64,000 nucleotides of DNA. It comes from Mesocentrotus franciscanus (Eukaryota > Echinodermata > Echinoidea > Camarodonta > Strongylocentrotidae). Of the stretch, positions 1 to 64,000 are shown one piece after another. Below the pieces are notes generated by a model. That model saw nothing but the letters and a program-made list of their open reading frames with translations, was not told the DNA's origin and did not search any database. The stretch's first letter is position 1, and each line of letters starts with the position of its first letter. A program made the position numbers and the translations under genes. The DNA lies in NCBI GenBank assembly GCA_037976565.1, contig CP137680.1, positions 31,021,694 through 31,085,693 of the forward strand. Direction: 5' to 3'.

Positions 1-3000
1 ACAGGATTTTTTTTTTTTAATCATCTGGATTTCTTACATTGTCTAGATTACCACAGTTGACATTGGTGGCTATTTTAATCTCCTATAATCAATGTAGAAA
101 CAAAGAGAGGCCCTAAGATATCGCTTGATATCTCCCTTGAAGAAGACAGAGGACATTCTATTCAATTGTCCATCATATCAAAGCAATGAGGTCTGCATTA
201 AATCAATACTTGTTACCACTGCATCGTCCCTCTCATTCATTATAACATAGTCTTTTCTATCCAAACCTGATTCTAAAATTAAGAATGATTTCATATGGCA
301 TGTAAAAAAAAGCAGTAACTGTATATGCTTGTAATATTTAATATAAATTAATGGAGTCTTGCAAGTGTATTTTATAAGATATATTTGGGTAACTTTATTA
401 CAATCTAAAAAAGGATCACATGCCAGACAAGTTAAGACATAATCACTTAATCTAAAAAATGATACTATACTTATACACTGCACATGGCTTATATTATGAA
501 AGCAGCGCTTGATGGTTTGAATGAATACCGTACTCTTAACTTTTAACCAAATCAATTTGAATTTGGTTGCTTCTTTGAGGAGCATATCAATAAAGAAAGC
601 TTTACAATTATTTTGTCTAATTATCAAATATCAGCATTTGAATTAAGTGATCAAAGGTTATCTACAATTCTACATATTATTAAAACATTGTATATATGAA
701 TAAAAGATGCAGAATTGAACCGACTTTATTCACTGCATATTTATTATGGTTGTAATGGTTTTAACTGATATTTTTAAAGTTAAAAAGGATACATGTTCAA
801 ATTCATGTTATAATTCATAATTTACCATTGTCAAATAAGTCTTTAAAGAATTCATTCGTAAAAATGAGTAAAAATCAAGAAACTGAATTACTTGACAATA
901 AGGCCTAGATATTACTTTTTTTATTACAAGACTACAAACAATGCTCAACAGATTATTAATTTAAGAATGATTTATTATTTTTACATGACATAAAACAGTT
1001 ATCCCCCTTAAATTTCTTCTTCATCTATAGATCTCACCATGACCTCATCTTGGTTTAGAGGTGGATGAGTCATTGGTCATGTTGCCATGGTAACATGGTA
1101 GTGAGAGACCATGACGCATACATCTCCATTGATTGAACCACCTGCATACTGACCGTCTTCAATACATCACTAAGTCAAGGTCCTTTCATACAACCCTCTC
1201 ATTATGAGACTGCACTCAGGATTAGAGTGTACCAAATCACTCACAATCTTGTCATATCTCACACCTCATGTAAGAGGTCCAATGTCGCTATACTGTAGTC
1301 ACACTATGAGCTTCAAATATTACTCCTACAAAGAGATATTGCAGTTTAAATACACACTTATCATTAACCATGAAAACTCCTTGTAGAGGAGACTAGTGGA
1401 CGCATGTGTACATGTAGGCGCTCGCATAGAATGGGGCACACACAAAACCCAAGACGGAGTTGGATTTTGTGCGTGGGCTTTTTATGTTATTATTTACTTT
1501 CTTCACATTGCGTGAACCTATAGAATGCTAATCAAGGTGTTTTTAATCGTTCAGGCAATTGGACACTTTAAAAAATACTAATGTGTTGAAAACTCTGAAG
1601 ATATTGCAAAAAATGACAATTCAAAGAAGAAGTGATCTGTTAGGAGCCAGAAGGGTGTCAACTCTGTGTAAAATGATATGCATTAACGCCCTCCTCGCTC
1701 CAAACAAACAAAATATTATACACTTAATAAACATCCATTACAGTCATACTATTTGAGGAAATCCATTCAAAAGGAACAAGTAAAGTGCTTTTCAGAGACT
1801 GGTTTTAATATTCTGCTAAGATACAGAAGTTTATTAACTAACATGACTTAAAGCTCTAAAAAGACACGGATCATAGCTGTAAACTATTAATCTGCTATGT
1901 TAGAATCACAAAAATATGAACAAATCTTAAGTGTTCATTTTAAAGATTCTTTGTTTAATAATGTAGCATGAAAATCTTGATTTTGAGCAAGATGTAGAAC
2001 CCAGCTGCCTCCTCCATCCATTAATGTAATCATATACAGGAAACACAGCATGCATTCATATTTCTAAATGTCAAGATCTATTTGGCGTGCAACCTAGACT
2101 CTCTCTCTCCCTCATCAAAAACATGTACTTGACTATTTATCATTTAGAGCGTCGTCTAAATTTGTTTCATGTACTCTCAGAGGCAAGCACAAATTATCAT
2201 TTCAGAGATGTCAACTCCTAATTCTTGATGATACCAGATAGTATATATACATCTTGACAGAGCAAGGAGATATGGGCCGGGTATGACCAAACTTGCAATA
2301 CATACACTGGGGAAAAAACAGCAAAAAAACAAGAAATTAAAACAAAATGTCCAATGGTTAACTAGATCAATTCTCTTCCACAACCAAATTGTGTAAATTT
2401 AGAACCATCTTGCCTAGAGGACAATTTGTATACTTGATGAATCCTTCATTATAGTAATAATAATATATCAATCTTATTTTTACATTTCTTATAATCAGCA
2501 GAAATGCATGACTTGATCAAATACTAATTAAGGATTGAGCAGTCTCTAAAATTCATGTCATGAATGGGACTAAGTTTTTAGATGACAGTTTTGCATAAAA
2601 ACACAAATGAAATGAATACCAGATTCTAGCACTATACTTGCCTTTCTCAAGTCTAATAAGCTGGGTAAATTCTACTGAAAAAGAGCAAAGTAAGAGCAAA
2701 GTAAAGCCCAGAATGAAGGTTGATATCAAATGATACTGAAGAGAATTGTTCACTTGTTTTGAGTCTAGCGGTAGTGAAGGAGTTAAATGTGTCCTGATCA
2801 ATCCACCCTCCTCCTATCTTGACGTCATAGGGGATGTGTGCATCCAGGACACAGTATCAAGATGAGAGATAGGAATGGGATATCAGAGTGAGAAAACGAT
2901 GTTTGTATTCTAGACATAATTGTGTTTGTCTTTCATCACATTAACTTCCTCACCAATGCCTTATATGCTCTCCTCAATATAACACTACCTATTCCATGAA

Positions 3001-3171
3001 AGCCTCTTTCATCATCTTCTCTCTTGCTTTGGACGCTATCTTGATATATTCCAATGATATGTTGTAAATTCTTTTAATCTTAATATGGAGGATTTCACAT
3101 ACTTTTGAAAGCTTGGAAAATCATTGGGCATTTTATCAACATTCAAAATCACTTTCCCTGATTTCTTTCCA
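1..3171. other. AT-rich, no gene seen
   Basis: No exon chain, RNA gene or inverted-end element was recognised apart from the X-box-like palindrome at 1,081 and one GAGCCAGAAGGG word at 1,649. Open frames here (longest 149 codons, 178-627 minus) have AT-driven composition and no known motif. Confidence 0.5.
1081..1094. promoter_or_regulatory. palindromic RFX X-box-like site
   Basis: GTTGCCATGGTAAC matches the palindromic RFX consensus GTTRCCATGGYAAC at every position. RFX factors control ciliary genes in animals. No gene start is recognisable beside it, so function is unproven. Confidence 0.5.
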
Positions 3172-3477
3172 TTAACCCATTAGCAACTAGAGATTTTGTG
3201 AAAAAATGGCCGATTACTCACTGGAAGATATTGCAATATTGCTCTCATTTTGACATTGTTCTGAACAATATGAAACATGCGCTATTTTTCTATGCAGAAT
3301 CCTACTGTAGACATGGGTGGGATTACGCGCGTATAGCATTATCACGGTAGAATCTAGAATGGATACTACAGCACGTTGAAAATAAACGACAACGGACGGG
3401 CGGTTTCGGGTGGTTCAGTGAGTAAAAGGAGGGGCAGTTTTGGGCGGTTTTGGGCGATTTAGTTGCTAAAGGGTTAA
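3172..3477. mobile_element. TTAA-flanked piggyBac-like MITE
   Basis: Ends TTAACCCATTAGCAACTA at 3172 and the complement of TTAACCCTTTAGCAACTA ending at 3477 form inverted repeats. TTAACCC is the canonical start of piggyBac-type ends, and TTAA is the target duplication. The interior contains GGGCGGTTT-type repeats and no transposase. Confidence 0.85.
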
Positions 3478-5983
3478 CCCTGGCAAAGGGAATGGTAGCT
3501 CTGTCCATTACACAAATTGGTGAATTAAAATTATGCATTTGAAGTAAAGTAATGAAGATGAAAAATGTAGAGTAAAATTTTGTATTGCTTATGCCCTATG
3601 CCAACCTATATGAACAGGTCTTCATTAAGTTGAACAGAGAATAAACGTTCATCATCTAGCATAGAGTGAATGCAATTGGTTCTATTTTAATAGTGATCCT
3701 CATCAATATTAGAAATACAAATGCACTATAATACAGACTTGAATGACACATTGTACTGTACTTCAATGAAATCATCTAAATCAGTCATATTTACATCATC
3801 AATGGTAAGAAGGCGATCTAATATTCATAAATGCATAAGTACTGATGACACATACATCCAAACGGCTCTCTACAATCTATGGACACATCTAATTAAAGAG
3901 AAAAGAGAGTACAGAGCTGATATGTATGCATATAGAGAGAGCTTATAGCTTTATACATCGGAGAACGCATGTCATTTGATATCTTAGCTTGGGGTATATG
4001 TAGGGCAACAGGGGAGTGGGATGACAGTGTAGCTATGGCAACAATTGTCATGCAGATAACTATACTGCATGTGAGGCCATTTTAATTTATTCAGTAAAAT
4101 GCTTGGTGAGTCATAGTCGAACGTTGATCCAGCATGCACTGAATAGCGTGGGTTGGGTTGATCACACGTGTTGCTCAAGGCAATGCTCACACATTCAACG
4201 TACTAGTTAGCATCTGTTATTACATGCAGCATGATGGCTATTTTAAACAACAAATTCCAGTTGAAATTTTCACAAACAATGCATTTCTCCTCCTTGTAAA
4301 TAAAATAACCCTGAAATATAATTGCTTACAACACATAAAATAATATAAATATTGCACATCAAATATTCTAGTATGTGCACAAAGGTAACATAAGAAATAG
4401 TATCAATAGTATCAATACATTGAATTATCATCCCAGAATATGGTTGTAATCTGTTTACTTAATGCATTCAGAATTTGTTATCATTATCATAATACTGTTT
4501 TATAAAAAGTAAAACAAAGAAAAGGCGGAAATTCAGTCATAAGGATTTGACGTTTCTACAAAAATCTAATTCCTCCATGTATTTTCTTGTCCAAATAATC
4601 CCAATTGGACATCATTCACAACGCTCCATTTACAAGTATACTAGTTAAATAATGACCTTGTTGAATGCATCAAACTGGAACCTAACTAATCAATGGAAAG
4701 TGCAAGCAAAGTATGAACATCATATTGCTCAATTGACTCATTACTTCAATGTTGTATATCAACATGAAATCTAGATTATTGCATGAAATGATGAATCCAC
4801 ATAAATGTTTGAGTGTAAAGAAATTAAAATTGAGTCATTTACAATTATAGTGATAATAGTAAATTCTTGCTGAAAGATAAATGTGTACCTCTATACATTT
4901 TACAATATGCATCAAATTAGAGCATATTTGTTTTAATTGTGAAATTTATATAAGCTTATGCGTAAGACGACCCCTTTTCTGTATGTACCATGTCATTATC
5001 ATACATCTAAAGTTATAAGATTGTAAATATATATGTTGATGTATATGGAATGAATAAACATCAAATGAAATTAAAATATATAACATATAATATATAATAT
5101 ATAATATATTCAGGTCAGTGTTGACAATGAAACAATACAAATGACAATAGACTCTCCCCTTTAGGACTTCAACGCATGATAGCAATAGCAATAAACTTCA
5201 ATAGCAATAAACTCATGATTAATTTCAGTCCTGGGTTGTCAGTTATTGAAGGGTGCAGCCCTAGGCATGAAAACAATGGCTGATCACAAATTAAATTGAT
5301 GGAATGAATCAAGTGGTTGGAATTCAACAAGGAGTGGTGTATGCAAGTATTGTTAACATGGTTTCAGCAGGAACTATTCTGGGTAGATATATATATGCAT
5401 ATTCAATGGAATCATTGCTTGAAATTCAATATTAATTTTCTCTCTCTTTTTTTTTTTGTTAAAATAAAAATATTGATGTTTATATATCATTGATATGTAA
5501 TTAGTTTTAATTCATTTCAATTCCACACACAGTAGTGGTAATGGTAAGCAGCTTATATGGGAGGGATGGTGGACAATAAATGAACTCCATGTAACATACT
5601 GTACATGTGTGTAATTCTGAGGATGTGATGTGTTGCATCTTTTGATTAATTGCACACACAAAATTTAGTCTATTTCTCTTGCTTCATCTTTCTATCTTTA
5701 CATGCTAAAGCTATATTTCTATTCAAGTGATCGTTGATAATCTATTCTGCTCCATAAAATGTGGAAACATGCTTTCCACCAGCATGACAAGGTACACATG
5801 TACATAACAATAATTTTACTTTTAGAATGATCTTATTCAGATATAACATTCCTATAAAAACAACCTAACCCGCGCCCCCCTCTCTCTCATCTCCCTTTTT
5901 TGTTTTCATACATGATTCATATCCCTTCCATAATTCATTTCATTCTTATTCCCTTATATTTCCTTGAAACCGTTTTCCCGTTT

Positions 5984-6022
5984 TTTGTTTGTTTGTTTGT
6001 TTGTTTGTTTGTTAGGGTTTTT
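5984..6022. repeat. (TTTG)n microsatellite
   Basis: Tandem GTTT units run from 5987 to about 6022. Confidence 0.95.
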
Positions 6023-7924
6023 TTCTTCACTAATCATAGTGTCTTATGAGTGCATTTGGACAAGCGTTCTTTCTTGGATATGTGGTGGCTCTTCTTATTG
6101 TATTGAGAGAGGCGGAAAGATTCAATACAAATTAGAATCAATTTTTAAACATGAATTGCTTTCCTGAGAGATAAGGACTCTTAAGCTCTGCATGAGGACT
6201 GCAAAAATATTACTATTATCAACTTAGGATCAAAACCAGCAGAGAACAGATGGTGAAAAATTGTCACCCCAACATTTTACTTCTACATGTATGTTATAAC
6301 TGGTGGAAAACCAAATGATAATAAATTCACTCTCACCAATTTACATATCATGCAATGGTTTACGTAGGCATTCTAGGAAACCACAAACAGCACAGCATAC
6401 TGGTAACATTTTTCATCTCGAATCCATGTACTCTGTACATGTCCATTCCTTTCTGATGATCAATGCATACCTGTATCATTGATGAAACCAATTATATGAC
6501 TACATACCTGGAAACCATGGCTAAAATGTGCTCCTAAATGAATCGCTATTTCCGTCTTCCTTCAAGACTCTCCCGTATACAATCTGGTGTAGCCTAACTG
6601 AACATGCATGCATGTACCGGCATCGGTCACTCTCTCTCTCTCTCACGGATGGATGAGTGTGATTTAGAATTCACGAGATGTGGGAGGCAGCTGAGAGCGT
6701 ACTGCGAGAGAAACACCATCAGATGGCTTGAAGGTACTACTCTACATGTATGCTCCACTCTCTAATTATGTAGGAATAATTCCACTGGCATCTACCATTC
6801 ATTCATAGGGGGTTGGTTGTATCATGTAAAAACTGTCATGGTATATCATAAGCACAGTTAAAGGAAGAAAATTAATGTGTACCTATTTTACTAAAAATCA
6901 TATTTAACAGTAAAGCACATATAAACTCCCTACTTGTCAAAATGCTAATTAATGCTCTAAAATGAATTCAAAATAAACAACAAACCAACAGTTTGTTACT
7001 TTGTTATACAATTTGGATAAACATGATATAATATCGTATCTACAATACACATGTACTTTTATGTGACGATGCAATGCATCAAGGTCTTAATGAAAGAAAT
7101 ATTATAAATCAAGTGATTTTCTTAGATTAGGCCTTTGTTAAATATTTTTGGTAAATCTGTATTACTAATTCCTTAAATTTAGCAGGAAGGATTTGTTCTA
7201 TCTTACGCATCCATTCTATTCCTGTCCATATAATGATAGCTATATCTTAATTCTCAAGTCTTTGTACTGTGTCCCAATCAATTATTGCCTCATAATTATG
7301 ATACTGCAGTAAATCAACAAGAAAATCAAAGTATGCAAGAGTAGAGCATTAAATCCATCTAAAGGAGTTTCATGCTATCTATAAAACTAGCAACTTGATT
7401 GAGAATGTAATTACTTTACTATTTATCATCATGTAATAGAACTTAATTAGTGTTCCAAAGGGCATTGTCCCCGTATTTATAACCTTCTTTACTTTCACTG
7501 CATAACATATTGGCATCGCTGTAACAGTAATATTATTATCTCTTACGAAAGTAGGATCATAATTATTCTGAAGTATGAGGTAAATGTTATCTTCATTTCA
7601 GTCACCCTAGGTATACATTAGTCTGCAAGCACAGACTCTAATTTGACAATTTACCATAATTCATAAAGCCTTGCGCAGAGCCTAGCTGTCAGTCTCTGAC
7701 TGTGTCAAATACAGCTAAAGTACAGAGCCTATGCAGTATGTGGTCAGCCTAGTCTCACTGTGCAGACACTGTTATGCTCAACAACAAGGGTTTGTGCATG
7801 TAAACTAGGTATACATACTGTAATAGCAAGTTAACATGGGTATGGTTAGGAGTCCGTAGATAGATAGACTCATAATATTGATCAGTCATTCAGGGACAAA
7901 GGAGGCAAAGCAGACAGGCTATTG

Positions 7925-8170
7925 ATCTGTTATCACAATTAATCATAACAGTATATGAGCAGCTGTATGCTATGTTCACATGAGCTGGTTATCAATGATA
8001 TAAAACAGCTGCAGATTGTGTTCACACTCATCTATTTTAATTATAACTGCATGTGAGCAGCTGTAAGCTGTGTTCATATTGAAATGTTATCACAGTTAAT
8101 CATTAAAGCTATTCACTATGTTAACAACGATCTGAGGGTATGTTCACATCTGCATGAGATGGTTTCATAA
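7925..8170. repeat. degenerate tandem repeat with CAGCTG boxes
   Basis: About four loosely similar units of 50-65 bp share TTATCA, GAGCAGCTGTA and GTGTTCACAT-like words in the same order. Three units keep CAGCTG, an E-box palindrome. This may be a decayed minisatellite or a cluster of bHLH sites. Confidence 0.55.
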
Positions 8171-8286
8171 CATCATTCCTGGGTGAATATGCAAAGTCTA
8201 CTGATGCACATTAGATGCACTTTGGTGAAATTTGGCTGATGACAAGTTTATTTTTGCATGTGAAACAAATAAATAAGTAAAATTAC

Positions 8287-8309
8287 TCTTTCTCTCTCTC
8301 TCTCTCTAG
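8287..8309. repeat. (TC)n microsatellite
   Basis: A short CT run is followed by AGTCAGAGAGAAAG. Confidence 0.9.
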
Positions 8310-9839
8310 TCAGAGAGAAAGATGGGGCTGTTGTTCACTTTCCTTTTGTGCACTTTCCTCTGAATTGATGATATATATATATGATTGAAAGTCTTTCCAA
8401 AAAAATTATTTCGAATACATATACTAATTTTCTGTGGCTATGATTCATTTTTTACACCTCTCTCATATATCGATGAATTCCCCTCTATTTTGAAATGGAA
8501 TCTTCCGTGCAAACTTAATGAATTCTGTGTATGACGTAGCAAACCTCTCATCTCTGTCTACCCCCACTCTATGACCAACGATAATGATGTGTGCCGGCTC
8601 CACACACACCACCGGGCATACAGATGCATTGAGAGGGGCCCCATACTACAGTAGTGATGATGAATTCACTCCAAAATGAGTCTACGATGACACATGATGT
8701 GTGAGCAATGTTTACTCAAAATCAAAACTGATAATTCATTCACAAAATTGTGAGCAAATTAAAGACTGCGGAAGACTTGTACTGATATTATCAATTAGTA
8801 TGATGTAAGCTTGTTTAATGTAATTTTTATGTTTTATCCATACTTAAAAATGTGGTTGTTGTTTTTTCCAATATATTCTTGAACCTTTGCTATGATAGTA
8901 TTATGGTAAGATACAATTTAGAGCTAAATTACACCTTGATCATTTAAACTAATATAATTTTCATTACCTTCACAAAGCTATGCTATCAGAATTAAATGAA
9001 GTACAATTCAACTTCTTTCTTTAAATTTGTAATGTCTCATGTAAAATTCTTTCTTTTATTTTATAAATTCATTCTGATAATTTCATATTTCAAAGAGTTT
9101 GTAACTTTGTATCATTTCATGATACATGGATCCAATTTTATATTTCAAGGCATGTATGTATGGTTTTGTATAAAATAGTGAAAAAAAAAAAAATCACTGA
9201 TAATTTTGATATACTGAACATATCATTCATTATTAGCTCTTATATGTATCATCTTACTACCTCCTATACTAAAGAGGCTGCATCAAACACATCTTCTTTT
9301 TAGTCATTCAGTAAACTTACCTACCGGGGTAACCAAAATGTCACACAGTATACAATGCTGAACATGCAAGTCAGATTACAACCTACATGTTTCTGAGAGA
9401 CTGATTGTTCAGCAGCACATCTCACTGTGCCATGTATGTTGAATTCTGCCCTCTTGTGGGCGAGTCAGGTAACTTCTTCATTTCATCGTGTGTGATCACA
9501 TTCTTAAACATGTATTTATTAGGGGTGCTTCAACAGACATTCATACTCGTACAAATAGAGAAAGATGCACAAATATAGATTTTTAAACAAAAATATTGGA
9601 AAGGTAAACCCTTTTAGGTCTTGGTTTCTAGGTAAAGATGTATTTCTTGATATATCTGGTCTGGGAAATAAAGCATTGTCAATGGCCTTAATTTTTTAAC
9701 AGAAATCGAACTAATTGGACTGGAAAATCTGCTTAATTTTTTTACAAAGATATAAACATCTAATTTTGTCTCTTGAGAAAATTCTGTTTTCATTACTTGC
9801 ATGAGAATTTTTCTTCATGTCATGCTTAGATAGATAAAA

Positions 9840-10260
9840 CATTTTATTATTTCAGTATTTATTAAGTTTTATTTCAGTAGGGTAGTTCCATTCTAGCCAA
9901 AAAATAAATTTAATGGCCTGCTTTCCAAGGAAGCCCTACATTATACAGGTACATAAAATAACATCACATTTAATACAAAACAACACAAATTTAACACAGA
10001 ACTACGTAATAGTATAATAATTATTGAAAAAAAATTAATGGATAATCTAAACGAATACATTACAAAATTATTTGAAATAACAACAACAATAACCAGGGCC
10101 TACAGCCCATTTATTCATATCTTTTAAAATTAAAAACAAAACAAATCTAGCAGAAAAACAAATGAATACTAGATTTGGGAAGAAAAAAAAAAAAAAAAAA
10201 AAAAAAACTAGATATTAAAAAAGAAAAAGAAAAGGGAAAAAAAAAACTTATGGGAGATTA
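9840..10260 (-). mobile_element. LINE 3' end relic
   Basis: On the minus strand the sequence reads TATAATGTAGGGCTTCCTTG, then a GGCTAGAATGGAACTACCCT segment and AATAAAACTTAATAAAT. This is the typical GGGC-TTCC / pyrimidine-rich / AATAAA layout of non-LTR retrotransposon 3' UTRs. A-rich and T-rich tracts (10,181-10,207 poly-A on the plus strand) lie at the other side. No reverse transcriptase frame remains. Confidence 0.5.
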
Positions 10261-10655
10261 AACGAGCCCCCCAATTTCTTCAAATTAAACGAATCATATC
10301 TCTGAGATATGAAACATTCTCATTAAATGGCATTTACCAAACACTCTCCTTCATTAAAAGAAGATAAAATAGGAGCAAACTTTTCTCTGCTTGTGACATT
10401 TGTGGACCCTTGTTTCTAAGGAGTTCTAACCACACAATCTCTATCCATGACATTTGGGAGAAATGAACAAGCTTGCCTCGAAACGACAGACAATATTCCC
10501 GGAAGGAATAGAATGCATTATCCTGCATCCAGACAGGTTACGATGGGAATATAGCAATCTGCCTGAGGTTGTGTACTCTTTGCATGATTGGATGGGAGCA
10601 TTGAGAACCTGTTCACACTGCAGGAAATTTATACCAAATCGGTATTAAGAAAAGT

Positions 10656-10890
10656 CATATAATGATGATGATGATGATCCACAGCACTTGTATTGCGCCA
10701 TTTATCTGTTTCAAACATTCAAAGGCATTCAAAGGCGCCCACTCCTCCAATAGTTATGGACTACACATTTGCTTAAAAAGATGGGTTTCGAGGCCTGCTT
10801 TAAATCTTTCTAGCTTGTCAGTGTTGTGAAGAACAGGAGGGAGGGAGTTCCGGAGGCGTGGAGCAACTGAAGAGAAGGCACGATCACCAT
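10656..10890 (+). repeat. dispersed repeat (SINE/LINE-type end)
   Basis: A (GAT)n run leads into CAGCACTTGTATTGCGCC, a degenerate form of the GCGC-box found at several retroelement ends here (39,240; 58,620; 60,740). The body GGAGTTCCGGAGGCGTGGAG then AGAAGGCACGATCACC resembles a dispersed repeat I associate with marine invertebrate genomes. Confidence 0.55.
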
Positions 10891-10894
10891 ATAT

Positions 10895-11090
10895 CCAGAG
10901 TCGTATAAGCGGAAGAAGAAACCAGTTTTAAAGAGGTAAACTGACATGACAGCCGTCCATTTATCAGTGCGCACTCATACTAAGCCCCGCCCATTCATGC
11001 AATTTTCTTACTATACGATGTTCAGACTCGAAAGAAAGTAACTCTTTTTATACAATGAATTCTGGTGGTGTGAAAAGGCACTCATCATCA
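10895..11090 (-). repeat. repeat family X, copy D
   Basis: It contains AAACCAGTTTTAAAGAGGT, GACATGACAGCCG, AAGCCCCGCCC, ACTATACGATGTTCAGACT and ATACAATGAATTCTGGTGG. All occur in the same order at 23,776-24,165, and reverse-complemented at 24,490 and 26,352. No coding capacity. Confidence 0.75.
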
Positions 11091-13016
11091 CGACGTCAGA
11101 CCTGATATGTCAACCCCGGTATCCTAAATTGATGGTTGAAGTTATGAGATGAGAGACAGCCTGAGATTTACATGGTGCCCTGAGAGAATATCACAACACA
11201 ACTCATAATGCATGTACATGTTCATAGGACTGGTAAAATATGGATACACTCATATTGTATTTGAAAACTGAGAGAGATTTCTCACTACTTTATGAAATGG
11301 AAATATCAGATTAATGACGCCTTGATGACCCATAAAGATCCATGTTACAAGGTACAGAATATAGGAATATCTTGAAGGAGGTACAAACTTATTCTTCAGT
11401 ATGACCTATTAGGAGAATATATCTAAATTGTATGTACAACTATTCTGTATGCACATAGTGCACACCAGTGCTTAAACTTAAAGATCAAATGAGGAAATCA
11501 TTTATTGCTAGAAGGTCGCATAATCACAATAGAAAAACTAAATGTTTGAAATTATGGAGATCTTGATGTATCGGGTACATGTAAAAAATAAATCCAAAAA
11601 CACTAAAACAAAAATGTAATGGAAAGACACTAGGTTAATGGCTCTGAAATGGACTATCCAACTGTTTTTATCATTCTATCATTGTTATATAAGTCTTTGA
11701 TTTTGTTATATTGTGTTATTGTTTTTTATGATGATTTTCGGAAATAAAACAAACAAACAAACACTGTTCAAAATGCCAAAACAGAACATTTGAATGGCAG
11801 AATTTCACTCCCAACTTATATGCTCTGTTCTGACTCTACTCTCTAGTCTCTACAGTGATGGATGTACAAACTCACTCTACATGAAGAGCAGTCTGACCAG
11901 TAATGTTCCCTTGAACTCATTTTGACTGGTGGTGTTATGGGAAGATGAGCTGTGATTGAATATTGTAGAGCAAGGCGGCTACTCCATCATTATTCATAAA
12001 GTCATTACTGATATTGATGTAGCACTTTGATGGGGAGGCCTCTAAGATGTGATAGCATCTATGTTAGGTGAGAAGCTAAGAGAGTCAAACTAATAACGGG
12101 GGTTACATCTTCATCTTTTTTAAGTATTCAAATATTGCTTCTTTGCTTAATTAGAAACCCATTGCATGTATGTATACAAGCAGGAAGATGGCTGAGGAGA
12201 ATCGGCATATCCTCCCTAAAATACCTAGCTCCCTTTATACTTTCAGTTAATATGATTATGAGTTATAGAATTAGGACATATCTTTACTAGTACACAGATT
12301 TGTAAAAAGGAAGAACACATACATTTATTTAAAAAAAATCTTCATAGACAAACATATGTGACCAATAAGCCCTTTTAATTCAATTTCATGGAAACTACTT
12401 TTGTTGACGAAGCTAACATCAATGACTGTCCATTCAGACCGGACAGTAAAGTACATAATAACATCTAGGCTTAATCTTACGTTTACTGCCATTTAATCTC
12501 ATTATACAACAATCATATATTTGTACAGCCATGTAAATACAAATCAGACATCAGCAAACAGTTAACGATACACCAGTTAGCAAGAAGTATTCAAATGACT
12601 CAATTTAAATGCTCCATTGTTTGACAAAATTGACCCTGTACTGAAACTTAGCCCATGTATCAATAAGACAGATACATACTAAACAACATGGCAAAGTAAA
12701 ATCAAGCTGAAGCTCCTTGGTAAAGGTAGTAGCAAAACAAACGAAGCAGTTTTCCATTCTTAATTCTATTTGCATTTTGCTTAGTCTGGTTACCCATTTT
12801 GTTTATTAGTGCTACAAATTTTAAAATAAAATCACACACAATTTGTTCTGTGCTTATTCAAGCATGTATCACTTAATAAACCCTTTGCCTATGATAACCT
12901 GCCAATTTCATTCAGCTATATAGATATAGCATCAAATCAAGGAATAGATGATGAATGTGAGAGATATTACATCATGTCTGGGACAGAACAATGTGATAAT
13001 AAACACATTTGTGGCC
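11091..13016. other. intergenic or intronic, no gene seen
   Basis: Apart from the possible LINE tail at 11,690 no structure was seen. A near X-box or tRNA-like sequence was not found. Confidence 0.45.
11690..11763 (+). mobile_element. possible LINE 3' tail
   Basis: TTTTTATGATGATTTTCGGA is followed by AATAAAACAAACAAACAAAC. A poly(A)-signal-like word running into a simple tandem tail is typical of a retroelement 3' end. A related TTTTTTATGATGATTGAAATA lies at 52,785-52,808. Confidence 0.4.
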
Positions 13017-13221
13017 TGAGAGAGAGAGAAAGAGAGAGATAGATAGAGATAGAGAGAGGAGAGAGAGGAGAGAGAGGGAGATAGAGAGAGGAGAAGAGAG
13101 AGAGAGGGGGGAGAAGAGAGAGAAAGAGAGAAAGATAGAGAGAAAGATAGAGACAGATAGAGAGACAGAAAGAGAATGATAGAGAGAGAGAAAGATAGAG
13201 AGAGGAGAAAGATAGAGAGAG

Positions 13222-13253
<32 letters not shown>

Positions 13254-13290
13254 GGAGAGAAGAGAGAGGGAGAGAAGAGAGAGAGAGGTG
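13017..13290. repeat. (GA)n-rich low-complexity tract
   Basis: About 270 bp of nearly pure purine GA repeats with GATA and GGA interruptions. Long Ser/Leu or Arg/Glu open frames through it are artefacts of composition. Confidence 0.95.
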
Positions 13291-16200
13291 CTTGGTTGTG
13301 TAACTTGAGTCCTGTGAGAATCAAAGATGCGCTTTCACTTGACCCTTCACCTCACATGACCTTTGAGGTCATTATTGTAATGAAGAGACAATGTCAGTTT
13401 GTGTATTGAGAGACATGACACATAGGAAACACAACCATGGTAGCCGGCAATGATGGCGTAGACAGAGGATTCCATCCGATGTCTCCCTCCCCCCCTTTTT
13501 TAAACCAAAGTTTGTAAATGTGTATATTTCCTCAATTACACTATCCTGGAAGATGCACATACCATTCTTGAATACTGATTTGTTTTCATACTCAATCTTT
13601 AAAATTCTTTATGGAATCCAAACATTGGCACAGAGAAACGTTAAATCAATCAATAAATAATTGTTGGTGAGGTCTTTTTCACAAATCATTGTTGTACACA
13701 CAATGATTTAAGGAGTTCATCAACCACCCCCACCCCATAAAGAAAGAAAGAAAAACCTATTTTCACAAAATCACATGTCGATTAAAAGTGGAAAAAATGT
13801 TACTATCCTAACTTTGTTGCAAACTTGAAATGTGAAAGAAATGTTATTATTCAAACTTCTTGCTAACAATTTGGATTTTGCTCTCTCTTTTTTTTTTCTC
13901 CCTTTTTGGGGGGAGGGGGCCCGTAGGTGCATTTTTCTATGTTTTTTTTCTCAGTTTACAAGATGCACATAAAAAAGAAAGATAAAGCTATATATCAAAA
14001 CAAATGACATGAACAGAGGGATTTGTAATTGAATAAGAAGTAACAGGAAACGTCAAAGAAAGCTTTTAAAACAAGATTTTGAAAAAGCAATTTGATGAAA
14101 TATTTCTCTCCTTTAAATGAATGACAAAGAAATTGCAAATCTTTCACTTCTTGAAGTTTTCACTATTTGTGCATAGTACTTCAGTGATACAGGTATACCA
14201 ACCCCCCCCCCCCAATTGCTAGACTGCCTGGTTATGCCACACCCCAGCAGGGTATAGTGAATCTTCTTCACACCTGTGCCAACTTGACTTCTCAGATTGC
14301 AACCAAACAACCTTGCCTCACACCATTATCTTCAAGCTTCAACTTCCAAACCATTGTGATTTCATGCTTCATGAGTTTAGATCTTGAAATCTTTTGAATG
14401 CGGTGTAGGAGAATAGAAGCAGCCTTGAAGTTTCCACTTTATTACAATAAAAATCCCCAAATATATCTGTCCGAACATGTTTATTCTTTGTATTTCCCAA
14501 TCTTACAAGTAGTTTTGAGGAATGGACTATTTCTGTCAATTTCAAAATAAATCAACGGATACTTGAACGAATTATGGGTGACAGGCCATTTCATATCGTC
14601 TGGACAATGTAAATTAATAAATTTACAAAGACAAGAGACAACCTGAACCACAAACTGATTCATTATCATTGTCATCACATAAGAAGACAGTCTGATTGTG
14701 CAGACTATACTTAAGAGACTGGCAGGAAACCCTTTCTTTCCTAGGGACCTTGGTTTTGTCCTCACTGTAGGGGGTCAAGATCAGGTCACAGTCTCTCTTG
14801 ATAATTCTATTCTTAGAGCTAATCCTAATATGACATTTGGAAAGGTAGTTGAATTAACTGGTCTCACCTTAAAGGTGCTATAACTTACATTCTGTCTATC
14901 TTAAATGGCTTGTAATACGAATTCCATTTCAAGTTTCTAAAGAGACTGAAATGCCTACAGCTCTAGAAGAACTACATGTTTTTAAGATTATTTTTTTTTA
15001 TATCCCGAAGGGTTTTGTATTCAACCACTAAATATACAAATATCACCAGAGAAAGAAAAAAGCTTGAATATAATTACACTGGGCCTTCACTGAAAACTAT
15101 TCACACACACATGTACAAATATAATTGTATGTGATGTCATCTGCTATGGAAGGTCTGATGGTACCATCTCATTTAATCTAGAAAGGCAGATTATTATTTT
15201 TTACTTAGGAAAGGGAAGATGGGACATGTAAGGAAGGCTTGTATTATTATGTATATGAGGTCATCTCATGCACAATTCAATCATTAAAAATCATATGTAA
15301 ATGTACAATCTTAACTTATAAGGGCACATGAAACATAATTTTCTTCACACTCATCAGTCATCACATGTTTTTAGAATTAAAAGTAAGCAAAACTAAAATA
15401 GAAATGCACAAGGATGCTCTCCTTCAATGGTTGTTGAGAGGCAGATGACATTAATCCTGTGATGAATAATAGGAGTTAGAGTCGTTCTGGCTCTGACCGG
15501 ACATAATCATCATGCTCATATCAAATTGGAAAATGAGTAAAGCAATAATTCTGTTGAAAATTAAATAAACTCTCAACTGAAACCTGAAAATTAAAATGAT
15601 GTTGGCTGCTGAGTTTGTACATGTAGACCTTGAACATTTTTGATACAGCACTACTTTCATCACTTAGTATGTTGATTGTACTTAGAAGTAATAACACATG
15701 GAGGTGTCAATGTACAAAGTAAATCTCAGTCTCACTTTCTAAATGCTCCAAGGATTTCCTCTTACCCAACACTGAAAGTTCATCCCGTTAAAAGAAAAGA
15801 GTCCTATCAGATGATTGAAACACACAGTTCAAGCAAACAGGGTTTCGTATATAAGATTTATAGCCATGAATATTTGTCATTTGATTCACTACATCCACAT
15901 TAATGAATTTGTATTGTAAGATCTTTATTTTTCATATGTGACAATATAGGTGTCTACATTATCATAACAATGAACTATGATTCAATCAACTTCATTGCGA
16001 CTTTTCCTCGTAATGAGAACTTACAAATATTTTAACTGAATCCAATCGGAGCATGCGCTTGGATTGCTGTGAATGAGAATTTGTGAACCTCTATTTTGAA
16101 TAGCAGATATTTTATATGCGATTAATGATGCCTATGTTACCTTTTATATCTCATTACAATGTACTGCCACATGATTTCTGCATCAATCTTGTAATATCAA

Positions 16201-16416
16201 AGCTAAGAATGCAGACATACATTGTAGGTCTTGAGAGTGGAGTGATTTAGGGGCAACACAAATGATATGGACAGGCTAAAGGTCAATAAACTTTTATGAT
16301 TAGGTTTAATGATTATGATTACTGTAATAATAGTTAGTCTTATGAGGTAAGCCATGGACAAGCCATCTATTAATCTCTATTTCCTCTCTACAGGTCAGTC
16401 AGTCTGAACATACATG
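13291..16416. other. no gene seen
   Basis: AT-rich sequence with a poly-C run at 14,200. Short open frames of 60-94 codons show no motif or splice context. Nothing else supported. Confidence 0.45.
14200..14213. repeat. poly-C run
   Basis: Fourteen or so consecutive C residues. Similar homopolymer C or G runs occur at 45,822, 50,788 and 51,629. Confidence 0.85.
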
Positions 16417-16474
16417 TTGTAGGGGCTTACTGCTGGCCTACTGCTGGCCTAGCTGTCTGCTTTGAACACATAGA
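16417..16474 (+). repeat. left direct repeat flanking LINE
   Basis: GTAGGGGCTTACTGCTGGCC to GCTGTCTGCTTTGAACACAT matches 17,171-17,220 with a few substitutions and an extra small internal duplication (CTGCTGGCCTA). Confidence 0.75.
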
Positions 16475-16477
16475 ATA

Positions 16478-17171
16478 TATCATCTGAAACGCTTTATATG
16501 TACACGCATTTATCACAAGCTGTCTTGATCAATGCGATAGCCTTCTTTATGGCCTTCCGGACTAACACATTGCAAAACTCCAGAGAATTAAAAACTCTGC
16601 TGCCAGGCTTGTAACACGCACACGTTCTTGTGAACACATCACTCCAGTAGGCCTACTTCACAAATTGCATTGGTTGCCGGTGATGTACTGCATTATGTAT
16701 ATGTACAAAGTCTTGGTTTTAACTTATAAATGTATTCATGAATTGGCACCAATTTATCTGCAAGAACTAATCCAGGAATACAAACCCTCACACAATCTAC
16801 GGTCATCTTCACAATTAAACCTCGTGTCTTCTTTGGTGTCAACTCTTTCTTTAATATGGTCATCGCTCTTTTTGCAAAGCTTCTGCTGAACTTTGGAACA
16901 AATTGCCTTTGCATGTCAAAAACTGTCATATACTGTCAACCAATTCAAAACTTGTCTTAAGATACATTTATTCAAAATTGCTTTTGATGATTAACTCACT
17001 CTGTTCACATTGATGTATATTTCAAATGTATTGTAATGTGGAGGTTGATTTGAAATATTTTGTTTTGTTTAATATGTAATTGTTTATCATTGTATTTTGT
17101 TTGTTATAGCGCTTAGAGATTTTAGTGGAAAGCGCTTTATAATAACCGTTTTTATTATTATTATTATTATT
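16478..17171 (+). mobile_element. 5'-truncated LINE 3' end (reverse transcriptase remnant)
   Basis: The plus strand reads as the C-terminal part of a non-LTR retrotransposon reverse transcriptase: VHAFITSCLDQC, LLYGLP, a stop (TAA), LQRIKNSAARLVT, HITPVGLLHKLHWLPV, YKVLVLTYKCIHELAPIYLQ and NLRSSSQ. A frameshift then leads to an ELWNKLP-like end near 16,890. These are the familiar HAFITSRLDYCN / AARLVTR / LHWLPV / LRSS blocks of CR1/L2-type LINEs. The 3' end has GCGCTTAGAG, AAAGCGCTTTATAA and an (ATT)n tail. It is dead: truncated at the 5' end, with at least one stop and one frameshift. Confidence 0.87.
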
Positions 17172-17224
17172 AGGGGCCTACCGGTACTGCTGGACTAGCC
17201 GTCTGCTTTGCACACATAAACTAC
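17171..17224 (+). repeat. right direct repeat flanking LINE
   Basis: TAGGGGCCTACCGGTACTGC then AGCCGTCTGCTTTGCACACA repeats the sequence left of the LINE. A target-site duplication of about 48 bp, old enough to have diverged, is the simplest explanation. Confidence 0.75.
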
Positions 17225-18691
17225 AGTTTTCTAACTGAAGTCCTGGTGCCTTCAAGTAGCTTGACCAAGGAGGAACATACATGAAATGTACAGCTATAGT
17301 TTACATAAACTCCTACATAACGCAGGACTTAATTCCTAAGAACAAAAACAATTCATGTAACAAAAGACCATGTTTGAGATAATATTACTCAAGTTTGTAC
17401 ATTTATGCTTATATTCAATTCCTTAATAATACAAAGTTGGCAGAATTTCACTTGACTGTAGACATGAACTACCTTCAGGATAGCTCTGAGTCTGAGATAT
17501 GTGATGCTTTCAAGCTCTCTTTAACTGCTGCAGGATATTATCAATGCATGGGAGTGGGAGAACTTGATACTCCTGCCCTAGTTTTTAGCAGTTCTGCTGT
17601 AGGGTAATGATTTCTGTTCCATTTTCTCCTCTCTTCCACATTTTCATCTCATTTTATGCATCTTCCTCACAACATTCTCGACTGTGAATTCATATCACTT
17701 TCAGGGTATCTTATCACAGTTTTTCTTTTCTCTTTTCTTCACTTCAATGTTTCCTCTTTCTAGTTGGCCAGCACTATTCTACTTCATTCATTTTCTTTCC
17801 TTCAACAAAATATTTATTTCTTGCCTAAACCTCCTCCTTTCCTAGATTTCTGTATCCCCCATTTTAACCTCAAAGCATAACTGATTTAACGGACAAGTAC
17901 AATGTATAACAGGATCTATTTTGCTCAAAATCTTTACTACACAATGACATTGAGAGTTGAATTTGATTTTATCAGAGTCACTATGAATCTATTTCCAAGT
18001 TTTTTTTTTTAGAATACACCATACAATAGGTGATTATATGATGCAGTTATGGCAAAATTGACTCCGGAAAGAAATTTGAGAATCAACACACATGTTGACT
18101 ACAAGTTTTATTTGATTTGCACATTAAGTGCCTTTCAAACATGACTCTATTGAATGTCGTCATAGAGCAGACAGTCTGAGAATATCGTCTTACGCTGAAC
18201 AAATAGATAATCCTCTGCCAAGGGACATGTTTCTAAAAGCCTCCCTCGGTTCCTACTATTACCTTTTATCAAACATCTAATGTAGCTTACCTCTCAGAAG
18301 TACACTTGACTCCTCTAACAATGCCAAATCAATGTCTACACTCTATAGCCTGGTGTTTGTACAGGGAGGTTCTTTATTGATAAACTATACTTTATACTAT
18401 ACTTTATTTATTTCCTCTTTCGATTTAAGAATAAATCAACCGCTTATATTACAAATATGATCATGTGGTTTTAGCATGTGTCTAAATTTAAATAACCACC
18501 TGCTGTTACAAAGAATTTATAACAAAATATGTCAGAAGAATGAATACTGTACATACTGATTCATAATCAGTTTAATATAATATTATAGGATGTACTTGAA
18601 ATTAGTGATTGTTCTCAACCAACTTTAACAATGATTGGGCAAAATTTTAGCAAGTTATGGAGTACAAAATGAAACCAGGATATCTTAACAT

Positions 18692-19052
18692 TTAAAGCCC
18701 CTCTAAAGTGTTGGGAGCCCTGAATTCGCCACAAGTTTAATGGCAATATTTCACTTAGATTGTATCATAATGTGAAAGAGGATGTCATTTAAGACACACT
18801 TCTGCAAAGATGTCCCCCCAAAATGTGTTTGAAGACAAATATTGATAAAAGAATACATGATTTGGGTTTTCTGTTGCACGCAGAAAACCTAAATTTTGTA
18901 TTCTTTCATCAATCTTCGACTTCAAACACATTTGTTTTGAAAATCCTTGCAGGATGTGTCTTGAATGACACCCTCTTTCACATTATGATACAATTTAAGT
19001 GAAATGTTGCCATCAAATTTGTGGGGCTCCCAACACTTTAGAGGGGCTTTAA
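18692..19052. mobile_element. complete foldback element with TTAA ends
   Basis: The whole 361-bp element is one inverted repeat. TTAAAGCCCCTCTAAAGTGT at the left pairs with the complement at 19,033-19,052. Pairing continues (TTTCACTT, ATAATGTGAAAG, TGTGTTTGAAG) to a small loop at the TTTTCTGTTGCACGCAGAAAA region near 18,880. TTAA flanks both ends. No coding capacity. Confidence 0.92.
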
Positions 19053-19107
19053 GACCTGAGTCTCCATTTACCCAGTATTTTTAAGTCAAAGACTGTACAG
19101 CGTGTAT

Positions 19108-19406
19108 TATATCCTGCATCAAAAATTTGTTGGCTTTTGATTGGTTGAGAACTCGTCACATGACCAGAAATATTTGAACTATTTTTAGAAAGTACTATAT
19201 GAGAATACTATTTGGGAGTACTATTTGGGAGTTGAAAAAAAATGTTTTTTTTTTTTGTATTTTTTTTCTTCAAATCTTAATTTAATGAAAACAAAATATT
19301 CTAAATCTTTTTAGATAAAAATTGACATTTTTTTTGTTCTAAATTTTTTTTTGTCCCAAAAATGTGTTTTGTTTTTTTATAAAATAAATTTTTGATGCAG
19401 GATATA
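19108..19406. mobile_element. inverted-end element
   Basis: TATATCCTGCATCAAAAAT at 19108 and its complement ATTTTTGATGCAGGATATA ending at 19406 form perfect inverted ends. The interior is T-rich with repeated ACTATTTGGGAGT words. It directly adjoins the hairpin at 19,430. Confidence 0.8.
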
Positions 19407-19429
19407 AAGCAAATATACCATGCCTTCTA

Positions 19430-19562
19430 TTCGAGGTACTGGTTAAAACTATGGGTCTCGGTGACTCCAAAAGTACCATTTGCTTCGGGCTGCGCCCCTC
19501 AGCAAATAGTACTATTGGAAAATTGGAGTCACCTCTTGTGCATAGTTTTAACCAGAACCTCT
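19430..19562. repeat. long hairpin
   Basis: AGGTACTGGTTAAAACTATG pairs with CATAGTTTTAACCAGAACCT. Inside, GGTGACTCCAA pairs with TTGGAGTCACC, and GGGCTGCGCCC forms the tip. A GGATATAAAGCAAAT word lies just upstream, as it does beside the hairpin at 63,357. Confidence 0.8.
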
Positions 19563-20271
19563 GGAGACAGTGTATATTTGTATACTATTATTGATTGAGA
19601 GCCAGAGGGGTGTTACCTCATATCATTATGCATAGAGTTAACACTCTGTTTTCACACTCAGACATATCTAATACAAGCCAAGGCTACAGCATGTATTTAC
19701 TCACCAGGTAACAGTACATTAAACAGGAAACAAATCCACCTGATGTTTTATTCCAGACAACAATATGACCATGGAATTAGGCCCAACCAAATCTACCCCA
19801 TATACCAAAACCACAATACAATAACCCTTGTATAAAGGCATACAGGAAACTCTTGTAAATACAGACAGATGAGAAGAACAAGCCTTGATACAGGAAATGT
19901 TTCCCAGAGATCAATGATAAAACATTATAAATAGGCCTGATAGCAAATCCGATTCAATCCAATAGGTATCTGATAGAGCGCTTTTTGCTTGCAGTAACAA
20001 AGCGCTCCACATGCTGGGTCACTTATAATCAATAACAAGTCACTTAAAAAGACCAGGTGAGTCAATGCAAACATGTCTATAGATAACATACAATCTGTAA
20101 GCCTATTTATCTAACAAAATGTTTCCTCTTCCTTTATATGATGAATTACATATGGGAGTTTAGAAGCTACCATATGTTTGATAATCTATTCATATACATG
20201 CCTACCACAAATCAGAAATATTGCATACAAAATATTGGAGAACCTTGTTGTGGTAGAGTCACACAGATTTA

Positions 20272-20731
20272 AGACCCCGTTCTCACTCACTTTGAAAGTG
20301 GTCTTAGTTAGGCCACTCCAGAGGAACGGGTCTTGAGGAACGGTTTGCGAGCGTTCACACTCCGAGCAGTTTTTTTATGGCTCAAACCGCTCCACGAGTC
20401 AAAGTGGTCTTGTTGCTATGGCAGCTCAGGTCAGCGGGTAAATTTTTCGCTGCGAATACTAAGCGTATGTACCGTACTTCATGTTTTGCGCGGAACGTCA
20501 CTAGCTCACTTTCATTCAAAGTACGCTTCCGTTCACACTCGCACGTTAGAGCGCTCCAAACCGCTCTTAATAAGACCCGTTCCTCAAGACCACCTCGGGA
20601 GGTGGTCTTGAGGAACGGTCCAGAAGTCCACTTCCTGGACCACTTTGACCGTTCTCACTCACCTAACAACCGCTCCTGAGGAATGGGTCTTAGTTAGACC
20701 GCTCCAACGAAGTGAATGAGAACGGGGTCTA
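20272..20731. mobile_element. GC-richer foldback element
   Basis: TTAAGACCCCGTTCTCACTC at the left and the complement of TTAGACCCCGTTCTCATTC at the right are inverted ends. Further inverted words (GGTCTTAGTTAG, GAACGGGTCTTGAGG, CACCTCGGGAGGTG) fold internally. The interior is CpG-rich and opens two overlapping frames of 92 and 100 codons (20,333-20,679) that resemble no protein I know. They are likely chance frames. Confidence 0.85.
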
Positions 20732-23363
20732 AGAGACAGGAACTGAGGAGGGTTCCAAAGGGTAAGAAGCCCTTCTATATCTACCCTGTAATGAAATCAT
20801 TTAAATACTTGTCCCACCTTTGATTTTTGTCTACAATTTTCGTTTGAAGAAGAAAATAATCGAAATTTCAAATCAACTGAAATCAGCAAAACAGTTGTAA
20901 TTGTCATGACTGAATTTGATAAAAGGGTTTGCCCCTACATCAATAGATAATTAAACCTAACTGCAAATATAAGACAGAAGCGCACCCACTATATATACTA
21001 AGCAATTATGTTTTTAAATGCAACATTGATTTGATATCACTTTATAATTACCAATGCCCAAAAGACACAAAAACTAATCTCCCATCATCCCTATGGTTTA
21101 TAAAGATGGTTGAATTACACTGATGAACAAAAATAACATGACCATCATGACACACTTCAATATTTGCCTTAAAATTGTGATAGAAGTATCACTTCATGTC
21201 AGTTTATTCTCAATATTGGCTTTCAATTCTCATTACTTTCTGTGTGAGATGATATCACAAGAAGCTAATCCTTGAAGGAAAATAGTAATATTATTATTAT
21301 TTCCAAATAGAAAGCCCTCATAGTGTGTTCTTACCTGCTCAGTAGCTTGCATCTGAAAGTCTGATGACTCGATTCATTCTTGTTTTACCATTCAATCTCT
21401 AGACTGCATCCTTAGTAAAAAAAAATGCTAAGATATCTCACTCTCAGTGCATGCAGGCTCTGTAAACAAAGATACAAAATACATTTTAATAATTGAATAG
21501 ATTTATAATGGATTAGTTTGAATTTTCTACTCCTCCTGAATCTTATCTCCAATGCCCCCTACTGCACATACTTGTAGTAACATGAACAAACATTGTATCA
21601 TTTGACGTACATTGTTTCCTGTTCTACAAATCAGATTATCATTCTGTCAGTTAATTATCAATTTTAAGGATTAATTTTGACTTACATGTAATTTGTATTT
21701 CCTACTATTTAAAACCTATTTTTTTCTCTACTCAAAAGTATCAAGGTCTATTAACCAATTAATTTTTTATTAACTCATTTTGTAAACATTAATTGAATAA
21801 GCTGGTATTAATTTGCATGCTGGTTGCTGCAGCTCTATAACTGCTGAAGGTCAAATAACAGCAACAAATACAGACATTTAAAGCATTAACTTAAAAGCTT
21901 TTCGTCTTGCACTCATTGGAGTAAATAGCCGATTTCTAGGAAATGTTTAAAGATAAACTAATGAAATCCTTGCATACTACTTCATGAATGTATTCCGTTG
22001 AAATCTAATCAACAAAAGATATATAGATCTGGATAACAATCCCTATTGAAGACTTGAAGATCATAAAAATAATAAATGATACGCTGTTTTGTGATTAGTC
22101 AGTCACGCAAGTTAGTTTAGACTCAATGAGCAGATTGAGAGCATTATAATTGAAATCTAAAGGCACTTATATCTTTCTTCCATAACACAATGTTTAGATA
22201 GAAAATGACTGAGAGCAAACATCAGTAAGTTCACAATATATGCTACTGCCATGCTACTGCCATGCTACTCTCTACCGATCACAGACCAAGGCCCAATACT
22301 AATTGTTCAGTGACAGAAGATATTCATAATATACATTTGAATTGAGGAGTTTAAAACTATACCTCTCAAAGGAAAAACAAAGTCATGGAAAAGGGTTCCT
22401 TTCTATATATTCAATACTTGTTACTGTTCATCAAAGGATCTGTTTGATTTTATTTTAGTGTGCATTCTAATATGACGAGATATGACCAGCATAATTTGTT
22501 TGTCAATCATTTCCTACATAAATGATAACCACAATGATTTATGTTAAAAGCATCGTTTAACAATGTTAAATCTGAGATGCATGGCCCTACGTGTTATCAG
22601 TGTCTGTGATATGGTGTAATATTGAAGCCCTACAAAAATTGCGCTTCAAAATGATCATGAAGTGCCTCAAAAAAGTAAAAATCGTTGAGTTACCGGTTTT
22701 ACCATACTCATTTTCCCTAATAGACTGTAGTGTTATCGAAACCGTTAGGAAATCAAATTTTTAAATTTTGATTTCCAATCATAAATATCTTGATGATCAG
22801 ACAGGCGATCGGCTTGTAAAAGTCATGGGGTTCCTGACTGACTTATAGGTTTATAATTATCATTGCAGCATGAGCTAAATCCAGGATTTTGTTTCAGAAT
22901 CTGAGACAAAGTTACCCAATCCCTTTAATATTCATTATTGTTTTTTTGTTGTTCCAAAGACTCTTCAGAAAATAATTGATCAAATAGCATGCAAGAAAGG
23001 CAATTTCTTATATCTTCCTAACATGCTATATACATGTATTTGTAAATCACATTTTATCTTCAAAATGTAAAATCAAACATTATTTTCTTTTATTTCAAAC
23101 AACTCATACATGAATGACTTATCCTAGCCAATTTCTTCAACTATACCTCCTTAGATTGACTATTTCATCATGCTATCATCATCCCAGGAAGAGAGAGATA
23201 ACCTTTTGATCTCACACTCATCTTCTCTTCCATACCGTTCACATGGCCACTAAACAACATACTCTAGTCTACAACCCTGTCTTATACAGCATACCGAGGA
23301 CAACATACTGGGCACAACATACTGAGCACAATATAGTGTGAAAGAAAAGAACTATTTACAGTC
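20732..23363. other. no gene seen
   Basis: AT-rich. A tiny triplication of GCTACTGCCAT lies at 22,241-22,268. A stretch at about 22,620-22,930 looks repeat-like (AAATTTTTAAATTTTGATTTCC) but its ends could not be defined. Confidence 0.4.
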
Positions 23364-23527
23364 TACACTCTAAAACTAAAATGTTAAATGTAGATTGAAC
23401 AATTTCAACATGCTAGATCCAATATATTGCGAATGTTGAATCTAGCATGTTAATCAGACATTTTTAAAAAATGGTCACTCCTCGCCCCTTTTCAATGGTG
23501 ATTTAACATTTGAGTGATTAGAGTGTA
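23364..23527. mobile_element. short MITE
   Basis: TACACTCTAAAACTAAAATG and the complement of ACATTTGAGTGATTAGAGTGTA form the ends. An inner perfect stem AACATGCTAGAT/ATCTAGCATGTT lies at 23,409-23,450. It is 164 bp with TA at both ends. Confidence 0.78.
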
Positions 23528-23775
23528 CATTAATGTTTTCTGAGTTCTGGAAAGGGTCATATTTTGTTGGCAATGTGGAGCATCTAATTTGCGAAATCAA
23601 GGAGTAACCATCACTCTATCTTGAGTGTATTCTATTTATTTCAAGAGGAAGTACACACGATCTCAGGTTATATCCTCTCAGGAAACAGCACACTGACATG
23701 TATGTGACTGCTGGTGAAACCAAGTTCATCCTAATAATTCCTTGGTAAACCATACAGTGGTTTGGATCTTATAGC

Positions 23776-24165
23776 CTCTTCACACTGTACGAAAAGCATA
23801 CAAAACTTGTATAAAGAAACGTCATGTAAAGAATCATCCTATAGCAAAAGGAGCGAACAGACTACATAACAACGTATAAAGAAACTGGTTTTCCTGAGGT
23901 CAGTTGACATGACAGCCGGCTAATTATGAGTGTGCAGCCAGTTAAACAATTTTTGTATGACATTTAGACTAGAATGGGATGCTGGTGAATAATTATTGAG
24001 TTTTCTTTGAAATGATGCCCAAAATAAGCTTTTCGTTAAACAACGTGTCAGGGTTTTTTTCATGTTTCTTTATATGAAGTTCAGACTTTGTTCAAAATTA
24101 AAATTACTTATTGTATAGCTACCGGTATACAATGAATTCTGGTAGTCTGAACACAAGGTTAATAG
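23776..24165 (-). repeat. repeat family X, copy A
   Basis: It starts near CACACTGTACG and ends CAATGAATTCTGGTAGTCTGAACAC. The middle has GTATAAAGAAACTGG and GACATGACAGCCGGC. It has the same orientation as copy D and the opposite one to copies B and C. The ends suggest a TIR with an AGTCTGAAC core. Confidence 0.75.
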
Positions 24166-24489
24166 TTAGTCTTCAAGTTGGGACTAATCCTGGCTAATAC
24201 AAGTCTCTACCTAGGAGAGAAAACACCAGGAGATGATTGATCCATGATCAAGGCTTTGTCTGGAATGGACAATTGCAAAAAAATGAAATATGAATACAAT
24301 GAATTTGATGCTCTGCCATCTCTTGTACATGTGTCTGTCTGTCCCTTTATATCTTTCTCTATCTCTCCCATCACAAAAATGACTTTACTTCACACCCCTC
24401 ATTGGTTTCACCTTACGTCTCGTCTAATAATAGCACAGGCAATAATATAGAAGAGTGAAAATCAGTATGTTTTCATGCATTAGTCTAAC

Positions 24490-24775
24490 CCCACGTCCAG
24501 GCTACCAGAATTCATTGTATCACAAGAATCGTAGAGCTACAGCGTATGTTACAAACCAATTACCTTTTTCCCCTAGTCTGAACATCGTTTAAAGAATCAT
24601 ATAACGAAATGCAAGTTTCAAATGAAATGTCGATAAAGTCTGAACGTGATATTGTATGAAAATTATATAACTGGGCATGGTTTATCATCTGTGCGCGGTG
24701 ATGATTGGAAAGCTGTTTATGTTGATTGACCTCTTCAAAATAAGTATCTATATGAGTTTCAAATCAATGTTCTGT
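24490..24775 (+). repeat. repeat family X, copy B
   Basis: CCAGAATTCATTGTAT, AGTCTGAACATCG, ATAACTGGGCATGG and TTGATTGACCTCTTCAAAA match copies A and D in reverse complement and copy C directly. It lies about 330 bp from copy A in inverted orientation. Confidence 0.75.
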
Positions 24776-25535
24776 AGGCTGAGCAGGCTATATACCATAT
24801 AAAAGAATTCTGATACCATACACTGTACAGATGTAGTAGGTACAACATACATGTGAGCACATCTGATCAGTCACATCATCTCCCTATTAAGAGCAATAGG
24901 AAATGTTATCAGGTTGAGTCACTAGTGTTAAAGCTCAGCCTCAAGAAATCACAAAGTTTTATGTGACTGAACTTTGGTTATATGACTAAATATATGATAA
25001 AGATATCATTCTCTTCTTATCTGCACATTCTATTGATCATTAATTCAAGTGAAACAACCCAATCATCTGTATTTGTATTTGTTAAGCATAACATTTCCAG
25101 TATCAAAGTGTATGTTACACATCTAGATAGTGCTAAGATATCAATGATAGTGCCGTTGTGTAGGTCTATAATTATCTCCGTCTACGCAAAGGAGTCTACA
25201 GCCTGTACGTGGAGGTTCATGGAAGTAGGGTAAAGTGGATTCTGAGTAATTAAAACATTTCCTGATTACCCCCACGCACCTGCTTTCACAAAGCTTTCAA
25301 GTCAAGACAGTAAATTCCTAGTAATAAAAAATAGATAAGATAGATAGCTTTTCTAAGTTCTTGTAGAGCATTTAATCATAATTATACATAAAGAACTTGA
25401 TGTAAAAGATGTAAATACATAGTGTTCACTTTCAAAATCTGTATCTACATGTAGGCCGAAGCCATCAAGTTCATGGAGTACTGCCAAGTCATACTACACA
25501 TTTACATGTGAAAGTCACTTTTAAAAACCTCTGCT

Positions 25536-25590
25536 TGGAGCCAGAAGGGCATTCACTCATATAGTCAATACCCTTCTGACTCTGAACTAA
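25536..25590. repeat. small palindrome (GAGCCAGAAGGG family)
   Basis: GGAGCCAGAAGGGCATT pairs with AATACCCTTCTGACTC. The same GAGCCAGAAGGG word is seen at 1,649 and, in the complement, at 58,048. Confidence 0.5.
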
Positions 25591-26349
25591 TGAAATCTAC
25601 ATTTCTGTTCTACCTTTTCTGATTTTTTCAAAGATGAATAATAATAATATTGATTGTCAAGGAGTGATGAAAACAAAAAGTACCACTTACAAAATGATAG
25701 AATGTGAAGAGAAACATAGAACTCATGAAAAGGTAAATCATATTACATGTATACTACTGAGGGAAGAAGTACGTTGGGATCTTTTCAGAGTGGCTCGACA
25801 GGATAATTCCCTGATGAAAGGGGGATATTATTCCACATTTTTGAAGCAGACACTGTGAAAACGTTTTTCAGCAGAATAGAGTCTAAATTTGGGAATACTT
25901 TTAATATTTAGTTCATATATTATAAAAAAAGATTCTTTGAAAATTTGCTTTACCTTTTTTTTCTTCAAAATTCAGAATCCATTTCAGTTTTGGGAAAGAG
26001 ATTATAGTTGCATCTAAAACAGACCTTAGTATACAGACCTAACATTGGCTATGATTTTAGAAACGTGGGCCCATATATATATAAAACCATACTAAGTTAG
26101 TCGTCAATTAATTCCATAGGCTACAGTGCATGTAGTTGATAACTATGCTTAGTAAGGTTTTATGAATATGAACCCTGAATTCTACAATCTACATGTTGAC
26201 TTTCAGAAGAACATGTAAGTTGAGATACAATGTAGAGTAGTGAACTAGTGATATACTCTCATATTCCATACTGACTTATGAACCTATTTTGTTTACTCAC
26301 TTTATTCTCCTATATACACCCTACAAACAAATAACAGTCATGACCTAAC

Positions 26350-27466
26350 ACTCTGGGTTCAGACTAACACAATGCATTCACACAGCAATACGACAATGGT
26401 ACTGCTATACGATAAGTAATTACTTTTTTCCTAGTTTGAATGTTGTATGAAACGTCATAATTAGTGCTGTAATCAAACGTTTAACCGTCCGGTATCCGAC
26501 CGTCCATGGCACTATCCGTTTTGAATGTGACGGTTTCGTTTACCCGATTTTTTTTTTTTTAGTGTAAAAATTTCGGACAAATTTTACAATATAAATAATA
26601 GAATAAATATATCTTACAGTATTTTAATTTATTTATTCGGAAAATTACGAGAAAAAAATTGAACTTACTGAAAATAAACATTTATAAGAACAGTAATGGA
26701 ACGAGCCTGAGCTGCTATCTCTGTGTATTATAACATGTACATCGGTACATTCAATATGGCAGCCTTCATGAATCGCAACTTTAGACAACAACACTCGGCA
26801 AATCTTTAAAAATAATCAGTTTATGTCAAATTGAAATCATGATTCTTGTACAATTGCAAATAAAACACAAGTAAAGACGGAAATATGAATGTAAGTAATA
26901 TTTTTCTTGACGAATAGTTACGTTTTTATGTGAAATTAGTGCCGGTCGAAAGCAGTGTTTTTCATCAGAAGTGGTGGGCGAAAATCCCCGCGCTGGTCGG
27001 GCCGCCGCCCAGTGCCGACCACTATTCTTACAATCAGCGGCGACCTTGGCAAAAGTGAGTAATTTTCGTTTAACCGAAAACCGTCCGGTTTTGACTAGCG
27101 GTTAAACGGAATTGGAAATATCCGTGATGTTACAACACTAGTCATAATGAAACGTTGAATGGCAAAATGCATGTTTGAGTATCGTTTGAAATGAAAATCC
27201 AATAAAAAAATCAGGATCTTGTAGCCATATGAACATCGTATCGTACAAAATTTTATAAACTGGGCGGGGCTTATAGTAAGCAAGTACTTATGATTGGCCA
27301 GTTGTCCTGTCAATTGACCTCTTCAAAACCAGTTTCTTTATACAACGTTTCTTTATACAATTTTGTTTTCCAGTGTGAATGCTCCTATCGCTATACGATG
27401 ATTCTTTCTACATTTCTTGATACAGGTTTTGTATTAATCTACTATAGTCTGAACATGCTAATATAT
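26350..27466 (+). repeat. repeat family X, copy C (interrupted)
   Basis: The copy is bounded by GTTCAGACTA at the left and TAGTCTGAAC at the right, forming a 10-bp inverted end. Inside are AACTGGGCGGGGCTTATAGT and AATTGACCTCTTCAAAACC. It is split at 26,461 by the hAT-like element. Without that insert it is about 430 bp. Confidence 0.8.
26462..27140. mobile_element. hAT-like non-autonomous transposon
   Basis: The 679-bp insert has terminal inverted repeats TAGTGCTGTAAT and GTTACAACACTA (TAGTG-C/T-TGTAA). It is flanked by perfect 8-bp duplications GTCATAAT at 26454-26461 and 27141-27148. The 8-bp duplication and the TG-TAA ends are hallmarks of the hAT superfamily. Subterminal GTTTAACCG/CGGTTAAAC words repeat in inverted orientation. 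The interior is locally GC-rich (GGTCGGGCCGCCGCCC) and has no transposase frame. Confidence 0.92.
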
Positions 27467-27990
27467 TCATGATGACAACACATGACAGTTATTCAAATAT
27501 GCTAAGGCTGACCATTAATTATAACAGAGCTAATAACAAAGTCAATGAATGTAGAGACATGGTCTAGTATTGTTTGGGTAAGGGCTCTTCTGTTGTGCAT
27601 GCATGTCTGTATTATGTATGGGACATAAGGACACAAGTGCTTATTTACCAACACTCAAACAAGTAGACAAAAGATAGACTTGTAATAAGGTAACTCAATT
27701 CCAGCTTACGGAATTGTCCTACTCACATTGAGCATTCATTTACCGGTAGCTAATCAGTAATTAATTAACTTTTTACCTTAATAGTAGACATAAGAAGGGG
27801 TTGTATTGGTCCTAAAACCACAATTTATGAATTCAAGCTTGTTAGAATGTTACATAATGACTTCAGTCTTCAAACACAGCTATACAAACTAGTACTAATA
27901 CATGTACAAACTACCCTCGTTTGCATAAAAATAATCAAATGATCTGAATATATTCCCTGTCAAATCTACGACCCCCATTCATGGTACAGA

Positions 27991-28308
27991 GAAGAAGAAG
28001 AAGAAGAAGAAGAAGAAGAAGAAGAAGAAGAAGAAGAAGAAGAAGAAGAAGAAGAAGAAGAAGAAGAAGAAGAAGAAGAAGAAGAAGAAGAAGAAGAAGA
28101 AGAAGAAGAAGAAGAAGAAGAAGAAGAAGAAGAAGAAGAAGAAGAAGAAGAAGAAGAAGAAGAAGAAGAAGAAGAAGAAGAAGAAGAAGAAGAAGAAGAA
28201 GAAGAAGAAGAAGAAGAAGAAGAAGAAGAAGAAGAAGAAGAAGAAGAAGAAGAAGAAGAAGAAGAAGAAGAAGAAGAAGAAGAAGAAGAAGAAGAAGAAG
28301 AAGAAGAA
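27991..28308. repeat. (GAA)n tract, about 106 pure units
   Basis: This is an uninterrupted GAA run of about 318 bp, ending in a poly-A stretch before CAGACC. GAA/TTC tracts of this length can form triplex and sticky DNA. Long poly-Arg, poly-Leu and poly-Phe frames through it are artefacts. Confidence 0.98.
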
Positions 28309-30344
28309 AAAAAAAAAACAGACCAATGTGAGTTTTGTTGCTAACTGTATTTGGTAGGCATAGACCATAGACCACTTGTATTGTACAGTATGATAAGTTT
28401 CTATCAAAGTCCATCTTACAAGCAGGTGGGTACTTACAGCCTTTTGCCGCACATGGCCGTAGGGGTTCTGACTGTCTACTATGCATACAAAACAGACCAT
28501 AGGACCAGACGAATTAAATCAATACACGCTAATGGATCGACTGGTCTATCTTGTGCAAAGTTCATCATTATTCTCAAGGTTCCTTCGAGGCATATGCACG
28601 TGCTTCTAAAATTCAATATCTCATTAAAGGGAAAACCTTCTCCATTAAACAAAAGGCTTGTATGGATTTTACATGTACAGGTGGATCATATTGCTTTTAA
28701 AATTAATTACATGTACCAATAAATGAAAAAATTGCTATTTCCTCTTCGATCCTTTTCCTTTTAAAAGGCTGTATGATTAATTATTATTATTATCATTTTC
28801 TGAGAGTGAGTGTTTGCATTAGATGATGTAACATGATGATTATGTAATCTAGCTCTCTGGTTATATTTAGCCTGATGATTCATGCTGGTAAAAGATTACT
28901 GGTACACTACGCGTATCTGACTGACAATGACCAGGTTGATGTGGTTTATGTGGTTTATGTGCTCTAAATTACAGTCACTTAAGAAGATATATAAACTTCG
29001 CTGAAACTTTGATGATTAACAACCAGAAAGAATCACCTCTTGTAGGAGCTGAACTTTTCTTCTTTCTAGTATCAAGGAAATTAACTATTTGAAACGTGGG
29101 CAAAACGGAAATGGGTTGTGGTAATTAATATGATGTGTCTTACACAACTGGTGCCTCTAAAAAAACCTCTGCCAAAATGTGACAGATTCCATGGAACAGG
29201 CTCTCATGAATTTCCTCTGGTCTTGACTCAACATGTATGATATGGTCTGTTTGGAGTTATAGGGGCGTTAACTCATTTACTTTAACACTTAACACCCTTT
29301 TGCTCTTTAACAAATGAAATGATGTCATCCTTTCATTCCACATGGAAGGTTGTACATGATGGATTCCTACACATTTTTTCCATTGTACAACATGACCTAT
29401 ATTACACGCATAATTCCGGCTGTAGCTAAGTGTAGCCGTGCATGATCATGAAAACACAAGTCAATAACCAACACACTGAATTCACATGAAACATATTTCC
29501 CTCAAATTAAATTTATATAGAGAGAGAGATTACACATTTCTAATGCCATTGCAGCAATGCATATATTATATCAACATAACCTGTAAGTACCCAGTTTACA
29601 TCACGATTTGAAATGGTACCTTGATCACAAGTCTTAATAACAATTTATTGTTAATCAGTATGGCATCCACCTTTTTTCATCCATGTCAAAACCGATGTAT
29701 TTTTCTCTTAAGATGATGAATAAAATAACTTATTTATAATATATGACTAGAAGGGAAAAGGTCACAATTAAATCCCTTTCTGATGGCATTGTGAAGCATT
29801 TAATAGATAACACATGATCTAGACCATCTTCATGGCATGATAAGATTTTCTTGCAGACATGTGAACCTTTAAAGAAAGGTCAAACGAATTACATTACCAT
29901 CTCTTTCATTTCCATCTCCAATCCTCTCTAGCCTCAGATGTCTTAGGGACTCTCACGCATGCCTAGCGCTCTCAAAGTACATCATAGAAGTGAAGCAAAT
30001 TTGGGATGTCACATCTTTCATTATTTAGTGTCCCTACAGATACGTCTTGTGCAAATGATGTGAGACCAGGCAACAAATTATTTACCATGATGCTCTCGCA
30101 AGCCTTTCAGAGACAGGTTATACAATAAACACAATAGCAACCGCTTTAGAAATATCAACTGAATGCAATTTCAATAACCTGGTGCGTCATCTATTGAAAT
30201 GTGTGAACATGACAGTGACGTATTATGCAATCCGAACATGATTTCTATGGGACATATACTGTAATAGGGTATTCAAATTGCCCCAAGTGTTGATAATATT
30301 TCATAAATTGTATAAAGTGTATATTTCATAAATACTATCATCAC
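28309..30344. other. no gene seen
   Basis: A 123-codon frame at 28,351-28,722 has no recognisable domain, and its codon use is unremarkable. No repeat boundaries seen. Confidence 0.4.
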
Positions 30345-30545
30345 CAGGGGCGGGATCCAGGGGGGAGCGTGGGGGGTGCACAAAAGCTAAGAAATATTCA
30401 CATAAATGTTCAGTTTACGCATTCAGAAATGCCTCAGAATGTACCATAGAGCAAGGTTCAAAAATGCTGTAAAGGCTTCGCGCTTGCAATTTCATACATT
30501 TCACACCCCGCACCTTTTTTGGAAAATCCTTGATCCGTCCGTGAT
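30345..30545. mobile_element. GGATCC-ended dispersed repeat
   Basis: AGGGGCGGGATCCAGG at the left and the complement of CCTTGATCCGTCCGTG at the right are inverted ends. The interior has GCCTCAGAATGTACCATAGA and TTTCACACCCCGCACC, a layout I associate with a widespread marine invertebrate repeat ending in GGATCCG. No coding capacity. Confidence 0.6.
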
Positions 30546-32457
30546 CACATGTTTATCAATAACTAATAAATATACATTTATCATAAAGCAATGTCTTCAT
30601 TAATTCACTGACATTCAGGATTGATCAGAAACAGTCTTGATAAAATAATAAGACTTTTAAATCTTACATTTGTGAATCTTGTGGGCACATTGTGTGCCTC
30701 TTCCACAACGTGGTTATAATACATGCTTTTTTCTATGATTTTTGCTCTCATAAGAAAAGGATTTTAAAGCCAGTTTAAACCTGCTATCAACCAGGTGACC
30801 TATGGCTATGGATGGTGTCTGAAGGAATGTCATAACATTTACTATCATTAAACTGAGATGTCCCTTTAAAAAGGACCTCTCTTCTCAACTACCACTCATA
30901 TATTCATTGAAATGGGGAGTGGGTAAACTGCTCTTATATGACTCTAGACTCTAGAGTGTAAACATGAACAACACCAAAATACATGTACATCTTGTAGGTA
31001 AGAAAATAATACCATGATAGCAAAATATGTTTCTAAATCTCCTTATCTCTTGCCTTCTCACTTTAAATCATCACTACTATTGTAAAATGTTAGAAAGAGT
31101 ATCATGTATGTAGATAGTTATTTGAAAGACCTATGTTTGTGGATTTTAAATTCAAATTTGAGTTCAATTCCCTCACTTATTAGTTGAATCACAAGCACAG
31201 AACAACGATATGGTTCTGCAGTAAACATCTTACAGAGAATGTAAGTCTGCTCATACTCCAGTATTTCGTAGTACTATATTCTATAAGTTGTTTGATGTGA
31301 TACTCACGAGCTCTGTACTGTTCACCTACATGTACCCTATGTTTAGATGTAGATGGCTGATGCAGTAAAAATATTGATATTAACTCGACTTCATAATTTT
31401 CATATTTAGTACTAATAGTAATGTAGTCGTAATAAGTACAGTAGTACATGTAGTAATGAATAGCCAATTACTACTGGTATGAGTATTAATAGGTCTATTT
31501 AATCCATAGGCTTTTAAAATGTAAAGTCTTAAAGTTTACCTCATTTGAGTCATATAACTTAACACATATCAGAGGTCAAGATCATTGTTTACAAACCAAT
31601 AGTCCCTGCACAAACATTCTAACTTCCTGATGGACAGAAATTTACTCCTATCAAAGATTTTATCATCAGACAAAAAGCATTTAGCACTCTTGTAGAACCC
31701 TTTATCAAATGACCATCAAATGCCAGAGTTACTAGTTATTAAGCTATGTTCACATGAGACCATCAGAGTTTTAAACTTCAAGTTTGAAAAATCTAAAAAG
31801 TTATTCAACGATCCACTAACGACAACGCAGGTTCGTATGGGTAAAATACAAGCTAGGCAAAAGTTTATCGTTTATCGTTTATCCTGCAGTAGATTGGTTG
31901 TTTGCACCAGTAAAATAAAAACAAACGCACAAAAACTTACTGGGCATCATCTTCGATAAAAAACGCAACTCCCATTTGCACATACCGGTAGTGACCTGTG
32001 TAAGCACATGGTGTCAGGCCTACTTACATGTACATGTACCAGGGAGATCATCTCCCTGCATGTACCTTGATGTCCTTATCTTTCTATGCTCATTACTCAG
32101 CCACTATACATTTTCTACCAAAATTGTTTGGCTCATGCCATTTATTTATATTCTTGAACATTTAGTGTAAGTTTCCTTGGATTCTGTGAGAATTTGTTTT
32201 CTATAATTACCAGAACTCAAGTTTATCTTTAACTACGTGAAGACAAACCTCAAAATTTAAAACTACAACCAAAGTTTAAAGAGAAGGTTCATTGACTTTT
32301 AAAACTAACTTTATTGTCATTATTGCAAAGGTGACACTTTGATTGGACAAGTTTATCAAAATTCAATGCTTGGAAACATTCGAAGTAATGATTATTATCA
32401 ATTACAAAATGCTTAAATATAGCACCTGAAAAGCTCTCCAATCGCTGCTGAGATGTG

Positions 32458-32465
32458 TGACGTCA
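32458..32465. promoter_or_regulatory. perfect CRE palindrome
   Basis: TGACGTCA is a full CREB/ATF binding site. It sits at the start of a repeat-free stretch (32.4-33.3 kb) with several CpGs (CCGCGCACGG, CACCGCGG). This might be a regulatory region; no exon is evident. Confidence 0.4.
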
Positions 32466-34622
32466 CATGTTGAACATGATTTGCACAAGCAGACGATGTC
32501 CCATGACATCTCACACATTTGCAGTGCCTGTGTTGTCATCTTCTCTTCAGGTATTTCTCTTACTTCACTACCGTCAGGCTAAATGTTTATTTCATTGTCT
32601 CACTCTTAACCCCGCGCACGGTATTATTTTGATGAAAAATGCAGCGATAAAAAAATAAAGGAGTCCGTCGCTTATAAACAAAATAAGACGCCATTGAATT
32701 TTCAGCTGCTTACACCGCGGTATGTTCGGCGTTTCAAGAGGGAACAAATGCCGTCCATGCTATCATTCCGGGGTTTTTTAATTTGAAAGTGTGGTTTCTT
32801 TGATTGCTCATTAACCCCTGTGTATTTACAAACAAAAGAAATTAGTCATCAACATCGGTTTCATATCCCTTTTTGAATGGTGTAAAATTCCATCACATTT
32901 ATATACGGTACACTAAACTCATTATAATTTGAGATATAATAGCATTGCAATTATGTTCATTCTTTATGGGATGTCGTCTGCTTGGGCAGGATATTGTGAC
33001 GGCATTAAAACATTGTTATTTTTCTGGTGAATCTCTCGCATATCCCAGATGCTACGGAGGTGGTTTTATTTGTATTTTTATAAATCACCCGATATGTAGT
33101 TGACCTAAAACTTGTACGATGGCCATCTGTTAGCTTACCAGTTTCTAGAGATACGTTATTTGCCATATTTGTGATTTTCTTTGAACGCCCACTTTAAAGT
33201 AAACGGACTGTCGTCTAGACCTTACTTTAGATTCATACAACCTTGCAATGACTTGTTTCAATACTAACTCCAGATCAATTGTGTTGATTTTGTGATAAGA
33301 AAGTGACCAAAGTAGGAATTAAGACAAGCAATTAAAGCATTTAGACAGTCTACATGAAGGTTGTATTGTCCAATCCATCAGGATTACATGACAGCTAAAG
33401 ATTAATAAAGACTAAATCTTTAAACTTATTCATTACTAATCTAGAATTCTTGTAGGCATAATCTCTGGGAAAGGATCGGTTTAGGATGTACATGTACTTT
33501 TCATAGAAAATCTAAAAAAATCCCCACTCATATAATCGTATTCATTCCAGGTGATCTTTAAATAATCTTATTCTTAAAAGATTAGGTGCACATACCTCAT
33601 TGAATACCTGTAACATGACTCATCGTTTGCAATTTACTCTTGATATAAAAAAAAACATGTAAGTAGGGTTATGGGACAAGACTATCATTCTTGAAAATAT
33701 GTCCCTTTCCATATAAAGCCACCAGATATACCTTTCTTTACCTAACTTTAATAGTAGATTACATCAGATGCACTCTACAACTAAGCATCAAGTCAATTAA
33801 ATCAGGGATTTACATGTACACTGTATGTAATTAAACATATTACATGTAGTTGTTTGTTGAATGTTCTTGGATCTTGGATTCAGTTCCTCCTAAATACTCC
33901 AAAGAAGAGTTTTGACTGGAGCTTGTGGAGGGTGGACAGTTAATTTGTGGAAAAAAGTTCTTTAAAGTAGCTGAGCGAAGAAATGTCACAAAATGTCACA
34001 AAATGGACAAATTATACATGTACTGAAAGCTTACACCAATATGAACACAAATCATCTGCTCTAAAGTATTATAAATATGGAAAGTGGAATAATAATCTCT
34101 CGAAATCAGGAAATTACATTTTATTATTGCATATTAAGCAAATTATGTAATGTAATACGAGGGGGTGAATCGTGCAGATCGATTTGTCCAAATATTCTTC
34201 CGTTTTGTGTAATTTGCTGTGAAGTTTTCGGTCATGGCTTGGCATGTGCAAGATGATTGGTGATTGCTGTTGAGTGTTGATAAATCGCGAGAGTCCCTTT
34301 GGCTTTGCTTTTTATGATGTCGTGCAGTTCCATTTATGGTGCATATATGTAATTGGTATTCGCAAGATATAATCTCACATCTATTCTTCTTTGTTTTTTT
34401 ATCCGTGAAATTTGCCAAAATAGCCCTACACTTTCTAAAAATTAGAAAATGTCTCGCCCAGTCGGTCACCCCAGTGCATGACGGATCGATCGCCAGTTCA
34501 GCGGGGCTGGTGCGGAGCGGCAGCTCGGCACAGCCAGTTCGAACTTGGGAATTTCATGGCGCTAATTTCGTATCCATTTTTGACCCGCAACTCCGGCGTG
34601 GAGATAGCCTACTAAAACATAC

Positions 34623-34717
34623 AAAAAATCAAATATATCACTGTCACTAGTTGTGGAGCTGTGCTCATCAACTTCGATATCTAAATTTAGTAAAACTTCT
34701 TCCTCAGGCTCGGACAT
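34623..34717 (-). CDS. candidate first coding exon, unknown acidic protein
   Basis: I do not recognise this protein. ATG at 34717-34715 has A at -3. It opens 31 codons of acidic sequence (MSEPEEEVLLNLDIEVDEHS, then an STTSDSD run) followed by TT|GTATGT, a strong 5' splice donor at 34,622. The ATG lies in a local CpG-richer island, with a CRE-like TGACGTAA upstream, which is what a first exon of a housekeeping-type gene looks like. An in-frame ATG further upstream (34,801) has a poorer, leader-like sequence. No second exon could be identified downstream on the minus strand, so this stays a hypothesis; it may also be a chance open frame in a CpG island. Confidence 0.35.
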
Positions 34718-34823
34718 TGTGATATTTCGCGTTCGACTGGCTTTTGTATACGCGTATAATGCATGCAGCGGACAGAGCTGTGTGAGGGGGCTTGGGAGCA
34801 CTCTCGCTCATGTGCCCAACCTA

Positions 34824-34831
34824 TTACGTCA
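34824..34831. promoter_or_regulatory. CRE-like promoter site
   Basis: TTACGTCA (TGACGTAA on the minus strand) lies about 107 bp upstream of the candidate ATG at 34,717, within a CpG-richer island. It is a plausible proximal promoter element for a minus-strand gene. Confidence 0.4.
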
Positions 34832-36906
34832 CACATCGTACCAGCGAACAGCAGGCTGATCGAGGGCGGAAAAAACGGGTAGCAAATTCATCATTTTTGA
34901 TAGCAGATAAGTCAATTCTGTAACAATTTTTGAAAAGTAAATATGAATTATTAGAAAGATTGTAACATTACCTTTGCAATGATACCAATATTATTTAGGA
35001 TAAAAGCATTTTAAAACCTTCGCTCTGGTACTTTAATAACCGCAGTTTTAAATGAAATGTTGGTAGATCTGCACAATCCTGGTAAGGAAGGATACTTTTA
35101 GCTATAGCAATCTTGTATTCCCCCAAGAAGAAAAAGCCATGGTAATTGTTGTGACTTGTCTCTTTAAGTTGCATCAATGCTGTATAAAATAAAGACGGTG
35201 AAGGCATTGCGAAACCATGACCAGTTCCTGTACGGATTCTGGGTTTCCCCTCTCCTTCAAACCACTCATCAATTAACAAAGTGGATGAAAAGGGTTTATT
35301 AAAACTTGAAAGGGATATCCCCAAATCTCAATCACTATGATACATACACATTGAGGCTAAAATTTCCCTGAAACTAAAGGTTGTTAGAAATTTAAAAATT
35401 ATTTGGTCTTACAAGTAAGCATCAGAAGTTCCACAAGATCAAATTCACCACAACCATTTGTCTTGTTTCCAAGAAGGTACATGTATAGTACACAAGACCA
35501 AGTTCATCAGTCTGAGTCTCATGGAACATCAGTCCAATGTGAACCTTTGGTCTTCTTAACCTCTGATCAATAGAAGTTACTGTATTTTGCATTACACTTT
35601 TAAAGCACTCGAAAATTGACTGAAGTAAGCATAAGAGTAAGAAAAGGATACATAGTAAAATGCTTTTGGATATACAAGTATTGGTACATGTATAACTTGC
35701 TCACTGCTCAGACATACATGTAATTTGTAAACCTCTGATGAACTGAAAATGTTTTGCATTACACTTTTAGAGCACTTGTTTATTTGAATGAAGAATGAAT
35801 TAACTCAACATATGAGTAAGAACAGATTCATTTGTACTTTGTAAAAAAAAGATATATATATCGGGTAGCTTGCTCAGACATAATATACATATGTATAAGT
35901 TTGAACAATTTTCTCATCAGATAAGATTGTATTTTTTTCCTTTCAATATGATTTTTGATCAATCCTTTGAATCAATTAGTTTGGTACAAGTTATACAACA
36001 AATGTCTGCACTGCAACTTGACCTGTCCCTTTAAGTTAAGTTGGATTCTGAGTCTCTCATAATAGAAAACATGACGAATTCCTCACCACTGCATATCATC
36101 ATGGAGCTTGAACTTCTCTCTTCAATTAGCGGCTCTCCGACCAGTCAGCTGTAATCAGTGAGAAATTTAGATACCAGCTGCTAAACGGTGTTTATTGTTA
36201 CACCATCTGCCTCCCCTATCTCAATAATCACTCTACAATACATTATGAGTTCATTCATAATCCATATCAGACCAATCCGTCTCATAACAATTCATTCTAT
36301 TCATTGGCATCCAGTGTAACAATACATATACCACAGACTAAGGGCTTTCATTATACCAAGGACCATCAGTACGTGTTTTCAGAACAAAAGTATTATCCTT
36401 GGTCACCCTTCACTATAACCTCTAAGACTTTGAGTGTGTTCGAAAGTACATCCATTCACATTTCTGTTGCAATCGTGCCATATGGTCTAGATCTTTAGAT
36501 CATGATATATTCCCTATATAAATATGTGATTTCTATTGATGTATCGCTCCAGAGTGATGGGGAGATCCATATATTGATACATGGTATTTGGTTTTCATGC
36601 GCACAATTAAATCTGCACATATTCGATGCAACACGTTTATCGTAAATGATTTTAGATAAATTGAGTGACCTCATAATGGCCATTAGTATTAAAGTTTGTT
36701 ACCTTAAAGTTCGCTTACTAAAGTACAATAGTTAAATGTGATCTCCATTTAAGAATTGAGCCATTTTACTTAGCTAAGCTAAATGCGAAGTAAAATACTG
36801 ACACAATTCTAGTATTGAATTGAATACGGCCCCAGAAGTTTATCTGATGAAAGAAGGACTACAGTATTCACAAATCAAACTAATATCATACACTCCATAC
36901 AGCATA

Positions 36907-37602
36907 TTAAAGGTACTATGTCCCATTTGCAGGCCCAAAAAATGAAAAGGTTAAATTCCAACAGCATTAGAAAGATAATATTAATTTTAGAACTTCCCTA
37001 AAAAAAGGGGGGCTTGAAAATGTCTTTAAGTGGGAAAATAACGACTATTAGTTGTCGAATCGACTTAGGAGCTATAGAGCCAGTAAGTAATAGTCTGATT
37101 TTTCAGACCATTGTACCGAATGGTCGTACGTTTTATGCTGCGCAAAGATTCAATCAGTTTAATTTTGGCCATTACAAGAAGTGGGTTATTGATGTAGACA
37201 AATGCTCATGTACCCTTTACAGCTCATTTTATGTATATTACCAAAGATGAAAAAAACAGTCAGTCACTCAATAGTGTCTGACAGTGAAGTCTAGCAAGTA
37301 AACAGGGGGGCATTTCATCAACATTTGTCCACCGACAACTGTCGGCGCCGACTAAATTTGACCAATCAGAGGCCTGGAAAATAGTCGGTGACAATAAAAT
37401 TGTCAGTGAAAATGATATTAGTCGGTGAAAACCACCGACTAATTGTTTCATGAAACGCCCCCCAGGTTTCCTTGCATAATTTGAATATTGGGACACTGCT
37501 AACGTTTAAATTTCACAGATAGGACAAACATGACATATTCATAATTCCTGCAAAGTTCTACAGAATTTGATGTTGGCTGCAAAAGGGACATAGTATCTTT
37601 AA
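36907..37602 (+). mobile_element. TTAA element, copy 1 (interrupted)
   Basis: The ends are TTAAAGGTACTATGTCCC and the complement of GGGACATAGTATCTTTAA. The copy is 539 bp without the insert at 37,306-37,462. It aligns along its length, reverse-complemented, with 47,240-47,782. No transposase; the 78-codon frame at 37,014 falls in element sequence. Confidence 0.92.
37306..37462. mobile_element. GGGGG/CCCCC-ended MITE nested in TTAA element
   Basis: GGGGGCATTTCATCAAC and the complement of TTTCATGAAACGCCCCC are the ends. The interior has several GTCGGTG/CACCGAC words. The uninterrupted copy near 47,365-47,380 reads AACAGGTTTCC (complement), so the insertion duplicated CAG. Confidence 0.9.
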
Positions 37603-37829
37603 ACTGTATTTAATCAATTTAATCTTGACAATGTGAGGTAAATAAAAATTCCTTGCATAATTTGAATATTAGGACACTGCTAACGTTTAAATTTCACAGA
37701 TAGGACATACATGACATATTCATAATTTCTGCAAAGTTCTACAGAATTTGATGTTGGCTGCAAAAGGGACATAGTATCTTTAAACTGTATTTAATCAATT
37801 TAATCTTGACAATGTGAGGAAAATAAAAA
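37468..37829 (+). repeat. 181-bp tandem duplication
   Basis: The stretch starting TTCCTTGCATAATTTGAATA at 37468 is repeated at 37649 with about 5 differences. The unit covers the last 135 bp of the TTAA element and about 46 bp of flank, so it arose after the transposon inserted. Confidence 0.93.
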
Positions 37830-38029
37830 CCACAAAAGGAACATTAATTAATTTAAGAAACAGGACAAATTGTTCTTCAGTATTTGAAGTAATGAAATAC
37901 AATAAACTTTAAATCTTCATACTGGTAACTGACCAATATTTTTAGATATACATGTATGCTAGCAAAATACTGTATAGAAGGTTAGAAATATGATTATCAA
38001 GTTGTATTTCAGAACATTTGTATAAACAG

Positions 38030-38078
38030 AGAGCAAGAGAGTGAGAGAGTGAGAGAGAGAGGGGGGAGAGAGAGCAAG
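38030..38078. repeat. (GA)n tract
   Basis: GAGA repeats with a GGGGGGAG interruption. Confidence 0.9.
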
Positions 38079-39237
38079 AAGGGGAAAAAATGGTTCCAGA
38101 CTAATCTAAATGTCAAGACATTTCAATCTAATTAGGGTGTCTTCTAAATAGGAAGGGGGTACAAGAGATCAAGGAAAAGACCTAATTAGATTAGAATAGA
38201 AATTAACAAATAAAACCAGTTCAAAGAGATGTCAAGTACCTGTGAGCAATCTGAATTTGGTCAAAGGTAGTGAGTTAACAATGGAGAGGGCTTGGTAAGA
38301 AAAGATTTCTCATTAATCACTGTGAGTGTACCGGGAAATATTAATCTCTTCTCGTAATATTAGCCATGCATGAATGATATGGTTTTATTAAATTTATTTC
38401 ACAAAATAAACCACTTATACAATAACAAACAAATTATGGAAATAAAGTATAACCTTGGCCGTAAACCATGTAAACCAATAGCATACATAGCAGATATAAC
38501 ATGCTCTGGCAGGCATGGTAGCTGTACATAATGAAAGGTAGATGTAGCATGATTGTGGGTGCTGATTGAGTCAGTACTATGGACTCTCCCTGGACCCAAC
38601 TGCGAATGTGAAAACATGCAAGAGAGTACGACAGCCTGAGGTATCTATGGTGAAACGTTCCTGGAGCTTTTTTTCCACAGCTCAAGCAGCCAGTATATAT
38701 AGCCTGGAAAAATTTCCTCCATAAAAGTTATCATGACCTTAGGACCTTAGGACCTTTACAAATACTTGGACAGACCACTCTCATTGCATGTCCATGGTCG
38801 AGGTGTGGCATTAGAACTGAATTCAAAACTATCTCACTATTTCTACTGTGTGAAAACACATATGTATGGCAAAAATACTGCGATGCAAAAACACACACTT
38901 CTACAAATACTATGATTGTAAAGAAAATGAAAAATAGGCCCTATAATCTGATTCTTCTACAGGACAAAGTAAGAATTTTTCAATTATGACACTTTAAATG
39001 TCGAGGCCTTTTAAGTTTAACATTATCTACTGATTTAGAGCATGGATGTTTTCATGCATAATGAAGATTTACAAACAAGAAAATAATGATTTGGAACTGA
39101 TCAATGCTCCCTACTTTCCTAGTCCAACCCATCATATCTGAAATCGGCCCAAACTGGGTCAGATTTGACGATTCCTTGAGAAAGAAATTAGTTCAAATTA
39201 CCACCATCAACAATACAATCTACAGTATACAGCATAA

Positions 39238-39325
39238 TAATAATAATAATTATAACTTCTATTTATATAGCGCTTTTTTAAAGAGATTTAAATATCAAAG
39301 CGCTTTACGATATTGATGCAAGTAA
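39238..39325 (-). mobile_element. retroelement 3' tail, minus strand
   Basis: On the minus strand AAAGCGCTTTGATATTTAAA, then AAAAGCGCTATATAAATAG and (ATT)n mirror the tail of the LINE at 17,110-17,171. Only the 3' end is recognisable. Confidence 0.6.
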
Positions 39326-42189
39326 AACTACAACAGAGAAATGACAAGAGAACAAAAGTGAAATTATCAAACATAAGATAACAAGGTAAGGTAACAATTT
39401 AAGAACTAGGTTGAATATCCCACAATACCACAATTTCCTCATACCAGTACTCTCTTTGAGGTGCTCAATGGCTAGAAAGCCGAAATATACCACTTTGGGT
39501 TGATTGCATAACATCATGTCCATTTAACTGTATCTGATTGTAAAGATCCACGTAATTACAAACGCCCAATGGTCACGAGGAAATATTTGAGGTTGAATCT
39601 AAATACATCCATTAATCTTGAATGGACAGCTTTGTAATGGATGGTTGCTTAATCAGGATCACCTTTATGTTGTCTGCTCTGACTGAGATTGGGTATGTCA
39701 AGAATTTAGGTACTTTTAGCACTGTCATAACGAATTTGCAGGTTCACTAGTGTAGAACACAAACAATGCATAAATAATTCCAAACATTTGACAATTTTCA
39801 CACCAGTGATTAAATACAAATACAATTCTTTTAATTTGACAGATGAAATTGATACATGAAAAAAAACTTCATGTACGTTGTACAAGCATCCTAGAGGTCT
39901 TTATTGACCCCCTTTCAAATTCACTATAAATACAGTTTTCTACAGAAAATACTTTTAAAGTATATGCTTTTGTCAATTTTGAATATGATAAAATGTTTCC
40001 TCTATCTGTCCCCCAAAACTGAATAAACTTGATTTCATATTCAGAGTTTACTATCGTAATTGGTGAGAAAGTGATATGTATAAATCTGTGCTTTTCTACT
40101 GTATATGATATAAATTTCAGTCAGCCTCCATTTTATATTCAACATTAACATGTAACTCAATGTCAGGTCTAACTTGGACAACAACAAAACCCCTCTGGTA
40201 TGGAGATTTTTGTCAATAAGAATTCAATTTAACCCTTCATTGGCCTCTAGAACTGATTTTCATACCCACCTACATGTAGAGTTTCTGTTGACTTTGTTTA
40301 TGAGTAAAAACAATCACATCCTTCATTGCATGCCAAATATCTGACAGATTTTTTCAATTGAATTAGCAAGCCCTGACGAATAGTTTACTGTGATCTAAAT
40401 TCCATTGAATGTGGGTGGTTTAATATGAGCTGTCATCATAAATTCATTCTAGGTCAGATTGAAACAACAACTTTCATTTGATAAATGTGAACATCAAACT
40501 CCTGTATTAAATAAACTTCAGTTCATTTTTAAAGAGGTATCTTTTAATAAGGATAAACAAATCTGTAATTAATTTTTAATCAAAGTTAAGATGAAATTCA
40601 GATTGGAATAAGCAGTTTTACCACAGAATATGAATATTACATTTTCAGCTCTGCTTTCCATGAAGTCAGACTAAAACTGAAATTCAGTGAATTACTAAAA
40701 TGATAAAGTAAATCATTCTGTTAGTGCTATTAAATGCCATTGCCTCAAAGACTTTTGAGTAAAGCCACTCATTGAAATGATTGAACCATCCATGTGTGGG
40801 GACTTGTCAATTCAGCATCAGTCAACATCTCTGCCAGAATTATCAGCAAAATTCAGGAGTGATAAACTTGCCATTTGGAATCCACAATGATTTTCATTTC
40901 CATGTAATTAATTTGACTTAATCTCTATCACCTAGATCACATGATCACATGGAATTTTCTGGCTCTTTTTTGTACCATGGTGGCTGGCAATCTTACTCGC
41001 CTAAAAACTCTGTAACACAAATCTTTGAGTGTGTGCACTCACACTGTAAGAGGTCACCTAGCATGGCAAAGCAGGTCAACTACATACATGTATGTCTGGT
41101 GCATGCTGGGGCATTTGAGTGCAAGTAAATGGACAGAATACCCACCCCCCATATAAAAAAAATAAACGTATACAAAAAATATATAAACAATACATAAACC
41201 AAATATGAATAAATAAATAAAACAAAGGCACACTGCACAATGTTTGAAAACTAGGGACTAGATAGAAATTGAGATAGCAACAAGCAGAAGATACACCAGA
41301 CTGCATGCATACAGGAAATACTGTATTTTCCCACTAGATCCGGTAGGCCTAACAAGTTAACAACAATAATAGAATGGTAGGCTACTCTGATAAGTATTAC
41401 TATAAGGTTAAATTTTACTCTACATATTAAGAGCCATGTAGCAGAATTCAAATTTATTAACACACATTATTTAGATGAGCCAGAAGATCGATTGCCAGAC
41501 ATAGCAACAGATCATGACACCATGCATTCAGCTATCTCAAGCTATCACAGTCATATTACTTATATACATGTAAAAGGTCATTAGCATTCAATATGTGAAG
41601 AAATGTACATGTCATTGTTATTACATTTTTATAGTATTGACATTGATTAAACAGGGTCAAGAAGGTCACAATCTTTTGTGCCCAACTAAAAAGATGTATG
41701 AAATGTTATCAACTGTGACCGATTCAAATATGAAACTTTTTAAAAACTATGCGTGGATCGAGTATTGCAGAATCCAAATAATTCATCATAGTCATAGAAT
41801 ACTAAAATTTATTTCAACCATAGACAGGTGATAGATATTCTTATCATCAAAAGGTATAAGTTTTGTTTAAACTTTTGTTCTAAGCAGGGAGGTGTCCCTG
41901 TTCTAAGGCAGTAGCATGCAATTCAATCAATCATAATAATATACAGTATGTACACGTGTATGTGTCTAACTTTAGATCAGCTATCTGACTATACCAGGAT
42001 ACTTACAATGTGCATGAATTATCCCTCTGGCTTGGAGGCTGTCTTCGGCTCAGTTACGTCTGTCTAATTCCAGAAGTATTCCACTTCTGCAATTTGTCGA
42101 TGATCCAAGAAACACCTGATTATCCACAATAATTGATTGGCCCTACAGTACTTGTTAGTTGAATCCACAATTCACACAATACATACTAT
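39326..42189. other. no gene seen
   Basis: AT-rich sequence without inverted-end elements or tRNA-like boxes that I could define. Frames are short. Confidence 0.4.
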
Positions 42190-42351
42190 TCAGTGTACAC
42201 GTACTGAGACTGAGTGGCGAGCTCCGCTGGTTCATTCATTCATTCTAAAAGTGATTGCGCAAGTATTTTGTGTGTGCTGCCTGTACTGTGCTCGCTGAGC
42301 TGCAGAATCAGCAATTAGACAGCAAACCCCTGTCTAGCAATGCACAGGCGG
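42190..42351 (+). promoter_or_regulatory. possible non-coding first exon or promoter
   Basis: A unique, GC-richer stretch (GGCGAGCTCCGCTGG, GCTCGCTGAGCTGCAG) ends in GGCG|GTGAGTG, a near-ideal 5' splice donor at about 42,351. No open frame of note runs into it. This is a weak candidate for an untranslated first exon on the plus strand. Confidence 0.2.
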
Positions 42352-42740
42352 TGAGTGAAAGAAGTTATAATGTGTATGTCATATGTCGCGTGTAAATCGA
42401 GTCTGTCTCGACTCGTCCATTACTGAATAGAGGGGTGAGATGTTGTCAAGCGTAGCAATACCACGCCCCTTTTTTCATCTCCAACATCATTATCGAGCTG
42501 TGCTCCTCCTCTTCATCCTTTCCTATGTTTAGTGCTTGTCTCAGTCGGCTTGATTGTTTGTTTGTTTGTCTGTTTTTTTGTATGGCTGTCTATATATTTA
42601 TTCTCTCGCCCTGTGGTACTTTCTTACTCTCTTCATGCCTGTTCAAGTTGTCATGTTTTCTGTCTGGATGTGTCTGTCAGGCTTTCTGTATGAACCTTCC
42701 ACTATTTGTTTCCCTCTCGCTGGGCGCTGGCCTATAGTCC

Positions 42741-42761
42741 CCCCTCCCCCTCTCTCTCTCT

Positions 42762-42803
<42 letters not shown>

Positions 42804-42917
42804 CCCTCCCCTCTCTATCTCTCTCTGTCTCTCTCTCCGTATCTCTCTACCTTTTATCGTTTTTTTTATTTCCTTCTCTTTCTTCTTCTTCTTCTTCTTC
42901 TTCTTCTTCTTCTTCTT

Positions 42918-42948
<31 letters not shown>

Positions 42949-43035
42949 TTCTTCGTCTTCTTCTTCTCCTCTTATTCTTCATCTTCATCCCCCCTCCTCC
43001 TCCTCATCCTTCATTTTTCTTCTTTCTCTTCTCTT
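42741..43035. repeat. (CT)n and (TTC)n tracts
   Basis: About 100 bp of CT dinucleotides (42,748-42,845) are followed by a TTC run (42,883-42,946) and degenerate TTC/CTC sequence. The pyrimidine strand is the plus strand, opposite to the GAA tract at 27,991. Confidence 0.95.
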
Positions 43036-43040
43036 CTTGA

Positions 43041-46000
43041 GTGATCAATCAAGTCCATCAAATGTACTTTGGTTAGCCGGAACTGTAAAATAAATTATTC
43101 CTTGTTATCAATCTTTAAAACATATGTCCTATATTCTGCATGATTTAAATGCTATTTCGTCATCGCCTATTCTTTTGTTTGATGAAAGCTATAGTTCAGA
43201 GAGAGTGTAAGTTGAATGACCCTTAGGAATCCGTGTCATTGACATTATTGCCTCTTTCATGAGTATGATTTCATGTCAACATTTGATTTCAGAATGATTG
43301 ATAGGAGTAATAGGAGTGTAAACGAATGCTTTTATCGGTGTACAATGAATTTCTTTGTATTCGTAGTCGTTATGTACTCTGTCATTCACATGCATCCGTG
43401 CCGATGTATTTACCTAATTAATATTTCATACATGGAATTATGGATGAGGCCATTCTAGGCTGCGGTATGACTTGATGATCAAAAAGTACATTCTATAGGA
43501 AAGTTATGCCGTGTACCTCGTATGTATAGCCTTTTCCCCTCCGGGTTCTTCTTAAATATTGCAGGTATCCATGTGACCCCTAAACCCTGATGACTATAAT
43601 AATATAGGTACTGTAAATGAATGAAATAAATACCCAAAGTGTTTGAGATATCCAGATAATTATTGACAAACCGGGCAGGGAATGCCACCGCCATTAGCCT
43701 GAATGTTTAAATTACCTGATATTCAGGCAAGCACCACCTCATATTTTTGCCATGAAGTGCATGGTTTATGTTTTATTATAGTTATTATATTAGTTTTTTT
43801 ATGACAAACCACATCGTCAAAACGATAAAGTTCTACATTTAGAGCTCACTCAGACGATTTAAAAGTTTATTTTTGAGCTAGAGACAAGAATACAAGAAGT
43901 ATTGTCTGTATTAATTAGGTATATTAGGTATACTAGCAGCATGCAGGTACTACACATAATTTCAGTTTTTAAATAGGGATTAAATCAGACGTTCTCTGAA
44001 ACTATTTACTTAACGACACAATCATGTTAGACTGTCCACAAGAACCACGGGCCCGCTGTGAAAACCCTAAGCTCTCGCCATCTTTGTATATTTTCACAAA
44101 ATAAACTCGGATCAATTTTCTTTGAACAGAGTGTATCTTTCAATTTTGTCCAAGCATTTACTTGTAGAACTTATAACGATTTTATTTTTACACAAAATGG
44201 AGTACTAGTTTACCTACATTTGATCGCAGAGATGAATGTAATATTATTATCGGATAGGACTGAAGCTTTTAAACTTCTCCTTGAGTTCCTCAGATCAAAT
44301 ATTTTTTTAAAAATAAGTTTCTACACCGTGCAAGCGAGCAGAAGATTACACATCGTTATGTTCAAATTTTAGTTTCACATATTTCACCAGATAAGATGTA
44401 GATGGTACACAATCGGGAATCTCGCTTTCTGAAGGTAAGATTATATTCTGGCACCTCTCTATCCGAATATTTGGTACCTTAAATAGTATCTCTTAAGCAA
44501 TTCTCAAAACCTTTCATGCCTACAACGAAATCGGGTTATTTTGTAAGTAATGTATTTTCAACTTAATTTCTGGCACAAGTAGAAACTTTCTAAGATGAAG
44601 TCATTCTATAACAAACCACAAAATTGTGTTTTCTTTTTAAATAAACCTCCAGTGGAAGTTCTAAAAGTATACACTTTTGTATAACGACTTTAATTTGGTA
44701 CAAGATGGAGGAATATAGAGCAATCGAGTTTCTTCCAAATTGCTTTACAGTCTTTCCATACATCAATATACTTGACAATTATTCTCTATGGCATCCTCGT
44801 GTTTACGATGACGATACGGATCTTTTTATTGTGAGAGCTTTTCGATTAAATCTGCAAAATGAATGTAAATCCCCTACGTACAGAAACGACCGCATTGATT
44901 GTATTAAACAGTAAGAATGAAAATGAAATTATATCATTTTACACCTCCAGGGCTCCAAAAAGTAATCAGAAACGATTTGTACAAATTCTAGTTATTATGG
45001 GTGGTGTATAGCATACCATGACCAAAGTGCATGTAATACAAGGAATTTGATTTGATCATTCGTGACATGATGATAAATATTTTCTGGGTTAATGATAGCA
45101 GTTGTATATATGATGAAAAGACAGTGACAGAAATGGAGAGGGAAACACTTTGCTTGCAGTTGAATCACTCTGAATACAAGTTGATATTGATGGTGTAGGC
45201 CGTTTTTTGAAGGGAGAAAAGGCACACTGTGCCCCCTCGACAATTTTCCACTAAGGGAAAAAACTTCATGAAAATTGTTGCAAGGTAAATCATTTGCATT
45301 ATAGAACCTTATGAATAATACACCATTTTCAGAATTATTTGATCAGTCGAGTAAGTTGTAATATGACTTCACAAAATAGTGATGTTTAGCATATAATAAA
45401 GCCACACTTTAAACATGACGATACTAGTATATGAAAGATGGGGCAAGCCCAAAGGATCTAGCTCAATTGAACGCCGAAGTGAAGTCAATAAAGTCATAAA
45501 TATCCCCAAACATAGATTATGCTTCAACGGTCGAAAAATTGTAAATCAAAATGAACTTTTGCTCGCTCGAAAACAGTTTATGCATTATATATACTGTTGT
45601 TGCAAATCACATCACATCAGGATAAAAAATTATAAGTAACGTTTTGAGAAGAGATGTTTGGAAAATGTTGGGCACCCCCACCTATCCCGGCAAATAAGAT
45701 CCTGAAAAGGGATTTTCTTGTCGAAATACATGGATCACAATGATTCCGATTCCCCCTCCCTCCTTGAAAACAAGGTCTGGATACACCATCGGTGTCGTAG
45801 CCTATACTTGAATGAGGGGGAGGGGGGGGGGGTAGTAAAGGAAAGGAAGATGGGAAAGGAACGTGAGAAGTTATATGCGACCCTCCCACATACTCCCCTA
45901 TTTTGATGTCCTAACCCCCTTGGCCTACGCTTAAAACACGTTGCAGTTTGTTGATATAATTCCATGTATATCTGTTATTACATGTTCCTGTACTGCTATT

Positions 46001-46422
46001 CACTGCATAATTTGTTTTCGTTTTATATACATAAATCAAACTGTAAGAAACTGAGCACAAACACATAGAAACATATTAAAAAAGAACAGAGGAACAAAGG
46101 AAGGTCTGAAGGACATCTTCAAAACATTGATTTCTCTTTCATTCATGATATCATTGTGCAATTTATATACTTTCAATGCAAATCGATTTTTGCTACTGGC
46201 AATATAATAATTTATATCATTAGTATTGAATACCGACTACGACTCGGAATATTGTCCTTGCCTGTCCTGGTTGGGGAAAAACAGATGAAGAAGGACAAAA
46301 CGTCTCATACAGAGCGAGATATTAAAAACTTCAAGGATACAAACATTCCTTTCAGTTTGTGCAATGGTTATCATAATGGGTAATCATTCAAACTATCACA
46401 AGAGGAGTGTGGAATATACCAA
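43041..46422. other. no gene proven
   Basis: Slightly richer in CpG than average. Frames at 44,058-44,372 (104 codons) and 44,705-44,914 (69 codons) start with ATG but have no known motif and no clear splice neighbours. Confidence 0.35.
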
Positions 46423-46436
46423 GTTGCCATAGAAAC
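46423..46436 (+). promoter_or_regulatory. RFX X-box-like site
   Basis: GTTGCCATAGAAAC fits the general X-box pattern (two half-sites separated by AT). The right half is less palindromic than the site at 1,081. No adjacent exon was recognised. Confidence 0.35.
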
Positions 46437-46849
46437 CCGAAGCCTTATACTATTATTGTTTGCGTAGAGTGGGTAAGTGTTATGATAGATGGTACCTGGG
46501 AATGACGAGTCAATATAATGACACCTGACATGATTGATTAAACGTGATCATTGGGTTGTTATTCTGCTTCATGTTGATATCAAAATACCTGTTTGTTCTT
46601 ATTTTCTCACAGTAACATGCATATCGAATCCTCATGAAACCCTCTACCGGTCTGCTTACTTTCCATTGAAGCAATCGAATTTCTCTTTATAAATTTTTAC
46701 AATTTATGACTTTGAACAATGATAAAAGAAAATGTAATCATTCTCAGCTGCTAACCTTGTACCGGGCCGACTTTGTGCAATTTGTATTTTTACAATCAAC
46801 AAAATATAATTGTTGGTTATTATACTATACACCATTGTAAAGGTGTTAT

Positions 46850-47010
46850 GGTTTAGTGGCACGCGATCAAACTGTGGATCAAAACTTTAATGGTCCATGT
46901 TTCGAGTCCCATCGCGGCCCTGATGTCCTTTGGCATGACTAGGGCACTATATAGGCCTACATTAGCCACACTCCACCCAGGTGAAGTAATAGATATCCGG
47001 TAGGAAGAAA
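46850..47010 (+). mobile_element. tRNA-derived SINE
   Basis: The head AAGGTGTTATGGTTTAGTGG carries an A-box-like segment, and TTCGAGTCCC at 46901-46910 is a good B box. The body CACTCCACCCAGGTGAAGTA then ATATCCGGTAGGAAG is typical of SINE bodies with a CACCCAGGTG word. It shares its head with the copy at 58,485-58,553 on the other strand. Confidence 0.75.
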
Positions 47011-47239
47011 ATTGTTATCAGCTCAAAATTAGCATACAGTCTCTCCGATTGCTATTATTCCCCTCAGATAATACATTATTCTGCTACTTATTATTCAGTG
47101 ATACTCCGAATTTTCCTTTTCAGTAAACTTTCACTTTTGGTCCTTTCGGTCCCCTTTTTACAAATCTGCTAAGCTGGAAAAGGTCAACGTTTCGTATTCG
47201 TTAATAATATATTTCCACATTTCTTCTTTTTGTTGTGTA

Positions 47240-47782
47240 TTAAAGATACTGTATCCCTTTTGCAGCCAACATAAAATTATCGAGAACTTTGCAGGAATTA
47301 TGAATATGTCATGTGTGTCCTATCTATAAGATTTAAACATTAGCAGTGTCCTAGTATTCAAATAATGCAAGGAAACCTGTTTACCTTCTAGACTTCACTG
47401 TCAGACACTATTGAGTGAGTGAGTGACATCTTTTTATCTTTGGTAATAACATACATAAAAAGAGCTGTAACAGGTACATGAGCATGATTATGTCTACATC
47501 AATAACCCACTACTTGTAATGGCCAAAATTACACTGATTGAATCTTTGTGCAGCACAAAACGTACGACCATTCGGTAAAAAGGTCTGAAAATCAGACTAT
47601 TACTTAGGTGATTGCAATCACTTAAGTCGATTCGACAACTAATGGTCGTTATTTTCCCACTAAAAGCCATTTACAAGCCCTTTCGTTTTGAGGGAAGTTC
47701 TAAGTTAGTATTGTCTTTCAAATGCCGGTGGAATTTAACCTTTTCATTTGTTTGGCCTGCAGATGGGACATAGTACCTTTAA
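47240..47782 (-). mobile_element. TTAA element, copy 2 (uninterrupted)
   Basis: This 543-bp copy has the ends TTAAAGATACTGTATCCC and the complement of GGGACATAGTACCTTTAA. It matches 36,907-37,602 in reverse complement and lacks the nested MITE. Confidence 0.92.
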
Positions 47783-50397
47783 TGATCCTCAGTATAAACG
47801 GTTCTCAAGCTTCTTTTCTTTCAATACTCACTAAGCCAAGAAAGCATGTCCTCCTCAGAGTTGATCCGAGGGTTTAAGCTTTTTTACTTACTAATCTGTC
47901 AAGAGTAAACCATGATCAGTTTGTTCAGCACACATTACATCTAAGAAACTATCAACAAATACAAGTAGATATAGTATAAACAGCTCGCTGCAGTCAGACG
48001 AAGAAGGGATGAAATAACAATGGGAAGCTACCGGTCAATATACCGTAGCCCTGTTAGTAAATATAGAAAGAATTCATGGAGCAGGGCCCGTATAGAAGAA
48101 ACAGATTCAAATTGTTGAACCAAAACTTCTGTTATACTTCTGGTGAGAAAAGTAAATAATACTTCGGGCCTGATTCCAATTTTTCAATTTCACGGTTTTC
48201 AGCATCCGTTTGGCAGATGCATATAGTCAACACCTTATAGGTAGTAATAAAATTCCCAGTGCGTTTCCCATGTACAGATTTAGGTTTAAAAAATATGTCA
48301 TATGAGAATACTTTTAAAAATGTTCAACATACACTATTTACTATTTCCATTCTATCACATTCCCATTAAATAAAATATTCGTTATCAACCAACTTCCCAT
48401 GCTTGTTTACTCGCCACTTAAGTGATATATATTTTTTAAACTGAATTTATGTCGAGATTTTGTATCAGTCTTAATTGTTTGTTTTTCTATTGTCATAATG
48501 ATTTGTAAAGTGAAATTCTGTGTAAATTTATTTGCTGTTATTGTGGAAATAAATGAAATGAAATTAATCTTCTCATGCATTCTTTTATTTCTCAGCCTCG
48601 CAGTCATATCTGGTATAGTCCTCAATATAGGTTATCTCCTTTCTCACAAGTGTTTATACACTCTAATATCAATTTATAAGTAGGGGCACTGGAATATATG
48701 GGGGGCTACGATCGGCCCATTCCCTTTTTAAAAGCTATTCGTGCATATTTCACAAAGAAGTAACATGTCACCAACTGCGTTTTGTGTTTTGGGATCACTA
48801 AATATTAAACCCAAACTGCACCCATAAATTTGAAAACTGTTTTTCTTTGTTTGTCAGATATTTTCAAGTGAAGTGCCCCCATTGAATGTAGACCCCGCCT
48901 CGAGGGAGACTAAAACTTTCCTGACATTAAATTTTCCCTAGATTTTCCCTAGAAATACAACAATGTTTAGTCCTTTAATAGTGTTTAAAAGTATTTTCTA
49001 TGTTTACCCCTCTCTTAATAAGTAGACATGTTGGAGGGTGGAGGGGCGCGGTTGTTTGGCCCTTGGAGCCCCTGTGCTTTAAGTCGATCTCAGGTTTCTA
49101 CCATGTTTACTGTGCTTTCATTCTTAAGTATCTTTAAAAGATGGTGATATCAAAGAGAGAAGAAAAAAAAAACACTAGTGCAAGAATAAAATATTGACGA
49201 GTTAAATTTTGTATACCCAAAGCATGAATTCCTCTGAAAGGACGTAAACAAATATGTTAACCATTATGTTAACAATGATTCATGTGAACGGAGAGATTGA
49301 ATTAATATAACCAAGAAAAGCTGGTTGCCATAATTATTAGCAACCTAAGTGCTCCCCCTGACTCCATTGTAAGATTTTCTTTTTCAATTTGTTATCATTT
49401 TGTCACGCTGGCGACATGAATTTAGACTCTGGAGACTTGCTGAGATTTGGGCAAATATTTGAGAAGTGGAAGTAAAATTTTCAACAGGTAAATCAATATT
49501 TGAAATTTTTTTTGAAGCAATATTTCAGACGGGAGTCATTTAAAGACTCAAATGATCATGAGTTTGACAGCTGGTCATGACGGTAGCCAAGTTAACATCA
49601 ATACTCTGAATTATACTTCGATGTATCTATAAGAGCGACGTTGTAAATTAAGGAATTATGAACTTCGAAAAGAGAGAGAAAATAAATTTTACAAAACTTA
49701 AGTTGTTTTACAAAATAATTACCACTTATGGGGGAGGAAAAACACGAGTAATGAGAAATATGAGAGCATAATGGTTGGGTATTTGTCCTTGGTTAGAAAG
49801 GTTTCGTGAAGGCGACGATGAAGGCAGCTCCATTATTCATCACTCATTGACTCAAGAATGCAGGGACGTGCTCAAAAGTATTTACCTTGAGAATAACCAT
49901 GTAATTAACTGTAGTATTCTCGATCGCTTAGCTACAGCCTAGAAGTAACAAATACGATATAGTAGTCAAGAATAGCATACATGTAATGAAGCGTGGTAGC
50001 TATAAGCGTCAAATAGAGTCGAATGTCATGTTGTTTTCTTATAATTATAAAACTATACTTAGATGAAAGATAAACGTATAGGACCAAAGAGATATCACAA
50101 CATCTCTTTGATAGGACTTAATACCCCCCCAAAAAAAAAAAAACATAAACATAAAATTTGAAAGAATGAACATAAAACAACGACACGAACTAAAACAATT
50201 ACACAAATGTCATATTATCAGTCTATATCCATTTCACATGTTCGTAATTACTTAATTCATATATATTCAAACATAAACATGAAACCATCATGTTTCTCGT
50301 CAATGGTTTGCGAGAACACTATACTTCGGGAGCGGAAATAAGCTCTCTATTTTTCTACATTATAAAAGGGATTGGAAGTGAACACAAGTGCTCCTAG
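47783..50397. other. no gene seen
   Basis: Apart from a possible retroelement tail at 48,480 nothing is supported. A few CpG-bearing words occur but no exon chain. Confidence 0.4.
48480..48570 (+). mobile_element. possible retroelement tail
   Basis: TTGTGGAAATAAATGAAATG after a T-rich, GT-rich stretch resembles LINE 3' ends. No coding part is visible upstream. Confidence 0.25.
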
Positions 50398-50402
50398 AGA
50401 GG

Positions 50403-50463
<61 letters not shown>

Positions 50464-50466
50464 AGA
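50398..50466. repeat. (GA)n microsatellite
   Basis: A GA run of about 60 bp with one TA interruption. Confidence 0.95.
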
Positions 50467-53351
50467 AATAAGAAGGGGGGCTGTGGATATTTTCGTCAAT
50501 ATTTAAACAGAAGTGGGCTGATATAACACATTTCACAAAGAAGTGAGGAGATCATTTTGAAAGCACTTGACGAATTCCGTGGAAATTAAACAAAGCAATA
50601 TACCTGATCATACAAAGGTATGCACTCCAAACGGAAACGGCTAACATCAAACGATGGTATGGAATCAATATAAACTTCTGGTTTTATATCAATAGGTATG
50701 ACGAGACAGAGTCACGATCCTGAAGCTAGAATGACATGGACATGAAACTTACTTCACTGTTGCCCACAAAGTTGGAATAATAATATCCCCCCCCCCTTTT
50801 TTCATGAAAATGATTGTGACAATGTAGTTTATTCTTGATAATTATATGAACTTATCTTTATTTATATCTTCTTAGAACTTTATTGATCAGTCTGTTAAAG
50901 AGTCGTAGAGATTGATCATAAAAGTTGTGAGAAGATATAAACTTATATACAGAACAAATAAACGTTATCGACACAGTGATTTAACGATGAGTGCTAAAAA
51001 AAAATTATTCCATCTTTATGGGCAACAGTGTATGTAGTAGCATATATCAAGATAGATTCCACACTGGGTCCTTTATAGGGTTAGGGCTGCTTTGCGAGGA
51101 ATCTTTCATTAATGGGCAGATCGCTTGAATCATGGATTCATTCATAGCTTGACTGCTACTTTGACTGATCAGTACGTGAATGGTTTAATTTGTTGATCAA
51201 TTTTTTTGTTTGTAAGAGACTAATATACAGCTAAATCAAATATTTAGCCTTTCCCACATGTATTTTGCTAACATTTATTGCATTCAACCACAGTATCAAA
51301 CCTCACTCCAATATTATAGGTACAATGAAACCTGTGATCAATGGTTCAGGATTTAACAAAAAATAGAAATCATTGCCATATATGAGCGCCAGGGGGTTGC
51401 TATATAATAGAGATGCTCGATATTGTTATTACTAGCATTATGCATTTATTTCATTTATCGTTAACGATATTTTCTTAGTGTATAGCGTCGTGAAATACAA
51501 ACTATTCCTGTGCTGGTCCAGTAGCTTCGTTTTCATAGCATATTTTGCAAAATATACAGCATTTATAGACTGTTGACCCAAGGTTGAAAGAGACTAATCC
51601 AGAAACGTAGTCTCTTAATAGCATATAGGGGGGGGGGGGCTGAAATATGAAGCTTTTATACCCTTTTCCAAAAGAGAAAAGTAATAGAAATAGAAGAAAA
51701 TTAAAGTACAAAATGATAAAGTGAGATAAAGAAGAAATGAAAGTATAAATAGAGATAGGAAGAGAGAGGATGACGAGTCTCAGTGAAAGAAAAGATTATA
51801 TTTCAAGAGAGTAATTAACAGTTGAATGAGAGGTAGTGTGAGAAAGACCACAGATGATAATATAGAAACAGCTAAATAAAGAAAGCATTGTTTTATAGAA
51901 ACATATAGTTATGAAATTTAGGAAGAACAGAATGACTAAAAGTGAAACACACGTAGGTCACGAGGTAAATAAGCTTGCGAAAAAGAGGCAAAGAATAGAA
52001 ATGAAATGACAGGAAAAATGTGGAGAGATGTTCTTGTTTGATTGGCAGATTGTTATTACATGTCAATCACTTATTAGTCTTAATGCTGTCATGCTTTAAA
52101 TATAGCCCAAATAAAAGATACGTGGATCAATAAACATTCACAATAATAGTGTGATATGACTAGAACTTACAACCCCCTCTCTGTTATCTCAAACAACATA
52201 CTAACCATATACCAAGCTTGAATGCAAAACAAGAATAATTTGAATGCATAGTTGTCATGATTTGACAAGAAAAATACTCGAACTGAGAGCGGAAGGATGT
52301 ACTTGGGGTTGGATGGACAGAAACGAAACCACTAATACATAAATCAGTTTATAAAATAAAACCTCCGACATGCTCAGTCTCATAACGCTATAGCAATGAA
52401 GAGACGCATTAAGGAAATAAGAGTACCGGTAATGAATAAATAGAGAGAGAGACCACATGGTAATGATATTGACTAGATAATGTGCATAAAATCTAGTCCA
52501 TCAATTAATGTTTTTATAAGAAGATATAAATTATTTTTACCCCAACAATATATATAAAGAGTGACTTTGTACACGGTCAGGTCCCCCCACCTCTATTTAG
52601 GCATTAGTTTTTTTTTAAATCACCTTTTTAAACAACAATATTATACTGTATTTTTGTTTCGATGGCAGCACCAATAAAGTCGTACGCTTTCCTAGCTGTC
52701 TCCACATTCATGACATTTTTGTTGTTGTTGTAATCTATTGTAAATGTTTTTCTTTAACTTGTACACTATGTTTTGTATTTTATATGTTTTTTATGATGAT
52801 TGAAATAAAGATCAATTTCAAAATATAATCAAATAAATTGAATAAACTAGTAGAGGAATGAACTCAGAAATGCTGGATAGACGGATGAAGGATATGCAGT
52901 CAGATCATTGAATGAATGAAACAGACATTGCAGAACGACTTTAATGGGCTTGGTGTCAACATCAGGAAAGTACCCATTGTGGTAGGGTCCATTCGATATT
53001 AAACAAGGTACGGTGTTCAAGCCCATACCATTCATCACCCTAAGGGAATGATGGATCAGTGCATAAGAGAGATCAGTAACAATAGAGTTGAGAGCATAAT
53101 TTGAAGGAAAAAATAGAGAATGATAGATTCTAATGACAGAATGTATTAGACAAATGAACATGTTATGGATGGATGGATGAAGAACAGCATGCACATGGCT
53201 CATTAATTTAGATTGTACATGAAATTTTGTATGAATTTATTGAAATGAAAGGCAAATTTCTAAACTATCCAGGTGTTTCCTGATACGGTGGAACAAAAAC
53301 ACCGACTATTTCTAAACTCATTTCCATTTCCAGCTTCAAGGAAGATCTAGT
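50467..53351. other. no gene seen
   Basis: Contains homopolymer C and G runs (50,788; 51,629), purine-rich low-complexity DNA (51,665-52,020) and a possible LINE tail at 52,725. A 118-codon minus frame at 52,847-53,203 is unrecognised and lacks splice context. Confidence 0.4.
52725..52840 (+). mobile_element. possible LINE 3' tail
   Basis: TTTTTTATGATGATTGAAATAAAG resembles the tail at 11,725 in wording. Only the tail is seen and no coding part is recognisable upstream. Confidence 0.3.
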
Positions 53352-53490
53352 TAAAGGTATAGTTCTGGTCATGCGATTGCATTGTGAAAGAAACGATGTG
53401 GAATAGATCAGAAAAGGTTGATCATTTAGCATATAAGTATTGGTATACTGCAAGGTTCTGGAATCATTGAAATGATAAGAAATTTGGCCC
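53352..53490 (+). repeat. dispersed repeat, copy 1
   Basis: This is the partner of 61,668-61,795 (shared words GGTTGATCAT, TAGCATATAAGTATT, TGGAATCAT, GAAATGATAAGAAAT). It is preceded by TTAAAGGTATAG, which could be the end of a TTAA-type element, but no matching opposite end was found. Confidence 0.7.
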
Positions 53491-53750
53491 GGTCTTGTAT
53501 GATCACGTATTAGTCAAAACAGATTATTTCACATGATTGGTAATTAAGAGCTTCCATTTCATTTTTTGAGAGGGGGGCATTTCCAAAACTGGTCTATCCT
53601 TTAATATTATTTCTTTAAAAAAAAAATCCTAAAATGAAAAAGTGCTGGAAAGGATATGAAAAGTATACAAACAACAACATAGACCACGTTTAACAAAATA
53701 AGGGTACTCCAAAACAAAGAATTGTTGTAAACCTGCTAATATAAAACATT

Positions 53751-53756
53751 TTTATT
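53751..53756 (-). terminator. possible poly(A) signal for SCLT1
   Basis: This is the first perfect AATAAA I found on the minus strand downstream of the SCLT1 stop codon. It would imply a 3' UTR of about 2 kb containing two MITE copies. An ATTAAA variant near 55,170 lies inside a MITE. Without transcripts the true end is unknown. Confidence 0.25.
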
Positions 53757-55088
53757 TGACATAACTTACAATATTATACATACAATGGCAGCATCTGTAT
53801 AAAAACGAATAAGAAATCTGTTAGGATAGTACGCAATGCAAGAATATACTGGCACTACTGTGTTATACCATTATTGCAATTCATGAGCACTGATATCAAT
53901 GCTTTAACTTCCTGAATATAACATGTTGAGATTATACTGTTTAGTGAAGATCTTTGGTTGTCATTCTTAGTATAAATCCAAATCATAATCACTTTTTATC
54001 AAGGCTAGAATGTAATGAAATTTGAATTCCCTAGACATTCATTGAATAAAGGAGACAGCAAAAATCTCTGAGCTACCTTTAAACAAACATTTTCATAAAA
54101 TAGAAGTGATTTAAATACAACAAAGCCTGGGTATTTTGAGACAGATGTTTTCAACAGAGTGTTAAACCACATTATTCCATGGTGAATTGGCTCATACTTG
54201 CAGGCAAAGAAACAACTAAAAAATCTGTTTTAAAATGTGTGACACAGAAGAATTTCTTCCAGGACCTTTGTCATACATTGGCTTCTGTATTTGGCAAGAC
54301 ATGAAGAGCAAGTAGAACACATGGAATCAAACATGCCATTTGAAGTAATGTCCAATTTTCTTCTTCAAAATATAGATGGACTAAGTAATTGTTTTCATCG
54401 TTGTCACAACTTTGTTGATAGCACCTCATCTGATTTTGTGTCAATTAATTAAAACTACTGTAAATGATATTTGATACAGAGATTCTCTAACATCCTGAAT
54501 GTTTCTTGTCCATGGTCATACATTTCATTGATTTTCCTATCAAATCTGTTGCTATGTAATGTAAACCTCTGGTAAGTTACATCATGATGAAGAACAATCT
54601 AGGAAAAGGAATATTCCTGAATTTTGATAACATGTTTGGGTTTATCATCCCTGACTACAAAATATATATGTTGAAAAATAAAATACAAGGAGCTAGGGTA
54701 TTCTAATGAATCTATATGTCACATAACTGAGTGGTTAAAAACAACAACACAAGCACAGTGTAAAACAACCATGTAATAAACACAATATGAGCCCTGCTAG
54801 ATTACATGATGTTTTGGTAAACTTAAATACTACTTGTGTCACTAACAGATGTAAATCCACACACTCCTTTTGGTAATGAGCCTTTGATTATCATGAATTT
54901 GTGTCATACCTAATGATACTCCATTTTTTTTCTAATATCAAGACTGAAGTTGGTTCTTGACATGCAGTGGACTAACACAACATATTACAACACAAGCTTG
55001 TATAACACAGCATAGTATAGTTGAAGAGCATAGCAGTACACAACACACACAAAATAGCAAAATATGATTTAAGTGAACACAAGCAACA
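53757..55088. other. possible SCLT1 3' UTR, no gene seen
   Basis: AT-rich sequence lies downstream of the SCLT1 stop. I see no open frame of note, no tRNA-like boxes and no inverted-repeat element in it. It is either 3' UTR or intergenic DNA. Confidence 0.4.
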
Positions 55089-55262
55089 CCTGGGCCCCGT
55101 CTTATAAAGAGATGGGATTGATCCTTTGATCAATCACACGTCCTGCAATCAATCGCAAGTTTGCAGTCTTTTAATTATCTCTTACATACAGAAGTTGAGA
55201 TTGACATCGATTGCAAATAAGTTGCAATTTATATCAACTCTTTACATGAGGCCGGGCCCTGG
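55089..55262. mobile_element. GGGCCC-ended MITE
   Basis: Imperfect inverted ends (CCTGGGCCCCGTCTTATAAA and the complement of ACATGAGGCCGGGCCCTGG) enclose about 170 bp with several ATTGATC/GATCAAT words. The structure is that of a short non-autonomous DNA transposon, without coding capacity. Confidence 0.7.
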
Positions 55263-55363
55263 TCATATTTCAAGATAGACTATGTTAAATACAGTAGGAT
55301 CAATTTATAAAATAAAATTAGACAAAAGTAAAGAGGAATTCAGCAACCTAACATCGTGAGCAC

Positions 55364-55653
55364 TTAAAGGGAGTGTAGCATGGCAAATATTGGTTAATGC
55401 CATCTACGTCTTCTTTGGACAACTGCACGTAAACGAATGGAATTGATTAACAGTAGTCAGCGACTTAATCTCTACATGGTCAGCGCACTAGCATTCGCGA
55501 AACAGACCAAAGTTCTCTTCACGCTTCGGTTTCCCGTATGTTGCACGCACGTAAATGCTGTGGTCGCGTCGTCCGTAGTCGTATTATACCTGATTGGCCC
55601 CGAGTCAGGCCACAGAAAAAACACATAGTCTTGTCATGCTACACTCCCTTTAA
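55364..55653. mobile_element. TTAA-flanked MITE
   Basis: The terminal inverted repeats read TTAAAGGGAGTGTAGCATG at 55364 and its complement ending at 55653, each including a TTAA as expected for a piggyBac-type target duplication. The 290-bp interior is richer in CpG than its surroundings. It has no coding capacity. It lies downstream of the SCLT1 stop, so it may be transcribed as 3' UTR. Confidence 0.88.
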
Positions 55654-55807
55654 AAGGAAATTAATATCAGATACACAGAATGATATGCACCTGTGATAAG
55701 TTCACTTAAACTCAGAAAACTATTTCTATGATGAAATTAGCTTGTTTTTCTAAATCTCAGTGATATTGGATGAAATAAATAAATAAATAGCTGGACGGCT
55801 AAACATT

Positions 55808-55985
55808 TCATGTACTAAATTCTGGTGATGAGCTTCTGCTATGTGATGACTTGTAGCTATGATGAGAGTTTGTAATAGACGGTGCTCTATCTCTTATGAA
55901 CCCACTAGAAAGATGACTTGGTTTAGGCTGGTTGTATGTACCACCCAGGTGTGATGTAGGTAGGTGCATTGACACATGGCCTCCT
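55808..55985 (-). CDS. SCLT1: SCLT1 exon I (last coding exon, stop)
   Basis: Acceptor CATGACAG is followed by 58 codons and TGA at 55810-55808. The encoded tail is not coiled coil. It is rich in Ser, His, Pro and Tyr (for example SSHSRSSSPEFST), which suggests a disordered, possibly phosphorylated C-terminus. The splice phase fits exon H (AG+A = Arg). The tail itself is not recognisable, so alternative 3' exons are possible. Confidence 0.75.
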
Positions 55986-58900
55986 CTGTCATGAAACAAA
56001 CAATGATATAGGTATATCAATTAGTATCATTCACATCAGCAAATATGGTTAAAAAGATAACACAAATTAATCAAATGAGCCTGGCCTATATTGGATGCCA
56101 TATAAAAGAAAATAATAGAGAATAGAGGCCATCAAGTTTATAAGGAGGAATAGAACTTTCGTTTTTCTATCATTCCTTTTTTTTGGGGATAAAACAAATG
56201 TTATTACTAGCAGAATTATAAAAATCATCTCATTAATTAAACAACAAATTCTATTCATTATATTTGAAATGATTCACCAAGATATTTCTGTGAAGTGTTT
56301 TATATCTCACCTGTCTGATCTAGTCAGTTCTGTTCTGATCTTGTCGAGCTGAGCTTGGAGTTGCTTCTTATCATGAGCTAGTCTTCTCTCTCTAGCTGAT
56401 CTATCAGTTAACTGGGTAGTAGATGTAAGAGAGAATATACTCAATCATCAATATTCAAAACTCAAACTTATTTGGTCTATACATAATCTATGTATGACAA
56501 TGGGAAACTTCTGAAAGAGCACCTTTCCTATGAATTCTCCCTAAAACTTGTTTTAATTTTCTTGTAAATTAATCCTGTCTATATTTTAAAGCTAATTACA
56601 TTTTGTTCCTGTATCATGTACCAAATCAATTTTACTACATGAAGATAAAAATGTATATTGCAATTTTTTTCTTCTTCATTGGTTGGGGTGATCATCACAT
56701 GTAATTCAATCATGCCTACTAAATTTTAAGGTTGGTTGAAGCCTAAATGATACGTTAGTTTGTGATTTATTTTGAGATGGATGTTCAGTCTTTCAGATAG
56801 GATGTACAGCTGTATGTCCCCTGATTGTTCATCTACAATAATATATTCCTAGCATTCCATTCAGTTGAATTAAACATCAATCAATGAATTATATAACCAC
56901 CTGAGTCATTTACCTTTCTAGTGACCTCAGTAGCTTGTTGCTCAGCTGATTCAACTTTCTGACGTAGCTTCCTATTTACATCCCTCTGGTCTGATAGAAG
57001 CTGCTCATTCTATTAGAAGAAAAGTGGAAATATATACACTAAATAAAATTCTATCACTATAATTTTTATTTCATATTACATGAAGTAATGGTTCTGGTTC
57101 TCTATTGAGAATCAAATGACTTGAGCTTTGAGTTGATGAATTTGATTGGTTAGTTCATCATACTTGTATGTTCTGTTCTTTGAGTTGCTGAATTTGATTG
57201 GTTAGTTCATCATACTTGTATGTTCTGTTCTTTGAGTTGCTGAATTTGATTGGTTAGTTCATCATACTTGTATGTTCTGTTCTTTGAGTTGCTGAATTTG
57301 ATTGGTTAGTTCATCATACTTGTATGTTCTGTTCTTTGAGTTGCTGGATTTGATTGGTTAGTTCATCATACTTGTATGTTCTGTTCTTGGAGTTGCTGAA
57401 TTTGATTGGTTAGTTCATCATACTTGTATGTTCTGTTATTTGAGTTGCTGGATTTGATTGGTTAGTTCATCATACTTGTATGTTCTGTTCTTTGAGTTGC
57501 TGAATTTGATTGGTTAGTTCAGGGATGTCCCTGGTTAGTTCATCATACTTGTATGTTCTGTTCTTTGAGTTGCTGAATTTGATTGGTTAGTTCATCATAC
57601 TTGTATGTTCTGTTCTTTGAGTTGCTGAATTTGATTGGTTAGTTCATCATACTTGTATGTTCTGTTCTTGGAGTTGCTGAATTTGATTGGTTAGTTCATC
57701 ATACTTGTATGTTCTGTTCTTTGAGTTGCTGAATTTGATTGGTTAGATTATCATACCTGCATGTTCTGTTCTTTGAGTTGCTGTTTTTGATTTGTTAGAT
57801 CCTCATTCCTCTTCTTCTGCATAGTAAGCTGAGATCTAGGAATAAATAACAGAGAAATCAGTAGGAGGCATAACAGCTCAGTATTGGAAAAAGATCTGAT
57901 AACTAGGAGATGTTGGGTAAGGAGATTCACTAATATCCTTTGGTGAGGATTTACTTACCAAACGCCTCAGATAAGACTTAAAGCTGTCTATCCACTGGTT
58001 GCTAATCTACAAGCATGTACTGTCTGTTTGTCTGTTTATCACAGAGTTAATGCCCTTCTGGCTCTAAACAGACGTTAACCCGTTAACTACTGAGTTCATT
58101 CATTGTCATAGACTTAATACAGGGGACATCCGGTTCCAGGATATAATAGGTTAAGCAACATGCTTGCATTCTTACAGGTAATGTTAAAACAAGCATTAAT
58201 ATCAATATCAAATACCCAGTTATCACACACTTACATGATAAAAGAATTAATGAATAAAGTTTTTTTTTTTTACATTATCAAAATCATAAGAAATATTTCC
58301 AAGGTATATATTTGTTCATGGAGACCAAGATATTGCTGAACTTTGCAAGCAAAACCATAGTTCCCTGAATAAGTATTTGAAAACATGTGAATAAATACAA
58401 TGCTTTCTAATCAAACAAATATAAAAATGTTACACGACTGTTTTGGAACAATATGACATAAACACTGGAAGTAGTAGTAGACTTACAGTAGACTTGAACT
58501 GCGAGCCATGTGATCCACAGTTCGGTGCAGTATCCACTAGACCATGACACCTCTACAAATTCATATGGTCTCAGGACTATCTATTTAAGAAAATAATCTA
58601 CTGTGAATAATAATAATAAGAATAATGGTGGCTTCTTATATAGCACACATGTCCGTCACGTTGTGACGCTCCTGGTGCTGCCCCGATTATGATACATTCA
58701 TTGAATGTACTTTTTTTTTTCGAGTGAGATATTACCTTAGATCAGATATCTTGCCTTCAAACTTCTGACCCAGAACTCTGCATTCTTCTTTCCATCTATC
58801 AAGCAAACACAAAGAGAGTAGATACCAGTATGCTTGATTAGTGTGCATTCATACCAGTAGTAGGAGTAAAGCAATGATTGTATATGAAAGTTTGGTGACT

Positions 58901-61900
58901 GTCAAGAGTTAACCAACAGCAAGAATTTTCTGTTTATTTAGATTGAGATTTGCTACATCTGTATCGTACATACCATTTACAGAATAGAAAATTGTCGTCA
59001 TACATTTGAATTTCATGCATGCTCCTTAGATGACAGTTACTTCTAACAATTTTGAAATTTTTCTGAGACTTGTCAAAGTTAGAAATAATTAATAATTTAA
59101 TTTGCATTCTGAATTTTTGAGAAGAATATCACACTTACAGTTTGTTAGGAACACTTGAGGAAGAAGTGTCTATAAATTAGAATGCAATGAAAACTTGGTT
59201 TTTCTTTACACACCATAAGCTCTTGAATATTCAAAGAGTTGATTGGTATTTATGAGATACATACTTGGAGCTCATCCTCTGTTGAGTGAGGACCATCTGT
59301 CTGAGTTCCTTGGTAGATTGTCTACTATTCTCCTCCACACTCTCCAGACGAGCTTCATTCTCTCTTCTCATCATACTCATCTCATGTTCTACACTGATCA
59401 ACTGTGGAAATACAAATATTACTGTTATTCAAGCTAAATCTTATGTGATTACTAGTACCTTCAACCTTCATATATATATATATATATATATATATACTTG
59501 CAGCACATACCCTCAAATGGTATCTGTTCATGTCTCAAAAATAATTGCTTCTTTAAAAAAAATACTTAAATGAAACAAACAAAACATTGTCCACATCAAT
59601 ATCTAATTTAACAGTTTGTGATATGCAATATGATGATGCAGTGAACACATAAATTAAAAATTCCTAGAAAAAAATGGGAAACCATATTGCCCCTAGATAA
59701 GATAAGTATGGAGAAAGTCAAACATTGTGCACATCTGTGAGGTAATGGTGAAGTGTTGTATCATTTGGAATGCTTTCTTTTTTTCATGATGATTAGCTAC
59801 AGAATCTGGACAAACTCAATAATCCTAAGGCTCAAGTAATTCAATCCTATATAAGGGCTCCACACTAAAAACTTTTGTCATGGGGTCCAGATTTAACCTT
59901 TTTACAGTCTGTATGCAGGAGCATTGTGTTAAAATTTCCAAAAAAATTAGGGTCCAGACTAAGATTTTGAGCATACATGTGTCCTGGCTGCATGTAAGTG
60001 TCTAGCCCTGCCTATATCTTGAGATACAGATCTCCATGAGATCTATATACATTACATACATCTTTAGCTGCTAATCTCCCTGTATCCTCCTTCTCTCTGC
60101 GTAACTCTATCAGCTTCTTCTTGAGGTTATCATTATCTTCCGTCAATCTCAGTCTCTCATCTGATAAGGTTTCGCACTCTCTGGATAACTTCTGAAGTCT
60201 TCCTCTCAGCTGGTCTGTTACTAGTAAACTCCTAGACTTCTCTTCCTCATGACTGTAAAGAAACCAATAGAACAGTACGGACTGTCACCTATTCTCAGGT
60301 TCTAGTTCAATCTAGAGAAGAGTGTAAGCTTTCGAAACCTTCCTTTAAGTAGGTCTGTTACACGTACACCCCATAACTTAACTCATCTTCATGACTACTA
60401 TACAAGAGAACAAGTATAATAAATTTGATATGACAGCACAGGCTTCTCAACGATTCCTTATGTTGGACAAAAATAACAAGTAAAATAGTTAAACAGCTTG
60501 TATCTCTGTACCTCCAGAGGAGTATGCATGTGTACTTCGAGTACAGTAGAAAAGGAATTTGAATTTAATATCATAACCCTGATATCCTAGTACAGAAGAT
60601 GGAAATGCATCTAAAAGATGACAGTATGACAGTCTGAGAAGCATTTCACAAATGTGCTGCTTCAGGGAAAGACATTTACAGGAATCCAGATATTATCAAT
60701 CTTTCGAACGACAGTTAAGTGGATTAATATTCTAATAATACTTGCATCTTATACAGCGCTCTACCATTAACTGACCAAAGCTCTTTATACAGTATTATTG
60801 CTATTACCCCATGCACTGGATTAAATCACTAGTCTACACATTACAGGGCACATTCTCAACTCCCTGGGAAGCATTCCAGCTAGTCCAGAGCACATGTTAA
60901 TCCAACCACAATGATATTTGCATCCTATTGGGTACCCATTCAATCCCCGGTGGAAAGGAGCAATGTAGACCAAATGTCTTGCTCAAGGTCATGTGTTGTG
61001 CCAGGGCTTGAACCCACGACCTTTGCATTTCCAGTCAAGTGATTAAACCACTCAACTACGACTACTCTAACCATGAAACCCACCTGTACTCTTGTCTCTG
61101 CAAGTTCTTCTCCATCTGTTGAGCTCTTATCAAGGTTTCATCTTTTAATCTCTCCATAGCAATGATCCTATTCTGTAACTCATTAATACGTTGGTCTCCC
61201 GTCACGGCTGTGCCTTCTTTATACATCTGAAAAAGAGCATAAAAGGTCAGAAGGTCAGAAATGTGCTATCTTAGATCATTGTCAGTTTATGCTACCTATA
61301 ATTCAATGTTAGCTGCGAGGTAAATAACCAAAATGAACTGCGAAAATCAGATACTATCCAAAGGTTTTCAAGATAGAGTTAAGTTATGGGGAGTGTTTCA
61401 CAAAGACTAAGATCGACTTTAAGTTAGACTTAAGTATAACAGGCCGTTCGTGCCATTGTTTGCTCTCACCATTATGATCTTTAGATAATATTTTTTCCTT
61501 CAATAATGAATTATCAAAAAATGTAAGTTTTGTAGATTTTTTACCATGATTTGTACGTCCCGTGAGAGACCAATGCCAGTAAATGATGAGAGAAAACAAT
61601 GGCACGAACGGCCTGTTATACTTAAGTCCAACTTCAAGTCGATCTTAGTCTTTGTGAAACACCCCCCAGGTCATGTGATTGCATTGTGAAAGAAACTGTG
61701 TGGAAGCGATTGGAAAAGGTTGATCATCTAGCATATAAGTATTGTAAACTGTGAGGTTTTGGAATCATCGAAATGATAAGAAATTGGCTGTCTTACTGAC
61801 AGTATCATGCACTGTAAACAGAAATGTGTCCATCGGACTACGCAAACATGTGGTATGAAAGTGTGATCCACAACCTTTAGTTCTTACTGGTACCTGCCAT

Positions 61901-62896
61901 CTTTTGACTATGAGGGTATTTGAATAGCTATCCTTTTTAGGGGACATTAATTCTATGATACTCTTTTACACTAACATTAAAAGGATGAAAAAGCTCACAA
62001 ATAATTTTTTTCTCACCTTTCCCAGTACTTAACTTTCTTTTTAATTAATAGGAAATAACACTTCACACAAATGCAATTGTTTGACTCATCTTGAGTCTTC
62101 CAGTTCTAAGCTCTAATCACTTAACTGATCTCTCTCACATTCCTTATCTATGGTGAATATCAACCATATCCACAAGCCCTCCAATCTACATTGTGTAAAT
62201 ATACAGTATCAATGCCCTGGTAGGCTTATATACACCTAATCCCCTGAATAAGGAACTCCTCATGTGATTTTACATTTTCATAGAAACTAGGAAGCATGAG
62301 GATAACTTCAAAATGTACAAAGATTGGTATTGTAGGGTGATATTTCAGTGCTATCTTTGAGGATGTAATAGTTACCTGTTCAAGCTCATGCTCTACTGCT
62401 CTCTTCAGGGTGATATATCAGTGATATCTTTGAGGATGTAATAGTTACCTGTTCAAGCTCATGTTCTACTGCTCTCTTCAGGGTGATATATCGGTGATAT
62501 CTTTGAGGATGTGATAGTTACCTGTTCAAGCTCATGCTCTACTGCTCTCTTCAGGGTGATATATCAGTGTTATCTTTGAGGATGTGATAGTTACACATGT
62601 ACCTGTTCAAGCTCATGCTCTACTGCTCTCTTCAGGGTGATATATCAGTGTTATCTTTGAGGATGTGATAGTTACCTGTTCAAGCTCATGCTCTACTGCT
62701 CTCTTCAGGGTGATATATCAGTGATATCTTTGAGGATGTAATAGTTACCTGTTCAAGCTCATGCTCTACTGCTCTCTTCAGGGTGATATATCAGTGTTAT
62801 CTTTGAGGATGTAATAGTTACCTGTTCAAGCTCATGCTCTACTGCTCTCTTCTCTCTGATTGCTCTTTCTATCTCAGCTTGTTTCTCAGCATTCTC
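55808..62896 (-). CDS. SCLT1: SCLT1, 3' half of gene (nine coding exons)
   Basis: Sodium channel and clathrin linker 1 is a long coiled-coil protein of the centriole distal appendages, needed for membrane docking and ciliogenesis; in mammals it was also described as linking a sodium channel to clathrin. Nine exons are read on the minus strand: 62896-62822, 61226-61084, 60252-60060, 59401-59265, 58795-58736, 57835-57757, 57009-56914, 56411-56311 and 55985-55808. All introns are GT-AG and the phases chain perfectly (1,062 bases, 353 codons plus TGA). Recognition rests on remembered similarity to the C-terminal part of vertebrate SCLT1: the block IERAIREKRAVEHELE followed by a YKEG turn, the H-E-x-S block, a QMVLTQQ block, WKEE at the exon D/E junction, and NEQLL near the end. 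Everything up to exon H is Glu/Lys/Gln/Arg-rich heptad-like coiled coil. The last exon is a Ser/His-rich tail that appears longer than the human C-terminus. The N-terminal half lies outside the window. Confidence 0.9.
56311..56411 (-). CDS. SCLT1: SCLT1 exon H
   Basis: The 101-bp exon (33 codons plus two bases) continues the coiled coil with an arginine-rich start and a KKQLQAQLDKIR heptad run. It follows the phase of exon G. Acceptor TACCCAG, donor CAG|GTGAGA. It lies beyond the last block I can align with confidence to the human protein. Confidence 0.8.
56914..57009 (-). CDS. SCLT1: SCLT1 exon G
   Basis: The 96-bp exon encodes exactly 32 residues, phase 0 at both ends, beginning NEQLL and continuing through a VESAEQQA block. 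These match the NEKLI and SQAEERA region near the C-terminus of vertebrate SCLT1. Acceptor CTAATAG, donor AAG|GTAAAT. Confidence 0.88.
57117..57756 (-). repeat. 52-bp minisatellite of exon-like sequence plus donor (SCLT1)
   Basis: The word GTTAGTTC (plus strand) recurs every 52 bp at 57149, 57201, 57253, 57305, 57357, 57409, 57461, 57513, then after a 21-bp insertion at 57534, 57586, 57638 and 57690. A diverged copy at 57742 starts the intron. On the minus strand each unit reads as coiled-coil-like codons (DELTNQIQQLKEQNIQ) ending in CAA|GTATGA, closely related to the end of exon F. The array fills about 640 of the 747 bp of the intron. The frame breaks at each unit, because 52 is not a multiple of 3, giving TGA TGA. 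Confidence 0.93.
57757..57835 (-). CDS. SCLT1: SCLT1 exon F
   Basis: The 79-bp exon (one base plus 26 codons) has acceptor TTCCTAG and donor CAG|GTATGA. It encodes Gln/Lys/Asn-rich coiled coil ending KEQNMQ. Its last 48 bp or so are a diverged first unit of the 52-bp minisatellite that fills most of the following intron. Reading through the donor gives a stop (GTA TGA) at once. Confidence 0.85.
58485..58650 (-). mobile_element. tRNA-derived SINE fragments
   Basis: The tRNA-like head on the minus strand (58,553 to 58,485) begins GGTGTCATGGTCTAGTGGAT and ends with the weak B box GCAGTTCAAGTC. The words GGTCTAGTGG and AACTGTGGATCA are shared with the SINE at 46,850, so both belong to one family. 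The neighbouring AATAATAAT and CTTATATAGCAC at 58,606-58,640 look like a second SINE/LINE end. Confidence 0.65.
58736..58795 (-). CDS. SCLT1: SCLT1 exon E
   Basis: This small 60-bp exon begins with the last base of a lysine codon and then reads WKEEC, matching the conserved Trp-Lys-Glu-Glu of SCLT1. Acceptor TTGATAG, donor AAG|GTAATA. It ends two bases into an arginine codon completed by exon F. Confidence 0.87.
59265..59401 (-). CDS. SCLT1: SCLT1 exon D
   Basis: The 137-bp exon (45 codons plus two bases) encodes coiled coil with a VEHEMSM block and a KELRQMVLTQQ block. Both correspond to conserved SCLT1 segments (an EHEFS block and an ELRHLLATQQ block). Acceptor TCCACAG, donor CCAA|GTATGT. 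Confidence 0.88.
59470..59496. repeat. (AT)n microsatellite
   Basis: An uninterrupted AT dinucleotide run lies in the SCLT1 intron just upstream (plus-strand right) of exon D's acceptor. Confidence 0.95.
60060..60252 (-). CDS. SCLT1: SCLT1 exon C
   Basis: The longest coding exon here (193 bp) completes a serine codon and adds 64 residues of strongly charged coiled coil, with DERLRLTEDN aligning to the EQRLKLQQEN region of vertebrate SCLT1 as I remember it. Acceptor TTTACAG, donor GAT|GTATGT. It ends in phase 0. Confidence 0.88.
60735..61066 (-). mobile_element. tRNA-derived SINE
   Basis: On the minus strand the element starts with a tRNA-like head. An A-box-like TAGTTGAGTGG lies at 61058-61048 and a perfect B box GGTTCAAGCCC at 61014-61004. 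The spacing and the GAGTGGTTTAA start resemble a serine- or leucine-type tRNA. The body has a CCGGGGATT / GGGTACCC segment, and the tail carries GAGCGCTGTATAAGATGCAAG and ATTATT. No intact cloverleaf is claimed. It lies in the intron between exons B and C. Confidence 0.75.
61084..61226 (-). CDS. SCLT1: SCLT1 exon B
   Basis: The 143-bp exon (47 codons plus two bases) starts with MYKEG, matching the Tyr-x-Glu-Gly turn after the ELE block in vertebrate SCLT1. Acceptor TTTTTCAG, donor CAG|GTGGGT. The rest is coiled coil rich in Gln, Glu and Arg. The codon at the junction with exon C becomes AGT (Ser). Confidence 0.88.
61388..61667. mobile_element. foldback MITE in SCLT1 intron
   Basis: Two arms of about 85 bp form an inverted repeat beginning GGGGAGTGTTTCACAAAGAC and ending with its complement CTTTGTGAAACACCCCCC. 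The arms share GGCCGTTCGTGCCATTGTTT. The 280-bp element has no coding capacity. The G-run ends resemble the MITE at 37,306. It sits in the intron between exons A and B. Confidence 0.88.
61668..61795 (+). repeat. dispersed repeat, copy 2
   Basis: From GGTCATGTGATTGCATTGTG to ATGATAAGAAAT this stretch matches 53,368-53,483 with scattered substitutions, in the same orientation. It begins exactly where the MITE at 61,388 ends, so the MITE may have landed in or beside this repeat. Confidence 0.75.
62332..62821 (-). repeat. 73-bp minisatellite of exon end plus splice donor (SCLT1)
   Basis: Six tandem units follow exon A. Exon-end junctions (+ strand CCTGTTCAAG) recur at 62375, 62448, 62521, 62602, 62675 and 62748 and at the true exon, 62821. 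The period is 73 bp except for one 81-bp step. Read on the minus strand, each unit holds the last 31 bp of exon A, the intact donor CAG|GTAAC and about 42 bp of intron. The unit at 62,602 carries an 8-bp insertion directly at the donor that keeps a GT. Units differ mainly at one A/G position (GTAATAG/GTGATAG on the plus strand). Confidence 0.93.
62822..62896 (-). CDS. SCLT1: SCLT1 exon A (first exon in window)
   Basis: This 75-bp exon encodes 25 residues, phase 0 at both ends. It has a CCAG acceptor and a CAG|GTAACT donor. It carries the most diagnostic SCLT1 block (IERAIREKRAVEHELE). Its last 31 bp plus the donor are the seed of the 73-bp minisatellite that follows in the intron. Confidence 0.9.
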
Positions 62897-64000
62897 CTGG
62901 TCAATGAATAACAGAAAGAAAGAACAAGGGCTTGAAATATTAGTGTTTATATCCCCACATACCAAGAACTTTGCAACACGATCGGTCTAAATGAGCTCAC
63001 ATGACAAATGATAGATTGCATATCTTGGCGGTCATAGTGATAGTAAAAACTATCACATAGGTGATCACCTTTTTACGCTGATTCAGCAAACACATTCATA
63101 CTGAGAGCTAAGGGGTAATAGTTTTGTGAAATATGCATAGGCTATTGTGCTAGTAGGTCAATTCGTAGGTCAATGCGAAGCTCATATGTGCAACAAAGCA
63201 CAAGCAGACTATAGTCCGCAGAAACACAAAAGCAGCTCACTATTGCAAAGTTAATTATATGCAGTGCACTGGCGGCGCTGGCATGAACATTAACTACATT
63301 AATTACCAGACTTGAAACTCTGAAAGTATTGTCAATAAGGGATATAAAGCAAATGACCACCTCCTCTACTCTGGCAGGGTGGACAAACTATCATCATTTC
63401 AGTGATCTTGGAGCTCGGAAAGATAGTAGCCCTGAGATCACCTCTGTGATGATAGCTTGTCCCATCACCAGAGTAGTCGGTAATTCTTTGCTTATTATCT
63501 GGATGCCATTCATTGGTTCAACCCAAAGTCTTGCCTGTGACCAGATGAGACGTAAACTATTTCACCAAATAAATATTGCTTTTATTATTTCAAGCAAACT
63601 CTGTACAATCCGTTGTAATTTTATTGAATTTTGCCACTTGGGCAGTTGCTATGTTACCTGCATGAGTACTCAAATAAAGAGTCTAAGCAAGATATCTGCT
63701 TATACGTTTCAAACTCGTTTTACTCCACTTGGAGTGTTGAGCCATATTTGTCAAGGTCTCATTCAGATATGACGCAGTTAAGCATTGCAAATAACCTGCC
63801 ACATTCTTATTTTTTTAATGTGTAAATGAATGGCACAACAGCATGCAACATAGGTCCTGCGCATACTCAGTGTGCTCTGTGTTATAAGATAAGAAATGTG
63901 AAGCATATCACACTTTATGTCATTATTATAAAACAAAACAGTGGTTTTGCCACATTCTATCTAAAGAAGCCTTAAGGCATTTTAACTTGGAATTGAGTCC
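62897..64000. other. SCLT1 upstream intron (presumed)
   Basis: No further SCLT1 exon was found on the minus strand here, so the next upstream exon should lie beyond 64,000. A 147-codon plus-strand frame at 63,329-63,772 runs through the hairpin repeat and shows no motif. Confidence 0.5.
63355..63482. repeat. imperfect hairpin
   Basis: CCTCTACTCTGGCAGGGTGG and ACTATCATCA pair with TGATGATAGCTTGTCCCATC and ACCAGAGTAGTCGG, and an inner GTGATCTT/GAGATCAC stem is present. GGATATAAAGCAAATGACC precedes it, as GGATATAAAGCAAATATACC precedes the hairpin at 19,430. Confidence 0.7.

Follow-up and report, generated by a model that had tools for sequence, protein, structure and literature searches.

The end of an exon in the SCLT1 gene of the sea urchin Mesocentrotus franciscanus is followed by a minisatellite, array 1, in which the exon tail, its 5′ splice site, and the head of the intron are repeated in tandem. 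The ladder of near-identical donors that the original prediction had placed at the opening of this intron was borne out, and it is located at the true exon end. The array lies on the minus strand of the analysed stretch of 64,000 nucleotides, referred to here as the window. Its most probable explanation, to which we assign a probability of about 0.7, is a neutral tandem duplication that has been tolerated since the first donor is intact. The recurrence of such duplications, both within SCLT1 and in at least two other homology-supported genes (ORP3-like and dynein), together with an in-frame ladder in the ORP3-like gene, raises the interest of the finding.

The SCLT1 gene and its exon A array

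The minus-strand gene whose exons A to I span 62896 to 55808 is, as judged by homology, the SCLT1 orthologue, and these exons encode the C-terminus. The 353-aa product of these exons shows 95% identity to a predicted protein of S. purpuratus and 87% to one of L. variegatus, both of which are named sodium channel and clathrin linker 1 (SCLT1), a ciliary protein. The similarity extends along the mapped gene with a collinear exon order, and the A/B junction, HELEQ|M/VYKEG, is common to this protein and its predicted relatives; the identities and the shared junction support the predicted exon A and its donor. Mapping with the L. pictus protein added 10 more exons upstream, reaching 70904 in window coordinates extended past 64000, and the boundaries of the 19 mapped exons obey GT/AG, with some uncertainty about where exon 1 starts. 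A search of the assembly (773 Mb, 21 contigs) with the SCLT1 protein gave a single locus with 11 matches, all of them here, by which a second copy of the gene is ruled out. A Pfam search of the 353-aa piece gave no match. The mapped features are as follows.

62822..62896, minus strand: SCLT1 exon A (exon 11 of 19 mapped), 75 nt, ending in HELEQ, from homology
62334..62852, minus strand: array 1, seven copies of a 73-bp unit, one copy with an 8-bp insert, from TRF
62376..62822, minus strand: seven donors of array 1, with last exonic bases at 62822 (true), 62749, 62676, 62603 (GTACAT), 62522, 62449, and 62376
61084..61226, minus strand: exon B, the first exon past array 1, from homology
60329..60396, minus strand: decayed copy of the exon C start, located upstream of the acceptor of that exon
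60060..60252, minus strand: exon C (exon 13)
59401-59265, minus strand: exon D
58795-58736, minus strand: exon E
57757..57835, minus strand: exon F (exon 16), with the true donor CAG|GTATGATA
57126..57806, minus strand: array 2 after exon F, 52-bp unit, 12 GTATGAT sites (the true donor and 11 copies), from TRF
57009-56914, minus strand: exon G
56411-56311, minus strand: exon H
55985-55808, minus strand: exon I, containing the stop

TRF described array 1 with a period of 73, 7.0 copies, and a score of 896. The unit consists of 31 bp of the exon A tail and 42 bp of the intron head, and GAACAGGTA occurs seven times, always on the minus strand. Seven copies had been predicted to share the same tail, donor, and 73-bp period; the copy number stood, but the uniformity did not. 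Only six of the seven 31-bp tails are identical, the remaining one carrying a G to A change, and CAG|GTA is found in 7/7 units but CAG|GTAAC (CAG|GTAACT) in 6/7. Because of the 8-bp insert, donor 4 reads CAG|GTACAT, and one spacing is therefore 81 bp. The copies can be told apart by private substitutions and by this insert. A 33-base word made of exon tail and donor, with up to three mismatches allowed, occurs at seven places in the 773-Mb assembly, all in array 1 (0 for the reversed control), and this confinement rules out a dispersed repeat. In the same intron, at about 61391-61667, an inverted-repeat element whose arms start and finish near GTGTTTCACAAAGACTAAGATCGACTT resembles a small foldback transposon.

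Splicing from donors n = 1 to 6 would add 73, 146, 219, 300, 373, and 446 nt to the mRNA, respectively. The expectation that the frame would be kept when n is a multiple of three was wrong: the gains divisible by three are those of n = 3 (+219) and n = 4 (+300), two of six, and neither avoids a stop, as each of the six frames hits a TGA within copy 1. The six alternative SCLT1 products would therefore all be truncated, and none would be normal. Transcripts using the downstream donors would retain downstream junctions and are expected to be targets of nonsense-mediated decay (NMD), and cryptic isoforms from these donors are possible. The predicted U1 duplex of the array 1 donor, −8.0 kcal/mol, ranks in the best 0.9% of 3565 GT sites on the strand.

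Variable columns are not significantly rarer in the exon-like part of array 1 (1/31) than in the intron-like part (4/42; Fisher p 0.39), in a weak test with five variable columns. The array RNA folds no better than its shuffles (z +1.0, with 82 of 100 shuffles folding at least as well), giving no support to a structure that conceals or exposes the donors, and no RNA family reached the gathering threshold in 55000-64000. No insertion is present at the A/B junction in any of the 11 aligned predicted orthologues, or at the F/G junction in the 12-row alignment of this protein with 11 predicted relatives, among which L. pictus appears twice; the rows are gene predictions and not RNA. With no significant constraint, no unusual fold, and no inserted junction, nothing supports the splice-choice buffer suggested by the original prediction, although such a role is still conceivable. 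Recursive splicing, with every CAG|GTAAC acting as a zero-length exon, was also considered; the sequence before each CAG is pyrimidine-poor.

Other duplicated exon edges in SCLT1

In array 2, all 11 copies read CAA|GTATGA, compared with CAG|GTATGA at the true donor, and their predicted U1 duplex is weaker (−1.6 vs −7.2 kcal/mol); the true donor of exon D is also predicted at −1.6 kcal/mol. Compared with the final 52 nt of exon F, each of the 11 units agrees at 43-44 of 52 positions, one of them having been aligned with a 21-bp insert set aside. For each of the 11 downstream sites, a stop would be met directly past the true donor. The copies would read NQIQQLKEQNIQ, and exon F itself reads NQKQQLKEQNMQ here, NQKQQLKEQNVQ in S. 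purpuratus, and NQIHQLKQQNIQ in Lytechinus; in place of K in exon F, Diadema has M and starfish have L. The array 2 copies retain residues that are nearer to Lytechinus than those of exon F itself, and they are free of a substitution common to exon F here and in S. purpuratus. The residues nearer to Lytechinus point to a separation of array 2 from exon F before this species and S. purpuratus diverged, and we infer that the array is probably older than that split.

Three further duplicated edges were found in SCLT1, two of them at exons outside the window. Exon 4 has a copy 178 bp downstream (85% over 75 bp) in which the donor has decayed to AAG|GCAATC, and for exon 6, 33 bp of the intron head is repeated 56 bp on, with the donor lost. 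The third is the decayed copy upstream of exon C. A nearby copy of exon tail and/or intron head is thus present at 4/18 donors (exons 4, 6, A, and F) and a nearby copy at 1/18 acceptors (exon C). A scan of the 18 donor and 18 acceptor edges brought up acceptor C and the donors of exons 4, A, and F, as well as weaker signals at the exon 8 donor (z 2.9) and the exon 10 acceptor (z 3.0); exon 6 came from a tile scan. In the latter, each 60-nt tile was matched against the 700 nt that follow it, after exclusion of tiles holding fewer than 25 distinct triplets. Inside SCLT1, 5/55 exon-overlapping and 17/193 intronic tiles reached the threshold; these tiles group into four loci, each at a donor edge and none purely intronic. 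If loci were placed randomly over the 248 tiles, the chance of 4/4 falling on 18 donor edges would be near 3e-5, rising to 4e-4 when array 1 is left out, in a post hoc calculation on one gene. Outside SCLT1, 91/2335 tiles were above threshold, at 17 loci in about 147 kb.

Other repeats in the surroundings include a 52-bp array of 38 copies with 96% matches (L010, about 6120-8107; 88120-90107 in extended window coordinates) and two 39-bp arrays in opposite orientation with flanking 15-bp arrays (L013, about 4819-9348; 116819-121348 in extended window coordinates), an arrangement resembling the ends of a large inverted-repeat element. A perfect (AGA) run of about 106 units lies at 27990-28308.

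Exon-end duplications elsewhere in the genome

As a control, dynein heavy-chain exons were chosen regardless of repeats by means of Pfam PF12781 (48 of 57 matches, in 13 stretches of 37,013 bp) and scanned in finer steps of 30 nt, with the ends of matches as a proxy for exon ends and some stretches stopping less than 700 nt past the exon. Three duplicate loci were detected, of which two are intronic (L065 and L066) and one is an exon tail (L070). In the last, on the minus strand, the dynein exon tail, donor, and intron head were copied once, 138 bp downstream (295-376 and 433-525, reverse complement); the donor is CAAG|GTATCA, and its copy, CAAG|GTAGTA, is intact. Duplicated donors are hence found at 1/48 dynein exons (95% interval 0.05-11%) vs 4/18 in SCLT1 (Fisher p 0.017), and without array 1 the SCLT1 count is 3/17 (p 0.052). 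When SCLT1 and dynein are pooled, the difference between donor edges (5/66) and acceptor edges (1/66) is not significant (p 0.21).

Genome-wide, triples of AGGTRAG spaced 22-52 bp apart are not enriched, with 534 places compared with 920 for the reversed pattern; these are overlapping places rather than arrays, and one reversed pattern makes for a weak control. The listed fifth of the genome holds 14 distinct loci with strong-donor triples, and nine of them were examined, the others being the C1:37190913 group, C1:51352160, C2:36321311, C3:40513289, and C3:40799358. Among the nine, one is an exon-end ladder by homology, one by open frame and acceptor only, and one possibly; in the other six, a ladder is not evident. 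The first (L053, G000:C3:42782300-42785500, minus strand) has ten donors exactly 27 bp apart past an ORP3-like exon, with the frame open throughout and each step adding GKNKCVWRA. The exon matches oxysterol-binding protein-related protein 3 over 48 of 48 residues (PDB 7dei, E 1.6e-14) and scores under the cut-off of Pfam Oxysterol_BP (24.5 of 28.9 bits). In the second (L049, G000:C1:733000-736500, minus strand), an open exon of 82 codons with a proper acceptor precedes 25 donors at intervals of exactly 34 bp, and a stop comes immediately past the first donor; no homologue was found, one of the protein searches being limited to proteins of similar length. The third (L054, G000:C2:12402700-12403900, plus strand) is a 38-bp array of eight copies whose unit contains CAG|GTGAGA, some copies being altered, and could be a further exon-end ladder, the frame being open up to the array. 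Extrapolation from two loci suggests about 10 exon-end ladders of the strict pattern genome-wide (interval 1 to 37), if the listing is taken as complete up to C3:42.8 Mb.

Origin and significance of the donor ladder

The donor-providing minisatellite is as a kind already known from human IFI6, the nearest precedent, where a minisatellite with multiple splice donors was reportedly described in 1995. Its unit of 12 bp keeps the frame. Array 1 and IFI6 are alike in having a tandem array that begins at the exon end, a donor in every unit, and several donors for one intron. They differ in that array 1 has a 73-bp unit with a stop in copy 1, and array 2, with 52 bp and a stop, likewise breaks the frame; the open 27-bp ladder of the ORP3-like gene keeps it and is nearer in kind to IFI6. 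Two downstream repeat units of IFI6 are reported to serve as donors in mRNA (PMC4526556). Intron gain by tandem duplication, as reported for potato RdRp (PMC4974935) and Drosophila (PMC2891723), also copies a segment across an exon/intron border together with its splice signals, but in array 1 an old intron has been lengthened and no new intron is shown; the array 2 unit, which aligns with exon sequence alone, is like the AG|GT model of intron gain. CeRep25B of C. elegans, reported as an intronic minisatellite linked to alternative splicing (PMC4039745), similarly lies near splice decisions, but it is a dispersed repeat with regulatory motifs rather than the copy of an exon end. For sea urchins, a literature search covering a minority of subscription journals listed no account of exon-end donor ladders.

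In the neutral explanation, a 73-bp segment reaching from the 3′ end of exon A into the 5′ end of the following intron would have been duplicated in tandem, giving rise to a minisatellite that then expanded to seven copies and could persist because the exon and donor ahead of the copies are intact. The first donor would mostly be spliced and the others would be intronic decoys, whose occasional use would give an early-stop transcript expected to be degraded. This explanation is favoured by the anatomy and unit edges, by the stops met from all six downstream donors, and by the uninterrupted junction in 11/11 predicted orthologues. The lack of a significant difference in variability between exon-like and intron-like columns, the donor-side duplications of exons F, 4, and 6 at several stages of decay, the comparable dynein exon end (1/48), and the lack of an excess of strong-donor triples are counted on the same side. 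Against it stand the same nine bases in six of the seven donors with their strong predicted U1 pairing, which make some decoy use likely, and the location of all four SCLT1 duplicate loci at donor edges, which random placement does not predict. The near-identity and predicted strength of the donors, the early stop in every alternative product, and the downstream donor use reported for IFI6 would also suit a regulatory ladder, in which the extra donors compete with the first and direct part of the transcripts to NMD, SCLT1 output being set by copy number. We consider such regulation unlikely, given exon-like positions without significant extra constraint, an insert within the donor of one copy, no RNA structure, and, in array 2, copies weaker than their true donor, yet no weaker than the true donor of exon D.

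No more probable is a donor-linked mutation hot spot, by which exon tails and donors would duplicate in tandem oftener than other DNA in this genome and ladders would recur regardless of use. It would account for the confinement of the SCLT1 tile-scan loci to donor edges, for the higher frequency of duplicated donors in SCLT1 than in dynein (weaker without array 1), and for the exon-tail ladders of the ORP3-like gene and, by open frame only, L049. It is at odds with the lack of a significant difference between donor and acceptor edges, the strong-donor triples falling below their reversed control, and the two intronic loci among three in the dynein regions, and SCLT1 had been selected for array 1. 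Tandem arrays are prone to mis-assembly, but the private substitutions and the insert that distinguish the copies, as well as separate arrays of the same anatomy at other exons, make an assembly artefact very improbable. A broader proposal, tentative and rather doubtful, is that tandem duplication in this genome has a hot spot where exon tail and donor meet, steadily making ladders of all ages, most of which break the frame and decay, as in SCLT1, and a few of which stay in frame, as in the ORP3-like gene, and would yield families of isoforms whose number may vary between individuals.

Seven near-identical donors in a row, six of them with the same flanks, constitute a natural experiment on how the spliceosome ranks 5′ splice sites by position alone. 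Moreover, if the duplication of exon tails is as common as the small dynein control suggests, it would steadily supply cryptic donors, longer introns, and, when in frame, new isoforms.
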